From positions 3,582,232-3,646,231 of the forward strand of contig NZ_CP049241.1 of the NCBI RefSeq assembly GCF_011046245.1: DNA of 64,000 nucleotides, written 5' to 3'. The DNA is from Allorhizobium pseudoryzae (lineage in GTDB: Bacteria > Pseudomonadota > Alphaproteobacteria > Rhizobiales > Rhizobiaceae). Of the stretch, positions 1-64,000 are shown one piece after another. Numbering within the stretch: position 1 is the first letter of the stretch; each line of letters begins with the position of its first letter. A program made the position numbers and the translations under genes. The notes under the pieces were generated by a model. That model was not told where the DNA came from and did no database searches. It saw only the letters and a list, made by a program, of their open reading frames with translations.

Positions 1-1
1 C

Positions 2-289
2 ATCGAGCTTGCCATCGATGCCATGGAGCAATCGGCAACCGTTGACCACCTCGTTCTTTTCTCGGGCGACGGCGATTTCACCACGCTTGTCGAGGCGCTG
101 CAGCGCAAGGGTCGCAAGGTGTCGGTCGTCTCGACCATGGCAACACAGCCGCCGATGATCGCCGACGATCTGCGCCGCCAGTCCGATCACTTCATCGATC
201 TGATTTCGCTGAAGGCGGAAATCGGTCGCGATCCCTCGGAACGCGTGCAGCGGGTTGCCGAGCCCGTGGCAGAAGTCAACGAAGACTGA
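2..289 (+). CDS. NYN-domain (LabA/DUF88-like) protein, 3' part
   Basis: Only the C-terminal part is in the window; the frame is open from base 2, and the ATG at 23 is internal because the residues before it (IELAIDAMEQ) read as a continuous NYN-domain helix. The SGDGDF motif matches the conserved acidic strand of NYN/PIN-like nuclease folds of the LabA/DUF88 family, which are predicted RNA-processing enzymes. The last 40 or so residues are a charged tail. In rhizobia this gene usually sits between rpoZ and smpB, which fits the smpB-dapA genes found just downstream, although ada and a DUF1127 gene intervene here. The family is clear; the substrate is unknown. Confidence 0.8.
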   Translation: MELAIDAMEQSATVDHLVLFSGDGDFTTLVEALQRKGRKVSVVSTMATQPPMIADDLRRQSDHFIDLISLKAEIGRDPSERVQRVAEPVAEVNED

Positions 290-296
290 ATGAACT

Positions 297-327
297 GCTG
301 CCCGGCGCGATTGTCGCGTCGGGCAGC
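297..327 (+). terminator. Hairpin after NYN gene, terminator-like
   Basis: Arms of 14 bases (GCTGCCCGGCGCGA and TCGCGTCGGGCAGC, one G-U pair) flank a TTG loop, starting 8 bases after the stop codon of the NYN gene. No T-run follows, so intrinsic termination is uncertain. Confidence 0.45.
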
Positions 328-391
328 CAACCTCGGCGGATTGCTGAAATACGCGCCCGATTTTCGGCGCCGCAAAGCATGATGGGCTGGT

Positions 392-1483
392 ATGGTCTCG
401 TCCATGCTGACAACACGCCCCACTGACGACACGCTGTACCAGGCCCTTCTTGACCGCGACGCGGCCTATGAGGGTTTTGCCTATGTCTGTGTCACCTCGA
501 CACGGGTCTTCTGCCGCTTCACCTGCCCGGCGCGCAAACCACGGCGGGACAACTGCCGCTTCGAGAGCACGATCGCCGACTGCGTGGAGGCGGGTTACCG
601 TCCCTGCAAACGCTGCACGCCGATGCTGCGGTATGGCGAGAGCGAACCTGCCGTGCGCCTCCTGCTCGAGGCGCTCGAGGCCGAACCGGATCGGCGCTGG
701 AGCGAACAGGACCTAACGGACCGGGGACACGATCCCTCGACCATCCGCCGGCTGTTCAAAAAACGCTTCGGCATGAGCTTCCTGGAGCTCGCGCGCCGCC
801 GCCGACTGAGCGACGCCGTCGCGACGCTTGGCGCGGGCGCTTCGGTCATTGAGGCACAACTCGATGCCGGCTTTGATTCTGGCAGCGGTTTTCGCAGCGC
901 CATCACCCAGTTGCTGGGCGAGGCACCGCAAAAGCTGAAGGCGCGGAGCAGCTTTCTGAAAGCCTGCTGGATCGAAACGCCAATCGGCCCGATGCTCTCG
1001 GTTGTCTGCGACCATGCGCTGCACCTTCTCGAATTTGCCGACCGGCCCGCTTTGCCCGCAGAATTGCGCCGGCTGCAGGAACGCTCGGGTTCCGCCGTCA
1101 TCTTCGGCCGAACGGTCGTCACCGACCAGGTGGAGGCGGAACTCGACCGGTACTTCGGCGGCGTGTCGTCTGCCTTCTCGGTCAGGATCGGCGGCCATGG
1201 CACGCCGTTTGAACGCGAGGTCTGGGACGCACTGCGGATGATCACCCCCGGCACCACGAGGAGCTATTCCGAGATTGCCCGACAGATGGCGCGGCCCTCT
1301 GCCACACGGGCGGTCGCGCGGGCGAACGGTGCCAACCAGATCGCCATCCTCATTCCCTGTCACCGCGTGATCGGCGCAGACGGGAGCCTGACCGGCTATG
1401 GCGGCGGTCTGTGGCGCAAACAGTGGCTGCTGCGTCATGAGGCGCGCTTCGCTGCCCCTGCATCACTGGATCAATCTGGCTGA
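392..1483 (+). CDS. ada: Ada: alkylation-response regulator and O6-alkylguanine-DNA methyltransferase
   Basis: A 363-residue Ada protein that removes methyl groups from phosphotriesters and O6-methylguanine and activates the adaptive response. The N-terminal zinc module carries the expected four cysteines, C41, C45, C72 and C75 (VFCRFTC and CKRC). An AraC-type helix-turn-helix region follows at about residues 90-180. The C-terminal methyltransferase domain contains the PCHRV active site with acceptor C323 and the downstream GYGGGLWRK segment. Length and domain order match the family. An alternative ATG lies 12 bases downstream, and neither start has a strong Shine-Dalgarno. No obvious Ada box was seen upstream. 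It lies alone between the NYN gene and a DUF1127 gene. Confidence 0.95.
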   Translation: MVSSMLTTRPTDDTLYQALLDRDAAYEGFAYVCVTSTRVFCRFTCPARKPRRDNCRFESTIADCVEAGYRPCKRCTPMLRYGESEPAVRLLLEALEAEPDRRWSEQDLTDRGHDPSTIRRLFKKRFGMSFLELARRRRLSDAVATLGAGASVIEAQLDAGFDSGSGFRSAITQLLGEAPQKLKARSSFLKACWIETPIGPMLSVVCDHALHLLEFADRPALPAELRRLQERSGSAVIFGRTVVTDQVEAELDRYFGGVSSAFSVRIGGHGTPFEREVWDALRMITPGTTRSYSEIARQMARPSATRAVARANGANQIAILIPCHRVIGADGSLTGYGGGLWRKQWLLRHEARFAAPASLDQSG

Positions 1484-1654
1484 TCAAAGCCATTCGAAAC
1501 ATTCACTGGACGAATGGTCGCCTCTGCGACAGTTTGCCGCCGCAGCCCCAGGCTGCGTTTCACCCCGACTCCCCAACCTCAAACCTTCACCGTTCCTTCG
1601 CGCCGACCGGCTGCGGAGCAATACCTCTTCGTGCCTCTTCGAAAGGACAGGATC

Positions 1655-1945
1655 ATGCGCACGATCGACCGAGTTTCCGACCCCGCCGTTTCCGCTCCAT
1701 CCGCAACGTGTGTTGCGCCTCGTGCGGAGACTCTGCTGCGACGTCTCGTATCGATCCCGTATCGCCTGCTCACCCGAGGCAAGAATCGCACCGCCGATCT
1801 CAGCAGCCATCAATTGCGCGACATCGGCCTCGAACCCGGTGCGTACAGAGGTGCGAGCTTGGACCGGGCTGCCCGGCAGGACGCCCTGCTGCGCGACGCG
1901 CAGGCGCAGGCACTGCTTCTGGCGCGGAACATCGGCAGCCGATAG
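1655..1945 (+). CDS. DUF1127 domain protein
   Basis: A 96-residue protein whose C-terminal half contains the DUF1127 signature (LSSHQLRDIGLEPGAYR), typical of small arginine-rich alphaproteobacterial proteins; some family members take part in phosphate or carbon metabolism and RNA turnover. The frame is open upstream, but the start at 1655 is preferred because GAAAGGACA precedes it at a good distance and the upstream codons look non-coding. The protein is longer than the roughly 47-residue minimal DUF1127 proteins and has an unconserved N-terminal half. Function is not established from sequence. Confidence 0.75.
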   Translation: MRTIDRVSDPAVSAPSATCVAPRAETLLRRLVSIPYRLLTRGKNRTADLSSHQLRDIGLEPGAYRGASLDRAARQDALLRDAQAQALLLARNIGSR

Positions 1946-1960
1946 GCGTGAAAACGAAGA

Positions 1961-1988
1961 CGACCGCGGAGCGCTGGCGCCGCGGTCG
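1961..1988. terminator. Possible bidirectional terminator between DUF1127 gene and smpB
   Basis: Perfect 9-base arms (CGACCGCGG and CCGCGGTCG) around a 10-base centre lie between the convergent ends of the DUF1127 gene and smpB. On the minus strand it is followed by TCTTCGTTTTC; on the plus strand a T-rich stretch comes about 10 bases later. Confidence 0.5.
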
Positions 1989-2021
1989 CAACAGTTTCGG
2001 TTTTAGCGTGCCGAGACGTGA

Positions 2022-2498
2022 TCAGCCAGTCTTCAGCAGCCGGCTCTTCTGCCGGTTCCAATCGCGTTCCTTCTCGGTCTCGCGCTTGTCATGCAGCTTC
2101 TTGCCCTTGGCAAGCGCCAGCTCCAGCTTCGCCCTGCCCTTTTCGTTGAAATAGATCTTCAACGGCACGAGCGTCATGCCCTCGCGGTTGATGCCGGCGC
2201 GCAGGCGGTTGATCTCCCGCTTGGACAGCAGAAGCTTGCGGCGGCGACGCGGCTCATGGTTGAAGCGGTTGGCCTGCAGATATTCCGGCAGATGCGAATT
2301 GATCAGCCAGATCTCGTTCCCTTCGTCGGACGCATAGGATTCGGCGATGTTGGCCTTGCCGTCGCGCAGCGATTTCACCTCCGTCCCCGTCAGAACGAGG
2401 CCCGCCTCATAGGTGTCGATGATCTCATAGTTGAAGCGCGCCTTGCGGTTTTCCGCAACGATCTTGTTGACGACGCGCTGGCTGCCTTTGGGTGCCAT
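2022..2498 (-). CDS. smpB: SmpB, tmRNA-binding protein of trans-translation
   Basis: This 158-residue protein matches SmpB throughout: the N-terminal [15 protein letters not shown] strand, the [15 protein letters not shown] segment, the central LPEY region and the basic C-terminal tail with [12 protein letters not shown] that enters the ribosomal mRNA channel. SmpB delivers tmRNA to stalled ribosomes. The gene is divergent from nothing upstream and lies downstream of dapA on the same strand, separated by 147 bases. The dapA-smpB order is the conserved rhizobial arrangement. No truncation is seen. The tmRNA gene itself is not in this window. Confidence 0.97.
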
Positions 2499-2645
2499 GA
2501 CGAGTGGTTATCTCCGCCCTTGAAGGGTTCTCGTTGAACGTTCGACCGCGGGTGATGCGGCCCTCAAGAGCACAATGTAGTGTGCCAGTGGCCCGAAGGG
2601 AAGCCGGAGCACCCGATGCAGCTCTCCGGCAGTTCCGCGGCTGCC

Positions 2646-3530
2646 TCAGTTCAGCAGCCCGGCGTGGCGCAGGGCCGCATCGATGGCGGCTTCGGTGGCC
2701 GGCTCCAGAGTCGAGAGAAGCGGCGAACGGGCAAAACGGCTGGTGCCGCGCACCCGCGACAGGCCGTATTTCGCGCCGCAGACGCCGGGCTCCATGAAGA
2801 TGGCCTTGTGCAGCGGCATCAGGCGGTCCTGGTAATCGAGCGCCTTGGCATAATCACCGGTGAGCGTTGCCTGCTGGAATTCGGCGCAGAGACGCGGCGC
2901 GACATTGGCCGTCACCGAGATGCATCCGACACCGCCATGGGCGTTGAAGCCGAGCGCAGTTCCATCTTCGCCGGACAACTGGATGAAGTCCTTGCCGCAG
3001 GCCATGCGCTGCTCGGAGACGCGCTCTAGCTTGCCGGTCGCATCCTTCACGCCAACGATGTTCTTGTGCGCCTTGGCAAGCGCGCCCATCGTCTCCGGCA
3101 GCATGTCGATGACCGAACGCGGCGGGATGTTGTAGATGATGATCGGCAGGCTGACAGCCTGGGCAATCGCGCTGAAATGGGCGATCAGGCCCTTCTGCGT
3201 CGGCTTGTTGTAATAGGGGGTGACGACGAGGATGCCATCGGCACCGGCCTGTTCGGCATGCTGGGCAAGTTCGATCGCTTCGCGCGTGTTGTTGGAACCG
3301 GCACCGGCAATGACCGGCACCCGCTTGGCGGCCACTTCGATGCAGAGTTCGATGACACGCTTGTGTTCGGCATGGGACAGGGTCGGCGATTCCCCGGTGG
3401 TGCCGACCGGAACAAGGCCGGTGGACCCTTCTGCGATCTGCCACTCCACATGAGCGGCGAAGGCCGCCTCATCCACCGCACCCGCATCCGTAAACGGTGT
3501 AACCAGCGCGGGCATGGATCCCTTGAACAT
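2646..3530 (-). CDS. dapA: 4-hydroxy-tetrahydrodipicolinate synthase
   Basis: DapA condenses pyruvate with aspartate semialdehyde in the first committed step of diaminopimelate and lysine synthesis, in the cytoplasm. At 294 residues it has the normal length. The GTTGES motif (T44, T45, E47), YYNKP, catalytic Y133 in YNIPP, and the Schiff-base lysine K162 in VGVKDATG are all present. The start is supported by AGGAG about 8 bases upstream. It is transcribed toward smpB and is divergent from the lytic transglycosylase gene, with 216 bases between them. Confidence 0.97.
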
Positions 3531-3746
3531 GCGAACACTCCTGAACGGCCGACTTCACGCTTCGGCCTCAATATTGCAGTATGAGGCGCGCACCATAGAG
3601 CGGCGTTTGAACCCCGACAAGCGTGCATTTGACGGTTTTGCAACAGATCGTGATGGCAAAATTCGAGAGGTGCAGGCACAGTGGTAAGAAAGCATTAAGC
3701 ACCCCGGCAGCTAATGGACGTAACGGCAATTTTCCCATGATTTCCG

Positions 3747-5822
3747 ATGAGTGAACGGATGAAACGACCTGTCCTGACTGTCCTTCTGGCCTTGGCGAGC
3801 GGGCTACCCGGGGCGTTCGCATCTCCGCTTCCAGAAGGCCCCGTGCCGCTGCCGTTCGCGCGGCCCGACGATCCCGTCGAGGCCGTATTTCCGACGCCGG
3901 AGATCACCGGCGCCATTCCGCGCCCGCTGCCGCAGGACAGCGCACTGATCCAGTTGAAGAGCGCGCTCGATGCGCTGTCGGCACGGGATGTCGCGACCGC
4001 GCTTGCCGTGCGCAACAGCCTTCCCGATGGAAGCCTGGACCGGCATCTCCTCACCTGGGCGATCGTCACCTCCGGCCTGCGCGATGTGCCGTCCTATGAA
4101 ATCGCCTCCGCCCAGGTCGAGTTGAAGGGCTGGCCGGGTCTTGCCCGCCTGCGCGCCGGCTCGGAACGGTCGCTCTACCAGGAAAACCCGCCAGCGGCGC
4201 AGGTTCTGGCCGCCTTCGGGCGCACACAACCGGAAACGGTGCAGGGCGCGATGATCCTGGCACGGGCGCTCGTAAGCTCCGGAGAAACGGCACGCGCTGC
4301 CGCCGCCCTCAGGCCGTTCTGGACGGCCTATGCGCTGGACAAGGAGACCGAGGACCGCATCCTGTCCGAATTCGGCCCCCTCTTACAGCCGGGCGACCAC
4401 AAGGCGCGGATGGACTACCTGATGTATCGCGGCCGCGTGAGCCAGGCGAAGCGCTTCGGGGACCTCGGCAAGGCGCAGTCGCTCTACAACGCCTGGGCCG
4501 CGGTCGCCGGCAAGGCAAAGAATGCCGAAGCCCTGCTGAAGGCGGTCGACCGGCAATGGCTGAACGACCCGGCCCTCCTCTTTGCCCGCATCGAATTTCT
4601 GCGGCAGCAGGACCGCTACGAGGAGGCGGCGCAACTGCTTGCCCAATCGCCGCGCGACGCATCCGAAAAGATCAACACCACGGAATGGTGGAACGAGCGG
4701 CGCATTATTGCCCGGGGGCTGGCCGATCAGGGGGATTTTCGCGCCGCCTATGCGATCGTCGCCGCCCATTCCGCCCGCAGCGCCACGGACATCGTCGATG
4801 CGGAATTTCATGCAGGCTGGTACGCGCTGCGCGCACTGAACAATCCGAATGCGGCGGCTCGGCATTTCGAAAAGATCCTGCAGACATCGACCCGTCCACT
4901 CTCCGCCTCGCGGGCACTCTACTGGCTGGGGCGCTCGGCAGAGGCCGGCGGGCCTGGCAAGGCAAAGGAGTTCTACCAGCGGGCGGCGCGTTTTCCGGCA
5001 ACCTTCTACGGCCAGCTGGCGGCGGCAAAACTCGATTCGAAACGCCTGGACGTGTCCTACCCGTCCCCCTCGCCTTCCGACCGCCGGACCTTCGAGATGC
5101 GCGAAGCCGTGCGGGCGATCGACAGGCTGGAGGCTGTCGGCCACGGACGACGCGCTGATGCACTGTACCGGGCGCTCGCCGATGAACTGACCAGCCCGGG
5201 CGAACTGGCCATCCTTGCCTCCCGCGCCGAACGCAACCAGAACCACGCGCTGTCGCTGGCCATCGGCAAGACCGCGTTCAACCGCGGCATTGATGTCGCA
5301 GCCCTCGCCTTCCCCGTTGGCGTCATTCCGGCCAACGCCAATATTGCAGGCTCCGGCAAGGCGCTGGCCTATGCGATCGCGCGGCAGGAAAGCGCCTTCA
5401 ACCCCTCCGCCATCTCGCCGGCCGATGCCCGCGGTCTCCTGCAGATCCTGCCCGGGACCGCCAAGGGGGTCGCCGGACGGCACGGGCTTCCCTATGTTGC
5501 CGCCCGGCTGACGAGCGATGCCGGTTATAACGCCACGCTTGGCGCACATTATCTCGGCGAGCAGATCGATGCCTTCGGCGGTTCCTACATCCTCACCTTC
5601 ATCGCCTACAATGCAGGGCCCCGCCGCGTGCCCGAATGGATCAACCGCTATGGCGATCCGCGCGGCAAATCGCTGGACGCGGTGATCGACTGGATCGAAC
5701 GCATCCCCTTCCCCGAAACCCGCAATTATGTGCAGCGGGTGATGGAGAACTACCAGGTCTACAAGGTGCGGCTCGGACAGCAGGCCGATATCGAAAACGA
5801 CCTCCGCTTCGGCCGTCGCTGA
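3747..5822 (+). CDS. Soluble lytic murein transglycosylase, Slt70-like
   Basis: A 691-residue periplasmic enzyme that cleaves peptidoglycan between MurNAc and GlcNAc to give 1,6-anhydro ends. A signal peptide occupies about residues 1-26 (the core VLTVLLALASGLPGAFA). A long alpha-helical superhelical U/L region follows, and the SLT domain spans about residues 530-680, with catalytic glutamate E548 in ARQESAF and the AYNAGP motif typical of the fold. Either the first codon or the methionine at residue 5 could be the start. It is divergent from dapA, the usual rhizobial arrangement, and is followed by an alpha/beta hydrolase gene about 100 bases away. Confidence 0.93.
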   Translation: MSERMKRPVLTVLLALASGLPGAFASPLPEGPVPLPFARPDDPVEAVFPTPEITGAIPRPLPQDSALIQLKSALDALSARDVATALAVRNSLPDGSLDRHLLTWAIVTSGLRDVPSYEIASAQVELKGWPGLARLRAGSERSLYQENPPAAQVLAAFGRTQPETVQGAMILARALVSSGETARAAAALRPFWTAYALDKETEDRILSEFGPLLQPGDHKARMDYLMYRGRVSQAKRFGDLGKAQSLYNAWAAVAGKAKNAEALLKAVDRQWLNDPALLFARIEFLRQQDRYEEAAQLLAQSPRDASEKINTTEWWNERRIIARGLADQGDFRAAYAIVAAHSARSATDIVDAEFHAGWYALRALNNPNAAARHFEKILQTSTRPLSASRALYWLGRSAEAGGPGKAKEFYQRAARFPATFYGQLAAAKLDSKRLDVSYPSPSPSDRRTFEMREAVRAIDRLEAVGHGRRADALYRALADELTSPGELAILASRAERNQNHALSLAIGKTAFNRGIDVAALAFPVGVIPANANIAGSGKALAYAIARQESAFNPSAISPADARGLLQILPGTAKGVAGRHGLPYVAARLTSDAGYNATLGAHYLGEQIDAFGGSYILTFIAYNAGPRRVPEWINRYGDPRGKSLDAVIDWIERIPFPETRNYVQRVMENYQVYKVRLGQQADIENDLRFGRR

Positions 5823-5926
5823 TTGAACCACCGTCCCGCTGGAGGGCTGGACCCGTCTTCGACAGCGGTTATGGTGGAGTTCTCAACCCGCTCATGACGC
5901 GGGTTCCGGTACGCGGAGACATCAGC

Positions 5927-6802
5927 ATGGCAGATTTCGAACAACACTTCATCCAGAGCGCTGACGGGCTTTCGCTCGGCTACCGGGTCTATGCCGGCGA
6001 CCCGGCGCAGATGCCGCTGATCTGTCTGCCGGGCCTCACCCGCAATGCCCGCGACTTCCATCAACTGGCGACGTTGCTGACGGCCCAGATTGTGGTAGCC
6101 CCGACCATCGTCAGCGTCGACTACCGCGGACGCGGCACATCCGATCGTGCCGCGGATCCGGCCACCTACAATATCGGCACGGAGTGCCAGGATCTTCTGC
6201 TGCTGCTCGACCATCTGAAAATCGACAAGGCCTGTTTCATCGGCACGTCGCGCGGCGGTCTCATCCTGCACATCCTGACAAGCGTCGCGCCCGAGCGCAT
6301 CGGCTGCGTCATTTTCAACGATGTCGGGCCTGTGCTCGAAATCCAGGGCTTGCGGGATATCCAGTCCTATCTGACGGGAGCGCCGGCCCTCGCCGGATGG
6401 CCGGAGGCTGTCCGGCACCTCAAATCCATCCACGGCCAAGGCTTCCCGGCGCTTCAGGAGGACGACTGGCAGGACCTTGCGCAATCCATCTATGTGGACC
6501 GCGATGACCGCATCACCGCCGATTGCGATCCGGCCATCGGGCGCGCCTTCGCGACCCTGCCGCTGGAGGAGCCGTTGCCGGATCTCTGGGCGCAGTTCGA
6601 CCAGTTTGCCGATATACCCATGATGGTCGTGCGCGGGGAAAACTCAACGCTTCTGAGCGAGGCTACGGTGGGTGAGATGCAGGCCCGACGACCAAGACTG
6701 CGGGCGGTGGTGGCCCTTGGCCAGGGCCACGCGCCGCTTCTGCATGTGGAGCCCCTCGCCCGGGACATAATATCGTTTCTGAACAGCGTCACCGGCGACT
6801 GA
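5927..6802 (+). CDS. Alpha/beta hydrolase
   Basis: A 291-residue alpha/beta-hydrolase-fold protein. The nucleophile elbow is GTSRGG with S108, and the likely catalytic histidine is H268 in GQGHAP. The oxyanion region LPGLTRNARDF follows the first strands. The reading frame is open far upstream into the transglycosylase gene, but the ATG at 5927 is chosen because the fold begins right after it (QHFIQSADGLSLGYR) and GCGGAGAC precedes it. The substrate cannot be told; relatives include esterases and haloperoxidase-like hydrolases. It may be transcribed with the lytic transglycosylase gene. Confidence 0.88.
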   Translation: MADFEQHFIQSADGLSLGYRVYAGDPAQMPLICLPGLTRNARDFHQLATLLTAQIVVAPTIVSVDYRGRGTSDRAADPATYNIGTECQDLLLLLDHLKIDKACFIGTSRGGLILHILTSVAPERIGCVIFNDVGPVLEIQGLRDIQSYLTGAPALAGWPEAVRHLKSIHGQGFPALQEDDWQDLAQSIYVDRDDRITADCDPAIGRAFATLPLEEPLPDLWAQFDQFADIPMMVVRGENSTLLSEATVGEMQARRPRLRAVVALGQGHAPLLHVEPLARDIISFLNSVTGD

Positions 6803-6891
6803 ACGGTTATCGAACACCGTCCAGACAAACCGGCCACACCTCGAGAAACCCGATACGCAAGCAGGCCCAGGGACCCGGACGCCAGAATCAA

Positions 6892-6915
6892 GAAACCCGC
6901 CTTGCGGCGGGTTTC
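6892..6915 (-). terminator. Rho-independent terminator of the first porin gene
   Basis: Perfect 10-base arms GAAACCCGCC/GGCGGGTTTC with a 4-base loop, followed on the minus strand by TTGATTCT, lie 24 bases beyond the porin stop codon. Confidence 0.75.
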
Positions 6916-6938
6916 CGAAGTCTCGATGAGAGCCGTTC

Positions 6939-7949
6939 TTAGAACGAACGCTGCAGGCGGAAGAAGCCGCTCCAGTATTCGGCAGCGCGCTCTTCGTCGG
7001 TGTACTGTGCCGAAACCTTGGCGGCGAGACCCTTGGTGATCGCGTAGTCGAGCGTCACACCAGCCTGCCACTTGTTGCGGTCGCCAGCAAAATCACCACG
7101 CACGAGGTCGATCTTATCCCAGTACTGGAAGCCCGGGGTGACCTTGAACTTGTCGTTGACCGTCAGTTCATAGGAGGTCGCAACAGTCCATTCGGCCTGG
7201 TTGTAGTAAGCGTTGTCGCCGCTGGAATAGATGCCAGCAACGCTGAACGTGCCCGGGCCGATCGGCGCGGTTGCGATCAGACGAACAGCGCCGTTTTCCT
7301 TGTCGATGTCATAGCCACCGAGCAGAGCGAAGGCAACCGAACCGAAGTCGCCGGAAACCTGGCCTTCAACACCGAGCGTGTCGTTGTTGGTGAAGGTCGG
7401 GCTGTTCAGCTCGTCGAGGAAGATGCCAGCCTTGAAGTTGCCGAAGGCGCCTTCGTAACCGATCTGGTTGATGCGGTTGGAGCCGAGATCGTCGGTTTCG
7501 CCGGCGATGTCGCTATCCCAGTAGTTGTAGCCGTAACCAGCGCGGAAACCACCGAGGGTCAGGAAGGCTTCGTCGATTTCGACCTGGCCGTCGTTGGCGT
7601 TCAGCGAGTTGCTCGAATCGTCAGCCCATGCACGAAGCGTGATGGTGCCGCCGAGCGGACCGTATTCCGTGTCGGACTTCGAATCGAAGGTGACCAGACC
7701 ACGCGTACGCGCGTTCCAGCTCGGCTGCGAGTCGCGCGAATCGGCGTCAACCTGGAAGCGGATATAGCCGGTGAGCTTCAGGCAGGTTTCCGTGCCCGGA
7801 ATGTAAAAATAACCCGTGCCGAATGCATCGCACACGCGAACATATTCCATCGGCTCCGGCTCTGCAGCGACGATGGCGTCGGCAGAATGGGCAACCGTGC
7901 CGAACGACAGGGCAGCCGCCGAGCTGAGGATAAGAGCTCTGATATTCAT
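6939..7949 (-). CDS. RopA-type outer-membrane porin, copy A
   Basis: A 336-residue porin of the rhizobial Porin_2 (RopA/Omp2) family that forms general diffusion channels in the outer membrane. It has an approximately 22-residue signal peptide, then the conserved MEYVRVCDAFGTGYFYIPG segment with two cysteines, repeated amphipathic strands with an R/D-rich loop-3 region (NANDGQVEIDEAFLTLGG), and a terminal LQRSF phenylalanine recognised by the BAM machinery. The ATG at 7949, preceded by GAGGGAAAA, is preferred over an upstream in-frame ATG because it begins the signal peptide. It lies downstream of a very similar porin in the same orientation; separate terminators suggest separate transcription. 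Confidence 0.93.
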   Translation of the reverse strand: MNIRALILSSAAALSFGTVAHSADAIVAAEPEPMEYVRVCDAFGTGYFYIPGTETCLKLTGYIRFQVDADSRDSQPSWNARTRGLVTFDSKSDTEYGPLGGTITLRAWADDSSNSLNANDGQVEIDEAFLTLGGFRAGYGYNYWDSDIAGETDDLGSNRINQIGYEGAFGNFKAGIFLDELNSPTFTNNDTLGVEGQVSGDFGSVAFALLGGYDIDKENGAVRLIATAPIGPGTFSVAGIYSSGDNAYYNQAEWTVATSYELTVNDKFKVTPGFQYWDKIDLVRGDFAGDRNKWQAGVTLDYAITKGLAAKVSAQYTDEERAAEYWSGFFRLQRSF

Positions 7950-8272
7950 GAATTTTCCCTCGGGAGTGAGAAACAACACATCAAGTCGACGAACCCGTCG
8001 TCTCGAGTGACACAAGTAAACCACCAAGTTTTCGGTCGGTAAAATTGAAAATAGGGATTCACTGGTCTCGCACCTGCAGCATTTGAAACTGTGTTGCTCG
8101 CGGGAGACATTTCAGACGTTCGGCATTCACGCCCGTTTCAAGAAGCGTCGCGCGCGGCGTGAAGCAACGAAGCGCGAGAAGCGACCATCACGTGACTGCA
8201 TGCAAGTCATCGGACGATCCAACCTCGGAACATGGTCTGAGGGAGTGCCGCTTCGTCTTGCCCATAACGAAA
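7950..8272. other. Intergenic region between the two porins
   Basis: No convincing gene here. The part at 8020-8060 is AT-rich and should hold the promoter of porin copy A. An inverted repeat (TTCACGCC at 8126-8133 and GGCGTGAA at 8156-8163, 22-base spacer) lies further upstream; its role is unknown. Confidence 0.5.
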
Positions 8273-8295
8273 AAAGCCCGGCGATGCCGGGCTTT
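8273..8295 (-). terminator. Rho-independent terminator of the second porin gene
   Basis: Arms AAAGCCCGGC/GCCGGGCTTT with a 3-base loop, followed on the minus strand by a run of six T, 20 bases beyond the porin stop codon. A textbook intrinsic terminator. Confidence 0.88.
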
Positions 8296-8315
8296 CTCCA
8301 ACCAATCCGTATGGA

Positions 8316-9320
8316 TTAGAACGAACGCTGCAGGCGGAAGTAGCCCGAGGTGTAACCGTCGCCGCCGTTCACGCCGTCGATTTCGGTGTACTGTACGGAA
8401 ACCTTGGCAGCGAAGCCCTTGGTGATCGCGTAGTCGAGAGCCACACCGGCCTTCCAGCCGTCGCGGTTGCTGTTGAACGCGTAGTTGTCCCAGTACTGGA
8501 AGCCGGGGGTGATCTTGAACTTGTCGGTCACCTTGGCTTCGTAAGCAATCGCGTAAGCCCACTCGGAAGCCGAGTAGTAAGCGTTGGCGCCAGACGAGTA
8601 AACAACTGCACCTTCGAGCGTGCCCGGGCCGATAGCGGCGCTCAGGATACCACGAACTGCACCTTCTTCACGGTCGATGTCGTAACCGCCGAGCAGGGCA
8701 GCCTTGACCGGGCCGAATGCGCCAGAGATCTGGCCTTCGACGCCGAGCGTGTCGTTGTTGGTGAAGGTCGGGCTGTTCAGCTCGTCGAGGAAGATGCCGG
8801 CCTTGAAGGCGCCGAGGTCAGCTTCGTAACCGATCTGGTTGATGCGGTTCGAACCGAGTTCGTCGGTTTCACCAACAATGCCCAAGTCCCAGTAGTTGTA
8901 GCCGTAACCAGCGCGGAAGCCGCCGAGGGTCAGGAAGGCTTCGTCGATTTCGACCTGGCCGTCGTTGGCGTTCAGCGTGTTGCTGGAGTCGTCAGCCCAT
9001 GCACGAACCGTGATGGTGCCGCCGAGCGGACCGTATTCGGTGTCGGACTTCGAAGCGAACGTTACCAGACCACGGGTGCGGGCGTTCCAGTTGGCAACCG
9101 AGTCACGCTCGTCGAAGTCAACCTGGAAGCGGACGTAACCGCTGATCTTGAGGCAGGTTTCCGTGCCCGGGATGTAGAAGTAGCCCGTGCCGAAAGCATC
9201 GCACACGCGAACGTATTCCATCGGCTCCGGCTCAGCGGCGACGATAGCATCGGCAGCCTGAGCGCCGGATACTGCTGCGAGTGCAGCAGCGGAGCCGAGA
9301 AGAAGGCTCTTGATGTTCAT
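8316..9320 (-). CDS. RopA-type outer-membrane porin, copy B
   Basis: A 334-residue paralogue of the porin downstream, with the same architecture: signal peptide ending near residue 22 (AQA), the MEYVRVCDAFGTGYF segment, the NANDGQVEIDEAFLTLGG loop and a terminal LQRSF. The start is supported by a strong GGAGGTCATT Shine-Dalgarno. Long blocks are almost identical at the protein and DNA level to copy A, while surface-loop segments (for example around GVNGGDGY near the C-terminus) differ. The upstream region is long and non-coding, suggesting a regulated promoter or long leader. Tandem ropA genes are common in rhizobia. Confidence 0.94.
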   Translation of the reverse strand: MNIKSLLLGSAAALAAVSGAQAADAIVAAEPEPMEYVRVCDAFGTGYFYIPGTETCLKISGYVRFQVDFDERDSVANWNARTRGLVTFASKSDTEYGPLGGTITVRAWADDSSNTLNANDGQVEIDEAFLTLGGFRAGYGYNYWDLGIVGETDELGSNRINQIGYEADLGAFKAGIFLDELNSPTFTNNDTLGVEGQISGAFGPVKAALLGGYDIDREEGAVRGILSAAIGPGTLEGAVVYSSGANAYYSASEWAYAIAYEAKVTDKFKITPGFQYWDNYAFNSNRDGWKAGVALDYAITKGFAAKVSVQYTEIDGVNGGDGYTSGYFRLQRSF

Positions 9321-10130
9321 AATGACCTCCAGTCAAGTTTCGTATGGGTCTGGGTTCTTTGGCTGAAGGACAGCATTCCCTGCCCCATCCCCGTCGGTTT
9401 CAGAAGACAGACGATCCACCGCCTCGCTTCTGAAAGTGAACATACAAGAGGAATGCCATCGCGCAATCGTGAAGTGCCGGCCATGCATAGCTGTCCACCC
9501 GCTTCGCCTCCCCCTGTTGCGCAAAGGACACAGATCGGGGCACGGAACCTGTCAATTTTTACCAATGCTTAAGAAAAGCCTTACAGGACAGGCGTTTACG
9601 GAAGGCACTCACTGACGGCACCGACCGGCCGCATAGCCTGTTCCAGGCCAAAGCGTGGATTCGCAGAGACTGACCGCGACGTTTGCGCCATCTGCCTGCG
9701 CCATCCATCCGTGGCCGGCCTCGATCCATCGTCAGGTCCAGCCGACGAGAATCGCAACGTGCCATCAGAATCAGACATCCTGCGACTCAGCGGGATGGCA
9801 GGTGCGCCGATCGAATCGTGGAGCCGGAGATTTTGCCCGACAACAGGAGTGCACCGTCATCCATAGAGCAAGAAGCGGGACCTCCGCGAAGAGCGTATGG
9901 CCAATCAGGCCATTTTGCTGTTTCGCGCCCGTAGGCCGGGGCGACCGTTCTTGATCTCGGCCTGTCTACACACGCATTCCCAGACGCGGGCGAAAGATAG
10001 TCCAATGACGAAGAAAAACCCTGCAGGACACGCAGCGGCCCATTCAGAATGAAACATAAGAAAGAGAGAGACAACCGACGTCGCTGTGTCGCGCAGGGAA
10101 CGGTGACTGGACATGTGTCTGATCAGAAAA
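9321..10130. other. 810-base non-coding stretch between ropA-like gene and tRNA-Ser
   Basis: No open frame here has a convincing start, Shine-Dalgarno or protein family. On the minus strand, TTGACA (bases 9550-9555) could be the -35 of the porin promoter, giving a leader of roughly 200 nt; a matching -10 is weak. The AT-rich patch at 9551-9600 supports a promoter there. The rest (9600-10130) shows nothing I can name; a small RNA or degraded gene is possible. Confidence 0.45.
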
Positions 10131-10221
10131 TGGCGGAGAGGAAGGGATTCGAACCCTCGATACGCTTTTGACGTATACTCCCTTAGCAGGGGAGCGCCTT
10201 CGACCACTCGGCCACCTCTCC
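10131..10221 (-). tRNA. tRNA-Ser (anticodon GCU)
   Basis: On the minus strand the sequence begins GGAGAGG and ends CCTCTCC-G-CCA, giving a perfect 7-base acceptor stem, discriminator G and an encoded CCA. The anticodon loop CTGCTAA inside a CTCCC/GGGAG stem gives anticodon GCT. The long variable arm (TATACG/CGTATC region) and T-arm GGTTCGAATCC are typical of a class II serine tRNA. It reads AGC and AGU codons. Confidence 0.97.
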
Positions 10222-10345
10222 GGTGGGGACGTGCTTATTGCGGTCGGCTGGCGATTGCAAGGCATTTTGCGCGCCGCTCTTTCATTTCCCTGGCTTTTTC
10301 CAGCGCCTGTCCTTGGCCGGTGCCCGGTCCGGATGCCGCCTTTCC

Positions 10346-11575
10346 CTAGGAAAGCAGCAGTTTCAGGTCCTGTGCGGGATCGGCGATGATGGCGCGGTCC
10401 GGCGTGCGGCCAAGGTCCAGAAGCTTCTTGCCGGTTACATAGGCCTTGGCATCGTTGATGGCGTCGACCGCCACGAATCGGCCCTGGCGGAAATACCAGA
10501 CCGAAGCGCTGCCTTCGCGGGCGCCGGGACGTACCAGCGTATCGTCATAGCCAAGATTGAAGCCGGCGATCTGCAGCTTCACATCATACTGGTCCGACCA
10601 GAACCAGGGCTTTGCCTCATAAGGTGCCGGATGGCCGGCCAGCGTCGCGGCCACCGATTCCGCCTGATCGACGGCGTTCTGCACCGATTCGAGCCGCACG
10701 CGCTCCCCCTGCCAGGGCAATTCGGCGCAATCGCCGACGGCAAAGATGTCCGGGTCGCTGGTGCGGGCGAATTCGTCCACCACGATCCCGTTGCCGACTG
10801 TGAGGCCGGCCAGTTCCGCCAGTTCCGTGTTCGCGGTGACGCCGATGCCGACGATGACCAGATCGACGGGCAGCACCGCGCCATCAGCCAGGTCAGCGGA
10901 CACGACACGTCCGTCCTCCCCGTTCAACCGGGTGAGGCCGGTCGATTCGCGGATGGTGACGCCGTGTCCGATATGGATATTGCGGATCATGCCGGCGGTC
11001 TCCGCCGATGCCACCCGCTTGAGAATGCGGTCGGCCATTTCGATCACCGTCACCTCAAGCCCTTTGTGACGGGCGACGGCGGCGGCTTCGAGGCCGATAT
11101 AGCCGCCGCCAATGATCAGTACGCGCCGGCCCGCCTGCATCTCACCCGCCAGCCGGTCGGCATCCTGCTTCTCGCGCATCCCGTAGACGCCCGCGAGATC
11201 ACCCCCGAGTTGCGCCGGCAGTTTTCGCGGGGTGGCACCGGTTGCGAGCACCAGCGTGCCATAATCCACGACGGAGCCGTCCTGCAGCCGAACGCGGTGA
11301 GCCTTGGGATCGATATGCTCGACAAAGGCCGACAACCTCAGATCGACCGCATTCTCGGCATACCAGGTTTCGGGACGAAACAGCAGGCGGGAGAACTCCA
11401 TCTCGCCGAGCAGGTATTTCTTGGAGAGCGGCGGTCGCTGATACGGCGCCACCGGCTCGACGCTCAGGATCGTCACCGGGCGCATGTCCTTCAATGCCCG
11501 CAGTTTTGCCGCGAGCGCAAACGCCGCCTGACCGCCGCCAACAATCACCAGCCTGTCCGTCACGTCATTCTCCAT
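10346..11575 (-). CDS. FAD-dependent ferredoxin/rubredoxin reductase-like oxidoreductase
   Basis: A 409-residue pyridine-nucleotide-disulfide-type flavoprotein. The N-terminal FAD fold shows VIVGGGQAAFALA near residue 8, the NAD(H)-binding fold shows VLIIGGGYIGLEAAA near residue 150, and FAVGDCAE marks the second FAD-contact motif. The C-terminal domain (WFWSDQYDVKLQIAG) is that of the putidaredoxin/rhodocoxin reductase class, which passes electrons from NADH to a ferredoxin for P450s or dioxygenases. No ferredoxin, P450 or oxygenase gene is adjacent, so the partner is unknown. The start at 11575 is chosen because the FAD strand begins directly after it; an upstream in-frame ATG at 11647 would add 24 unlikely residues. 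Confidence 0.87.
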   Translation of the reverse strand: MENDVTDRLVIVGGGQAAFALAAKLRALKDMRPVTILSVEPVAPYQRPPLSKKYLLGEMEFSRLLFRPETWYAENAVDLRLSAFVEHIDPKAHRVRLQDGSVVDYGTLVLATGATPRKLPAQLGGDLAGVYGMREKQDADRLAGEMQAGRRVLIIGGGYIGLEAAAVARHKGLEVTVIEMADRILKRVASAETAGMIRNIHIGHGVTIRESTGLTRLNGEDGRVVSADLADGAVLPVDLVIVGIGVTANTELAELAGLTVGNGIVVDEFARTSDPDIFAVGDCAELPWQGERVRLESVQNAVDQAESVAATLAGHPAPYEAKPWFWSDQYDVKLQIAGFNLGYDDTLVRPGAREGSASVWYFRQGRFVAVDAINDAKAYVTGKKLLDLGRTPDRAIIADPAQDLKLLLS

Positions 11576-11769
11576 CGCATGCCATCGGGTTTCCTGCTGC
11601 AGGCGTAGCCCCGCTTGAGGGTCAGCGTCAACGCGCAAGATCGGCATCTGCCAACGCGATTCCGGCGGTTAAAAGGACAGATTCCTCGGATTTTACGTTT
11701 CACTTTTATCGTGTATCAGCGGAGATCCCCTATCGTGGTGTTCCAAGACAAGAGGTTGGGGGGATTGGG

Positions 11770-12123
11770 ATGCCCTTGGATATTCGAAGAGACACCGTGA
11801 AGACCATTCCGCAGGACGACGGCTACGAAAAATTCCAGATCGACCGTCCGGGCAAGATCATTTTCGTCGAACGGCACCTGAGCACCAAAACACAGGTGCG
11901 CTGCATCATCCGGCGCATCTCGCGTTCGGGTGCGGAACTCGACATCAGCCCGAGCCTGACCGTGCCCAACAACTTCTTTCTCGAGATTCTCGGGATTCGC
12001 GGTGAGATCGGCGCGACCCTGACCACGCGCGAGGAGGAAAAGGTCAAGATTTCCTTCAACATGCTGCTCGACCCGAACTTCCTGCATCACGTTTTGCGCG
12101 TCTGCTTCCAGTCCCTGCATTGA
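11770..12123 (+). CDS. PilZ-like domain protein
   Basis: A 117-residue cytoplasmic protein with a PilZ-like beta-barrel pattern: RPGKIIFVERHLSTKTQVRC, then RRISRSGAELDIS matching the second PilZ motif, then a hydrophobic strand VPNNFFLEI. PilZ domains bind cyclic di-GMP through RxxxR and (D/N)xSxxG motifs. Here RxxxR is not seen before the barrel, and the second motif has R in place of D/N, so binding is doubtful. The start at 11770 follows a G-rich GAGGTTGGGGGG stretch. It is divergent from the FAD reductase gene. The assignment rests on motif pattern only. Confidence 0.7.
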   Translation: MPLDIRRDTVKTIPQDDGYEKFQIDRPGKIIFVERHLSTKTQVRCIIRRISRSGAELDISPSLTVPNNFFLEILGIRGEIGATLTTREEEKVKISFNMLLDPNFLHHVLRVCFQSLH

Positions 12124-12221
12124 GGGGGACCGGGCGTACCGGGCGCGGCCCTGAAGATCTTGCATAGCGGATAAACCGCCCTATGGTGTGGCGCCACTTC
12201 AGCCACACCGGATCCTGCCGC

Positions 12222-13334
12222 ATGACCGCCTTTTCCCGTTTCACCCCACTTCTCCAAAGCCTGCCGGCGACCGTTCCTTTTGTCGGGCCGGAAGCGATCG
12301 AGCGAAACCGGGGGCTGACGGTGAAGGCCCGCATCGGCGCCAACGAGAGCGGTTTCGGCCCCGCCCCCTCCGTTCTGGAGACAATTGCTGCTGCCGCTCG
12401 CGACACCTGGAAATATGCCGATCCGGAAAATTTTGCGCTGAAGCAGGCACTTGGCCAGCATCTCGGCTGCGACGCACAGAACATCGCCATCGGTGAAGGC
12501 ATCGATTCGCTGCTCGGTCACATCGTGCGCATGGTGATCGAGCCCGGCATGACGGTCGCGACCTCGCTTGGCGCCTATCCGACCTTCAACTTCCATGTGG
12601 CCGGATATGGCGGACGGCTGGTGACGACGCCTTATGTGGACGACCGCGAGGATCTCGACGGTCTGCTGGCGCTCGTTGAAAAGGAAAAGGCCTCGCTCCT
12701 CTATTTCGCCAACCCCGACAATCCGATGGGCAGCTGGTGGGATGCGGAGCGCGTCGCAGACTTCGTGCGAGCCGTGCCGGAAACCTGTCTGCTGATCCTC
12801 GACGAGGCCTATTGCGAGACAGCGCCGGAGGGAGCAACGCCGGCGATCGACGCCTTCCTCGACCGTCCGAACGTGATGCGCACGCGCACCTTCTCCAAGG
12901 CCTATGGGCTTGCCGGTGCGCGCGTCGGTTATGTCGTCACGACACCGGAGAATGCGCAGAGCTTCGACAAGATCCGCCACCATTTCGGCATGCCGCGCAT
13001 CAGCGTCGCGGCGGCGCTCGCGGCCCTCGAAGACCAGGCCTATCTGCACCAGGCGACCGACGCGATCCGGCAGTCGCGGGAGCGGATTGCCGCAATCGCT
13101 CGAGAAAACGGCCTGACACCGCTTCCCTCCGCGACAAATTTCGTGGCTGTGGATTGTGGTCGCGACGGGGCTTACGCCCGGGCGATCGTCGATGGATTGA
13201 TGGAGCACGGGGTCTTCATCCGCATGCCCGGCGTGGCCCCACTCAACCGCTGCATCCGCATCAGCGCCGGCGTGGAGGCCGATATGGCGCTGCTCGAGAC
13301 GGCGCTGCCCAAGGTGCTGGCGGCGATCGGATAA
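12222..13334 (+). CDS. HisC-like pyridoxal-phosphate aminotransferase
   Basis: A 370-residue fold-type I class II aminotransferase, similar to histidinol-phosphate aminotransferases. The PLP lysine is K226 in TFSKAYGLAGARVGY; the NPDNPMG and ILDEAYCE motifs give the usual Asn and Asp/Tyr cofactor contacts. It is unlikely to be the main HisC because no his genes are nearby; rhizobia carry several such paralogues acting on histidinol phosphate or aromatic amino acids. The ATG at 12222 is used since the conserved region begins about 20 residues later; an upstream in-frame ATG at 12183 has no support. Confidence 0.86.
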   Translation: MTAFSRFTPLLQSLPATVPFVGPEAIERNRGLTVKARIGANESGFGPAPSVLETIAAAARDTWKYADPENFALKQALGQHLGCDAQNIAIGEGIDSLLGHIVRMVIEPGMTVATSLGAYPTFNFHVAGYGGRLVTTPYVDDREDLDGLLALVEKEKASLLYFANPDNPMGSWWDAERVADFVRAVPETCLLILDEAYCETAPEGATPAIDAFLDRPNVMRTRTFSKAYGLAGARVGYVVTTPENAQSFDKIRHHFGMPRISVAAALAALEDQAYLHQATDAIRQSRERIAAIARENGLTPLPSATNFVAVDCGRDGAYARAIVDGLMEHGVFIRMPGVAPLNRCIRISAGVEADMALLETALPKVLAAIG

Positions 13335-13348
13335 CCACACAAATGCCA

Positions 13349-13387
13349 GAAGGTCGCGCTGGCCGGTTTCGACCATTCGCGACCTTC
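13349..13387. terminator. Hairpin between convergent genes
   Basis: Perfect 10-base arms GAAGGTCGCG/CGCGACCTTC with a 19-base loop, 15 bases past the aminotransferase stop and facing the Sel1 gene. No T-run; termination is inferred from position. Confidence 0.4.
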
Positions 13388-13456
13388 CGAGGGTCTGCCA
13401 TTCATGGCGTCCCTCCCCCATTCGCCGGTCTCAGCAACCACCGGCGCATTTCACTG

Positions 13457-13723
13457 TCAGTGCATGGTCATCCACTCGCGGGCGGCGCGCAGCGCCTCGG
13501 CAAGCTGCATCTTCGTCATGGTGTGTGCGAGGTCGGCGCGCAGTTCGGCGGCGCGGTCGGAGCCCTTGATCGCGGCGATGTTCAGCCACTTGTGGGCCGC
13601 GACCAGATCGACGTCGCAACCGCGGCCGGTTGCATACATCAGGCCCATGTCGCAGAAGTTTTCGGCGCGGGCTTCGCCACCCATGGTGGCCATTTCGGAA
13701 TGCGTCATGTCAAAGCGTGCCAT
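13457..13723 (-). CDS. Small Sel1-repeat protein
   Basis: An 88-residue protein with one Sel1-like (TPR-related) helical repeat: NFCDMGLMYATGRGCDVDLVAAHKWLNIAA shows the typical LGxxYxxGxGVxxDxxxAxxWxxxAA spacing, followed by a second partial helix pair. Such proteins mediate protein contacts; the partner is unknown. The ATG at 13723 is preferred to the in-frame ATG 27 codons upstream because AGGGAT precedes it and the upstream residues look unstructured. A 500-base non-coding region separates it from the divergent DUF2147 gene. Confidence 0.78.
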   Translation of the reverse strand: MARFDMTHSEMATMGGEARAENFCDMGLMYATGRGCDVDLVAAHKWLNIAAIKGSDRAAELRADLAHTMTKMQLAEALRAAREWMTMH

Positions 13724-14223
13724 CGGAATGATCCCTGTTTCGAGCCTGTTGTCAAAATCCCTGTCTTCATGCTTTGCCTCGTGGGGCACCAGCCGGATCG
13801 CCATCTTGCAGTGGCTTTTGTGATCCGCCCGGCCGGCAGGTTTGGCCTGCTCGTTTGATGGGTTCAGTATGCCCGCCGCCCTTCAAAATTCGCCTAAAAT
13901 GCATGATTAATTTGATGAAAACAAAGTCCAAACGCTTGGTAAAATTGGGTTTTCGTTAAACATCGGAAGCCCTGCAAACCGGCGATTCCGGGAAATCCGA
14001 AAGCTTCCGTAAACCATCACAATTTCACCCTTTGTTGACCACGCCATCAGCAGGCCAAACGGTGCGGACAAAAAAATCGGCCCCGGCGCGGCGAAAAATT
14101 CCCTCCAAGATGCCAGTTTACCTTTACGTGTGCGTAAGATAATTTGGCAAACGGGCGCGGCGGAACGCGGAGGAGCGGATCGCTGCGGACAGATGACGGG
14201 TTCTCGATAGGAGGAGACACGAG
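13724..14223. other. 500-base intergenic region with AT-rich core
   Basis: No gene recognised. Bases 13885-13965 are distinctly AT-rich compared with the surrounding sequence and could hold the Sel1 gene promoter. A promoter with a dyad in its spacer lies at 14117-14145 (listed separately). A small RNA cannot be excluded. Confidence 0.5.
14117..14145 (+). promoter_or_regulatory. Putative MerR-type promoter of the DUF2147 gene
   Basis: TTTACC (-35) and TAATTT (-10) are 17 bases apart, and the spacer holds the dyad TTACG-TGTG-CGTAA one base after the -35 and two bases before the -10. The same dyad in the same position is found upstream of the ETF-QO gene. The predicted leader is about 70 nt. 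No regulator gene is adjacent. Confidence 0.5.
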
Positions 14224-14565
14224 ATGATCCGAACCATACTACTAAGCGGCGCATTCCTGGTGGCAAGCCTTGCACCAACGGTGGCGGCCGAGCCGATCGT
14301 CGGCAACTGGAAGACGGCCAGCGGCGAAACCGCCGTGATTGCCCAGTGTGGCTCCGCCTACTGCGTGACGCTGAAGACAGGCAAATATGCCGGCAGGCAG
14401 ATCGGCAGCATGAGCGGCAAGGGTGCGGAGTATACCGGTGAGATCACCGATCCCGCAGCCGACAAGACCTATAGCGGCTCGGCCGCCGTCAGCGGCAATG
14501 CACTGAAGATGAAGGGCTGCGTGATGTCGGTGTTCTGCAAGACGCAGACCTGGACGCGCCTCTGA
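14224..14565 (+). CDS. DUF2147 family secreted protein
   Basis: A 113-residue exported protein. The signal peptide ends near residue 22 (TVAAEP); the mature part contains PIVGNWKTASGET, QCGSAYCVTLKTGKY and the closing GCVMSVFCKTQTWTRL, the DUF2147 pattern with paired cysteines that may form disulfides. Family function is unknown; members are periplasmic beta-barrel-like proteins. GGAGGAGAC precedes the start at a slightly long distance. It appears to be driven by the dyad-containing promoter about 80 bases upstream. Confidence 0.85.
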   Translation: MIRTILLSGAFLVASLAPTVAAEPIVGNWKTASGETAVIAQCGSAYCVTLKTGKYAGRQIGSMSGKGAEYTGEITDPAADKTYSGSAAVSGNALKMKGCVMSVFCKTQTWTRL

Positions 14566-14731
14566 TCGGGCGCATAAGCGCTTGGCAACCGGCGGAGGCG
14601 GCCCGCGCGGCCTTCGCCACCCGCAGGCATTCCGCTCCGTTCATCACTTTGAACACCGGATGAACCACGATCTCAGCACCCATTCATCAGCGTTGCCGCA
14701 TAGTCCTTCTCGTTCAGACGGGAGACGGACA

Positions 14732-14899
14732 ATGCCGAAGATTGCAAGACGCTTTACCATCATCACCCTCAGCATGGCGCTGTTTGCGATCTCCTTTTCC
14801 GCCTTTGTCGAGGCGCAGCGCCGCGTGCCGGACCTGCAGGCGGGCCGTGCGGCGATCTGCCAACCCTTCACCGGCAACGGTTGCAACGGAACACTTTAA
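14732..14899 (+). CDS. Small secreted protein, unknown function
   Basis: A 55-residue ORF with GGGAGACGG upstream of the ATG. Residues 1-28 look like a signal peptide (basic start, then TIITLSMALFAISFSAFVEA). The mature 27 residues contain two cysteines (AICQPFTGNGCNG) that could form a disulfide. I do not recognise a family. Good codon usage and a proper signal sequence argue that it is real. It lies between the DUF2147 gene and amn on the same strand. Confidence 0.55.
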   Translation: MPKIARRFTIITLSMALFAISFSAFVEAQRRVPDLQAGRAAICQPFTGNGCNGTL

Positions 14900-14984
14900 A
14901 GCCAAAGCAACGACGTCCGCAAAATTTGCCAAAGCTTCGCAGCCACGTAATTGGCTTGTTAAGAAGAGCGCACTATAATGCGCC

Positions 14985-16484
14985 ATGACAAAACGAATCT
15001 ACACACTCTCCTCTCCGAACTTCATCAAGCCCGAACCGTTCGAACCGCAGGTCTTCAGCGACGCCGGCAAGGCCGTTGATGCGCTGATCGAACTTTACGA
15101 GCGCAACACCTCCTTCCTGATCGACGCGTTTACGCATCTCGCCAAAGGCGCCCCGGTCGCCGGCCGGCTGCGCGCCTGCTATCCGCAGGTGAGCATCGAG
15201 ACGACCAGTTTCGGCCATGTCGATTCGCGCCTCTCCTACGGCCACGTCTCGGCGCCCGGCATCTACACGACCACCATCACCCGGCCGAAACTGTTTCGCC
15301 ACTACCTGACCGAACAGCTCGAACTCCTGATGCGCAACCACCATGTGCCGGTGACGGTGTCGGAATCGGAGACGCCAATTCCGCTGCACTTCGCCTTTGG
15401 AGAAGGCGCACATGTGGAAGCGTCCGCCTCGACCGTGCTCTCCGACATGCCGCTGCGCGATCTCTTCGATACGCCGGACCTGAACATCACCGACGACCTG
15501 ATCGCCAATGGCGAATATGACCAGGTCCCGGGCGAACCGGCACCACTGGCGCCGTTCACCGCGCAGCGCATCGATTATTCGCTGGCCCGCCTCAGCCATT
15601 ACACGGCAACGGGTGCTGAGCATTTCCAGAACTTCGTGCTCTTCACCAACTACCAGTTCTACATCGACGAATTCGCCGCCTGGGCGCGCGAGTTGATGGC
15701 AAACGGTGGGGACGGCTACACGGCCTTTGTCGAGCCCGGCAACATCATCACGCCGGCGGGGACGGTGCGGGCAGTGGAAACGGCGGTGCGGCTGCCGCAG
15801 ATGCCGGCCTATCACCTGAAGAAGGACGGCCATGCCGGCATCACACTCGTCAACATCGGCGTCGGTCCCTCGAACGCCAAGACCATCACCGACCATATCG
15901 CCGTGTTGCGCCCGCATGCCTGGCTGATGGTCGGCCATTGCGCCGGCCTGCGCAACAGCCAGCGGCTGGGCGACTACGTGCTCGCGCACGCCTATATGCG
16001 GGAAGACCACGTGCTGGACGACGACCTGCCGGTCTGGGTGCCGATCCCGGCGCTCGCCGAAGTGCAGCAGGCGCTGGAAGATGCGGTGGAGGAAATCACC
16101 GGTCTCGAAGGCTTCGAGCTGAAGCGCATCATGCGCACCGGCACGGTCGCCACCATCGACAACCGCAACTGGGAACTGCGCGACCAGCGCGGGCCGGTGA
16201 AGCGGCTCTCCCAGGCGCGCGCCATCGCGCTCGACATGGAATCGGCCACCATTGCGGCGAACGGCTTCCGCTTCCGCGTGCCCTACGGCACGCTGCTTTG
16301 TGTTTCCGACAAGCCGCTGCATGGCGAGCTGAAGCTGCCGGGCATGGCGACTGAATTCTACCGTACGCAGGTGCGCCAGCACTTGAAGATCGGCATTCGC
16401 GCCGTGCAGAAACTCGCCGAAATGCCCACGGAAAAGCTGCATTCACGCAAATTGCGCAGCTTTTACGAGACCGCGTTCCAGTGA
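14985..16484 (+). CDS. amn: AMP nucleosidase
   Basis: This 499-residue enzyme hydrolyses AMP to adenine and ribose 5-phosphate, controlling adenylate pools. The N-terminal AMN-specific domain covers about residues 1-190, and the C-terminal nucleoside-phosphorylase-like domain shows ITLVNIGVGPSNAKTITDH, LMVGHCAGLRNSQRLGDYVLA and ALDMESATIAANG, which are catalytic-domain signatures. Length is similar to the E. coli enzyme. The ATG at 14985 begins the conserved N-terminus. It is followed 60 bases later by a VapBC pair, probably a separate unit. Confidence 0.95.
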   Translation: MTKRIYTLSSPNFIKPEPFEPQVFSDAGKAVDALIELYERNTSFLIDAFTHLAKGAPVAGRLRACYPQVSIETTSFGHVDSRLSYGHVSAPGIYTTTITRPKLFRHYLTEQLELLMRNHHVPVTVSESETPIPLHFAFGEGAHVEASASTVLSDMPLRDLFDTPDLNITDDLIANGEYDQVPGEPAPLAPFTAQRIDYSLARLSHYTATGAEHFQNFVLFTNYQFYIDEFAAWARELMANGGDGYTAFVEPGNIITPAGTVRAVETAVRLPQMPAYHLKKDGHAGITLVNIGVGPSNAKTITDHIAVLRPHAWLMVGHCAGLRNSQRLGDYVLAHAYMREDHVLDDDLPVWVPIPALAEVQQALEDAVEEITGLEGFELKRIMRTGTVATIDNRNWELRDQRGPVKRLSQARAIALDMESATIAANGFRFRVPYGTLLCVSDKPLHGELKLPGMATEFYRTQVRQHLKIGIRAVQKLAEMPTEKLHSRKLRSFYETAFQ

Positions 16485-16502
16485 CATTGAAGGCAAGGCG
16501 CT

Positions 16503-16536
16503 TCATGTGTATGATGTGACGAGATCATACACATGA
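16503..16536. promoter_or_regulatory. 13-base-arm dyad, likely VapB/VapC autoregulatory operator
   Basis: Perfect arms TCATGTGTATGAT and ATCATACACATGA with an 8-base spacer immediately precede vapB. VapB-VapC complexes typically bind such dyads to repress their own operon. One arm contains an in-frame ATG, which argues that translation begins at the next ATG (16545). Confidence 0.75.
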
Positions 16537-16544
16537 GGTTTGCC

Positions 16545-16775
16545 ATGCGGACGAACATCGAATTGGACGAGCATCTCATTTCTGAAGCCATGGAGCTTGG
16601 TGGCCTCTCAACCAAGAAGGCCGCCGTTGATAGCGCGCTCCGAGAATTCGTCCGTATTCGCCGCCAATTGCGTGCCGTTGATCGTCTTGAGGGGATTGGC
16701 TGGGTGGGCGACCTTGACGCCATGCGTGACGATGGCCTGCAGGACACCGACTGGAGCCTGAAGGCAGGAGAATGA
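16545..16775 (+). CDS. vapB: VapB-family antitoxin
   Basis: A 76-residue antitoxin of the VapB type (MRTNIELDEHLISEAMELGG start, STKKAAVDSALREFVRI helix), a ribbon-helix-helix DNA-binding protein whose acidic C-terminal tail (LQDTDWSLKAGE) neutralises the toxin. The start at 16545 is chosen over the ATG at 16533 because the family begins MRTNI and GAGG lies at a proper distance. Its stop overlaps the vapC start by 4 bases, so translation is coupled. The operon is preceded by a perfect dyad. Confidence 0.9.
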   Translation: MRTNIELDEHLISEAMELGGLSTKKAAVDSALREFVRIRRQLRAVDRLEGIGWVGDLDAMRDDGLQDTDWSLKAGE

Positions 16776-17161
16776 TCGTCGCTGACAGTTCCGTCTGGGT
16801 TTCCGTGTTTCGGCGAGAGGATCAGGTGCTGGCTGAGCGCCTGCGCAATTACATTCGCCAGGGAAGTGTCATTCTTGGCGACATCATCCTGCTTGAATTG
16901 CTTCAGGGTGCACGCGACCACCAGCATGCGCGGGTGATTGAGATGGAGCTGCAAGAACTTCGAATTCTGCCAATGCTGTCGCCGGCACTGGCCGTACAGG
17001 CCGCGACTCATTACCGGACGTTGCGGTCGCGCGGCATTACGATCCGAAAAACAGCCGACCTGATCATCGGCACCTATTGCATCGAACACGGTCATAGACT
17101 GCTGCAGCGAGATAGGGATTTCCTGCCGATGGCCCAACATCTGGGCCTGCAACTAGCCTAA
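16772..17161 (+). CDS. vapC: VapC-family PIN-domain ribonuclease toxin
   Basis: A 129-residue PIN-domain toxin that would cleave specific RNAs (often tRNA or rRNA) when free of antitoxin. The acidic metal-binding residues are in place: D5 (VADSSVWV), E42 (LLELLQG), D96 (KTADLII) and D114/D116 (RDRDF). The gene overlaps vapB by 4 bases and its stop codon overlaps the stop of the convergent membrane-protein gene. No frameshift or missing residue is seen, so the pair looks functional. Confidence 0.92.
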   Translation: MIVADSSVWVSVFRREDQVLAERLRNYIRQGSVILGDIILLELLQGARDHQHARVIEMELQELRILPMLSPALAVQAATHYRTLRSRGITIRKTADLIIGTYCIEHGHRLLQRDRDFLPMAQHLGLQLA

Positions 17162-18123
17162 CGCTCCCCCGCCGCGCCCCGCGCGACCAGCATCGACAAC
17201 AGCGTGCCCACGACAGAGCTGACGATGATCAGCAGATGCGCGTTGACCGCAGCCTTGCCGAGAACGGCGAGCGCGCCTTCGGCGTGATCGGCCCCGAAGC
17301 CGAGAGCGCCGGCGGTGATGCCAGCGGGATAGGTGCCGACGCCGCCGGGGGCGTGCACGGGGAGAACGGAGGAGAGTTCGCCGCCGAGCGCGCCGCCAAA
17401 GGCGGGGCCAAGGTTCAGATCACCGAGCAGGACCAGCACCCAGGCCAGCACGGCGACCTTCACCGACCAGTTGACCAGCGTCACACCCCAGGCGCGGAAA
17501 AACGCCAGTCCGTCCACCGGCAGGCCCGCCTCCACCTCGCTTAGGAGCTTTTCAAGGCGGGATGGCACGGCGCCGTGCAGCAGGCGAAAGAGCGGGCGGC
17601 GGAGGCCAAACCCGAGCGCCGGGGCCGCCGCAAAGGCAAGCCAGAGCAGCCAGGCGAGTGCATGCCCCTTCTCCAGCGCGAGACCAAATCCGGCAGCGGC
17701 CAGCAGCGCATGCAGATCGAGCAGCCGCATGACGAGAAGCGCGGAAGTGGCGCGCGGCAGGGAGACGCCAAACTCCTTCCTCATCAGAAGCGGAAAACTC
17801 ACTTCGCCGCTGCGAAACGGCATCATGACATTCAGCAGGTTATGGACCTGCACCAGCCGCAAGAGACGGCGGAAGTGACCCGCCGTTTCGCGTGGGAAAT
17901 AATCGTGGATGCGCCAGGTCCTCAGCACATAGGTCGACAGCAACAGCAGCATGGCGACGGCGAGCGTTTGCCACCCCGCCTCCTGCCAGCGCGCCAGGAT
18001 ATCGCCCCAGCCCCAGAACCACTGGATGAAGAGGATATAGGCAGCAACCGAGGCCAGCGTCACCAGGCTCGTTGCGTTGCGAATCAGCCACGGTTTTCGA
18101 CTGGCAAGCATGTCAATCTTCAT
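17158..18123 (-). CDS. Lysylphosphatidylglycerol-synthase-like transmembrane protein (UPF0104)
   Basis: A 321-residue integral membrane protein with about eight hydrophobic segments, resembling the N-terminal flippase region of MprF and the UPF0104/AglD family. The conserved NLLNVMMPFRSGEVSFPLLMRKEFG and PGGVGTYPAG motifs are present. It lacks the lysyl-transferase domain, so it is more likely a lipid or lipid-sugar translocase component than a lysyl-PG synthase. The ATG at 18123 begins a basic N-terminus before the first TM; an open frame upstream is not used. It is divergent from the GT2 gene (90 bases between), suggesting a shared job with the glycosyltransferases. Confidence 0.82.
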   Translation of the reverse strand: MKIDMLASRKPWLIRNATSLVTLASVAAYILFIQWFWGWGDILARWQEAGWQTLAVAMLLLLSTYVLRTWRIHDYFPRETAGHFRRLLRLVQVHNLLNVMMPFRSGEVSFPLLMRKEFGVSLPRATSALLVMRLLDLHALLAAAGFGLALEKGHALAWLLWLAFAAAPALGFGLRRPLFRLLHGAVPSRLEKLLSEVEAGLPVDGLAFFRAWGVTLVNWSVKVAVLAWVLVLLGDLNLGPAFGGALGGELSSVLPVHAPGGVGTYPAGITAGALGFGADHAEGALAVLGKAAVNAHLLIIVSSVVGTLLSMLVARGAAGER

Positions 18124-18213
18124 ATAGAGGACGCGATCAAAGGGCCGGCAGAGACGAAACGCCCATCGCGTCCCGCCACAGCGACCGGTCCAGAGCTTTA
18201 GGAGAAACATCCC

Positions 18214-19233
18214 GTGCGGACAACAGCAGAGTCGATCGAGATCGCACCGGCAACCGCTGCAGCCATCGAGCTTTCGCTGGTCGTACCCATCTTCAACGAA
18301 GAAGACAGCGTCGGCCCGCTGATTGCCCGCATTCAAGAAGCCATGGTTGGTTACGGCCAGCCATGGGAACTCATCCTGGTGGACGATGGCAGCACGGATG
18401 CGACGCTTGCGAACGCCCGCGCGGCGATCGGGCGCGATGGGCTCGACCTCTATGTGGTGGCGCTGCAGCGCAATTTCGGCCAGACCGCCGCCATGCAGGC
18501 CGGCATCACCCAGGCCCGCGGTCGGCTGATCGCGACGCTCGACGGCGATCTGCAGAACGATCCGAAGGATATTCCCGAGATGGTGCGCGAGCTGGAACGG
18601 CGTGAGCTCGACCTGCTCGTCGGCTGGCGCAAGAACCGCCAGGACGGGCTTCTGCTCCGCAAGGTGCCGTCCTGGATCGCCAACCGGCTGATCGGCCGCA
18701 TCACCGGGGTTCGCCTGCATGACTACGGCTGCAGCCTGAAGATCTATCGCGGCTCGGTCATCAAGCAGGTCAAGCTGATGGGCGAAATGCACCGTTTCAT
18801 TCCGGCCTGGGTTGCCGGAGTCGTTCCGAGCTCACGCATCGGCGAAATGCCGGTCACCCACCATGCGCGCCAGCACGGCGTGTCGAAATACGGCATCTCG
18901 CGCACCTTCCGCGTGATCCTCGACCTTTTGTCGGTGATGTTCTTCATGCGCTTCAAGGCGCGGCCCGGCCATTTCTTCGGCTCCCTCGGCCTCGGGCTCG
19001 GCGCGCTGTCCGGCGTCATCCTCGCTTATCTTTTCGTCGACAAATTCATCCTGGGCAATGATATCGGCACCCGGCCGCTGTTCATGATCGGCGTCATGCT
19101 GTTCCTGTCCGCCGTCCAACTGATCACCACCGGCATCCTCGCCGAAATGATTGCCCGTACCTATTACCGGGACGACAGTTCCGTCAGCTATATCGTGAGA
19201 GACGTCTACAACGGTGAGCAACAGACTCCATAA
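18214..19233 (+). CDS. GT2 polyprenyl-phosphate glycosyltransferase, ArnC/GtrB-like
   Basis: A 339-residue membrane-anchored family 2 glycosyltransferase. SLVVPIFNEEDSVGPLI begins the GT-A fold, VDDGSTD binds nucleotide, and DGD at residues 110-112 (TLDGDLQNDP) is the metal-binding DxD. Two C-terminal TM segments (about residues 250-275 and 285-310) match DPMS/ArnC/GtrB enzymes that load a sugar from a nucleotide donor onto undecaprenyl phosphate. The start is a GTG preceded by AGGAGAAAC. Its 3' end overlaps the GT39 gene by 20 bases, indicating a coupled pair. The sugar cannot be inferred. Confidence 0.9.
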   Translation: MRTTAESIEIAPATAAAIELSLVVPIFNEEDSVGPLIARIQEAMVGYGQPWELILVDDGSTDATLANARAAIGRDGLDLYVVALQRNFGQTAAMQAGITQARGRLIATLDGDLQNDPKDIPEMVRELERRELDLLVGWRKNRQDGLLLRKVPSWIANRLIGRITGVRLHDYGCSLKIYRGSVIKQVKLMGEMHRFIPAWVAGVVPSSRIGEMPVTHHARQHGVSKYGISRTFRVILDLLSVMFFMRFKARPGHFFGSLGLGLGALSGVILAYLFVDKFILGNDIGTRPLFMIGVMLFLSAVQLITTGILAEMIARTYYRDDSSVSYIVRDVYNGEQQTP

Positions 19234-20731
19234 CCTTCTCGTTCGCCGACCGGGGGCCGTTTTCTGGCTGGTGTTCGGCTATTTTGCACTCTGCGTGATC
19301 CTGCGCGTGCTGCGCTCCGACAGCATGCAGAATGACGAGGCCGAACAGCTGTTCCAGGCGCAGTTCCTGCTGCTGGGTTATGGCCGACAGCCGCCCTTCT
19401 ACAACTGGCTGCAGATCGGCACGATCGACCTGTTCGGCCTGTCGGTCGCCAGCGTCTCGCTTCTGAAGAACGTGCTTCTGTTTCTCTGCGCGCTGTTCTA
19501 CTGGCTGGCGGCGCGCATGCTGATGGACGACCGCCGCCTGCCGCTCGTCGCCATGATCGGCGTGCTGGCCGTTCCCTCGGTCACGGTGCTGGCCCAGCGC
19601 GATCTCACCCATGCGGTGGCAACACTCTGTCTGGTCTCGATTTTCCTGTGCGTCTTCATCCGGACGGTGAAGAGCCCGAGCCTTGTCAGCTACCTGCTCC
19701 TCGGCGTCACGGTCGGCATCGGCGCCATCACCAAGTACAACTTCGTCATCATTCCGATCGCCGCAGCGCTTGCCGTGCTGCCGGAGGCCGAACTGCGCAA
19801 GCGCCTGTTCGACTGGCGAATCCTGGTTGCCGGCGGTATCGCGGCCGCCATTGCACTGCCACACTTCATCTGGGTGTTGATGCACCTGGACGCGGCAACG
19901 ACCGGAACCGTGGAAGCCATGCGCGCCGGTTCCTCCGGCGATGCCCTGCGCGATACGATCCGCGGACAGATTTCCATTCTCATCTCCACGCTCAAGGGCG
20001 GACTGCCGGTCGTGCTTGTTTTCGGGCTCGTGTTCTTCCGCCAGATCGGCGCGGCATGGCACGCAAGCAATGCCTGGACGCGACTGATCGGCCGCATGAT
20101 CGTCGCCTGCCTGGTGATCGTGGCCTTGATCGGCATCGGCTTCGGCGCTTCCAGCATCCGCGAAAAATGGCTATCGCCCTTCCTGCTGCTCTTGCCGCTC
20201 TACCTGACGCTGAAGCTTGCCGCTGCCGAGATCGACAGCCGGCAGAGCGTGGCGCGCCTTGCGCCGCCAGTCTTGGGCATCATCACGGGTTTTGCGATCT
20301 ATCTCGCGATCAGCAACATCGTCGCGCCCTACTTCGGCAAGTATGGCAAGGAACACGTGCCCTATCGCGCCGTGCTGGAAGAGATCATCACCAAGCGCGG
20401 CGAACGGCCTGCCTATATCATCAGCAGCGATCTGATGACCGCCGGCAATACGCGGCTGCATTATCCCACCGTGCCCGTGCTGATGCCGGATTTCGTCGAG
20501 CCCGTGCCGCTCGGCTCGGCACTCAAACGCGGCCCCGGCCTGCTCATCTGGCCGGTCGATGGCAGCAACAGTATTCCGGGCGGCATTGCCAGCCTGCTCG
20601 ACGCGCATGGGATTGCCCCCCAGAGCCTTCAGGTTCAGTCCGAGGTCGTTCCCTACAATTTTGCGCAGGACGGGGACGCCATGCGCTTCGATTATATATG
20701 GCTGGCACAGGTCCCGGAGGCGCAGCGCTGA
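19214..20731 (+). CDS. GT39/ArnT-like membrane glycosyltransferase
   Basis: A 505-residue polytopic protein with about 10-12 TM segments and a large C-terminal periplasmic part. The first periplasmic loop carries SMQNDEAEQ, the acidic DE motif of the PMT/ArnT (GT39-like) superfamily; QPPFYNWLQ matches the conserved proline-rich continuation. Such enzymes move a sugar from a polyprenyl-phosphate carrier to lipid A or another envelope acceptor. It starts with GTG inside the GT2 gene. It ends immediately beside the convergent aminotransferase with no gap. Probable function: terminal transferase using the lipid-sugar made by the GT2 protein. Confidence 0.87.
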   Translation: MSNRLHNLLVRRPGAVFWLVFGYFALCVILRVLRSDSMQNDEAEQLFQAQFLLLGYGRQPPFYNWLQIGTIDLFGLSVASVSLLKNVLLFLCALFYWLAARMLMDDRRLPLVAMIGVLAVPSVTVLAQRDLTHAVATLCLVSIFLCVFIRTVKSPSLVSYLLLGVTVGIGAITKYNFVIIPIAAALAVLPEAELRKRLFDWRILVAGGIAAAIALPHFIWVLMHLDAATTGTVEAMRAGSSGDALRDTIRGQISILISTLKGGLPVVLVFGLVFFRQIGAAWHASNAWTRLIGRMIVACLVIVALIGIGFGASSIREKWLSPFLLLLPLYLTLKLAAAEIDSRQSVARLAPPVLGIITGFAIYLAISNIVAPYFGKYGKEHVPYRAVLEEIITKRGERPAYIISSDLMTAGNTRLHYPTVPVLMPDFVEPVPLGSALKRGPGLLIWPVDGSNSIPGGIASLLDAHGIAPQSLQVQSEVVPYNFAQDGDAMRFDYIWLAQVPEAQR

Positions 20732-22111
20732 TCAGCGCTGCGTATCGCGCAGGTGGTCGAGCCCTCTGCGCAGCGTCTCCACCATCTGGTCCACCTCGGA
20801 GCGGCTGATGATCAGCGCCGGAGAGGCCAGCATGCGGTCCCCGGTGGCGCGCATCACAAGTCCATTCTCCAGGCAATGGTTGCGCACCGCGCCGCCGGCA
20901 TCGTCCGGCTTGGAAAACCGGCGGCGCGTCGCCTTGTCGGCGGCAATCTGCACACCGGCGATCAGTCCCACCGCATCCACCTGGCCGACGATCTCGTGAT
21001 CCTCCAGAGTCTTCAAAGCGGCGGCGAAATAGGGGCCGATATCGGAGCGCACGCGCTCCACCAGCCCCTCCTCCTCGATGATGCGCAGGTTCTCCAACGC
21101 CGCCGCGGCACAGACAGGGTGACCGGAATAGGTGTAGCCGTGGTTGAAATCGCCGGCTTCCTCGATCATCACCCTGGCCACACGATCGCTCACCAGCACG
21201 GCGCCGATCGGCAGATAACCGGAGGACAGCCCCTTGGCGACGGGGGCGAGATCCGGCTTGAAGCCGAAATGCTGGTGGCCGAACCAGGTGCCGAGCCGGC
21301 CGAAGCCGCAGATCACCTCGTCGGCGACGAGCAGGATGTTGCGTGCCTTGCAGATGCGCTCGATCTCCGGCCAGTAGGTGTCCGGCGGCACGATGACGCC
21401 GCCCGCGCCCTGGATCGGTTCGGCGACGAAGGCGGCGACATTCTCCTCGCCCAGTTCATCGATCTTCGCCTCCAGTTCGCGCGCCATCTTCAGGCCGAAT
21501 TCGGCGGGCGTCAGATCGCCGCCATCCGCATACCAATAGGGCTGGCCGATATGCGAGATACCTTCGATCGGCAGGTTGCCCTGCTCGTGCATGTGCTTCA
21601 TGCCGCCGAGCGAGGCGCCGGCGACCGTCGAGCCGTGATAGCCGTTGCGGCGCGCAATCACATGCGTCTTCGTCGGATGGCCGAGCGCCTTCCAGTAGAC
21701 GCGCACCATGCGGAACCAGGTGTCGGTGGCCTCCGAACCGGAATTGGTGAAGAAGACGTGGTTCAGAAGACCATCGGTATGGGCCGTGATCTTCTGCGCG
21801 AGCAGCGTGGTCGGCGGCGTCGTGGTGCCGAAGAAGGTGTTGTAATAGGGCAGTTCGTTCATCTGCCGCTGCACGGCGTCTGCAATTTCGGTGCGGCCAT
21901 AGCCGATATTGACGCACCAGAGACCGGCAAACCCGTCGAGATACTGTTTGCCCTGGGCGTCGAAGATGTAGACCCCCTCGCCGCGCGCGATGATGCGCGT
22001 GCCCTTCTCGTTCAACTGCTTCATGTCGGAGAAGGGATGCAGGTGATGGGCTGCATCAATGGCACCGAGATTGGAGAGAGGCATCGACTGGTTCACGGTA
22101 TTCCCCCGCAT
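20732..22111 (-). CDS. Class III aminotransferase, putrescine-pyruvate type
   Basis: A 459-residue omega-aminotransferase that most resembles SpuC-type putrescine:pyruvate aminotransferases. FFTNSGSEATDTWFRM, the VADEVICGFGRLG aspartate motif and the PLP lysine K293 in VAKGLSSGYLP are present. The divergent neighbour is a gamma-glutamylpolyamine-synthetase-type glutamine synthetase, so a role in putrescine or other diamine catabolism is likely. GABA or beta-alanine aminotransferase activity cannot be excluded. The ATG at 22111 is used; a GTG at 22096 preceded by a G-run is an alternative start. Confidence 0.85.
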   Translation of the reverse strand: MRGNTVNQSMPLSNLGAIDAAHHLHPFSDMKQLNEKGTRIIARGEGVYIFDAQGKQYLDGFAGLWCVNIGYGRTEIADAVQRQMNELPYYNTFFGTTTPPTTLLAQKITAHTDGLLNHVFFTNSGSEATDTWFRMVRVYWKALGHPTKTHVIARRNGYHGSTVAGASLGGMKHMHEQGNLPIEGISHIGQPYWYADGGDLTPAEFGLKMARELEAKIDELGEENVAAFVAEPIQGAGGVIVPPDTYWPEIERICKARNILLVADEVICGFGRLGTWFGHQHFGFKPDLAPVAKGLSSGYLPIGAVLVSDRVARVMIEEAGDFNHGYTYSGHPVCAAAALENLRIIEEEGLVERVRSDIGPYFAAALKTLEDHEIVGQVDAVGLIAGVQIAADKATRRRFSKPDDAGGAVRNHCLENGLVMRATGDRMLASPALIISRSEVDQMVETLRRGLDHLRDTQR

Positions 22112-22249
22112 GGATCCGGCACCGGACGGCGCCTCGCCATGGCTGATTGTAAGGCGGTTTCTGATCGGCTACGAACATGGACCAACGGGAACAGGTTTGG
22201 CAAGCAGCCGCAAACGGCGTGAGGCCGACCGTGAGCAGGACGGGGTTTC

Positions 22250-23608
22250 ATGACGGACGAGACGATCGGCAAAGCAGGCGACGGCACGAAGACGGCGCCG
22301 CGCATCGAAATCCTGCTGGTCGGCATGAACGGCGATCTGCGCGGCAAGATGATTCCGCTGAGCGCAGAGGACAAGGTGTGGAAGAACACCGTGCGCCTGC
22401 CCTCCTCCACCCAGTCGCTCGACATCTGGGGCGACGACAATGACGACATCACCGGCATTTCGCTGACGCTCGGCGATCCGGACGGCATCTGCACGCCGGA
22501 CAAGAACTCGCTGACCACGCTGCCCTGGGGGCCAAAGGGCTCCAAACAGGTGATGGCGACCATGCATACGCTCTCGGGCGAGCCGCATTACGTTTGTCCG
22601 CGCGCCATTCTGGCGAAGGTTCTGCAACACTATGCCGAACGCGGGCTGACGCCGGTGGTGGCGACCGAACTGGAATTCTACGTGGTGGAGCCGGATTTCC
22701 GCACCACGGGCAAGCCCACCCCGCCGATGGCACTGGTGATGAATGGCGAGGTGGAAGGCTTCCAGCTCTACGACATGCGGGCTACCGCAGCGCTCGAAGA
22801 CTTTCTCGACACGGTTCGCCGCTACTGCGACGACATGGGCCTGCCGGCGGATGCGACGACGGCGGAATTCGGCCCGGGCCAGTTCGAGGTGAACCTGCTG
22901 CACAAGCCGGATGTGATGGCAGCCGCCGATGACTGCATCTACCTGAAACGCGTCGTGGATTTCGCCGCCCGCCGGCATGGGCTGAAAGCCACCTGCATGG
23001 CCAAACCCTATGGTGACCAGGCCGGCTCCGGCCTGCACGTGCATGCGAGCATCCTCGACCGCGACGGCAACAACATTCTCGACGCCAAGGGCGGCGATCC
23101 GGTGCGGCTGAAATCGGTGACCGCCGGCATGTTGAAGACCATGCAGGAAGCGCAGTTGATCTTTGCGCCCTTTGCCAATTCCTATCGCCGCTTCCAGCCG
23201 GGTTCGTTTGCGCCGGACAAGATCGACTGGGGCTTTGGCCATCGGGGCACGGCCGTGCGCATCCCCGACAGCAATGGCCCTGCCGCCCGCATCGAACATC
23301 GCGTGGCCGGCGCCGATGCCAACCCGCACCTGCTGCTGGCGGCCATCCTCGGCGGCATGCTGCTCGGCCTCGACGAGACGCTTGATCCCGGCCCCGTCAC
23401 CCGACCGGACAGCGCGCCGGAGAACCCCGAGATCCTCACCCACGATTTCCTGACGGCGGTCGACCGCTTCCTCGCCTCTACCTTCATCCGCGACACGTTC
23501 GGGGCGGACTATCAGCGCATCTACGGCCAGACGAAACGCAAGGAAGCCATCACCTATCTGCGCACCGTCTCGAGCTTCGATTACCAGACTTATTTGCCGC
23601 GGATATAA
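22250..23608 (+). CDS. Glutamine synthetase family, gamma-glutamylpolyamine synthetase-like
   Basis: A 452-residue protein of the class I glutamine synthetase fold in the PuuA/SpuI subgroup. ELEFYVVEP, GPGQFEVNLLHKPDV, GSGLHVHASILD (in place of GSGMHxH) and FAPNSYRRF-like FAPFANSYRRFQPGS segments give the ammonium/glutamate and ATP sites. It would glutamylate an amine such as putrescine using ATP. Residues 1-20 are variable. It is divergent from the aminotransferase gene, the two sharing a promoter region of 138 bases, and its stop is 6 bases from the convergent lipid kinase gene. Confidence 0.86.
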   Translation: MTDETIGKAGDGTKTAPRIEILLVGMNGDLRGKMIPLSAEDKVWKNTVRLPSSTQSLDIWGDDNDDITGISLTLGDPDGICTPDKNSLTTLPWGPKGSKQVMATMHTLSGEPHYVCPRAILAKVLQHYAERGLTPVVATELEFYVVEPDFRTTGKPTPPMALVMNGEVEGFQLYDMRATAALEDFLDTVRRYCDDMGLPADATTAEFGPGQFEVNLLHKPDVMAAADDCIYLKRVVDFAARRHGLKATCMAKPYGDQAGSGLHVHASILDRDGNNILDAKGGDPVRLKSVTAGMLKTMQEAQLIFAPFANSYRRFQPGSFAPDKIDWGFGHRGTAVRIPDSNGPAARIEHRVAGADANPHLLLAAILGGMLLGLDETLDPGPVTRPDSAPENPEILTHDFLTAVDRFLASTFIRDTFGADYQRIYGQTKRKEAITYLRTVSSFDYQTYLPRI

Positions 23609-23614
23609 GCGCCG

Positions 23615-24574
23615 TTACAAGCCCACGGTCGCCGTCGCCACGCCTTCCTGGGCCTGCACCTGCGCCATCGGCGCCTGCGGCTGGCGCACGAGCACCTTCA
23701 GCTCACCGGCGTGGATCTTGAGCGTCACGTCACGGTCCATCGGCAGAAGCTCGCCGTCGATGACGCAGCGGATGTCCTTGCGGGCGCGGGGGAAATGCAG
23801 GTCCACTTCGGTGGCCGTCATGGCGCTGACGGCTTCGTTTTCCTTCAGCCGGCCACGCAGGATATCGATGGCAAGCGCCGCGACGCCCGGGGGCGTCAGC
23901 GCATCGGCCACGTAGAAGCCGAGATGACCGCCACTGGCGCTGTCGGCATAGAGAAGGCCGTCGCTGCCGAACTCGTTGTTGGAGACGGAGATGGCGGAAA
24001 CCTTGCGCAGTTCCTTGCGCCCCTCCACCGTGAACTCCACCTCGAAGACCGGGGGATTGAACATCACGCCGAGGGCTGCCCGCGTGCTGGCGCGGATCTT
24101 GCCGAGCCGTGAGGCATAGCTCATCTGATTGCGGTAACGCACCATGCGGGAATGCAGGCCGGCCGAAAACTGGTGCACGAAGCTGCGGCCATTGGCGCTG
24201 GCGATATCGGCATCCTGCACCTCGCCCTTCGCCAGCACGTCCAACACCTGCCAGATATCGAGCGGCAGTTTCAGGGTGCGGGCAAACAGGTTCATCGTGC
24301 CCGCCGGCACGATGCCGAGGGCGAGGCCGCTCTGCCAGGCAATGGAGGCCGCGGCCGAAATCGTGCCGTCGCCACCCCCGGCGATCAGACCTTCGACGCC
24401 GGGCGTCGCCGCCACCTTTTCCATGGCACCGACCACATCGTCGCCGGCGACCACCCGGCATTCGATCTCGTGTCCCTCGGCCCGGAACACGTCGGCCATC
24501 TGGCGGCTATAGGCGTCCATGTCGGTCGTCTTGAAGGTTCCGCCGTCGCGGTTGAGGATGGCAATGAGGTTCAT
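23615..24574 (-). CDS. Diacylglycerol kinase-catalytic-domain lipid kinase, YegS-like
   Basis: A 319-residue soluble lipid kinase. The GGGDGT nucleotide-binding motif (LIAGGGDGTISAAAS) follows about 70 residues after MNLIAILNRDGG, and GIVPAGTMNLFARTL is the second conserved DAGK_cat segment; the C-terminal half has the beta-sandwich with VEFTVEGRKEL and a substrate-binding IDGELLPMDR. Substrates of relatives include phosphatidylglycerol and diacylglycerol. The start at 24574 is chosen because homologous sequence begins there; the frame stays open 26 codons upstream. Confidence 0.87.
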   Translation of the reverse strand: MNLIAILNRDGGTFKTTDMDAYSRQMADVFRAEGHEIECRVVAGDDVVGAMEKVAATPGVEGLIAGGGDGTISAAASIAWQSGLALGIVPAGTMNLFARTLKLPLDIWQVLDVLAKGEVQDADIASANGRSFVHQFSAGLHSRMVRYRNQMSYASRLGKIRASTRAALGVMFNPPVFEVEFTVEGRKELRKVSAISVSNNEFGSDGLLYADSASGGHLGFYVADALTPPGVAALAIDILRGRLKENEAVSAMTATEVDLHFPRARKDIRCVIDGELLPMDRDVTLKIHAGELKVLVRQPQAPMAQVQAQEGVATATVGL

Positions 24575-24744
24575 GGGAGGCCGGTGTTCCACAAATGGGT
24601 GCGCAAGAAAACGGATAAGCCTGCAAATGGTTGCCTGCCCGGCGCACTGCAAGCGGCAATGTCATCCTCGTGGAGGATCATGATTATTTCACGGCGCTGC
24701 ATTTCCCCTCTCCCGCACCGCAAAATGATATGGTAGCCTTAGTA

Positions 24745-24758
24745 TTGATCCACATCAA
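24745..24758. promoter_or_regulatory. FNR/FixK-type box
   Basis: TTGATCCACATCAA is a perfect match to TTGAY-N4-RTCAA, the binding site of FNR/FnrN/FixK regulators. It lies 67 bases before the MFS start at 24825, so a class II site (centre near -41) would place the transcript start about 32 bases before that codon. It is also upstream of the minus-strand lipid kinase gene, 170 bases away. Confidence 0.6.
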
Positions 24759-24824
24759 AGATCTCCTCCCGAAATCTCCCGGCCGATGCCCTTCCGGCAA
24801 AGGCCCTTCTTGTGCGCGAATCCC

Positions 24825-26048
24825 ATGACCGATGCTCCTGTCCCCTACCCATCCACGCGGCAGCGCGAGGATGCAAACCCGCTTACGCCACTCTCCATCG
24901 CCCTGATCGAACTCGCGCTTGCCGTTGGCGGCTTCGGGATTGGAACCGGCGAGTTTGCCATCATGGGCCTGTTGCCGGATGTGGCGGCGACCTATGGCGT
25001 CAGCATCCCTCAGGCCGGTCATGTGATCAGTGCCTATGCCGTCGGCGTGGTCATCGGGGCGCCGGTCATTGCGGCGCTGGCGGCCAAGCTGCCGCGCAAG
25101 ACGCTGCTTCTGATGCTGATGTCGCTGTTTGCGCTCGGCAATGCCATGAGCGCGCTGGCACCGGCCTTCGGCAGCTTTACGCTCATGCGCTTCATCACCG
25201 GCCTGCCGCATGGCGCCTATTTCGGTGTGGCTGCGCTGGTCGCCGCCTCGATGGCAGAGCCGCATCGCCGCGCCCGGGCGGTCGGCCGCGTGATGCTGGG
25301 GCTGACGATTGCGACGCTGATCGGCACGCCGCTCGCCACCTTCCTCGGCCAGATGATGAGCTGGCGGGCGGCCTTCCTGCTGGTGGCGTTTTTCGGTGCG
25401 CTCACCGTGCTTCTGATCGCCATCTACCTGCCGAGGGACAAGGTGGCGGAGGGCGCCAGCATCCGCCGCGAACTCAGCGCCTTCACGCGGCTGCAGGTCT
25501 GGTTGTCGTTTGCCGTGGCCGCGGTCGGCTTCGGCGGCATGTTCTCGATCTTCAGCTACATCGCAAAGACGGTCACCGATACCGCCGGCCTGCCGGTCAG
25601 CATGGTGGCCATCGTGCTGACCTTGTTCGGCATCGGCATGAATGTCGGCAACGTGCTTGGTTCGCGCATGGCGGACTATTCGCTGAAGGGCACGATCGGC
25701 GGCATGCTCGCCTTCAATATCGTGATGATGAGCGTCTTTTCGCTGACTGCCCACAACCCGGTGATGCTGTGCATCTGCGTGTTCCTGACCGGCTGCGGCT
25801 TTGCCGCCTGCCCGGCTGTCCAGACCCGCCTGATGGATGTGGCGGCCGATGCGCAGACGCTCGCCGCCGCCACCAACCATTCCGCCTTCAACATCGCCAA
25901 TGCGCTCGGCGCCTGGCTCGGCGGCCTGGTGATTGCCGCCGGCTACGGCTACGGTGCGACCGGCTATGTCGGAGCCGTTCTCTCGGCGCTCGGACTTGGC
26001 GTGTTTCTTGTTTCGGTGGCCTTGGAACGGCGGGAAAGCCGCGGATAA
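24825..26048 (+). CDS. MFS transporter, AraJ/YdhP-like drug:H+ antiporter family
   Basis: A 407-residue inner-membrane protein with about 12 TM segments. The first TM carries GFGIGTGEFAIMGLLPDVA, the ISAYAVGVVIGAP segment follows, and FITGLPHGAYFGVAALVAASM marks the AraJ/YdhP/NepI (DHA1) subgroup that exports sugars, purine nucleosides or drugs. The substrate is not predictable. The ATG at 24825 is chosen because a TSS inferred from the upstream FNR-type box would lie between the two candidates; an in-frame ATG at 24786 exists and neither has a clear Shine-Dalgarno. Confidence 0.86.
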   Translation: MTDAPVPYPSTRQREDANPLTPLSIALIELALAVGGFGIGTGEFAIMGLLPDVAATYGVSIPQAGHVISAYAVGVVIGAPVIAALAAKLPRKTLLLMLMSLFALGNAMSALAPAFGSFTLMRFITGLPHGAYFGVAALVAASMAEPHRRARAVGRVMLGLTIATLIGTPLATFLGQMMSWRAAFLLVAFFGALTVLLIAIYLPRDKVAEGASIRRELSAFTRLQVWLSFAVAAVGFGGMFSIFSYIAKTVTDTAGLPVSMVAIVLTLFGIGMNVGNVLGSRMADYSLKGTIGGMLAFNIVMMSVFSLTAHNPVMLCICVFLTGCGFAACPAVQTRLMDVAADAQTLAAATNHSAFNIANALGAWLGGLVIAAGYGYGATGYVGAVLSALGLGVFLVSVALERRESRG

Positions 26049-26121
26049 TCGACGCCCCCACTCTTCCATTTGTCCGTGGACTTGATAGGCTGCCTGGAGC
26101 GCAACCTATGGGGGAATTGTC

Positions 26122-26535
26122 ATGTCGACAGCAGATAGCGGGCGCATGCCGTCCGCACTGGACATCTTTGCAACCGGTTGGTTCGGATATCTCGCCCGAA
26201 CCGTTCTGACCTTCATGTTCTGGGGAAGCGGTCTTTCCAAGCTGCTGGACTTTTCGGGCGGGGTGGGGGAAATGACGCATTTCGGCCTGGAGCCGGCCGT
26301 CGTCTTCAATATCGCCGTCATCATCACCCAGCTCGGCGGCTCGGCCTTGATCATCCTCAATCGCCACGCCTGGCTCGGCGCCGGCGCTCTCGCCGTTTTC
26401 ACTCTTCTCACCATTCCGATCGCGCACAATTTCTGGGCGATGGAAGAGCCGATGAAGACGTTCGAGTTCTATGTCGTTACCGAACATCTGAGCATTGTCG
26501 GAGCTCTGATGCTCGTCGCCTGGAAGTGCCGCTGA
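26122..26535 (+). CDS. DoxX family membrane protein
   Basis: A 137-residue inner-membrane protein with four hydrophobic helices. LARTVLTFMFWGSGLSKLLDF is the DoxX first-helix signature, followed by a helix pair with GGSALIILNRHAWLGAGALAVFT and the AHNFW motif. DoxX proteins are small and widely distributed; some are quinone-linked or stress related, but no activity can be assigned. It follows the MFS gene by 73 bases in the same direction and may be co-transcribed. Confidence 0.82.
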   Translation: MSTADSGRMPSALDIFATGWFGYLARTVLTFMFWGSGLSKLLDFSGGVGEMTHFGLEPAVVFNIAVIITQLGGSALIILNRHAWLGAGALAVFTLLTIPIAHNFWAMEEPMKTFEFYVVTEHLSIVGALMLVAWKCR

Positions 26536-26565
26536 GGCGATGGCCGCAGCAGCACTCCACCAGTG

Positions 26566-27195
26566 TCACGCCCGCGCGGTTTCCTGGATCACGACGACAC
26601 GGTCGCCCACTTTGACGCGGGCATAGAGATCGATGACGTCGTGGTTCATCATGCGGATGCAGCCGCTCGACATGGCGTGACCGATGGAGTCCGGCTGGTT
26701 GGTGCCGTGGATGCGGAAATGTGTGTCCCCACCGCCGCGGTAGAGATACATGGCGCGCGCGCCCAGCGGATTGTTCGGGCCGCCCGGCATGCCGCCGGCA
26801 AACTTCAGGTTCTTCTTCGGGTCGCGCCGGATCATGTTGGCGGTCGGCGTCCAGGTCGGCCATTCCGCCTTGCGGCCCACATAGGCGTTGCCGGAAAGCG
26901 CCAGCCCTGCCCGCCCGACACCGACGCCGTAGCGCATCGCCCGGCCGTTCTCCAGCACGTAGTAGAGCCGGCGCGCCGGTGTATCCACCACGATGGTGCC
27001 CGGCTTGTGCGGTGTCGCATAGGCCACTTCCGTGCGGCGCAGTTCCGGCTTGATCTTCTCGATCGGCACTTCCTTCAGAGGGAAAGGTTCGCTCGGGCGT
27101 GCGGCGTAATCGGCTTGCGAATTCATCGAGGTCGTGGAGCAGCCAGCCAGGAAAAGCGGCAACCCGAAGATCAGCCCGCGGCGCGAGATCGACAT
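26566..27195 (-). CDS. L,D-transpeptidase (YkuD), lipoprotein
   Basis: A 209-residue YkuD-domain enzyme that would form 3-3 peptidoglycan cross-links or attach proteins to peptidoglycan, in the periplasm. The catalytic motif IHGTNQPDSIGHAMSSGCIRM provides H163 and C179 (HXXS-GCxR). Residues 1-19 combine a twin-arginine pair (SRRGLIF) with a lipobox (LFLAGC, C19), so a lipidated, possibly Tat-exported form is suggested. AAGGACA lies upstream of the start. Rhizobia have many such enzymes. It is convergent with the DoxX gene, 30 bases away. Confidence 0.92.
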   Translation of the reverse strand: MSISRRGLIFGLPLFLAGCSTTSMNSQADYAARPSEPFPLKEVPIEKIKPELRRTEVAYATPHKPGTIVVDTPARRLYYVLENGRAMRYGVGVGRAGLALSGNAYVGRKAEWPTWTPTANMIRRDPKKNLKFAGGMPGGPNNPLGARAMYLYRGGGDTHFRIHGTNQPDSIGHAMSSGCIRMMNHDVIDLYARVKVGDRVVVIQETARA

Positions 27196-27304
27196 GATTG
27201 TGTCCTTATTGCGGTGTTTTAATGGTCCGCAATTTAAAGACGGTATGGTTAATGAAGGGATAACGCCCCGGCAGACAGGTTAACACTCGGTCGTCAGGCA
27301 AACG

Positions 27305-28075
27305 TCAATCGCTGTCGCAGGGCCAGCTCAGCGGCGTGGTGATGCCCGGCGGAAGCGCTGTGTTTTGATCGCCGCAGGCGAGATCAACCTGTTCCTGCTT
27401 CAGACCCGTGGCCTGGGACAGATCGACGCCTTCGATCCGGGTCAGGAACAAAAATGCATTGGTGAAATCGACCGGCCCTTCCACATGGGCACCCTGAAAG
27501 ACTGCGCGGGAGAGATTGGCGGTGGCAAAGGCCGTGTTGCCGAGCGTCGCCTTCTGGAAATTGACGCGTGCAAGTTCTGCCTTGGTGAAATCGGCATTCT
27601 GCAGATCGGCACCGGCAAAATTGGCACGCTGCATTTCCGCACCCTGGAAGATGGCGCCCTTGGCTTTTAGGCCGGGGAACTCCGTGCGGTACCCCTCGAT
27701 CTTGCTGAAGTTGGCGCCTTCGGCATCCGCCTTGTTGAGCGAGGCGCGCAGCAGGATCGCCTTGGTGAAATCGCCGTTTTTCAGGCTGCTGTGGCTCAAA
27801 TCGGTGCGGCTGAGATCAGCGCCGGCAAAACGACCGCCGTCCAGCTGGCTGTGCTCCAGCATCAGCATGCGCTTGCGGCATTCGCTCCAGTCGATATTCG
27901 GTCCCGCATCGGCGCGGCACTTGCCGGCAAGCTCCGGTGCCATCTGGCTGACGACCAGCACAAGCCCGCCTGCCACCGCAATGACCGGAATCAGAAGACG
28001 GCTTCGGCTGGTCCTGACGCGCCGCCACGTGGCGCGCAGAAAGTGGCTGTCTTTGCGCTGTCCGGCGTATTTCAT
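27305..28075 (-). CDS. Membrane-anchored pentapeptide-repeat protein
   Basis: A 256-residue protein with a single TM helix near residues 26-42 (LLIPVIAVAGGLVLVVS), then an exported domain beginning with two cysteines (GKCRADAGPNIDWSECRK) and about 20 pentapeptide repeats of A(D/N)LXX type (for example ADLSRTDLSHSSL, ADLQNADFTKAEL), forming a right-handed quadrilateral helix. The last segment has another cysteine pair (LACGD, WPCDSD). Function unknown; pentapeptide proteins can mimic DNA or scaffold proteins, but the periplasmic location makes DNA mimicry unlikely. The ATG at 28075 follows CAGGACA; an upstream in-frame GTG at 28105 is less well placed. Confidence 0.82.
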   Translation of the reverse strand: MKYAGQRKDSHFLRATWRRVRTSRSRLLIPVIAVAGGLVLVVSQMAPELAGKCRADAGPNIDWSECRKRMLMLEHSQLDGGRFAGADLSRTDLSHSSLKNGDFTKAILLRASLNKADAEGANFSKIEGYRTEFPGLKAKGAIFQGAEMQRANFAGADLQNADFTKAELARVNFQKATLGNTAFATANLSRAVFQGAHVEGPVDFTNAFLFLTRIEGVDLSQATGLKQEQVDLACGDQNTALPPGITTPLSWPCDSD

Positions 28076-28169
28076 CGTCGGCTTGTCCTGCAGATGCCTT
28101 GCCACTCCTCTCTACTCCCTTTCCGACCGACCGGGAAGCCTCCTCGCTCCCCCGTTCGGCCGCTGACGC

Positions 28170-29831
28170 TCACATGCTTGGATAAACGGGGCCCTCGCCG
28201 CCCTGCGGCGGCACCCAGTTGATATTCTGGTTCGGGTCCTTAATGTCGCAGGTCTTGCAGTGCACGCAGTTCTGCGCGTTGATGACGTAGACCTCTTCGC
28301 CATCCTTCTCCACCCATTCGTAGACGCCGGCCGGACAGTAACGGGCGGACGGGCCGGCATAAACGCCAAGCTCGGAGCGCTTCTGCAGGTCCATGTCCTT
28401 CACCTGGAGATGGACCGGCTGATCCTCCTCGTGGTTGGTGTTGGAGAGGAAGACGGAAGACAGGCGGTCGAAAGTCAGGACACCATCCGGCTTCGGATAG
28501 TCGATCTTCTTATGGTTGGCCGCCGGCTCCAGCGAGGCTGCGTCCGTCTTGCCGTGCTTCAGCGTGAAGGGCGAGGAGCCAAAGATCTGGTTGATCCACA
28601 TGTCGATGCCGCCGAGCGCCACGCCGAGTGCCGTGCCGAACTTCGACCACAGCGGCTTGACGTTGCGCACGCGCTTCAGATCCTTGCCGATATCGCTGGC
28701 GCGCCAGGCGTTTTCGATCTCGACCGGCTCGTCATTGGCACGACCGGCGGCAATCGCCTCGGCGATCTTCTCCGCCGCCATCATGCCGGACAGGACGGCA
28801 TTGTGGCTGCCCTTGATGCGCGGAACGTTGACGAAGCCGGCGGAACAGCCGATCAGCGCGCCGCCGGGGAAGGAGAGCTTCGGCACCGACTGCCAGCCGC
28901 CTTCGGTGATTGCACGTGCGCCGTAGGAGATGCGCTTGGCGCCTTCGAACGTGTCACGGATCGCTGGATGCGTCTTGAAGCGCTGGAATTCCTCGAAGGG
29001 GAAGAGATAGGGGTTCTTGTAGTTCAGGTGCACGACGAAACCGACGGCCACCAGATTGTCATGCAGATGGTAGAGGAAGGAGCCGCCGCCCGTCTTCATG
29101 TCCAGCGGCCAGCCGAAGGAATGCTGCACGAGGCCGGCCTTGTGATGCTCGGGCTTCACCTCCCACAGCTCCTTGAAGCCGATGCCGAATTTCTGCGGCT
29201 CGCGGCCCTCGTCCAGCTTGAACTTGGCGATCAGCTGCTTGGCGAGCGATCCCCGCACGCCCTCGCCGATCAGCACATATTTGCCGAGCAGCGCCATGCC
29301 GCGGGTATAGTTCGGGCCAGGTTCGCCGTTCTTCTCGATTCCCATGTCGCCGGTCGCGACCCCGATCACGCGACCATCTTCGTCATAGAGCACTTCGGTG
29401 GCGGCAAAACCCGGATAGATCTCGACGCCGAGTTCTTCCGCCTTGCCGGCAAGCCAGCGACAGACGAGGCCGAGCGAGACGATGTAATTGCCGTGATTGT
29501 TCATCAAGGGTGGCATGAAGGCATTCGGCAGACGCACCGAACCGGCCGGCCCCAGGAACAGGAACTGGTCGTCCGTCACCGGCGTGGTGAAGGGATGGCC
29601 CTCCTCCTCGCGCCAGTCCGGCAGAAGCCGGTCGATGCCGATCGGATCGACGACGGCGCCGGAGAGGATATGCGCGCCAACCTCGGCGCCCTTTTCCAGA
29701 ACGACGACCGTCAACTCTGGATTGACTTGCTTCAACCGGATCGCCGCGGACAGGCCAGCCGGCCCCGCGCCGACGATCACCACGTCGAATTCCATGCTTT
29801 CGCGTTCCGGCAGTTCCATGTGTTCAGTCAT
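28170..29831 (-). CDS. Electron transfer flavoprotein-ubiquinone oxidoreductase
   Basis: A 553-residue ETF-QO that passes electrons from acyl-CoA dehydrogenases and related enzymes, via ETF, to ubiquinone at the membrane. The FAD fold begins VVIVGAGPAGLSAAIRLK near residue 15. The C-terminal 4Fe-4S ligands are C499, C522, C525 and C528 (NCVHCKTC). Length and architecture are normal. The start at 29831 has GGGAGAG at a good distance. A promoter with a MerR-type dyad lies about 120 bases upstream, suggesting control by a LiuR-like regulator of branched-chain or fatty-acid catabolism. Confidence 0.96.
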   Translation of the reverse strand: MTEHMELPERESMEFDVVIVGAGPAGLSAAIRLKQVNPELTVVVLEKGAEVGAHILSGAVVDPIGIDRLLPDWREEEGHPFTTPVTDDQFLFLGPAGSVRLPNAFMPPLMNNHGNYIVSLGLVCRWLAGKAEELGVEIYPGFAATEVLYDEDGRVIGVATGDMGIEKNGEPGPNYTRGMALLGKYVLIGEGVRGSLAKQLIAKFKLDEGREPQKFGIGFKELWEVKPEHHKAGLVQHSFGWPLDMKTGGGSFLYHLHDNLVAVGFVVHLNYKNPYLFPFEEFQRFKTHPAIRDTFEGAKRISYGARAITEGGWQSVPKLSFPGGALIGCSAGFVNVPRIKGSHNAVLSGMMAAEKIAEAIAAGRANDEPVEIENAWRASDIGKDLKRVRNVKPLWSKFGTALGVALGGIDMWINQIFGSSPFTLKHGKTDAASLEPAANHKKIDYPKPDGVLTFDRLSSVFLSNTNHEEDQPVHLQVKDMDLQKRSELGVYAGPSARYCPAGVYEWVEKDGEEVYVINAQNCVHCKTCDIKDPNQNINWVPPQGGEGPVYPSM

Positions 29832-30160
29832 GCATTCTCTCCCGCTCGGGCGCTTCCCCTGTTGCCTTCCTCCTTGGCAAAAGCCACAGGCCTTGTCGAG
29901 CCGCGTTGCAACGCATGGCGGCGTGAAATTTCGGGAACGCCTATTGATCTTGAAGAATATATTACGTGTACGTAAGCGTCAATTAGAATGCGCATTGGGG
30001 GTCGATCGGGGCGGAGAAGCAGGGCGCGAGGGCGGCAAAGGGCAAGGCCAGCGGTTGATGGCGATGAGCGACGGGACGGTCGGCGCATGTTTCACAATCG
30101 GGCAAGCCTCTGTGTCCTGCGCGGCCCGGCGCGCTCCGACTGCATGGCCGACATCGTGTA
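29832..30160. other. Intergenic region between ETF-QO and DUF4334 genes
   Basis: Bases 29940-29990 are AT-rich and contain the ETF-QO promoter with its dyad (listed separately). The rest, to 30160, shows no gene or structure I can name. Confidence 0.5.
29954..29982 (-). promoter_or_regulatory. Putative MerR-type promoter of the ETF-QO gene
   Basis: On the minus strand, TTGACG (29977-29982) and TATTCT (29954-29959) are separated by 17 bases, and the spacer holds TTACG-TACA-CGTAA, one base after the -35 and two before the -10. MerR-family activators bind dyads in this position, and LiuR-type sites are ACGTAA-rich. The match to LiuR is an inference. Confidence 0.6.
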
Positions 30161-30688
30161 TCAGCTGTCCGACACCCATTCGAGCACGAACATATAGTGC
30201 CGCGCGTCGCCGGCGATCTCCATGACGCCGAGCACGCGGTCCTCGTCCAGTCTCCGGAAGTGATCGACGATCGGCTTGCGGTCATAGGCCATGGCGGCAC
30301 TCTCGACACCGCGATAGGTGACCTGCCGGACGCTGGCCACCGGGCCATGCGCCCGCAGACCGCGCATCAGATGGGAGAAGAGATTGTGACCCGCGCGGCT
30401 GCGACCGAAGCCGGAGAGATGCAGGGCGAGGCCAACAGGGATTTTTACCGGGTCGATCGGCACCAGCCGCCGTTCGCCCCAGCGAAACAGCAGCGCATCT
30501 GCCCGGCGGTCGCCGTGGAACCGCTTGCCGTACCAGCCGAGATTTTCCAGCACCCCGTCCAGTGGATGACCCGTCGGCAGCCCATGCCCATGCCACAGGC
30601 CGATCAATTCCGCTGGCAGAACCGGCGGCAGCGTATCGAACAGGGCGAAAGCTTCGGCTTCGGAGGAGACGGCATCAAGGGTCAACAT
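30161..30688 (-). CDS. GXWXG/DUF4334 domain protein
   Basis: A 175-residue cytoplasmic protein. LIGLWHGHGLPTGHPLDGVLENLGWYGKRF matches the GXWXG N-terminal domain and the second half (YRGVESAAMAYDRKPIVDHFRRLDEDRVLGVMEI) matches DUF4334. No enzymatic activity is established. AGGAAGGC precedes the ATG. It is divergent from the SDR gene, with 130 bases between them, which could reflect shared control. Confidence 0.84.
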   Translation of the reverse strand: MLTLDAVSSEAEAFALFDTLPPVLPAELIGLWHGHGLPTGHPLDGVLENLGWYGKRFHGDRRADALLFRWGERRLVPIDPVKIPVGLALHLSGFGRSRAGHNLFSHLMRGLRAHGPVASVRQVTYRGVESAAMAYDRKPIVDHFRRLDEDRVLGVMEIAGDARHYMFVLEWVSDS

Positions 30689-30818
30689 GCCTTCCTATGT
30701 AGTGCAGCCAAGCCGCACAACAATTGGCATCCCGTCTCCGCCGGATGCCCTTTCCCCACCCGGTTCCTCAGGTTAAGGTCCGCGCCGACGTGACTTGCAT
30801 CAGGAAGGAAGACGTAAG

Positions 30819-31607
30819 ATGGATTTCGGCATTTCCGGCAAACGGGCGCTCGTGCTCGCCTCCTCGCGTGGCCTTGGCCTCGGCATTGCCCGGGCGCTCG
30901 CCGCGGAAGGCGCGCATGTGCTCCTGTGCGGGCGCAGCGGTGACAGGCTTGCGGAAAACTGCAAGGCGATCAACGCCGAGGGCAAAGGCAAGGCGGACTG
31001 GGTCTGGGCGGATCTCGCCGAAGACGATGCGGTGGCAAACCTGCAGAAGGCCGTCGCAGACAAGCTGGGCGGGCTCGACATTCTCGTCAACAACACGGGC
31101 GGGCCGACGCCCGGCACCGCCGAAGAGATGACGGTCGAAAAGCTGGAGAGCTTTTTCCAGACCATGGTCGTGCGGGTGATCGCCCTCACCAGTGCCTTCC
31201 TGCCGGCGATGAAGGAACAGGGGTTTGGCCGCATCCTGACGGTTGCCTCGTCGGGGGTCATCGAGCCGATCCCGAACCTTGCTCTCTCCAACACGCTGCG
31301 CGGCGCGCTGGTCGGCTGGAACAAGACGCTGGCCACAGAAGTCGCCTCGTTCGGCATCACGGCCAACATGATCCTGCCCGGCCGCATCCACACCGACCGC
31401 ATCGACGAGCTGGACGGCGCCAATGCCAAACGGCAGGGCAAGGCGCTCGACGAGGTACGGGCGGCGTCGATCAAAACCATTCCGGCCGGACGGCTGGGCA
31501 CCGTGGACGAGTTCGGCGCGGTCGGCGCCTTCCTCTGCTCCGGCCCGGCAGCCTATGTCACCGGCAGCATGATCCGCGTCGATGGCGGCGCTGCCAAATC
31601 GCTCTGA
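30819..31607 (+). CDS. Atypical SDR family oxidoreductase
   Basis: A 262-residue short-chain dehydrogenase/reductase fold. The cofactor motif SSRGLGLGIARAL, the NNTGGP segment (equivalent of NNAG) and the C-terminal VDGGAAKSL are present. The catalytic YxxxK motif is not: the segment after VASSGVIEPIP reads NLALSNTLRGAL, with no Tyr-Lys pair. The subgroup resembles beta-ketoacyl-ACP reductases but belongs to a clade with an altered active site, so activity is uncertain. The ATG at 30819 is preceded by GGAAGGAAGAC; an upstream in-frame ATG is rejected. Confidence 0.87.
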   Translation: MDFGISGKRALVLASSRGLGLGIARALAAEGAHVLLCGRSGDRLAENCKAINAEGKGKADWVWADLAEDDAVANLQKAVADKLGGLDILVNNTGGPTPGTAEEMTVEKLESFFQTMVVRVIALTSAFLPAMKEQGFGRILTVASSGVIEPIPNLALSNTLRGALVGWNKTLATEVASFGITANMILPGRIHTDRIDELDGANAKRQGKALDEVRAASIKTIPAGRLGTVDEFGAVGAFLCSGPAAYVTGSMIRVDGGAAKSL

Positions 31608-31712
31608 ACGGCGATCACAATTCCCCGCCCGGCCTGCGCCGAGCGGGGTTCCGGCCTCATGCCCGCCGGGGCCAGGCGGGTGGACGACCCTTTCCGTGAG
31701 GAGTGACCCGCC

Positions 31713-31913
31713 ATGAACATCCTTCGCATTCTCCTGACCATCCTTGCCGGCTTGTGCGTCCTGATGGGCCTCGTCTGGATCGGCCAGGGCACGGGGGTCT
31801 TTCCCTATCCGGCTTCCAGCTTCATGATCGACCAGTCGCCGTGGATCCTGTGGGGCGCGCTGCTGGCGGCGGCGGGCCTTGCCGCTCTCTGGTTGCTGCG
31901 CCGGCGCCGGTAG
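31713..31913 (+). CDS. Small membrane protein, unknown function
   Basis: A 66-residue protein with two hydrophobic helices (residues about 4-24 and 43-60) separated by a short loop (GQGTGVFPYPASSFMIDQ), ending in the positively charged LRRRR tail. GAGGAGTGAC precedes the ATG at a somewhat long distance. Small two-TM proteins of this pattern (often GTGVFP-containing) are widespread in alphaproteobacteria with no known function. Confidence 0.7.
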   Translation: MNILRILLTILAGLCVLMGLVWIGQGTGVFPYPASSFMIDQSPWILWGALLAAAGLAALWLLRRRR

Positions 31914-32073
31914 ACACGCCACCCGTGTCCCGTCGCCAGCCGATGCCACATTCTTCCCAGATTACAGAAGTTTAAGGTGATTTTCCGCGGGTTCAGGCGT
32001 TTCCTCAAAAACGCTGCCATTTTGCATCGCAGCATAGTCGATCCTCCCACTCTCGACGCTTGCGGGCCCGTAT

Positions 32074-33450
32074 ATGAACAAGACCTGGACCTTCCTCGGC
32101 ATCCTTGCCATCGGCGCCGGTGGCGCCTGGTATTATCGCGATTTTCTGCCGCCCGCGCTGCAGATTCCCAATCTCCAGCAACTGTCGGCTGCCGCCGGCT
32201 TTGGTTCCGACAAAGGCGATGGCGGCCACCGGCAACAGGCCGGAACCGAGGGAACCGCTTCCGCAACAGGGCAGCGCCGCCAGGGCGAGAGCCAGGCGCA
32301 GGCCTCCGGGCAAGGCCAGAGGTCGGGCCAAGGGTCGGGTCAAGGGTCGGGTCAAGGCTCGGGTCAAGGCTCGGGCCAGGGACGCCGCACGGGTGGTCCG
32401 GCCACGGTGCGCACGCTTGCGGCCTCCACCGGAACGCTGCCGCTCGACGTCGTGGCCAACGGCTTTGCCGAGGCCGCCGACAACACGACGATCGCCGCCC
32501 TCCAGCAGGGCCTCTTGATGAGCGTGATCGCCAAAGATGGCCAGGAGGTGAAGGCCGGGGACCTGATCGCCAAGCTGGATGACCGGACAGCCGCTGCCGC
32601 CGTCGCCAAGGACCAGGCCAACATCACCAGTGACCAGGCAACGCTCACGGAAACGCAGGCCGCCCTGCAGCGTGCCGAGAACCTGTTGAAGCAGAACGCC
32701 CAGTCGCAGCAAGGTTATGAACAGGCCAAGGCCGCCCGCGATACCGCCGCCGCAAAACTCGCCGCAGACCAGGCAACGCTGGCCGCAGACCAGGTGACGC
32801 TGGAGCATACCGATATCCGCGCGCCCTATGCCGGCCGGCTCGGCGACATCGTCATCAGTCCCGGCGCCTATGTGAGCGCCGGTGCCAGCATCGTCACGAT
32901 CACCCGCTACGATCCCATCTCCGTCGGCTTCCGTCTGCCGCAGCGTTACCTGCCGGACCTGCATCGCGGCCTGACCGATGCCGCGCCCGTCGATGCCGAC
33001 CCGGCGGCCACCGGCGGCGTTGCCGATCGGGGCGCGCTCTCCTTCTTCGATAACAGCGTCGATTCGAGTTCCGGAACGGTGCTCGCCAAAGCCGAGTTCA
33101 AGAACGACAAGGGCACGCTCTGGCCCGGCCAGAACGTCAACGTGACCATCCACTTCCAGCCGAGCGATCGCTCGATCATCGTGCCGACGGTCGCCGTCCG
33201 GCCGGGGGCCGAGGGCTCCTTCGTCTATACCGTGGACGAAACCGGCAAGGTGCATGCCACGAAGGTGACGGTGGCGCGCGCCAATGGCGATCAGACCGCC
33301 ATCGCGTCTGGACTTTCGGAGGGTGACCATGTCGTGGTCGAGGGCCAGGTGCAGCTCGCCGACGGGCAACATGTGGTCGAGCAGTTTGCCGGCGACAAAC
33401 CCTTGCCGGTGGCCGATGCCGCCTCGGTCACGGGGGCGCTCCAGCCATGA
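32074..33450 (+). CDS. RND efflux periplasmic adaptor (membrane fusion protein)
   Basis: A 458-residue HlyD/AcrA-type adaptor. Residues 5-20 form an uncleaved-looking N-terminal TM (TFLGILAIGAGGAWYY) without a lipobox. Residues 46-108 are a low-complexity linker with an SGQG repeat (residues 78-103). The lipoyl and alpha-hairpin regions follow (residues about 125-250; ALQRAENLLKQNAQ), then IRAPYAGRLGDIVISPGAYVSAG and the beta-barrel domain. The protein links the RND pump to an outer-membrane channel, which is not encoded nearby. Its stop overlaps the start of the pump gene by 4 bases. Confidence 0.93.
   Translation: MNKTWTFLGILAIGAGGAWYYRDFLPPALQIPNLQQLSAAAGFGSDKGDGGHRQQAGTEGTASATGQRRQGESQAQASGQGQRSGQGSGQGSGQGSGQGSGQGRRTGGPATVRTLAASTGTLPLDVVANGFAEAADNTTIAALQQGLLMSVIAKDGQEVKAGDLIAKLDDRTAAAAVAKDQANITSDQATLTETQAALQRAENLLKQNAQSQQGYEQAKAARDTAAAKLAADQATLAADQVTLEHTDIRAPYAGRLGDIVISPGAYVSAGASIVTITRYDPISVGFRLPQRYLPDLHRGLTDAAPVDADPAATGGVADRGALSFFDNSVDSSSGTVLAKAEFKNDKGTLWPGQNVNVTIHFQPSDRSIIVPTVAVRPGAEGSFVYTVDETGKVHATKVTVARANGDQTAIASGLSEGDHVVVEGQVQLADGQHVVEQFAGDKPLPVADAASVTGALQP
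32323..32382 (+). repeat. Five 12-base tandem repeats encoding SGQG
   Basis: Five in-frame copies of TCGGG(T/C)CAAGG(G/C) with few differences lie in the adaptor's linker. Because the period is a multiple of three, copy-number change would only lengthen or shorten the linker. Confidence 0.85.
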
Positions 33451-36400
33451 TCCCAGCCTTCTGTATCAACCGCCCGGTTGCCACGACGCTGCTTGCCATC
33501 GGGCTCATTCTGGCAGGCCTTGCCGGTTATCGCCTGCTGCCGGTCGCAGCCCTTCCCAAGGTCGATTTCCCGACGATCAACGTGTCGGCCTCGCTGTCCG
33601 GCGCCTCGCCGGAAAGCATGGCGACGTCCGTTGCGACGCCCCTGATCAAGAAGTTCGAGACGATCCCAGGCGTCAGCGAAATCTCCGCTACCAATTCGCT
33701 CGGCAATACCTCGATCATCCTGCAGTTCAACCTCAACCGCAACATCGATGCGGCAGCGGCCGACGTGCAGGCGGCGATCTCGCAGGCGACCCGCCAGCTG
33801 CCGAGCAACATGACGACGGCACCGAGTTACCGCAAGACCAACCCGGCGGATGCGCCGATCCTGCTGCTCGCCATCAATTCCGACGAATTGCCGCGCTCCA
33901 AGGTGGACGAGATCGCCGAAAACATCGTCTCGCCGCTTCTCTCCACGCTCCCCGGCGTCGCGGAAGTCAGCATCTACGGTTCGCAGACCTATGCGGTGCG
34001 GGTCGGGCTTGATCCGACGGCGCTCCAGGCACGCGGGCTTGGCGTGGATACCGTCACGTCGGCGATTGCGGGTGCCAACAACCAGACACCGGTCGGCACG
34101 CTGCAGACCGCTGACCAGCGGCTGACGATCGATGCAAAGACGCAGCGCACCAATGCCGACGAGTTCCGCTCGCTGGTGATTGCGACGAAAAACGGCGCGC
34201 CCATCCATCTCGGCGATGTCGCACGCGTGGAAGACAGCGTCGCCAATCTTGATGCCGGCAGCTGGTATGACGGCAAACGCTCGATCATCCTCGCCGTCCA
34301 GCGCCAGCCGGATGCCAATACCGTGGATGTCGTGGAGGAGATCCGGGCCAAAATGCCGGCGCTGGAGGCGCAGTTGCCGCCATCCGTGCATCTCAACGTG
34401 ATGAACGATGCCTCGACCGCCATCAAGGAAGCGATCCACGACGTTCAGTTCACGCTGTTCCTGACGATCGGGCTCGTGGTGCTGGTGATCTATCTCTTCA
34501 CCGGCCACCTGATGGCAACCATCATTCCCGGTCTTGCCGTGCCGCTGTCGCTGATCGGCACCTTCGGTGCGATGTATGCGCTCGGCTACAGCATCGACAA
34601 CATCTCGCTGCTCGGCCTGACGCTCTCGGTCGGCCTTGTGGTCGATGATGCCATCGTCATGCTGGAGAACATTCTCAGGCTTCATGAAGAGGGCCTGCCG
34701 ATGCGCGAAGCGGCGCTGAAGGGTGCCGCGGAAGTCAGCTATACGATTCTGTCGATGTCGATCTCGCTCGTCGCGGTCTTCATCCCAATCCTGCTGATGG
34801 GCGGTGTCGTCGGTCGCCTGTTCAACGAGTTCGGCATGGTCGTGACGCTTGCGATCCTCACCTCGGCGCTCGTCTCACTCACCGTCACGCCGATGCTCGG
34901 CTCGCGCCTCTCCTCGCACTCGTCCCGCCCGCCGATGATCATCCGCTGGTTTGATGCGGGCTTCGGCTATACGCTGCGCGGCTATGACCGTTCGGTCTCC
35001 TGGTGCTTGAAACACCGCGGCGTGGTGCTCCTCAGCTTCCTTGCCTCGATTGCCGCCTCCGGCTGGCTGTTCATGACGCTGCCCTCCAGCTTCTTCCCGC
35101 AGGAGGATGTCGGACGGCTCTCCGTCTCCACCCGCGCCCGCGAGGACATTTCCTACGAGGCGATGCGGGCCCTGCAGGCGCAGGTGGCGGAGATCATCGG
35201 CAAGAACCCGGCGGTCAAGCACGTCACGTCGATCGTTGGCGGCAGTGCCCGCAGTCCGCTCAACAACGGCACAATGTTCGTTGAACTGAAGCCGAAGGAC
35301 GAGCGCCCGCCGCTGGCGCAGACCATCGACGACATGCGCAAGGCCACGGCCAAGGTCGCGGGCCTGAAAACCTTCATCACGCCGCAGCAGAGCCTGCGGT
35401 TTGGCGGGCGCAGCACGGCAAGCCAGTATCAGCTGGTCATCCAGGCGCTGAATGCCTCGACGACGAACGAATGGGCCGGCAAGATCCAGACGGCGCTGCG
35501 CCAAGACCGCCTCTTCACCGATGTGACCTCGGATGCCCAGAACGGCGCGATTGCCGCCGACATCAAGGTGGATACGGAAAAGGCCGCCGCCTACGGCATT
35601 ACCAATGACCAGCTGCGCAAGACGCTGGAAATGGCCTTCAGCGGCTATACCGCCGCCCAGATCCAATCGACCGGCGACAGTTACGACGTCATCGTCGAAC
35701 TCGACAAGTCGAAGCCGTGGGATGACGAATTCCTGCGCGACATCAACATCCTGTCATCGAAATCCGGAACGCTGGTGCCGCTCTCCAACTTCGCCTCGGT
35801 GGAGCGCAAGCAGGCGCCGGTGACGATCAACCAGACCGGCCAGCTCGTCTCGACGACCGTCTCCTTCAACCTGCCCGATGGCGTCTCGCTCAGCCAGGCG
35901 ACGGCTCGCATTGACGAGATCAAGCAGAGCCTCAACATGCCGAGCGACGTCTTCACCTCCTATGGCGGCAATGCGGCGATCTTCAAGGAGAGCCAGGGCA
36001 ATACCGGCCTGCTGATTCTCGCCGCCGTCATCACCATCTATGTCGTTCTCGGCGTGCTCTATGAGAGCTTCATCCATCCGCTGACGATCCTGTCCGGCCT
36101 GCCGGCGGCAGCCTTCGGTGCGCTGATCGCGCTGAAGGTGATGAACTTCGACCTCTCGGTCATTGCACTCATCGGCCTCCTGATGCTGATCGGCATCGTC
36201 AAGAAGAACGCGATCATGATGATCGACGTGGCGGTGGAACTCATCCGGGAGAAAGGCGAAGCACCGGTCGCGGCGATCCACGAGGCCTGCGTGCGGCGTT
36301 TCCGGCCGATCATGATGACCACCTTCTGCGCGCTGCTCGGAGCACTGCCGATCGCGCTGGGCTCCGGCGCAAGCTCCGAGCTTCGCCAGCCGCTCGGCAT

Positions 36401-36578
36401 TGCCGTGGTGGGGGGGCTCGTCGTCTCGCAGATGCTGACGCTGTTCATCACGCCGGTGATCTTCGTCGAGATGGATCGTCTCGGCAAAGGCCTGAAGCGG
36501 CTTTTCGCCCGCAAGGCGGATCACGCGCCCGCCAACTCGGAATTTCCTCCGCAGGCTCCGGCCGCGGCCGCCGAATGA
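33447..36578 (+). CDS. RND efflux transporter permease
   Basis: A 1043-residue inner-membrane proton-driven pump of the AcrB/MdtB hydrophobe/amphiphile family. The N-terminal TM (ATTLLAIGLILAGLAGY) is followed by the large periplasmic porter domain, TM4 with LGLTLSVGLVVDDAIVMLENI (the conserved DD proton-relay residues) and the second half with TM10 around LIGIVKKNAIMMIDVAVE. FPTINVSASLSGASPESM at the start is family-typical. Substrate unknown, probably drugs or detergents. It overlaps the adaptor gene by ATGA. A hairpin follows 8 bases after the stop. Confidence 0.95.
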   Translation: MIPAFCINRPVATTLLAIGLILAGLAGYRLLPVAALPKVDFPTINVSASLSGASPESMATSVATPLIKKFETIPGVSEISATNSLGNTSIILQFNLNRNIDAAAADVQAAISQATRQLPSNMTTAPSYRKTNPADAPILLLAINSDELPRSKVDEIAENIVSPLLSTLPGVAEVSIYGSQTYAVRVGLDPTALQARGLGVDTVTSAIAGANNQTPVGTLQTADQRLTIDAKTQRTNADEFRSLVIATKNGAPIHLGDVARVEDSVANLDAGSWYDGKRSIILAVQRQPDANTVDVVEEIRAKMPALEAQLPPSVHLNVMNDASTAIKEAIHDVQFTLFLTIGLVVLVIYLFTGHLMATIIPGLAVPLSLIGTFGAMYALGYSIDNISLLGLTLSVGLVVDDAIVMLENILRLHEEGLPMREAALKGAAEVSYTILSMSISLVAVFIPILLMGGVVGRLFNEFGMVVTLAILTSALVSLTVTPMLGSRLSSHSSRPPMIIRWFDAGFGYTLRGYDRSVSWCLKHRGVVLLSFLASIAASGWLFMTLPSSFFPQEDVGRLSVSTRAREDISYEAMRALQAQVAEIIGKNPAVKHVTSIVGGSARSPLNNGTMFVELKPKDERPPLAQTIDDMRKATAKVAGLKTFITPQQSLRFGGRSTASQYQLVIQALNASTTNEWAGKIQTALRQDRLFTDVTSDAQNGAIAADIKVDTEKAAAYGITNDQLRKTLEMAFSGYTAAQIQSTGDSYDVIVELDKSKPWDDEFLRDINILSSKSGTLVPLSNFASVERKQAPVTINQTGQLVSTTVSFNLPDGVSLSQATARIDEIKQSLNMPSDVFTSYGGNAAIFKESQGNTGLLILAAVITIYVVLGVLYESFIHPLTILSGLPAAAFGALIALKVMNFDLSVIALIGLLMLIGIVKKNAIMMIDVAVELIREKGEAPVAAIHEACVRRFRPIMMTTFCALLGALPIALGSGASSELRQPLGIAVVGGLVVSQMLTLFITPVIFVEMDRLGKGLKRLFARKADHAPANSEFPPQAPAAAAE

Positions 36579-36585
36579 TGATCAC

Positions 36586-36609
36586 GGGGACCGCAATTGC
36601 GGTCTCCCC
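36586..36609 (+). terminator. Hairpin after RND operon
   Basis: GGGGACCGCAA/TTGCGGTCTCCCC forms a stem with a palindromic centre and a one-base bulge, 8 bases after the pump stop codon. It is followed by a mixed sequence, not a clean T-run. Confidence 0.5.
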
Positions 36610-36753
36610 TGCCCGCCTGTCTTGAAATCTTCACGGCACTGTGCGATCAGCGCCCCCTCGTTATCAGAGGGCGCCGGTCGTCCTCGTCTCGTTCAGGGTG
36701 CTCCATCGCAGGCGCCCGTCTCAGTTCATTTCGAAGATAAAAGGACGTTCGGC

Positions 36754-38049
36754 ATGGCACGCGCGCTCGGGCTCGATTTCGGCACGACCAATACCGTTCT
36801 GGCGCTGGCCGAAGCCGGCGGCACCACCACCCATTCGCTTCCCTTCACCAGCAGCGCCGGTGTGAGCGACAGCATGCGCACCGCGCTCTCCTTCATGAAG
36901 GACCCAGAGCTCGGCGCCCAGGCACTGAAGGTCGAGGCCGGTCAGGCCGCCATCCGCATGTTCATCGACAATCCGGGGGATTGCCGCTTCCTCCAATCAA
37001 TCAAGACCTTCGCTGCCAGCGCCGCCTTCCAGGCAACGCTCGTCTTTGCCCGGCGCCAGCAGTTCGAGGATCTGATGGAGATCTTCCTGCGCCGTCTCAA
37101 GGCCTATGCGGGCGAGGAATGGCCGACGGAGATTTCGAGGCTGGTCGTCGGCCGCCCGGTGCGTTTTGCCGGCGCCAATCCGGATGAGGCGCTGGCTCTG
37201 GAACGTTACCAGGCGGCGCTCACCCGCTTCGAACTGCCGGAAATCCACTATGTCTACGAACCGGTCGCGGCCGCCTATTATTTCGCCCAGTCGCTGACCC
37301 ATGATGCCAACGTGCTGGTGGCGGATTTCGGCGGCGGCACGACCGACTATTCACTCATCCGCTTCGAACGCCATGCGGGAGAGCTGAAGGCGATCCCCGT
37401 CGGCCATTCCGGCGTCGGAATTGCCGGCGATCATTTCGACTACCGGCTGATCGACAATCTCGTCTCGCCGGAAATCGGCAAGGGCAGCCACTTCAAGAGT
37501 TTCGGCAAACTGCTCGACGTGCCGGCTGGCTACTATGCGAACTTCGGTCGCTGGAACCAGCTGTCGATCTTCAAGACGACCCGCGAATTCGCCGATCTGC
37601 AGTCGCTCGTGCGCTCCGCCACGGAGCCGGACAAGCTGGAACTCTTCATCGAACTCATCGAGCACGACGAGGGTTACCCGCTCTATCAGGCGATTTCCGC
37701 CACCAAGATGGCATTGTCCCACGAGGAGGAAGCGGAGTTCCACTTCTCGCCCCTCGGCAAGGCCGGCCACAAGACGGTGAAGCGCGCCGATTTCGAGACC
37801 TGGATCGCCGACGACCTGGCGCGCATCGAGGAGGCGCTGGACGAGGTGCTGGTGAAGACCAACACGCCGGCAGCGGATGTCGACAAGGTGTTCCTCACCG
37901 GCGGCACCTCGTTTGTGCCCGCGGTACGCGATCTCTTTCGGCGGCGCTTCGATGCCGACCGCATCGAAAGCGGCGGCGAGTTGCTGTCGATCGCTCACGG
38001 CTTGGCGCTGATCGGCGAAAGCGGGGATGTCGGCCGCTGGGCGGCGTGA
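36754..38049 (+). CDS. YegD-like Hsp70 family protein
   Basis: A 431-residue protein with only the Hsp70/actin-type ATPase domain. The phosphate-1 motif is LGLDFGTTNTVLALAE at residue 5, phosphate-2 is VLVADFGGGTTDYSLI, and VFLTGGTSFVPAVR closes the adenosine site. It lacks the DnaK substrate-binding domain, as does E. coli YegD, so its chaperone role is uncertain. The ATG at 36754 is preceded by AAAAGGACG and begins the conserved fold; the open frame upstream is rejected. It lies just before the uracil-DNA glycosylase-like gene, separated by 42 bases. Confidence 0.9.
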   Translation: MARALGLDFGTTNTVLALAEAGGTTTHSLPFTSSAGVSDSMRTALSFMKDPELGAQALKVEAGQAAIRMFIDNPGDCRFLQSIKTFAASAAFQATLVFARRQQFEDLMEIFLRRLKAYAGEEWPTEISRLVVGRPVRFAGANPDEALALERYQAALTRFELPEIHYVYEPVAAAYYFAQSLTHDANVLVADFGGGTTDYSLIRFERHAGELKAIPVGHSGVGIAGDHFDYRLIDNLVSPEIGKGSHFKSFGKLLDVPAGYYANFGRWNQLSIFKTTREFADLQSLVRSATEPDKLELFIELIEHDEGYPLYQAISATKMALSHEEEAEFHFSPLGKAGHKTVKRADFETWIADDLARIEEALDEVLVKTNTPAADVDKVFLTGGTSFVPAVRDLFRRRFDADRIESGGELLSIAHGLALIGESGDVGRWAA

Positions 38050-38091
38050 TGTCGCTTTATCCGGGCCGCCGCATCCGCTAAGGTCGTCGCC

Positions 38092-38970
38092 ATGACCCCT
38101 GCGCATGATCTTTCCCCCGGCGAGCTGGCAGCCCTTCTGCATTTCTATGCTGATTCCGGCGTCGAATGGCTGCTGGAGGATGAGCCGGTCGATCGCATCG
38201 CGCAGTTTGCCGAACAGAAGGCGGCGCGCGCCGCGCAGATGCGGGCGCGCTCCCCTGCCCCGGCCACCGGCGAGCAGCCCCGCGCGGCGAGCACATCCCC
38301 CGCGAGGGCTGCGCAGGCGGCCACCAGCCGTGCGCCGGCCCCTGCCCCGTCCGTTGCGGTCCCGGATGCCGATGCGGTGGCGGCGGCAAAATCCGCGGCA
38401 GAGGCGGCCCGGACGCTCGGCGAATTGAAGACCGCGCTGGACGCGTTTTCCGGATGCAATCTGAAGCACGGCGCGCGCTCCACCGTCTTTGCCAGCGGCA
38501 ACCCGTCCTCCGGCATCATGGTGATCGGCCCCATGCCCTCTGCCGATGACGACCGCGACGGAGAACCTTTTGCCGGTCGTCAGGGACAGATGCTCGATCG
38601 CATGCTGTCCTCGATCGGCCTCTCGCGTGAGACGGTGCTTCTGACGAATGTCGTGCCGTGGCGCCCGCCGGGCAATCGCCAGCCTTCGCCGGCGGAAATC
38701 GAGATCTGCCGGCCCTTTATCGAGCGGCAGATCGCCCTGGCGGAACCCACCCACCTGCTGCTGCTCGGCAACTTTCCGGCGCGTTTTTTCCTGGATGGGG
38801 ATGGCACCATCTTCAGCCTGCGCGGCAGCTGGCGTGAGGTCAGCATTGCAGGCCTTCGCATGCAGGCGCTCGCCAGTCTGCACCCGCAGGACCTGATGAC
38901 GGCGCCTGCCAACAAGGCCCTGGCCTGGCAAGACCTCCTGCTGTTCCGGCACGGCCTGCCAAAACATTGA
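38092..38970 (+). CDS. Divergent family 4-type uracil-DNA glycosylase
   Basis: A 292-residue UDG-superfamily protein. After an Ala/Pro-rich linker (residues 50-105), the fold begins near residue 110. GEPFAGRQGQMLDRML and PPGNRQPSPAEIEICRPF match family 4 thermostable UDGs. However motif A is GPMPSADDD instead of GEAPG, and only two of the four Fe-S cysteines remain (C122, C206); the others are F119 and W190 by alignment. HPQD stands in for the usual HPAYLL motif. Rhizobia often have such a variant, so it may be active on another lesion or not at all. It follows the Hsp70 gene. Confidence 0.78.
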   Translation: MTPAHDLSPGELAALLHFYADSGVEWLLEDEPVDRIAQFAEQKAARAAQMRARSPAPATGEQPRAASTSPARAAQAATSRAPAPAPSVAVPDADAVAAAKSAAEAARTLGELKTALDAFSGCNLKHGARSTVFASGNPSSGIMVIGPMPSADDDRDGEPFAGRQGQMLDRMLSSIGLSRETVLLTNVVPWRPPGNRQPSPAEIEICRPFIERQIALAEPTHLLLLGNFPARFFLDGDGTIFSLRGSWREVSIAGLRMQALASLHPQDLMTAPANKALAWQDLLLFRHGLPKH

Positions 38971-38993
38971 TCAAGGTTAAGCTTTTATGAAAT

Positions 38994-39018
38994 CTGCCAT
39001 GCAATTTACGCATGGCAG
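38994..39018. promoter_or_regulatory. Inverted repeat between UDG-like gene and small ORFs
   Basis: Perfect 9-base arms CTGCCATGC/GCATGGCAG around AATTTAC, 24 bases after the UDG stop. With no T-run and an AT-rich centre it looks more like an operator than a terminator; the regulator is unknown. Confidence 0.4.
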
Positions 39019-39108
39019 CGACGCATTGCCCGTGCTTGCCGAATCTATGTTGCGGTGCAATATTAGCAGCCGTGTCTTGGGAGGAAACCGAACTTAGGAA
39101 CCAAGGCC

Positions 39109-39300
39109 ATGACCACGCGCATCCGCCCCATCCATTCCGGCTTCGAGACCTTGCGTCTCGCCGGCCTCTCACCCCGCTCCACGCAGGGCTACCACAATTT
39201 CGGCTCCGTCACGAACGAGCAGATTTCCGCGCGCGCCTATGTCCGCCGCGGCATGCAGGCCCGTCCGACGGCCATCTTCGCTGATTTCCGTGAACGTTGA
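39109..39300 (+). CDS. Hypothetical short protein, 63 residues
   Basis: An ORF preceded by TTGGGAGGAAACC (about 30 bases upstream) and AGGAACC nearer the start. The sequence (IHSGFETLRLAGLSPRSTQGYHNFG and ARAYVRRGMQARPT) is basic with no signal peptide or TM. I do not recognise a family. The clear start and codon usage suggest a real small protein, but confidence is modest. It lies directly before another small ORF. Confidence 0.45.
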   Translation: MTTRIRPIHSGFETLRLAGLSPRSTQGYHNFGSVTNEQISARAYVRRGMQARPTAIFADFRER

Positions 39301-39307
39301 GGACAAG

Positions 39308-39448
39308 ATGATGATCAAGACGATCCGCAGCCTGCGCATGAACCTCGCCGCCATCGGCACGGCAGTCCGCGCCAGCTCCGAATACACCCATGCGGCGACC
39401 GGCTCCAGGCAGGGCCGCAACACAGCCACCAGCCATATCCCTCTTTGA
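39308..39448 (+). CDS. Hypothetical short protein, 46 residues
   Basis: A short ORF beginning MMIKTIRSLRMNLAAIG with GAGGAC just upstream, 7 bases after the previous ORF's stop. It has a basic, amphipathic N-terminal helix and a variable tail. No family recognised. Close spacing suggests it is translated together with the upstream ORF, if both are real. Confidence 0.4.
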   Translation: MMIKTIRSLRMNLAAIGTAVRASSEYTHAATGSRQGRNTATSHIPL

Positions 39449-39470
39449 ACTGACGCACAGTGCCGGACGA

Positions 39471-40409
39471 TTACGCGGGAGGCGATGAGGCCTTCCGCGC
39501 CGCCTTGCGTTCGAGACCCAGCTGGTGCTCGCGGTAGATGATGAAGATGCCGGCCGAAACCGTGATCGAGGTGCCGAGCAGCATCTGCCAGGTCGGCACG
39601 TCGCCGAACAGGAAATAGGCAATCACGATTCCCAGAATGATCGAGGAATAATCGAACGGCGCCACCGTCGAGACGTCCGCATGCCGATAGCTTTCGGTCA
39701 GAAAGATCTGGCCAAGCCCGCCGCAGAAACCCGCGCCGATCAGAAACAGCTTCTCCTCCATCGACAGCGGTGCCCAGCCTAACGGATAGCTGATCAGGGA
39801 CAGCACAGAGGCGGTGAGCGAGAAGAACACGACGATCGTCGCCGTCTTTTCCGTGCGCACGAGCTGGCGCGTCTGCACCATGGCAAGGCCGCCGATGATC
39901 GCTGACAGCAGCACGGCAAGCGCGCCTGTCGCCTGGCTGGCCCCAAGCCCGCCCTGCTCGAACATCGAGAGTTTTGGCCAGGTAATGATCAAAACGCCGA
40001 AAATACCGAGCGCCACTGCGGTCCAGCGATAGATCCGCACCTGCTCCTTGAGGATCAGGGCCGCGAAGATGACCGCCATCAGCGGCGAGGCATATCCGAT
40101 CGCGATGGCATCCGGCAGCGGCAGCTGGATCAGTCCGTAGAAACCGCAGGCCATGGCCGCGACACCGAGAAGGCCGCGTTTCAGATGCCCGAACGGACTT
40201 TCCGTGCGAAAGGCGGTTGAAAGCTCGCGCCGCAAGGCCAGATATCCAAGGATCGGCAGCAGCGCAAAGGCCGATCGGTAGAAGGTGATCTGGCCCGCCG
40301 GGATACCTTCACCGGCCGACTTGATGAAGGTCTGCATTCCGAGGAAAACAACAACCGAAATGACTTTCATCGCGATCCCTCGCAGGGGATTTTGCGCTTG
40401 GGAATTCAT
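39471..40409 (-). CDS. DMT/EamA family transporter
   Basis: A 312-residue inner-membrane protein with about ten TM helices in two EamA repeats. NPLRGIAMKVISVVVFLGM begins the first repeat; ITFYRSAFALLPI and PFDYSSIILGIVIAYFLFGDVPTWQMLLG are typical of this subgroup of drug/metabolite exporters. The substrate cannot be inferred. The ATG at 40409 has little Shine-Dalgarno; a second in-frame ATG at 40370 preceded by GAGGGATCG is possible. It is divergent from pepN, with an inverted repeat between. Confidence 0.87.
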   Translation of the reverse strand: MNSQAQNPLRGIAMKVISVVVFLGMQTFIKSAGEGIPAGQITFYRSAFALLPILGYLALRRELSTAFRTESPFGHLKRGLLGVAAMACGFYGLIQLPLPDAIAIGYASPLMAVIFAALILKEQVRIYRWTAVALGIFGVLIITWPKLSMFEQGGLGASQATGALAVLLSAIIGGLAMVQTRQLVRTEKTATIVVFFSLTASVLSLISYPLGWAPLSMEEKLFLIGAGFCGGLGQIFLTESYRHADVSTVAPFDYSSIILGIVIAYFLFGDVPTWQMLLGTSITVSAGIFIIYREHQLGLERKAARKASSPPA

Positions 40410-40514
40410 GCGGGCAGGCTCATGGCAGGACCGGCGACGCTTCGGCCGGCAGAGAGAGGATCAGGGAAATGATGCCTCAACGCAAGCAGAACCTCGCACA
40501 CATCACGGCTTGTG

Positions 40515-40535
40515 ATGAAACGATCAATGTTTCAT
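40515..40535. promoter_or_regulatory. Inverted repeat between DMT transporter and pepN
   Basis: ATGAAAC/GTTTCAT with a 7-base spacer. TetR-family operators are often of this kind. It lies in the 280-base divergent gap and could control either gene. No regulator gene is adjacent. Confidence 0.35.
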
Positions 40536-40689
40536 TCATCGTGACAGCAACCAGCCGGTAAGGCGGTAATCTATCCTGTCCTTTTTCGGAACGGCTTTAA
40601 CAATCGTTCAGTTTTGGGTGCAATATTGCGGGGACTTTGCATTGCGCAAAACGAAAAAGCCTCCCGCCAGTCCAGAGCCAGGGAATAAC

Positions 40690-43338
40690 ATGCGAACAGA
40701 CACGGGCCAGATTGTGCATCTGGCGGACTACCGCCCCACTGACTTCGTCCTGGAACGCGTCGATCTGACGTTTGAACTGGATCCGACGGCCACCCGCATC
40801 GAGGCTCGCCTGATTTTCCACCGGCGGGACGGTGTGGATGCTGGCCTTCCCCTGGAACTCGACGGCGACGAGCTGTCGCTGACGGAACTCAGGCTCGACC
40901 AGATGGAACTGCCGGCCGGCCAGTATGACGTAAGTCCTGACAGGCTGGTGATCCGTGATCTTCCCGAAAGCGCGCCCTTCGAGGTGACGGTGATCACCAC
41001 GATCAATCCGGAAGCCAATACGCAGCTGATGGGTCTCTACCGCACCAATGGCGTCTACTGCACGCAGTGCGAGGCGGAAGGTTTCCGCCGCATCACCTAT
41101 TTCCCCGATCGCCCGGACGTGCTTGCGCCCTACACGATCACCATCATTGCCGACAAGGCCGCCAATCCGGTGCTTCTGTCGAACGGCAATTTTCTCGGCG
41201 GCGGCAATTACGATGAAGGCCGGCATTTTGCCGCCTGGTTCGATCCGCATCCGAAGCCGTCCTATCTCTTCGCCCTCGTTGCCGGCGACCTTGGCGTTGT
41301 CGAGGACACGTTTGAGACGATGTCCGGCAATGAGGTCGCGCTGAAGATCTATGTCGAACATGGCAAGGAGCCGCGCGCCGCCTACGCCATGGATGCGCTC
41401 AAGCGCTCCATGAAGTGGGACGAGGAGCGGTTCGGCCGAGAATACGACCTCAATATCTTCCAGATCGTCGCCGTTTCCGATTTCAACATGGGGGCGATGG
41501 AGAACAAGGGTCTCAACGTCTTCAATGACAAGTTCGTGCTCGCCGACCCGGAAACCGCGACGGACCAGGACTACGCCAATATCGAGGCGATCATCGCCCA
41601 CGAATACTTCCACAACTGGACCGGCAACCGCATCACCTGCCGCGACTGGTTCCAGCTGTGCCTGAAGGAAGGCCTGACGGTCTACCGCGACCACGAATTT
41701 TCCGCCGATATGCGCTCGCGTCCCGTCAAGCGGATCGCCGAGGTGCGCCACCTGAAGGCGGAGCAGTTCCCGGAGGATGCCGGCCCGCTCGCCCATCCGG
41801 TGCGCCCGACCACCTACCGCGAGATCAACAACTTCTACACGACAACGGTCTACGAGAAGGGATCGGAAGTCACCCGGATGATCGCGACGCTGCTGGGCCG
41901 CGACCTGTTCAAGAAGGGCATGGACCTCTACTTCGAACGCCACGATGGCGAGGCAGCCACCGTCGAGGATTTCGTCGCCTGCTTTGCCGATGTCAGCGGC
42001 CGCGACATGTCGCAATTCTCCCGCTGGTATCACCAGGCCGGCACACCGATGGTGACGGCCTCCGGGGTCTATGATGCCGGCAGCCAGACCTTTACGCTTT
42101 CGCTTCAGCAGATGGTGCCGGCCACGCCTGGCCAGCCCGTCAAGGAGCCGATGCACATTCCGCTCTCCTTCGCGCTGATCCTCGACAACGGCTCAATTGC
42201 CGAACCGACGTCGGTTGCCGGCGGTGAAGTGACGGGCGACGTGCTGCATCTGACCGCGCGCACGCAGACCTTCACCTTCTCCGGCATCGCCGCCCGTCCG
42301 GTTCTGTCGCTCAACCGCAGCTTTTCCGCCCCCATCAATCTCGATTTCAAGCAGGCACCGGCGGATCTCGCCCACATTGCCCGCCATGACAGCGATCTGT
42401 TCTCGCGCTGGCAGGCGCTGAACGATCTGGCTCTGCCCAACCTGATGCAGGCGGCGCGTGATGCCCGGGAAGGCCGCGAGGTTGTCTGCGATCCGGCTTT
42501 GATTTCCGCCCTTCTCGAAGCGGCGGCCGATGACGGACTGGAGCCGGCCTTCCGGGCCCAGGCGCTGGCGCTTCCGAGCGAATCCGACATTGCCCGTGAA
42601 CTCGGCAACAACAATGACCCGGACGCCATCCATTCGGGCCGCCAGGGCATCATCGCCCTCATCGCCAAGGCGGGGGCAGACATTTTCGAAAGCCTGTTCA
42701 CCGGCATGCGGATCGAAGGGCCGTTCACGCCGGATGCGGCCAGTGCCGGCAAACGGTCTCTGCGCAACAGCGCGCTTGCCTACCTCACCAGCCTGCACGG
42801 CACGGCAGCGCGTGCGGCCGAAGCCTTTGCCAGCGCCGACAACATGACGGACATGGTGCAGGCACTGACCGTTCTCGCCCATCGTTTCCCCGGTCAGGCC
42901 GAAACGGCCAATGCGCTTGGCGGCTTCCTCAAGCGGTTCGAAAACAACCCTCTGGTGCTCGACAAGTGGTTCTCGATCCAGGCGACCATTCCCGGTCACG
43001 CCGCACTTGCACGCGTCAAGGCGCTGCTCGAGGATCCGCATTACGTGGCAAGCAATCCGAACCGGGTGCGCTCGCTGGTCGGTTCATTTGCCTTTGCCAA
43101 TGCCACCGGCTTCAACCGCCCGGATGGTGACGGCTACCGCTTCCTCGCCGATCAGATTCTCGCGATCGACCCGCGCAATCCGCAGCTGGCCGCCCGCCTC
43201 CTCACCTCGATGCGCTCCTGGCGGTCGCTGGAATCGGTCCGTGCCGATCAGGCCCGCTCCGTGCTCGCTGACATTCAGCGCAAGCCGAAACTCTCCACCG
43301 ATGTCCGCGACATCGTCGAGCGCATGCTGACCGGCTGA
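40690..43338 (+). CDS. pepN: Aminopeptidase N
   Basis: An 882-residue M1-family zinc metallo-aminopeptidase that removes N-terminal residues from peptides in the cytoplasm. The exopeptidase motif GAMEN is at residues 268-272, and the zinc site is HEYFH (H304, H308, catalytic E305) with E327 after the 18-residue spacer. The C-terminal domain matches the proteobacterial PepN type. The ATG at 40690 is chosen since conserved sequence begins there and AGGGAA precedes it; the frame is open 24 codons further upstream. A 14-base hairpin follows the stop. Confidence 0.96.
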   Translation: MRTDTGQIVHLADYRPTDFVLERVDLTFELDPTATRIEARLIFHRRDGVDAGLPLELDGDELSLTELRLDQMELPAGQYDVSPDRLVIRDLPESAPFEVTVITTINPEANTQLMGLYRTNGVYCTQCEAEGFRRITYFPDRPDVLAPYTITIIADKAANPVLLSNGNFLGGGNYDEGRHFAAWFDPHPKPSYLFALVAGDLGVVEDTFETMSGNEVALKIYVEHGKEPRAAYAMDALKRSMKWDEERFGREYDLNIFQIVAVSDFNMGAMENKGLNVFNDKFVLADPETATDQDYANIEAIIAHEYFHNWTGNRITCRDWFQLCLKEGLTVYRDHEFSADMRSRPVKRIAEVRHLKAEQFPEDAGPLAHPVRPTTYREINNFYTTTVYEKGSEVTRMIATLLGRDLFKKGMDLYFERHDGEAATVEDFVACFADVSGRDMSQFSRWYHQAGTPMVTASGVYDAGSQTFTLSLQQMVPATPGQPVKEPMHIPLSFALILDNGSIAEPTSVAGGEVTGDVLHLTARTQTFTFSGIAARPVLSLNRSFSAPINLDFKQAPADLAHIARHDSDLFSRWQALNDLALPNLMQAARDAREGREVVCDPALISALLEAAADDGLEPAFRAQALALPSESDIARELGNNNDPDAIHSGRQGIIALIAKAGADIFESLFTGMRIEGPFTPDAASAGKRSLRNSALAYLTSLHGTAARAAEAFASADNMTDMVQALTVLAHRFPGQAETANALGGFLKRFENNPLVLDKWFSIQATIPGHAALARVKALLEDPHYVASNPNRVRSLVGSFAFANATGFNRPDGDGYRFLADQILAIDPRNPQLAARLLTSMRSWRSLESVRADQARSVLADIQRKPKLSTDVRDIVERMLTG

Positions 43339-43345
43339 TATCGGT

Positions 43346-43378
43346 CAGGCAGACGGCAGGCTCGCTGCCGTCTGCCTG
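43346..43378 (+). terminator. Perfect 14-base hairpin after pepN
   Basis: Arms CAGGCAGACGGCAG and CTGCCGTCTGCCTG around a 5-base loop lie 7 bases after the pepN stop. The stem is strong but no T-run follows, so it may act by transcript stabilisation or with Rho. Confidence 0.55.
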
Positions 43379-43525
43379 CGGCACCCTCGTTGGGAACGTT
43401 CGCGCGGCTAGCCTGCAATTATTAAAATTTTATGAGTTCCTCTGGACAAGCCGAATCGTCAATGATTCACTGTCCTTACATCGCAAGCGGCAGTGCGAAT
43501 CACTTACGAGGGACCATCCAGAACC

Positions 43526-45815
<2,290 letters not shown>

Positions 45816-45841
<26 letters not shown>

Positions 45842-48791
45842 GCGACAGCGTCGCGGTAAAGATCGCCCGCACCGCTTTGGCCGTGCGTTTGATATCGGTT
45901 TCCACCAGTTTCAGGTTTGGCTGATCGGCAGCCGCGCAGAGGCGCTCGATCAGCCCCGCCGGCGCGTCCTTCGGATCGAACTCGTCGCCGAGGCAGAGCC
46001 GGATGATCTGCGACAGCTCCGTATAGAGCGCCAGCGCCGCGATGCAGGTGTCGAGGTCATCGGCACCGATCAAACCTTCCCCGTGCCGTTTCAGAGCCAG
46101 CGCCGTGCCGCTTGCCAGAACGTGACCACCATCGACTTCTGCCGCCTGCGGTGCGACGAGGCACGCATATTGCGCCAGGAACTCGATATCGATCAGCCCG
46201 CCCGGCATCAGCTTGAAGTCCCAGGCGCTCTTCGGCGGCTTTTCCGTCTCGATCATCTGGCGCATCTCGGCGACATCGGCGGCCACCTTGCGCCGTTCGC
46301 GCGGGCTCTGCATGACCTCGGCAATCACCGCGTTCGCCTGTGCCATCAGGCTCTCGTCGCCGCAGATCAGCCGGGCGCGGCTCAGCGCCATGTGCTCCCA
46401 GGTCCAGGCTTCTTCCTGCTGGTATTTGCGGAAGGCGTTGATGCGGGTGGCGACCGGCCCCTTGTTGCCGGAGGGACGCAGCCTCAGATCGACCTCGAAG
46501 ACGATCCCTTCCGCCGTCGGCGCCGAAAGCGCTGCCATCAGCCGCTGCGTCAGCCGGGTGAAATAGCGCATCGCGTCGAGCGGCTTGGCGCCGTCGGATT
46601 CCAATGCTGCATCGTCGTAATCGTAAAGCAGGATGAGATCGACATCCGACCCGGCCGTCAGCTCGAAACTGCCGAGCTTGCCCATGCCCATCACCGCGAC
46701 GCGCCCGCCGGGATATTCCCCATGCGCCTGACGCATTTCGTCCCGGACCGCGTCCAGCGCCTGTTCGATAACGAGATCGGCGAGATCGGTGAAGGCGCGC
46801 CCCGCCTGGATGCCGGTGATCGCACCGGTCAGCAGGCGAATGCCGATGAGGAACCGTTGCTCGGCGGTGAAGATGCGCAGCCGGTCGAGGATCTCCTCGT
46901 AATGACGCGCGCCGCCGACGAAGGTCATCAGCCGTTCGGCGAGATAGTCGCGCGTCGGGATTTCCGCCATCAGACCGGGGTCCAGCATGCCGTCGAAGAC
47001 ATGCGGTCGGGCGGCGATGATATCGGCAAGCCGTGGTGCCGCCGACATGATGGTCACGAGCAGTGACAGGAGGCCTGGATTGTTGCCGAGCAGCGAAAAC
47101 AGCTGAATGCCGGCCGGCAGCGCCTTCAGGAACCCGTCGAAGCGCAGCAGCGCCTCGTCCGCCCGTTTGCTGCGGCCAAAGGCGGTCAGAAGATCCGGCA
47201 TCAGTTCCGTCAGCCGCTCACGCGCTTCGACCGATTGCGTCGCCCGGTAGCGGCCATTGTGCCACGTGCGGATCACCCGGGACATGTCGGCGGGCCGCTC
47301 GAAACCGAGCTTCGACAGCGTCTTCAGCGTTTCCGGATCGTCGTTCTGGCCGGTGAAGACCAGGTTGCCGTCGCCTGTCGAGAGTTTTGCCTCCTGCTCG
47401 AAGAGTTTCGCATAGCGTCGTTCGACGGTGCGCAGCACGCCCTCCAGCTTGGCCGCAAAGGCCGCCGTATCGGCAAAACCCAGCATATAGGCAATGCGCT
47501 TCAGCTCGGTCTCGGTCTCCGGCAGGCGGTGCAGCTGCTCGTCGCGCACCATCTGGATGCGGTGCTCCACATCGCGCAGGAACCAGTAGGCCTCCGTCAG
47601 CTCCTTGGCGATCTCCGGTCGGATCCAGTTGGCATCAGACAGCGCGGCCAGCGCTTTCTCCGTCTGTCGTTCGCGCAGATCCGGCATGCGTCCGCCGGCG
47701 ATCAGTTGCTGCGTCTGGGCAAAGAACTCGATCTCGCGAATGCCGCCGCGCCCGAGCTTGACGTCATGGCCCTTCACCGCAATCGCGCCATGGCCCTTGT
47801 GCGCATGGATCTGGCGCTTGATCGAATGGATGTCGGCGATTGCCGCATAATCGAGATATTTGCGATAGACGAAGGGCACCAGCTGGCGCAGGAACGCCTC
47901 CCCGGCGGCAAGGTCACCGGCCATCGGTCGCGCCTTGATGTAGGCGGCCCGCTCCCAGTTCTGCCCGCGCCCTTCGTAATAGATCAGCGCCGCCTCGACC
48001 GGCACGGCCAGCGGCGTCGATCCCGGATCGGGCCGGAGCCTCAGATCCGTGCGGAACACATAGCCGTCGCCGGTGCGCTCCTGCAGGATGCGGATCAGCC
48101 GGCGCATCATCCGGCCATAGAATTCGGTCGCTTCCAGCGGATCGGGCAGGATGCCGGAGTCGGGATCGAAGAAGATGACGATGTCGATGTCGGACGAATA
48201 GTTGAGCTCGAAGGCACCGAGCTTGCCCATGCCAAGCACGATCAGCCCCGATCCCTTGGCCGGATCAACCAGGTCGTGCAGGGTCAACTTGCCGGCATGA
48301 TGCTGGGCGAGCAGCAGGTGGTCGATGGCACTCGCCACCGCGGCATCGGCGAGCCGCGTCAGCCAGGCCGTCGTCTCGCGCGCATGCAACAGGCCGGCCA
48401 GATCGGCCAGCGCCAGGATAAAGCTCACCTTTGCCTTTGCCCGGCGCAGCGTGGCCATCACCTCGGCCTCGGAAGGCGCACCGTTCTCGGAAGACGGCTT
48501 CCAGCACTGGCGCACCTGATCGACCGCCTCTCCCAGCAGCGTCTCCAGCGGCTCGGAAAGCACGTCCGCCACAAGCTCGGGCCGCAGGACGGCAATATCG
48601 CGGAGATAAGGCGAGAGCGAAAAGGCGGCGGTGAAAAATTCCTTCAGCACACCGCCGGAGGCCAGCATCTCCGCCACGCGCGGCTGAGCTGCTCCCATCT
48701 CCTTCAACGTGGACAGCGCCGCCTTGGCTTCCGTCTGGTTGAACGGTTTCAGCTGCGTCTCGCGCAGATCCGTCAGGCGCCGAAGCGTCAT
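45816..48791 (-). CDS. glnE: Bifunctional glutamine synthetase adenylyltransferase/deadenylase
   Basis: A 991-residue GlnE that attaches or removes AMP on glutamine synthetase to set its activity by nitrogen status. Two nucleotidyltransferase domains are visible: SDIDIVIFFDPDS in the N-terminal half (deadenylase) and SDVDLILLYDYDD in the C-terminal half (adenylyltransferase), each followed by a helical domain. Length is normal. The start at 48791 has GGGGAGG 9 bases upstream; an in-frame ATG at 48824 has none. It is the last gene of a kinase-regulator run and converges with pleC. Confidence 0.95.
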
Positions 48792-48824
48792 CGCGTCTAT
48801 CCTCCCCAGGCTTTCCAAACCCAT

Positions 48825-50246
48825 TTAGGGCTTTTGGGCGGGGAAGACCATCGTTGCCGTCAGCCCCGGCTGTGGAGCATCGTCGCCGTGGGTGGCAGAC
48901 AGCTCCAGCCGGCCGCCATGCAGCTCCATCACCGCCTCGACCAGCGACAGGCCAAGCCCGGTTCCGGGTTTGGAGCGGCTTTCGTCCAGCCGCACGAAGC
49001 GCTTCACCACCTCGGCGCGCTTGTTCGCCGGAATGCCCGGCCCGCTGTCGCAGATGGAAAGGCGAAGCCCATCCGCCGCTTTCGCCAGCACGAGCCTGAC
49101 CGGCGTCTCGCTGCCGCTCTCGGCGGCGTATTTGATCGCATTGTCGAGCAGGTTGAAGATCGCCTGGCCGATGAGTTCGCGATTGCCGTTGACCGTCAGC
49201 CCCGGCTCGATCTCCATCGTCAGCGACAGCCCCGCCTCTTCCGCCACCGGCTCGTAAAGCTCGGCGCTGTCGGCAGAGATGGCCGAAAGGTCGATCATCG
49301 ACATTTCAGCCGCAATCGACCCCGCTTCGACCCGCGAAATCATCAGGAGTGCGTTGAAGGTGCGGATCAATTGGTCGGATTCGGCGATGATGCCCTCCAG
49401 TGCATGACGCCGCACATCGTCGCGATCCTCGGCCAGCGCATCGGCCGCCTTGTTGCGCAGGCGCGTCAGGGGCGTCTTGAGATCATGCGCGATGTTGTCG
49501 GAGACCTGCCGCAGGCCCTCGTTCAGCTTCTCGATGCGCTCCAGCATCGAGTTCAGCGATTCCGACAGGCGGTCGAACTCGTCGCCGGAAACGCCGACCG
49601 GCAGGCGCTGCGACAGATCCCCGGCAATGATCTTGGTGCTCGCCGCCGACATCCGGTCGATGCGTTTCAGCGCGTTGCGACCGATGCCGAACCAGATGAT
49701 CACGGCGCCGAGGCCCATGATCGCCAGCGCCACCATCAGCGCGCGCCGCACGATACCACGGAAGCGGCCGGGTTCGCCCAGATCGCGTCCCACCATCACG
49801 CGCAGGCCATTGTCGAGAAAGAACACGTTGCCGGTCGCCACATGCGGGCGCGGCGGCCCGAGCTCGGTAAAGGGCTCGTAGCGGAAGGGCATGTTCGTCC
49901 AGCCCTCCTTGCCGAGAATGCCGGGTTCGACGCTTGCCACATTGCCGGCCAGCATCTCGCCGCTGGGGCTCGCAATCACGTAGAGATTGGCGCCCGGCTG
50001 GCGGGCCCGGCGTTCCATCACCCGCAGCAACTGGTTGATGCCGCCCCGCTCGAAGGCGCCGCGGATTTCCGCCGTCTCCTGCAAGAGCGCCTCGCGCACC
50101 TGCTGCGCCAGCAGCCGCTCGGACATCGCCGTCACATAGACGACGAGAAAGGCGGCGCACAGGGCAAACAGCACGATGTAGAGCGCCGACAACCGCACGG
50201 TCGTGGAGCGGAACACCAGTCGGACACGGCTTGATGACGGTTTCAC
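48825..50246 (-). CDS. Two-component sensor histidine kinase
   Basis: A 473-residue kinase. TM helices at about residues 19-40 and 168-188 enclose a periplasmic sensor of about 125 residues; a HAMP region leads to the H-box QVSDNIAHDLKTPLTRLR (H254) and the ATP site (NLLDNAIKYA, CDSGPGIP, GTGLGLSLVEAV). It pairs with the overlapping response regulator (4-base ATGA overlap) and lies between DegP and GlnE. The stimulus is unknown; synteny with degP suggests envelope stress. Confidence 0.92.
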   Translation of the reverse strand: MKPSSSRVRLVFRSTTVRLSALYIVLFALCAAFLVVYVTAMSERLLAQQVREALLQETAEIRGAFERGGINQLLRVMERRARQPGANLYVIASPSGEMLAGNVASVEPGILGKEGWTNMPFRYEPFTELGPPRPHVATGNVFFLDNGLRVMVGRDLGEPGRFRGIVRRALMVALAIMGLGAVIIWFGIGRNALKRIDRMSAASTKIIAGDLSQRLPVGVSGDEFDRLSESLNSMLERIEKLNEGLRQVSDNIAHDLKTPLTRLRNKAADALAEDRDDVRRHALEGIIAESDQLIRTFNALLMISRVEAGSIAAEMSMIDLSAISADSAELYEPVAEEAGLSLTMEIEPGLTVNGNRELIGQAIFNLLDNAIKYAAESGSETPVRLVLAKAADGLRLSICDSGPGIPANKRAEVVKRFVRLDESRSKPGTGLGLSLVEAVMELHGGRLELSATHGDDAPQPGLTATMVFPAQKP

Positions 50247-51001
50247 GCCTCGTCCTTGATCATGTAGCCGGCGCCGCGAATGGTCTTCAACAGCGGCTTG
50301 TCGAAGTCCTTTTCGATCTTGGATCTGAGACGCGAGACATGCACGTCGATGACGTTGGTCTGCGGATCGAAATGGTAGTCCCAGACGTTTTCGAGCAGCA
50401 TGGTGCGGGTCACCACCTGGCCGGCATTCTTCATCAGATATTCGAGCAGGCGGAATTCGCGCGGCTGCAGCAGCACTTCCTTGCCGCCGCGCCGCACCTC
50501 GTGCGACAGGCGGTCGAGCTCCAGGTCACCGACGCGGTAGACCATCTCCTGTTCGGGCGTTCCCTTGCGGCGGCCCAGAACCTCGACGCGTGCCAGAAGC
50601 TCGCTGAAGGCATAGGGTTTCGGCAGGTAGTCGTCGCCGCCGGCGCGAAGGCCGGTCACGCGGTCGTCCACCTGGCCGAGCGCCGAGAGGATCAGCACCG
50701 GCGTGTTGACGCCGCGCTTGCGCAATTCGCTGATCACGGAAAGCCCGTCACGCCGCGGCAGCATGCGGTCGATCACCATCACATCATAGGCGTTTTCCGA
50801 GCCCATGAAGAGCCCGCTCTCGCCATCGCTCGCGTGGTCGGCCACGATGCCGGCCTCGCGAAACGCCTTCGTCATATAGGCCGCGGCCTCGAGATCGTCT
50901 TCAATCACCAGAATCTTCATGTGCGGGACAATAGCCTCCCGATCAACCTGATTGAAGGCGGATTCGGCCAGGTCATGGTTTTGCGGTGCATTGGTCTGCA
51001 T
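50243..51001 (-). CDS. OmpR-family response regulator
   Basis: A 252-residue regulator with a receiver domain (VIEDD acidic pocket, phosphoacceptor D78 in VIDRMLPRRDG, K at LPKPYAF) and a winged-helix DNA-binding domain (about residues 155-250). The ATG at 51001 has a strong AGGAGG 6 bases upstream, while the conserved domain begins at an ATG 27 codons later (50920) that has only a distant GGGAGG; the N-terminal extension (MQTNAPQNHDLAESAFNQVD) may therefore be real. It overlaps the kinase gene and is separated from degP by a strong terminator. Confidence 0.92.
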   Translation of the reverse strand: MQTNAPQNHDLAESAFNQVDREAIVPHMKILVIEDDLEAAAYMTKAFREAGIVADHASDGESGLFMGSENAYDVMVIDRMLPRRDGLSVISELRKRGVNTPVLILSALGQVDDRVTGLRAGGDDYLPKPYAFSELLARVEVLGRRKGTPEQEMVYRVGDLELDRLSHEVRRGGKEVLLQPREFRLLEYLMKNAGQVVTRTMLLENVWDYHFDPQTNVIDVHVSRLRSKIEKDFDKPLLKTIRGAGYMIKDEA

Positions 51002-51023
51002 GCGGGCCTCCTGAAGACGTCAA

Positions 51024-51057
51024 AAAGGCGCCGGTCCAAGCCCGGCCCGGCGCCTTT
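51024..51057 (-). terminator. Rho-independent terminator after degP
   Basis: Arms AAAGGCGCCGG/CCGGCGCCTTT (11 bases, perfect) with a 12-base loop, followed on the minus strand by TTGAC after the closing T-run. It lies between the degP stop and the response regulator start. Confidence 0.8.
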
Positions 51058-51089
51058 CATCGTTAAGGATCAGAGTCTGCGGGGATCGA

Positions 51090-52643
51090 TCAGCCCTGGT
51101 TGATCGGAAGCGCCATGAAGCGGCTGCCGCTCTGCGATTCGACCTGGAAGAGCGCCCGGGTACGACCATCCTTGCGCGCCGCTTCGAGAGCCTTCGTCAC
51201 ATCGCGGGCAGACGAAACCTGCTGGTTGTTCACCGAGGTGATCTTTTCACCCTCGCGCAGGCCCTTGGCTGCCGCTTCCGAACCCGGATCGACATCGGTC
51301 ACCGAAACACCCTTGCCATCTTCGGCAGGTGCCACGGTAATGCCGAGATCGGCCAGAGCCTTCTCGCTCGACGGCTGGCTGTCCGGCTCGCTCTGCGTCT
51401 TTTCGGCCTTCGTCGCTTCGTCGCTGGCGAGGTTGCCCAGCATGACCGGCAGGGACTGAGCCTTGCCATCGCGCCAGATCGACACCTCGACCTTCTGGTT
51501 CGGACCGATCGCGGCAACCTTCTTGGCGAGATCGCGGGCATCCTTCACCGGTTCGCCGTTGACGGCGGTGATCACGTCGCCCTGCTTGATGCCGGCCTTG
51601 GCACCCGGGGAGTTATCCTGCGGGGCAACCACAAGCGCACCCTTGGCTTCGGCGAGACCGAGCGATTCGGCGATATCCTGCGTCACCGGCTGGATCTGCA
51701 CGCCAAGCCAGCCGCGCTCCACCTTGCCATCCTTCATCAGGTCGGCGATCACATCCTTGGCGGTCGAAGCCGGGATGGCGAAGGCGATGCCCACATTGCC
51801 GCCGGACGGCGAGAAGATCGCGGTGTTGATGCCCACCACTTCGCCTTCCAGGTTAAAGGTCGGGCCACCGGAATTGCCACGGTTGACGGCGGCATCCACC
51901 TGGATGAAATCGTCATAGGGGCCAGAGCCGATGTCGCGGCCACGCGCAGATACGATACCGGCCGTCACGGTGCCCCCGAGGCCGAAGGGATTGCCGACGG
52001 CCACCACCCAGTCACCGACGCGGGTCTTGGCGTCATCGGCAAACTTCACATAGGTGAACTTGCGCTTGGCATCGACCTTCAGGAGGGCGAGATCGGTGCG
52101 GCTGTCCTTGCCGACGAGCTTGGCGTCGAGTTCGGTGCCGTCATTCATCACCACGGTATAGGCCGAGCCGTCGGAAACGACGTGGTTGTTGGTGACGACA
52201 TAACCGTCTTCGGAGATGAAGAAGCCGGAGCCCTGGGCGACAGGGCGCAGATAATGCGGACGGTTCGGATTGCGCTGGGCATGATCCTGGCCACGCGGGC
52301 CGCCCGGCATCTGGTTGCCGAATTCGCGGAAGAAGCGCTTCAGCGGATGGTCGTCCGGCAGGTCGTCAAAGCCGCGACCACCGAAATTAAAGGAAAATCC
52401 GTTGCCGCTGTCGTCGGAGACGGGGGTTGCGTCGGACTTGACGCGGACGGAGACGACGGCGGGAGACACCGCGCTGACAACATCCGCAAAACTCGGAACC
52501 TGCGGCGCGGCAACGGTCACCGGCTCGGCGAAAGACTGGTAGACCTGGGCCGGAATGCCGGTCGAGAGCATGACAGCCGCGAGGCCTGCGACGGTCGTTC
52601 CCTTCAGGACGGTTTTAAGAGAGGGGCGTCCGATCTTGCTCAT
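51090..52643 (-). CDS. degP: Do/DegP-family periplasmic serine protease
   Basis: A 517-residue HtrA/DegP-type protease-chaperone for misfolded envelope proteins. The signal sequence is within about residues 10-40 (TVAGLAAVMLSTGIPAQ). The catalytic triad is H154 (TNNHVV), D184 (RTDLALL) and S258 (RGNSGGP). Two PDZ domains follow (about residues 310-400 and 420-505). A Gly/Asp-rich Q-linker-like segment occurs before the protease domain. The ATG at 52643 is chosen because AAGAAGG precedes it; ATGs at 52664 and further upstream lack support. It sits after the ccm genes, as in other rhizobia. Confidence 0.94.
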   Translation of the reverse strand: MSKIGRPSLKTVLKGTTVAGLAAVMLSTGIPAQVYQSFAEPVTVAAPQVPSFADVVSAVSPAVVSVRVKSDATPVSDDSGNGFSFNFGGRGFDDLPDDHPLKRFFREFGNQMPGGPRGQDHAQRNPNRPHYLRPVAQGSGFFISEDGYVVTNNHVVSDGSAYTVVMNDGTELDAKLVGKDSRTDLALLKVDAKRKFTYVKFADDAKTRVGDWVVAVGNPFGLGGTVTAGIVSARGRDIGSGPYDDFIQVDAAVNRGNSGGPTFNLEGEVVGINTAIFSPSGGNVGIAFAIPASTAKDVIADLMKDGKVERGWLGVQIQPVTQDIAESLGLAEAKGALVVAPQDNSPGAKAGIKQGDVITAVNGEPVKDARDLAKKVAAIGPNQKVEVSIWRDGKAQSLPVMLGNLASDEATKAEKTQSEPDSQPSSEKALADLGITVAPAEDGKGVSVTDVDPGSEAAAKGLREGEKITSVNNQQVSSARDVTKALEAARKDGRTRALFQVESQSGSRFMALPINQG

Positions 52644-52801
52644 GGAGTGATACCTTCTTTTCATCTTCACATTCAGACTGGAGGACCGACATTTCTTCCG
52701 ATCTGCCGGCGGCGGTGGATGACGCAAGATATAGGCAGCGCCACCTTAACTGCACGTGTCTGGGTGGTGAAAAGTTGGTAATGTTGGGGTGCCGGTCCCG
52801 G

Positions 52802-53419
52802 TCACTGCTTGAGAATCTGATCCAGCCTTGCCTGTTCTTCCGGCGTCAGCAGCTTTTCCGGCGCCCGTGTCGCGCGGCGGCGTGTCAGCGCAAAGACTGC
52901 GCCCGCACCGATGACCAGAAGCAAGGCTGGTGCCGTCCACAGCGCCACCGTCTTGGCGCTGAGGCGCGGTTTCAGCAGCACAAACTCGCCGTAGCGGGAC
53001 ACGACATAATCGATCACCTGCTGGTCGCTGTCGCCGCCGACGATCCGCTCGCGCACCAGCAGGCGCAGGTCCTTGGCGAGTTCCGCATTGGAATCATCGA
53101 TCGACTGGTTCTGGCACACCATGCAGCGCAGCTGCGCGGAAAGACCGCGCGCCCGTTCCTCCAGCACCGGGTCCTTCAGCACCTCGTCCGGATTGACCGC
53201 CAATGCCGGCAGCGGGGCGAGGAGAAGGCAAAGGGTAAGGAGGATCTTTGCAAGGTATGCGCCACGCCCCTCATCCGGCTGCCGCCACCTTCTCCCAGCC
53301 TGCGGGGAGAAGGGCCACGCCGCGGGCTTTTCCGTCCCTTGCAACAGTGCACGGGGCACGTCCCCTCTCCCCGCACGCGGGGAGAGGGTTAGGGTGAGGG
53401 GCTCGCACTTCAATGTCAT
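52802..53419 (-). CDS. ccmH: CcmH/CycL cytochrome c maturation thiol protein with repeat-derived N-terminal extension
   Basis: CcmH reduces apocytochrome c cysteines for heme ligation. The conserved part begins after [17 protein letters not shown] (signal core residues 59-70) and includes LRCMVCQ (C99, C102) and a C-terminal TM near residues 155-175. The start at 53419 forms an ATGA overlap with the ccmF stop, the coupling used throughout this operon. Between that ATG and the signal peptide lies a palindromic repeat translated in frame (residues about 6-52). An internal GTG after GAGAGGGGAC is an alternative start. Total 205 residues versus about 150 for the normal protein. Confidence 0.88.
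53266..53402. repeat. RIME-like palindromic repeat inserted in ccmH
   Basis: A 137-base element bounded by GCCCCTCATCC and GGGTGAGGGGC. It contains two inner palindromes: CCTTCTCCC/GGGAGAAGG (53288-53313) and CCCTCTCCCCGC/GCGGGGAGAGGG (53363-53388, loop AC). This is the build of the rhizobial intergenic mosaic (RIME-type) elements, normally found between genes. Confidence 0.82.
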
Positions 53420-55404
53420 TCCGCCGGCTCCATCTGCGCCTTCACCGGCTTTACCCGCCTGGTCGGCGCGCCGACCCGCAGGCGGCGATCCGAGAGCGAG
53501 ACGAAACCGCCAGCCATCATCACCAGCGCGCCGCCCCAGATGCAGAGAATCCACGGCTTCCACCAGATGCGCACGACGATCCCGCCATCGGCCATCGGGT
53601 CACCCAGCGAGACATAGAGCTGGCTGAAGCCGAAGGTGAGGATGCCGGCTTCCGTCGTCGGCATGCGGCGCGCGGTATAGATCCGCTTCGATGACCAGAC
53701 ATCGGCGACCACAGCACCGGCACGGCTCACCGTGAAATGCCCCCGCTCCTCGGTAAAGTTCGGACCGACGGCCTCGCGCAGCCCATCAAAGACGAGACTG
53801 TAGCCGCCCGCCTCCACCGTCTGGCCCTGTTTCATCTCGACGACGGTTTCGGTTTCGAAGGTCGTTACGGCAACGATGCCGAGCACCGTCACGCCGAGCC
53901 CGAAATGCGCCAACGCCGTGCCGAAGGCCGAGCGCGGCAGACCCTTGAAGCGGGCCAAGGCAATCGAAAAGGCAAGTTTGCCAAAACCGGCCCGGTACCA
54001 GAGGTCAGCGAGTGCGCCGAGCATCAGGAAGACACCGAGTGCCAGCCCCAGTCCCGCCATCACCGGCCCACCGTGCTCGAGATAAAAGAGCACGAAACCC
54101 GCGACGAGCGACAGGCCCGCGACCAGGTAAAGCCGCTGCAGCGCGCCGAGCAGATCACCCCGTTTCCAGGCGAGCAGCGGGCCGAAGGGCACCGCGATCA
54201 GGAGCGGGATCATCAACAGGCCGAAGGAGAGGTTGAAGAAGGGTGCGCCGACGGAAATCTTCTCGCCGGTCAGCGTCTCGAGCACCAGCGGATAGAGCGT
54301 GCCGATCAGCACCGTGGCGGTCGAGACCGTCAGGATCAGGTTGTTCAGCACCAGCGCGCCCTCGCGCGAGATCGGCGCAAACAGCCCGCCGCTCTTCAGG
54401 TCCGGCGCCCGCCAGGCGTAGAGCGCAAAGGCGCCGCCGACGAAAAAGCTGAGGATCGCCAGGATGAAAGTCCCGCGCGTCGGATCGGTCGCAAAGGCAT
54501 GTACGGAGGTCAAGACACCGGAGCGCACCAGGAAGGTGCCAAGCAGTGACAGCGAAAAGGTGAGGATGGCGAGCAGCACGGTCCACACCTTCAGCGCCTC
54601 GCGCTTTTCCATGACAAGCGCCGAATGCAGAAGTGCGGTTCCGGCGAGCCAGGGCATGAAGGAGGCATTTTCCACCGGGTCCCAGAACCACCAACCGCCC
54701 CAGCCAAGCTCGTAATAGGCCCAGTAGGAGCCCATGGCGATGCCGGCGGTCAGGAAGGTCCAGGCGGCGAGCGTCCAGGGCCGCACCCAGCGCGCCCAGG
54801 CCGCATCGATGCGTCCCTCGATGAGCGCGGCAATGGCAAAAGAGAAACAGACGGAAAAGCCGACATAACCGAGATAGAGCAGCGGCGGGTGGATCGCGAG
54901 GCCCGGGTCCTGCAGCACGGGATTGAGATCCTGGCCCTCCGCCGGCGCCGGATTGATGCGCACGAAGGGATTGGAGGTCAGCAGGATGAACAGCAGGAAG
55001 GCGGTGCCGATCCAGGCCTGGACGGACAAGACCGTCGCCCGCAGGCTGTCCGGCAGGTTACGGCCGAATACCGCCACCATGGCGCTGAACAGCACGAGGA
55101 TCAGCAGCCAGAGCAGCATGGAGCCCTCGTGATTGCCCCAGACGCCCGACAACTTGTAGACCATCGGCATCAGCGAATGGGAATTCTCCCAGACATTGGC
55201 GACTGAGAAGTCGGACACGGCATAGGCCCAGGTCAGCGCACCGAAGGACAGGGCAACCAGGCCGAACAGCGTCACGGAGCCGACCGGCGCCAGCGCCATC
55301 AGTGCGGCATCGTTGCGCCGGGCGCCGATCAGCGGCAGCACGGAGAGAAGAAGCGAGGTCGCAAGCGACAGGACGAGCGCATAATGACCGATCTCGATGA
55401 TCAT
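53416..55404 (-). CDS. ccmF: CcmF/CycK heme lyase subunit
   Basis: A 662-residue polytopic inner-membrane protein with about 15 TM segments that, with CcmH, attaches heme to apocytochrome c. The tryptophan-rich [16 protein letters not shown] motif for heme handling is present, as are [13 protein letters not shown] and [11 protein letters not shown] segments. Length matches the family. It overlaps ccmE (4 bases) and ccmH (4 bases). No fusion or frameshift. Confidence 0.96.
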
Positions 55405-55850
55405 CGGGTGGCCTCCTTGGGGTCCTTCCAGACGCCCTTTTCCTTCAGCCCGTCGGCCACTTCCTTCGGCATGTAGTTTTCGTCATGCTTGGCCAGCACG
55501 CTGTCGGCCACGAAGGCGCGTGCGGGCGTGAACGTGCCCTCCGTCACCACCCCCTGCCCCTCGCGGAACAGGTCGGGCAGGATGCCGGTATAGCTCACCG
55601 GCACGCTCTCGCCGCCGTCCGTCACGCGAAAGCTCACCTTGGAGCCCTCGCCGCGCACGACCGAGCCTTCCTCGACCAGGCCCCCCAGCCGGATGCGGGT
55701 GCCGGGAGAGACTTCGGCCTTGGCGAGATCGCTCGGCATGTAGAAATAGGCGATCGACTGGCTGAAGGCGAACATCACGATCAGCACCGCGGCCAGGATG
55801 AAACTCACGCCACCGGCAATCACTGCCAGCCGTTTCTGTTTGCGCGTCAT
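55401..55850 (-). CDS. ccmE: CcmE/CycJ heme chaperone
   Basis: A 149-residue periplasmic, membrane-anchored heme chaperone. One TM near residues 8-30; the soluble OB-fold ends with [14 protein letters not shown], where H122 is the covalent heme ligand and Y126 the axial ligand. The [14 protein letters not shown] segment is typical. It overlaps ccmI and ccmF by 4 bases each and is part of the cycHJKL operon. Confidence 0.96.
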
Positions 55851-57019
55851 TGGCTGACCCCTTCGAGCGAAAGCCCCATCTCGCGGGCCAGCGCCAGCAG
55901 GCGCCGCCCCTCCTCTCCGGTCGGCGGGAAGCTTTTCAGCCCCGTCTTCAAGGCCTCGCCTGCGCTATCGTCGCGTCCCAGTACCTTGTAGGAGCGCACC
56001 AGCCGCATCCAGCCTTCGATATTGTTCGGATCGTCCTTCAGCTTGGCGGCGAGACTGTCCACCATGCCCTCGATCATCTTTCGGCGATCCTGCGGTGCCA
56101 TCTCACGGGCGGCCGCCACGGCCTCCGCATCCGGATTGCCGGGCGCCTTGGCCGCGGCTGCCGGTGCACCGTCATTTTGAGCGCCGCCATTCTTGGCAAT
56201 GTGCTCCGCCACCAGCTGCGTCCAGGCCGCACCGGGCGGCGAATCGGCTTTTATGGCCTTGAAGGCCGCAAGCGCGTCGCCCGTGCGTCCCGCCTGCTCG
56301 AGGCCCAGCGCCACATAGAACCGGGCACGCATGTTGTTGCGGTTCATTGCCACCGCCCGCTCGAAGGCCGCCAGCGCCTCCTCCGTCACGACCCCGTCGC
56401 GACCGGCGACCAGTGTTTCGCCAAGACCCGCCAGCCGTTCGGGGCTTTCGCCCTGAAGCGCGATCGCCTTGCGATAGGCATTTTCGGCATCCGCCAGCCG
56501 CTGGCTGCGGAAATAGATCGGTGCCAGCAGATCCCAGCCTGCGCCATCGTTCGGGTTCTCAGCCAGATGCCGCTCGGCTTTGGCCACGAGAAGCGCAATA
56601 TTGTTGCCGGGATTGGCAAGGCGCGCCTCCAGCGGCTGGTCCGGCAGTTCGGGGCTGCCGAGCACCAGGTAGAGACAGAGCCCGATGCCGGGAAGACAGA
56701 GAAGGATCGCCGACCGTGCCAGCCGATGCCGGCTGCCGGACTTTGCAGCTGCCGCGGAAACCTCCGAGCCGTCAGCCTTGCCGGCAACGGCCAGCAGGCG
56801 GCGGCCGATTTCGGCGCGGGCATACTCTGCCTCCGCAGCGCCGATCAGGCCCTGGGAAAGGTCGCGATCGACCTCGCGCAACTGGTCGCGGTAGACAGCG
56901 GCTCCGTCGTCAGGCCCCGCAGCAACGGGCTCTCGCGCCTTCATCAGCGGCGCGATCAAGACCGCGGCGACAGCGGCAGTCAAAACGGCAAGAACGATCC
57001 ATAACACCATGAAGGCCAA
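55847..57019 (-). CDS. ccmI: CcmI/CycH cytochrome c maturation apocytochrome chaperone
   Basis: A 390-residue CcmI. TM helices at about residues 2-24 and 100-118 flank a leucine-zipper-like cytoplasmic loop ([17 protein letters not shown]), and the C-terminal periplasmic half has TPR repeats ([26 protein letters not shown]) that bind the C-terminus of apocytochromes. First gene of the operon ccmI-ccmE-ccmF-ccmH. A perfect FNR/FixK-type box lies about 110 bases upstream, suggesting induction at low oxygen. Confidence 0.92.
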
Positions 57020-57128
57020 TTACTTCAAGCAGGGTCCCATTCCAATCGGAAGGAGAGCGATGACACGAATTTGAGGCGTTTCGCCGCAACACTCGGCTCA
57101 CCTATCGCTGCTGACCCTGGGGCCGGCC

Positions 57129-57142
57129 TTGATTTGCGTCAA
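57129..57142. promoter_or_regulatory. FNR/FixK-type box upstream of the ccm operon
   Basis: TTGATTTGCGTCAA matches TTGAY-N4-RTCAA exactly and is extended by a C/G pair outside. Its centre is about 116 bases upstream of the ccmI start codon, so a transcript start about 40 bases from it would leave a leader of about 75 nt. Low-oxygen control of cytochrome c maturation is biologically sensible, but the regulator is not shown. Confidence 0.65.
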
Positions 57143-57159
57143 GTCGAGAACGGCCGCCC

Positions 57160-57588
57160 TCAGGTGAGCGGCGTCCAGGAGCCGTCGGCATTGCGACAGC
57201 CGGCGCCGCGGATCTTGCTCTCGCGGCCGGCCACCGTCAGCGTATGGGTGTACTGACGGCAGTTCTGCGACCCCACCTGATAGGGCGCTGCCGCAACCAC
57301 TTCACCCTTCACATTGTCACCGGACCACAGCACCGGCTGGCCGACGCTTGCGCTTTCCAGCGCACGATATTCCGCTTCCAGGGCCCGTTGACGGTCACTG
57401 TCGCTGATGTTCAGCTGCACGCGCCCGATCATGCCGCCCTGCAAAGCAGCGATATATTTGGCAGAGGGCGACGGCCCACGCGAAAACAGCCCGCCGGCGC
57501 TATTGCCGCCGCTCGTCGTCGTACATCCGGCCAGAAGACTTACCGAGAGAAGTGGCATCACGGCGTATGTTGCAAGGCGAAAGCGCAT
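57160..57588 (-). CDS. RT0821-like surface lipoprotein
   Basis: A 142-residue lipoprotein: SVSLLAGC is a lipobox with the cysteine near residue 22. The mature part has NCRQYTHTLTVAGRESKIRGAGCRNADGSW, the C-terminal beta pattern of the 17-kDa antigen/RT0821 type. A Gly-rich segment precedes a 4-helix-like linker. Function unknown; a structural or stress-related envelope role is inferred from relatives. The start at 57588 has GGAGAAG; an in-frame ATG 27 codons upstream is rejected because the signal peptide starts later. It lies between feuQ and the ccm operon on the same strand. Confidence 0.82.
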   Translation of the reverse strand: MRFRLATYAVMPLLSVSLLAGCTTTSGGNSAGGLFSRGPSPSAKYIAALQGGMIGRVQLNISDSDRQRALEAEYRALESASVGQPVLWSGDNVKGEVVAAAPYQVGSQNCRQYTHTLTVAGRESKIRGAGCRNADGSWTPLT

Positions 57589-57776
57589 TCTTCTCCAACC
57601 GTCCTGAGATATCAGCCTGAATAAACTCAGCAATCCGATAAAGTTCCCGATCTTGCGTCCCCTCATCTTTTAGCGGTTTGTGGCAAAAGGTCGAGATACA
57701 TATCGTGTTGCACAAACCTGTCCCGCAGATTTGGAGCACAATTCGACCGTCCGCCGCCGACAATTGGGACACCCGC

Positions 57777-59174
57777 TCACGCCGCATCCTTGGCCGTTCC
57801 GGGAAGCGTCAGGATCGCCTTCAGCCCGCCGGTGGCACCGCGGGTCAGTTCGAACCTGCCCTGGTATTCGCGCGTCACTTCGCCGACGATCGACAGGCCA
57901 AGCCCCGTGCCGGGCTTGCTTTCGTCCAGCCTTCGCCCGCGTTTCAAGGCTTCCTTGATCTCATCGGGGTTCAGACCCGGCCCGTCATCCTCGACAACGA
58001 TCTCGACCCAGTTGCGCCTTACGCCGTCATTGCCGTCCGGCGCGGCAGCCGGCGCAACCGTCACCCTGACCTCGGTCTCGGAATGGCGCGCGGCGTTTTC
58101 CAGAAGATTACCAACCGTTTCCTCCACATCCTGCTGCTCCATGGCCAACAACAGGCCGGCGGTCACAATGTCGAGATGGAAGGTCTTTTCCGGGTTGAGC
58201 CGACGCATGACGCGGATCAGCCGCTCCAGAACCGGCTCCGCCTCGGTGCGCGCCAGAAGTGATTCGCGCTGTGCGGCAATGCGGGCCCTGTTCAGATAGG
58301 ACTGCACCTGCGCCTGCATCGCCTCCGACTGGCTTCTCACCACCTCCGCCTGCGGCTTGTCGAGCAGGCGCGCCTCGTTCAGCAGCACGGCGATCGGCGT
58401 CTTCAGCGAATGGGCCAGATTGCCCACCTGCATGCGCGCCCGTTCGACAATGCGCCGGTTGCTGTCGATCAGGGCGTTCATCTCGACGGTCAGCGACCGG
58501 ACCTCCCGCGGGAACTCACCCTCCAGCCGCTCCACCTCGCCTTGCCGCACCCGCTCGAGCGCCCGCCTTGCATCCGCCAGCGGCCTCAGGCCGAAGAGGA
58601 TGGCCAGACCGTTGACGATCAGGCTCAGCACGCCGAACACGACGAGCGCGATGTAGAGATTGCGGGTAAAACCTTGGATGTCGCTGTCGACCACGCTCAG
58701 ATTGCCGGACACGCGAAAGCGCGCCGCACGTCCGTCGCTGTCCAGCACCACCTCGGTCTCGGCCACCAGAACATGGTTCCCGAAGGCGTCATAGGTGGGA
58801 TAGAAGCGTTCATAGCGATTGTTGAAGGGAACGTTGAGGATCGACGGAACCGCGATATTCGACACACCCAGCGAGGACGACGACAAGGGGGTCGCGGCAA
58901 AGGTGCCGAGTGGTTCGACGATCCAGTACCAGCCGGTCTCCGGCTGCGAAAACCGAAGGTCACCGAGCTGCGGATTGCCCTGCAGGCTGTTGTCGTCCCC
59001 GATGGTGATCGAGTTGATCACGTTATAAAGCTGGGCGCGCAGAAGGTCGGTAAAGGCCCGCTCGGCCGATTTGGCATAGAGCGCGGAAATCACCACGGCA
59101 ATCACGACCAACGCCACCGCCGACCAGAGCGTCGCCAGCAGAAGAACGCGGGCCGTGACCGATCTAATGACCAT
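57777..59174 (-). CDS. feuQ: FeuQ-like PhoQ-type sensor histidine kinase
   Basis: A 465-residue kinase with TM helices at about residues 10-32 and 173-196 enclosing a periplasmic sensor (WYWIVEPLG, FYPTYDAFGNHVLVAE). The HAMP-like region leads to H255 in GNLAHSLKTPIAVLLNEA and the ATP-binding site (NLLENAARHS, VEDDGPGL, GTGLGLSIVGEV). Together with the overlapping FeuP it matches the rhizobial FeuPQ pair, which controls cyclic glucan export genes in Sinorhizobium. Identification is from family pattern and synteny next to the ccm operon. Confidence 0.88.
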   Translation of the reverse strand: MVIRSVTARVLLLATLWSAVALVVIAVVISALYAKSAERAFTDLLRAQLYNVINSITIGDDNSLQGNPQLGDLRFSQPETGWYWIVEPLGTFAATPLSSSSLGVSNIAVPSILNVPFNNRYERFYPTYDAFGNHVLVAETEVVLDSDGRAARFRVSGNLSVVDSDIQGFTRNLYIALVVFGVLSLIVNGLAILFGLRPLADARRALERVRQGEVERLEGEFPREVRSLTVEMNALIDSNRRIVERARMQVGNLAHSLKTPIAVLLNEARLLDKPQAEVVRSQSEAMQAQVQSYLNRARIAAQRESLLARTEAEPVLERLIRVMRRLNPEKTFHLDIVTAGLLLAMEQQDVEETVGNLLENAARHSETEVRVTVAPAAAPDGNDGVRRNWVEIVVEDDGPGLNPDEIKEALKRGRRLDESKPGTGLGLSIVGEVTREYQGRFELTRGATGGLKAILTLPGTAKDAA

Positions 59175-59835
59175 CGGACGGCGCTTGCATGCGGTAGCCG
59201 AGGCCGCGCACGGTCTCGATCAGGTCCACCCCGATCTTCTTGCGCAGACGCCCGACAAAGACCTCGATCGTATTGGAATCGCGGTCGAAATCCTGATCGT
59301 ACATGTGCTCGATCAGCTCCGTGCGGGAGACCACCTGTCCCATGTGATGCATGAGGTAGGAGAGGAGCCGGAACTCGTGCGAGGTCAGTTTCAGCGTCGT
59401 GCCGTTCACCGTCGCCTTGGAGGCCTTGGTATCGAGCTTCACGGGCCCGCAGACGATTTCGGACGAGGCATGGCCGGCGGCGCGGCGGATCAGCGCCCGC
59501 ACACGCGCCAGCACTTCCTCGACATGAAAGGGTTTGGCGACATAATCGTCGGCACCGGCATCGATGCCGGCTACCTTGTCGCTCCAGCGGTCACGTGCCG
59601 TCAGCATCAGCACCGGCATCACCTTGCCTTCGGCGCGCCACTTCTCGACCACGGTGATCCCGTCCATTTCCGGCAGGCCGATGTCGAGGATCACCGCGTC
59701 ATAAGGCTCGGTTTCCCCGAGATAATGCCCTTCCTCGCCGTCAAAGGCCTGGTCGACCACATAGCCGGATTCCTTCAAGGCATCGGCCAGCTGGCGGTTG
59801 AGGTTTTCATCATCTTCAACGACGAGAATGCGCAT
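59164..59835 (-). CDS. feuP: FeuP-like OmpR-family response regulator
   Basis: A 223-residue regulator with phosphoacceptor D51 (VILDIGLPEMDG), K in VAKPFHVEEVL, and a winged-helix output domain (LLSYLMHHMGQVVSRTELIEH to GLGYRM). It resembles PhoP/FeuP. Its 3' end overlaps feuQ by 11 bases, so both are co-translated. GAAGGACAC precedes the start. The adjacent small secreted protein gene is 57 bases upstream. Confidence 0.93.
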   Translation of the reverse strand: MRILVVEDDENLNRQLADALKESGYVVDQAFDGEEGHYLGETEPYDAVILDIGLPEMDGITVVEKWRAEGKVMPVLMLTARDRWSDKVAGIDAGADDYVAKPFHVEEVLARVRALIRRAAGHASSEIVCGPVKLDTKASKATVNGTTLKLTSHEFRLLSYLMHHMGQVVSRTELIEHMYDQDFDRDSNTIEVFVGRLRKKIGVDLIETVRGLGYRMQAPSDGH

Positions 59836-59892
59836 GGGTGTCCTTCGAAACGGATGGCCGGATGGAGTTCACAAGGTGTTCATCCGCTTCTA

Positions 59893-60147
59893 CTACATCG
59901 GCACGCGAACAGTCACCTTTCTTGGACGCTCGCCACTTCCCTGGACGAGCACCGTGACGATGCAGCTGCGGCCATCATTGGAGGGCTGAGCGGACAGAAG
60001 CTGCCCGCCGGTTTCCTGCACCACCTTGGACGCTGCGTCACCACAATCTCCCGCCACGAAAATCAGGTTGTCGAAGGCGAAGCTGGGGCTGCTCGTGAGG
60101 CTGACTAACGCCGCGGTGACGATCGCGATCATCCTGATTGATGCCAT
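59893..60147 (-). CDS. Small secreted protein upstream of feuPQ
   Basis: An 84-residue protein. Residues 1-24 form a signal peptide (MIAIVTAALVSLTSSPSFA). The mature part has C35 (FVAGDCGDAASK) and C62 (GRSCIVTVLV), probably a disulfide, ending in ERPRKVTVRVPM. Small periplasmic proteins of about this size modulate FeuQ in S. meliloti (FeuN); whether this is the same protein cannot be judged here. Close co-orientation with feuP supports a functional link. The start at 60147 is preferred because the signal peptide begins there. Confidence 0.72.
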   Translation of the reverse strand: MASIRMIAIVTAALVSLTSSPSFAFDNLIFVAGDCGDAASKVVQETGGQLLSAQPSNDGRSCIVTVLVQGSGERPRKVTVRVPM

Positions 60148-60261
60148 AATTACCCATTCCGCTCGCGGTGATGAACAGGTTTTGACCCGTTTCCCATGCT
60201 TGAATATGTAACCAAAGACGGCTGAATGGCAAATGAATGCGCCGTTCAACAGCCCGACATC

Positions 60262-60283
60262 GCCGGCGCGGACCGGCGCCGGC
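60262..60283 (-). terminator. Hairpin after the holin-like gene
   Basis: Arms GCCGGCGC/GCGCCGGC with a 6-base centre, 14 bases beyond the holin-like gene's stop. No T-run; may end the GTA transcript. Confidence 0.35.
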
Positions 60284-60296
60284 GCCCGGCCAAAGC

Positions 60297-60512
60297 CTAT
60301 TCGTTGCGGATGCTGGTCCTCGCCGACAGCCGCCCGTAGATCGCCAACAGGCCGCCAACGGCACCCGTCAGGTTGACCACGGCATCGGTGATAGCGCCCT
60401 GATCGACCAGGGGAATTTCGGCGCCCGACGCCTTTGCCAGCGCTGCTGCCACCGCCACCAGCCCGCCCCAGACCGTCTTCGACTGCCACCAGGTTTTCGT
60501 GCCGTCCATCAT
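60297..60512 (-). CDS. Small holin-like membrane protein
   Basis: A 71-residue protein starting MMDGTKTWWQSKTVWGGLVAV, a pattern seen in small phage holin-like proteins, with hydrophobic stretches at about residues 14-28 and 41-58 and a positive tail. Its start overlaps the end of the GTA tail protein gene by 4 bases and has AGGAGATGC upstream. Position at the end of the GTA cluster suggests a role in release or tail assembly, but no direct evidence is available. Confidence 0.65.
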   Translation of the reverse strand: MMDGTKTWWQSKTVWGGLVAVAAALAKASGAEIPLVDQGAITDAVVNLTGAVGGLLAIYGRLSARTSIRNE

Positions 60513-63500
60513 GCATCTCCTTCTTGTTGAACAATGACATCCACCGTCAGCGCCGTGCCCAGCGGCACCGCCCGACCCATTTGCCTGAGGCGGATCGAGA
60601 GTTGGCCCTGCGGCGCACCGAAATCGGAAATCTCCTCGCCGGCCGCATAATCGAAGATCGGCTGCGAGGTCTCGGCCACGCGGCGCACCGCGCCGGCGGA
60701 TAAAATCTCCAGGCGGTACCGTTCCTCCGGCTCGTCGAGCGCAATCTCGCTTGCCTCCCAGTCGTCCGCCCCCGCCCGGCTTCGCCGCACCCAGCTCAGC
60801 CGCACGCCGGACAAGCTTCGCCTTGCCCGCGCATGAACCGGAGCGAGCGGCGTTTCGGCGCGCATGCCACCGGCAAACCCGAAAGGTCCGCTCCGGCCGC
60901 TGCCGGAGCCGAGCGATTCGACCAGCCAGTTGAACGCGAGGCCGCGCTCGTCGGCGGAAATCCCCATCGGCACGGCTCCCTCGTCGAGAAGCACCACCGC
61001 CGCGCCCGCGACGGCACCGGCGGCCATGGCATCCTCGGTGCCGGCCAGGCCGCGCAACAGCGTTTTGAGCCGCCAGCGGCCGGGCGCAATTTCCTCGGCA
61101 CCGGCAAAGGCCAGCACCTCCCAGCCGCCGTTCGCGGCCAAGACCGCAAGACGGTTGGCGCCGGACAGGACCGCCGTTTCGGAGACCGAGGACAGCGAAC
61201 CGAAAAAGAGATCGAGTTCCACCGCACCCACCCGGTCGAAGCGGCCAAAGGCCCCGCCTGCGAAGTTCTGGCTGAGCCTGCCGACAATGGCCGGCCGCTC
61301 GATCCCGGCCCGGGTCCGGTAGCCTTCCGTCGTTGCCGAACTCGACAGCAGCATGCGCCGGAACGGCCGGCAGAAGCAGGCGGCCCGGGCAAAGCTCGTC
61401 GCATCCGATCCGTCGAAACGCGGCAGATCCATCAGATGTACGACCGGCGAAAAGCCGGAGGAGACGGTCGCGCTGCCGCTGCGCTCCACCGATGTTCTCG
61501 TGACCGCAAGCGGTGGGGCCGGTTCATGGCGCCTTGCCTCGACGCGGCGAACATCGCCCTCCTCCACGCGGGTGACGAGGTAGACGCCATCCGGCCCATC
61601 CGCCAGCCGCAGCGCGTCGCCTGGCATGACCTCGATTGCCGCCGGTGACAGCGGAAAGCTCAGCGTCCGGCGGGCCAGCTGGTTGTCGCGCAGAAGCGCA
61701 TCGGCGGCCGCCTGCGCCGCATCCTCATAGAGCACGCCCGCCACGTCGGCGCGCAGCACGCGGTTGCTGGCGGTCTCCGCCATGCGGCGGGAACGCACGC
61801 TTGCCTGCTCGTAGTCCAGCGCCGGATTGGCAAAACTCGCCACCACTTCGGCGGCAAAATCGCTGTCATGCCCCCGGCTTTCGCGCCAGGCCTCCTCCTC
61901 GTCGCGCTCGGCCAGAACCTCGACAACCCGCGGCGCAAGGCTCGCCTGCATGCGCGAGCGAAACACCAGCCGTCCAGCATCCTCGATCACGTCCAGCAAA
62001 AACGTCTCCGCCAGCGGTTCGATCAGCGCGCGCGCCGAGGTAACGTCCGCCTGCACATACCCGATCAGATCGCCGCAGACCTGCGACACATCGAAATCCT
62101 GGAACCCGTGGTCGGTCAGGATGGCTGCAATCGCATCGGCGAGCGTTGTCGCCCCCATGCGGCCGTTCAGCCAGTGACCGGTGCGCCAATTCTCGCCGTC
62201 CGACCAGACGGAGAGCGCGTTGGGAAAGGTCGGATAGGGCCTCGCATCCCAGGTCCAGACGAAGATGTGCTCAGGATCGACCATTCCCGCGGGCGCCGAT
62301 CCGCCCTGCCACCACTCGTGATGGGCTTCGAGAAACCGCCGCTGCGTGCTGTCGGAGCGGGCGCCGCTGGAAAAATACGGCACGAAACTCTCGGAGGATT
62401 TCGGATCGACAAAAACATTCGGCTGGTTGGCGCCCTTGTCGATCGCCGGAGAACCGAGTTCGGTGAACCAGATCGGCTTTGCCCCCGGCACCCAGGCTGT
62501 CGTCCCGCTCAACTCCGCTCCGCCGCGTCGTTCCACATGCGGGTTCGCCCACCAGTTCCACAGATCCTTGATGCGGAAGACCCAGGGTTTTCCAGCCGCC
62601 CCATCGGTAATCGGCGTGCGGATGCGCAGATCGCGATCCGCATCGCTGGCATAATACCAGTCAAACCCCTCGCCAGTCGCAATCGCCGCTATCATCGCCG
62701 CGCGGTCTTCCGGCGTGCGCATGCCGTCCGGATTGGCTGATCCCAGATCGCCGTCGCGCCAGTCGGCAAGCGGCATGTAATTGTCGATCCCCGCCGCATC
62801 GATCGCCGGCGAGGCCCAGAGCGGATCGAGATGGTAATAGACGTCGCCTGATCCGTCCGGCGGCTGGTAGCCGAAGTATTCGGTCCAGGCGGCGCCATAG
62901 GTCAGCTTTGTGCCCGAACCGAGAATGGCACGCACATCGCCTGCCAGGCGCACCAGTTCGCTTACGAAGGGAAAGCTGTCGCCGGGTCCCCGCACCCAGC
63001 TCAGACCGCGAAACTCCGAGCCGATGATGAAGCCGTCCACCCCGCCGGCATCGCGGGAAAGCGCCGCGTAATGCAGGATCAGCCGCCGGTAGCCGTCGCT
63101 GCGGTTGCAGAAGGCATCGATCTCGGCGGCGGCCGCCGCCGTCCGGTCCGGAGAGCCGGGCCGACCGGGAGCCGGATGGCAGGTGATGCGGCCCCGCCAG
63201 GGATAGACGGCCTGCTCGGCTCCGCCGTGCGGATCGGGCAGGCCATTGCCCGCCGGCACGTCCATCATGATGAACGGATAGAGGAACACCCGAAAGCCGC
63301 GCGCCTTCAGATCGGCAATCGCCTGGCGCACGCTCTCGTCGCTCGGCGTGCCGCCATAGGCGGGACCGGCGCCGTTGCGGCTCACCAGATGCGCCTCTTC
63401 GCGAGAAAGACCCGCCACCTGCCAGGGCTGGCTTTCACCGCTACGGCTTTCAATCTCGACGCCCGGCAGCACCCTACAGTGTCCGGCGCGCAGATCCGTG

Positions 63501-64000
63501 CCGAACCAGCTCACCACCAGCGCCACGGTGCGCACATTCGGACAGGTGGCATGCAATTCGTCCAGCGCCGCCGCCCAATCGGTCGCAGCCGTCAGCGTGT
63601 TGCGGTTCAAGATGCGCGCCGTGCCCTCGCCCGTCTCCTCCGTCACCGGCACCGTCGCATAGCCGTGCTCGCTGGAGCCCGGGATCAGCGTCACCGCCTG
63701 GAGCTGGCGTTCCAGACGCCCCACCGGCCGCACCACCTCGAATTGCAGAAGCGGAATGCGGTTGCCGAAGTCTTTGAGCGGCAGCCGCTCGAACACCGCA
63801 TAGGCGAGGCCACGATAGGCAGGCGCATTGCCGCCCCCCTGCTTCGCCTCGATCAGCGGGTCCGGCATCTGCTCCTCGCTGCCGCGATAGACGCGCATCT
63901 CGATTGCCGTCAGGTCCAGCTCGCGCCCATCGGCCCAGACGCGGCGGACGAGCGCGATCTCACCCTCGCAGATGCCGACTGCAAGGTTCGCATAATAGCT
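60509..64000 (-). CDS. GTA tail protein, TIM-barrel/host-specificity type, 5' end outside the window
   Basis: At least 1163 residues in one frame; the coding frame stays open to the window edge (residues before the ATG at 63898 read SYYANLAVGICEGEIALVRRVW, matching the family), so the true start is beyond 64000. The N-terminal part contains the GTA TIM-barrel glycoside-hydrolase-like domain (YRRLILHYAALSRDAGGVDGFIIGSEF), and the C-terminal half is beta-rich with tail-tip repeats. This is the RcGTA g15-type protein. It marks the 3' end of a gene transfer agent cluster, transcribed toward the holin-like gene. Confidence 0.9.
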   Translation of the reverse strand, partial: SYYANLAVGICEGEIALVRRVWADGRELDLTAIEMRVYRGSEEQMPDPLIEAKQGGGNAPAYRGLAYAVFERLPLKDFGNRIPLLQFEVVRPVGRLERQLQAVTLIPGSSEHGYATVPVTEETGEGTARILNRNTLTAATDWAAALDELHATCPNVRTVALVVSWFGTDLRAGHCRVLPGVEIESRSGESQPWQVAGLSREEAHLVSRNGAGPAYGGTPSDESVRQAIADLKARGFRVFLYPFIMMDVPAGNGLPDPHGGAEQAVYPWRGRITCHPAPGRPGSPDRTAAAAAEIDAFCNRSDGYRRLILHYAALSRDAGGVDGFIIGSEFRGLSWVRGPGDSFPFVSELVRLAGDVRAILGSGTKLTYGAAWTEYFGYQPPDGSGDVYYHLDPLWASPAIDAAGIDNYMPLADWRDGDLGSANPDGMRTPEDRAAMIAAIATGEGFDWYYASDADRDLRIRTPITDGAAGKPWVFRIKDLWNWWANPHVERRGGAELSGTTAWVPGAKPIWFTELGSPAIDKGANQPNVFVDPKSSESFVPYFSSGARSDSTQRRFLEAHHEWWQGGSAPAGMVDPEHIFVWTWDARPYPTFPNALSVWSDGENWRTGHWLNGRMGATTLADAIAAILTDHGFQDFDVSQVCGDLIGYVQADVTSARALIEPLAETFLLDVIEDAGRLVFRSRMQASLAPRVVEVLAERDEEEAWRESRGHDSDFAAEVVASFANPALDYEQASVRSRRMAETASNRVLRADVAGVLYEDAAQAAADALLRDNQLARRTLSFPLSPAAIEVMPGDALRLADGPDGVYLVTRVEEGDVRRVEARRHEPAPPLAVTRTSVERSGSATVSSGFSPVVHLMDLPRFDGSDATSFARAACFCRPFRRMLLSSSATTEGYRTRAGIERPAIVGRLSQNFAGGAFGRFDRVGAVELDLFFGSLSSVSETAVLSGANRLAVLAANGGWEVLAFAGAEEIAPGRWRLKTLLRGLAGTEDAMAAGAVAGAAVVLLDEGAVPMGISADERGLAFNWLVESLGSGSGRSGPFGFAGGMRAETPLAPVHARARRSLSGVRLSWVRRSRAGADDWEASEIALDEPEERYRLEILSAGAVRRVAETSQPIFDYAAGEEISDFGAPQGQLSIRLRQMGRAVPLGTALTVDVIVQQEGDA

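Follow-up and report, generated by a model that had tools for sequence, protein, structure and literature searches.

RIME, the Rhizobium-specific intergenic mosaic elements reportedly described by Osteras et al. in 1995, are said to be palindromic. In REP/REPIN systems, two inverted hairpins form a unit of 100 to 150 nt that is mobilized by RAYT transposases. The closest precedent for the case described here, likened by mode of action and not by sequence, is provided by the Rickettsia palindromic elements (RPEs), which passages in PMC2229807 and PMC10969869 describe as dispersed repeats of ~105 to 150 bp that lie in frame in conserved protein genes and are apparently tolerated. Intragenic REPs are also known, with different REPs found at about the same recB site in two Xanthomonas species according to a section of PMC3733652, and an excerpt of PMC2229807 describes a Yersinia YPAL/RU-2 fusion, YPO1552, whose predicted signal peptide derives in part from a small mobile repeat. 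RIME is cited or briefly mentioned in parts of PMC2245857 and PMC2873474. Our search of the literature on RIME-type elements, either in frame or within ccmH/cycL, brought up nothing on repeats in ccmH among the papers listed (the CycL term was swamped by unrelated "cycl..." words), and a search for CcmH with an N-terminal extension in Rhizobi... found nothing. In-frame palindromic inserts in single genes are thus already known; what is new here is that different repeat types appear to have entered one position of one conserved gene on many occasions, with close kin whose site is empty and with other junctions of the same operons as matched controls.

The window that we analyzed is a 64,000-nt stretch of the Allorhizobium pseudoryzae genome (G000), and the features that matter here are as follows.

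52802..53419, minus strand: ccmH (cycL), open frame of 205 aa including the repeat-derived extension; Pfam CcmH (PF03918) at residues 62-202, 2.5e-54
52802..53197, minus strand: mature CcmH, from VNPDEV, with the CxxC motif as RCMVC
53198..53254, minus strand: hydrophobic signal-peptide core of 19 residues, predicted from sequence
53266..53402, minus strand: RIME-like palindromic repeat, type F1, 137 nt, in frame within ccmH and dispersed in the genome
53288..53313, minus strand: hairpin 2 (arms 53288-53299 and 53302-53313)
53357..53359, minus strand: in-frame GTG within the repeat, after the purine-rich GGGGAGAGGGGAC; possible internal start
53363..53388, minus strand: hairpin 1, first in the mRNA (arms 53363-53374 and 53377-53388)
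53403..53419, minus strand: short stub from the coupled ATG to the repeat
53416..55404, minus strand: ccmF, whose TGA overlaps the ccmH ATG (ATGA, 53419-53416)
53420..53431, minus strand: GGAGCCGGCGGA, directly 5' of the ccmH ATG, within the ccmF 3' end
53431-53428, minus strand: Shine-Dalgarno-like GGAG, inside the ccmF 3' end

The placement of the repeat at 53266-53402, in frame between the coupled ccmH ATG and the signal-peptide core, was confirmed. The ATG (53419-53417) overlaps the ccmF stop, and the frame stays open from it through the repeat into the CcmH domain, identified by its Pfam match and CxxC motif. Signal peptidase probably cleaves the leader after ALA. A GGAG no more than 14 nt from the start was present in 35 of the 39 extended loci and in 120 of 191 nonextended ones; since it also encodes ccmF residues, its conservation is no proof of a ribosome site.

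When the 137-base element was compared with the rest of the genome, as the original prediction had proposed, it proved to be a dispersed repeat with 77 matches in G000, some of which represent both strands or halves of one place. The 13 best matches, the ccmH copy among them, span approximately positions 10 to 147 of the 157-nt query. Two short hairpins with 12-bp arms sit within an imperfect 41-nt inverted repeat, and the RNA fold of the surrounding 170 nt reaches -98.2 kcal/mol (z = -5.2 against 200 shuffles). No Rfam family reached its gathering threshold over 52000-55000, and no target-site duplication was evident by eye in the flanks of the inserts.

These properties place the element close to several of the described systems. 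It shares with the RPEs the form of a palindromic dispersed repeat of ~100 to 150 bp (137 nt, inverted arms, 77 matches in G000) and insertion in frame in conserved protein genes (ccmH and a sirohaem synthase gene). However, RPEs are reported from many unrelated genes, whereas at ccmH several dissimilar repeat types reuse one position before a presumably cleaved signal peptide. The element resembles RIME in host group and in its palindromic, mosaic makeup, although it is "RIME-like" by description only, and RIME is described as intergenic, whereas the ccmH copy is intragenic. It is like a REPIN in having two inverted hairpins as one unit; in contrast to the REP/RAYT system, which has a RAYT (Y1_Tnp) transposase, G000 gave 0 matches to Y1_Tnp (PF01797) in a search that was positive in 5 of 14 control genomes, and we rejected such a transposase as the mobilizer in G000. 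In YPO1552, the repeat makes up part of a newly formed signal peptide, whereas the ccmH repeat stands ahead of one that this conserved gene already had.

We surveyed ccmH loci in two sets. The named-genome set comprised 80 loci and is biased, since its query contained the repeat; in the family-wide draw, a repeat-free query matched 390 of 394 genomes, and the best-scoring 149 loci were read (30 directly plus 120 fetched regions, with one duplicate). Loci were measured by D, the distance separating the ccmF stop from the CxxC codons. Its distribution is bimodal, the two groups being separated by a gap from 192 to 239 nt, and the threshold for an extension (D = 230) was chosen after the distribution was seen. 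By this measure, 39 of 218 distinct loci carry a long extension at the ccmF/ccmH junction and 179 do not. The family draw alone gave 23 extended loci among the 149, 22 of them in frame.

The original prediction had held that the same extension in all close relatives would undercut an insertion. Within the window's genus, however, five of ten sampled species (L112, L113, L114, L115, and L123) have no insert, and the other five carry four types: F1 in L111, F2 in L116 and L143, F3 in L121, and F4 in L132. Comparison with related genomes revealed the empty-site arrangement in L113 and an insert common to the window and its next of kin, L031, so that in-frame insertion, the core of the original prediction, is supported. 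In L113, the nearest sampled insert-free relative, D is 134 nt versus 290 nt in the window. The original prediction called such an in-frame repeat unusual, but it is no isolated case: other repeats occupy the same site in relatives, and G000 has a second in-frame copy in its sirohaem synthase gene. Recurrence is the larger result, and the ccmH insert of the window is one case of it.

Sorted by eye, the inserts fall into types F1 to F8.

F1: window, L031, L127, L131, L139; in the opposite orientation, L033, L035, L045, L126
F2: L034, L037, L041, L143, L082, L116, L130, L147, L148
F3: L044, L121, L117, L118, L032, L046, L205, L164
F4: L038, L161, L162, L040, L132
F5: L140, L146, L165, L207
F6 (F5-like): L043, L054
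F7: L101
F8: L256

F1 was the one type found in both orientations. Seven types are multicopy in at least one carrier genome. The matches in their own genomes numbered 14 to 51 for F2 (six of six genomes), 22 to 57 for F4 (four of four), 5 to 87 for F3 (five of six), 28 to 49 for F5 (three of four), 73 for F7 (one of one), and 94 for F8 (one of one). With the F3 query, the genome of L164 yielded no match at 1e-12, and the two matches that the F5 query found in the genome of L043 are both strands of one place. The inserts of L054 and L207 are partial, the L207 extension holding only half an element. Judged by sequence similarity, the inserts represent seven repeat types in at least five dissimilar groups (F1, F2/F3/F8, F4, F5/F6, and F7). 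Some inserts also differ in length: where L117 and L118 share an F3 insert, that of L118 is longer by 48 nt, a multiple of three, and the CcmH proteins P0002, P0008, and P0010 have shortened repeats with the frame kept, as if one arm had been deleted.

The variety of types could also have arisen from a single ancestral insertion that was later overwritten by recombination with other copies, such that the types reflect conversion and not separate landings. Cross-comparison of representatives revealed an end module common to F2, F3, and F8 and a link between F1 and F5 that runs through L139 and L043, and different types do occur in neighboring species, all of which would fit conversion. However, blastn at 1e-3 between representatives of F1, F4, F5, F7, and the F2/F3/F8 group gave no cross-matches, and the inserts lie at differing distances from the ATG. 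A FastTree phylogeny built from the ccmF C terminus and mature CcmH, with the extension excluded, required a minimum of 18 changes in insert presence and 29 in insert type; support is poor at 85 of the 216 inner branches, and these counts hold for that tree. L113, which lacks an insert, branches as sister to the pair formed by the window and L031 (support, 92). Close relatives can carry different types (e.g., F2 in L148 versus F4 in L162), and most of the clades include empty sites. On balance, a single overwritten insertion is very improbable.

We next turn to whether the repeats are read as protein. All but one of the 39 extended loci (38/39) are stop-free and in phase with the coupled start at the ccmF stop. 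Across 12 other F1 copies in G000, which include the copy within the sirohaem synthase gene, 25 of 72 frames are stop-free, about one per strand, so that a random insert would be expected to be stop-free and keep phase with a chance of ~25/72 x 1/3 = 0.12. These copies range from 119 to 156 nt in length. The original prediction reasoned that flanking bases must have been adjusted because the element length is not a multiple of three; with such length variation and so many open frames, no special adjustment is needed.

If the repeat were truly intergenic, ccmH would start inside or after it, and the upstream open frame would result incidentally from the stop-free frame that the repeat itself carries. 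Several observations are compatible with this arrangement. An in-frame ATG, GTG, or TTG occurs inside the extension in 34 of 39 loci, making a shorter product possible, and the window's GTG at 53359 comes after GGGGAGAGGGGAC. Among the extended loci, only L121 (G316) has its ccmH out of phase with the coupled ATG; it has in-frame GTG and ATG codons within its repeat, and its start must be inside the repeat if the gene works. Database starts also vary: that of P0005 (Rhizobium sp. SL86 CcmH, 150 aa) falls downstream of the repeat, at a position where L031 has CTG and the window has CTT, that of P0001 lies inside the repeat, and that of P0119 is at the first ATG. A passage in PMC3733652 cautions that, for many REPs that seem to lie within the N-terminal part of a gene, the annotated start may be wrong. 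On the other hand, phase and openness from the coupled start in 38 of 39 loci greatly exceed the expectation per insert, and five loci (L207, L041, L143, L035, and L046) have no ATG, GTG, or TTG between codon 4 and the core, so the repeat must be read through in these. None of the three codons occurs within 14 codons before the core in 25 of 39 loci. In the window, none lies between the repeat end and the hydrophobic core, and translation beginning after the repeat, which the original prediction named as a threat to the insertion model, fits poorly. Taken together, the frame and start codon data favor initiation at the coupled start as far as sequence can indicate, and an intergenic repeat is unlikely. 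The annotation of the ccmH start is inconsistent among insert carriers, and recurrent inserts would explain such inconsistency in rhizobia.

The extension differs from the mature protein in its rate of change. In 15 overlapping pairs of loci sharing an insert, extension dN/dS was 0.34 to 2.18 (14 of the 15 pairs; one has a dS of 0) versus 0.03 to 0.23 in mature CcmH, whereas dS was 0 to 0.32 in the extension and 0.28 to 1.33 in mature CcmH. Comparisons of the ccmF end were set aside, as several were out of register and dN/dS exceeded 1.1 in 7 of the 15 pairs. The amino acids of the extension are thus weakly constrained. "Exapted," the word used in the original prediction, is too strong. The repeat DNA has changed less than neighboring synonymous sites and less than simple neutrality predicts for the time since the species diverged, which could reflect late insertion, conversion, or selection on the hairpins.

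The last of these possibilities would apply if the hairpins were retained as functional RNA at the ccmH start, tuning coupling, pausing, or mRNA stability, with different repeats recruited to this role. The very stable folds, the lower dS of the extension, and the recurrence at a single site are in line with such a role, as is the finding that paired positions differ less (82/1,186; 0.069 per site) than unpaired ones (82/443; 0.185) in 12 overlapping pairs. However, compensatory changes are rare (4, versus 32 one-sided changes with pairing retained and 40 broken pairs), too few to serve as a sign of selection on the RNA, and 179 of 218 loci do without a long extension. Moreover, these repeats are palindromic wherever they are located, so the structure arrives with the insert. 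We therefore regard retention as functional RNA as quite improbable. A related proposal likewise seems rather improbable, namely, that the ccmF/ccmH junction is a convergently used regulatory landing site to which unrelated hairpin repeats are recruited again and again because the leader that they form, structured and translated, controls the ratio of CcmF to CcmH or the time at which CcmH is exported. Different selfish DNA would then have been domesticated at this one position many times over, each time independently.

The other overlaps of the same operons served as a junction control in 61 operons, 22 of which were picked because they are extended. The ccmI/ccmE spacing is 134 nt in 59 of the 61 (exceptions, 138 and 146) and the ccmE/ccmF spacing is 74 nt in 58 (exceptions, 77, 109, and 291), whereas the ccmF/ccmH spacing ranges from 53 to 344 nt. 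CcmE and CcmF are not known to have a cleaved leader, and the near absence of inserts from the ccmI/ccmE and ccmE/ccmF overlaps fits a lower tolerance in these two proteins. The 291-nt ccmE/ccmF junction belongs to L283 (G195); its 217-nt surplus is not a multiple of three, and ccmH of the same genome has an insert.

We consider it likely that the stretch from the coupled ccmH start to the signal-peptide core is a recurrent permissive landing site in Rhizobiaceae and relatives, where inserts are translated and then lost with the signal peptide. This reading builds on repeat identity, recurrence at a single site, in-frame openness, empty-site relatives, near-invariant sister junctions, and relaxed amino acid constraint, all of which were seen directly; translation from the ATG, export, cleavage, and near-neutrality of the extension are its presumed consequences. 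A repeat would land between the coupled ATG and the hydrophobic core, a place that is inside coding sequence, given the overlap with ccmF and the start of ccmH at the ATGA. It would persist only if its length and phase left one frame free of stops, as is often possible with these repeats. Ribosomes would start at the coupled ATG and pass through the repeat, giving a preprotein with an n-region of some 40 to 100 residues, and signal peptidase would cut off the whole leader, so that mature CcmH would be unchanged at little cost to the host. The junction would then amount to an experiment, replicated in nature, on the places at which proteins admit selfish repeats, and it suggests a rule that is testable genome wide, namely, that a leader destined for cleavage is a safe site.

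The second in-frame copy of F1 in G000 (G000:C1:1744111-1744246; L010, L323) lies within the NAD_binding_7 domain of sirohaem synthase. When 19 open frames across other G000 copies, taken from the top 30 F1 loci, were compared with Pfam, 3 scored above the cutoff; the domain spans the repeat in sirohaem synthase only, and the two BPD_transp_1 matches lie well downstream of the repeat. Repeat-like DNA was present in the same sirohaem synthase loop in 3 of 30 loci read, namely, the G000 copy, L324, and L325. The search match in the L324 genome (G051) contains an in-frame TGA, by which its sirohaem synthase gene may be damaged.
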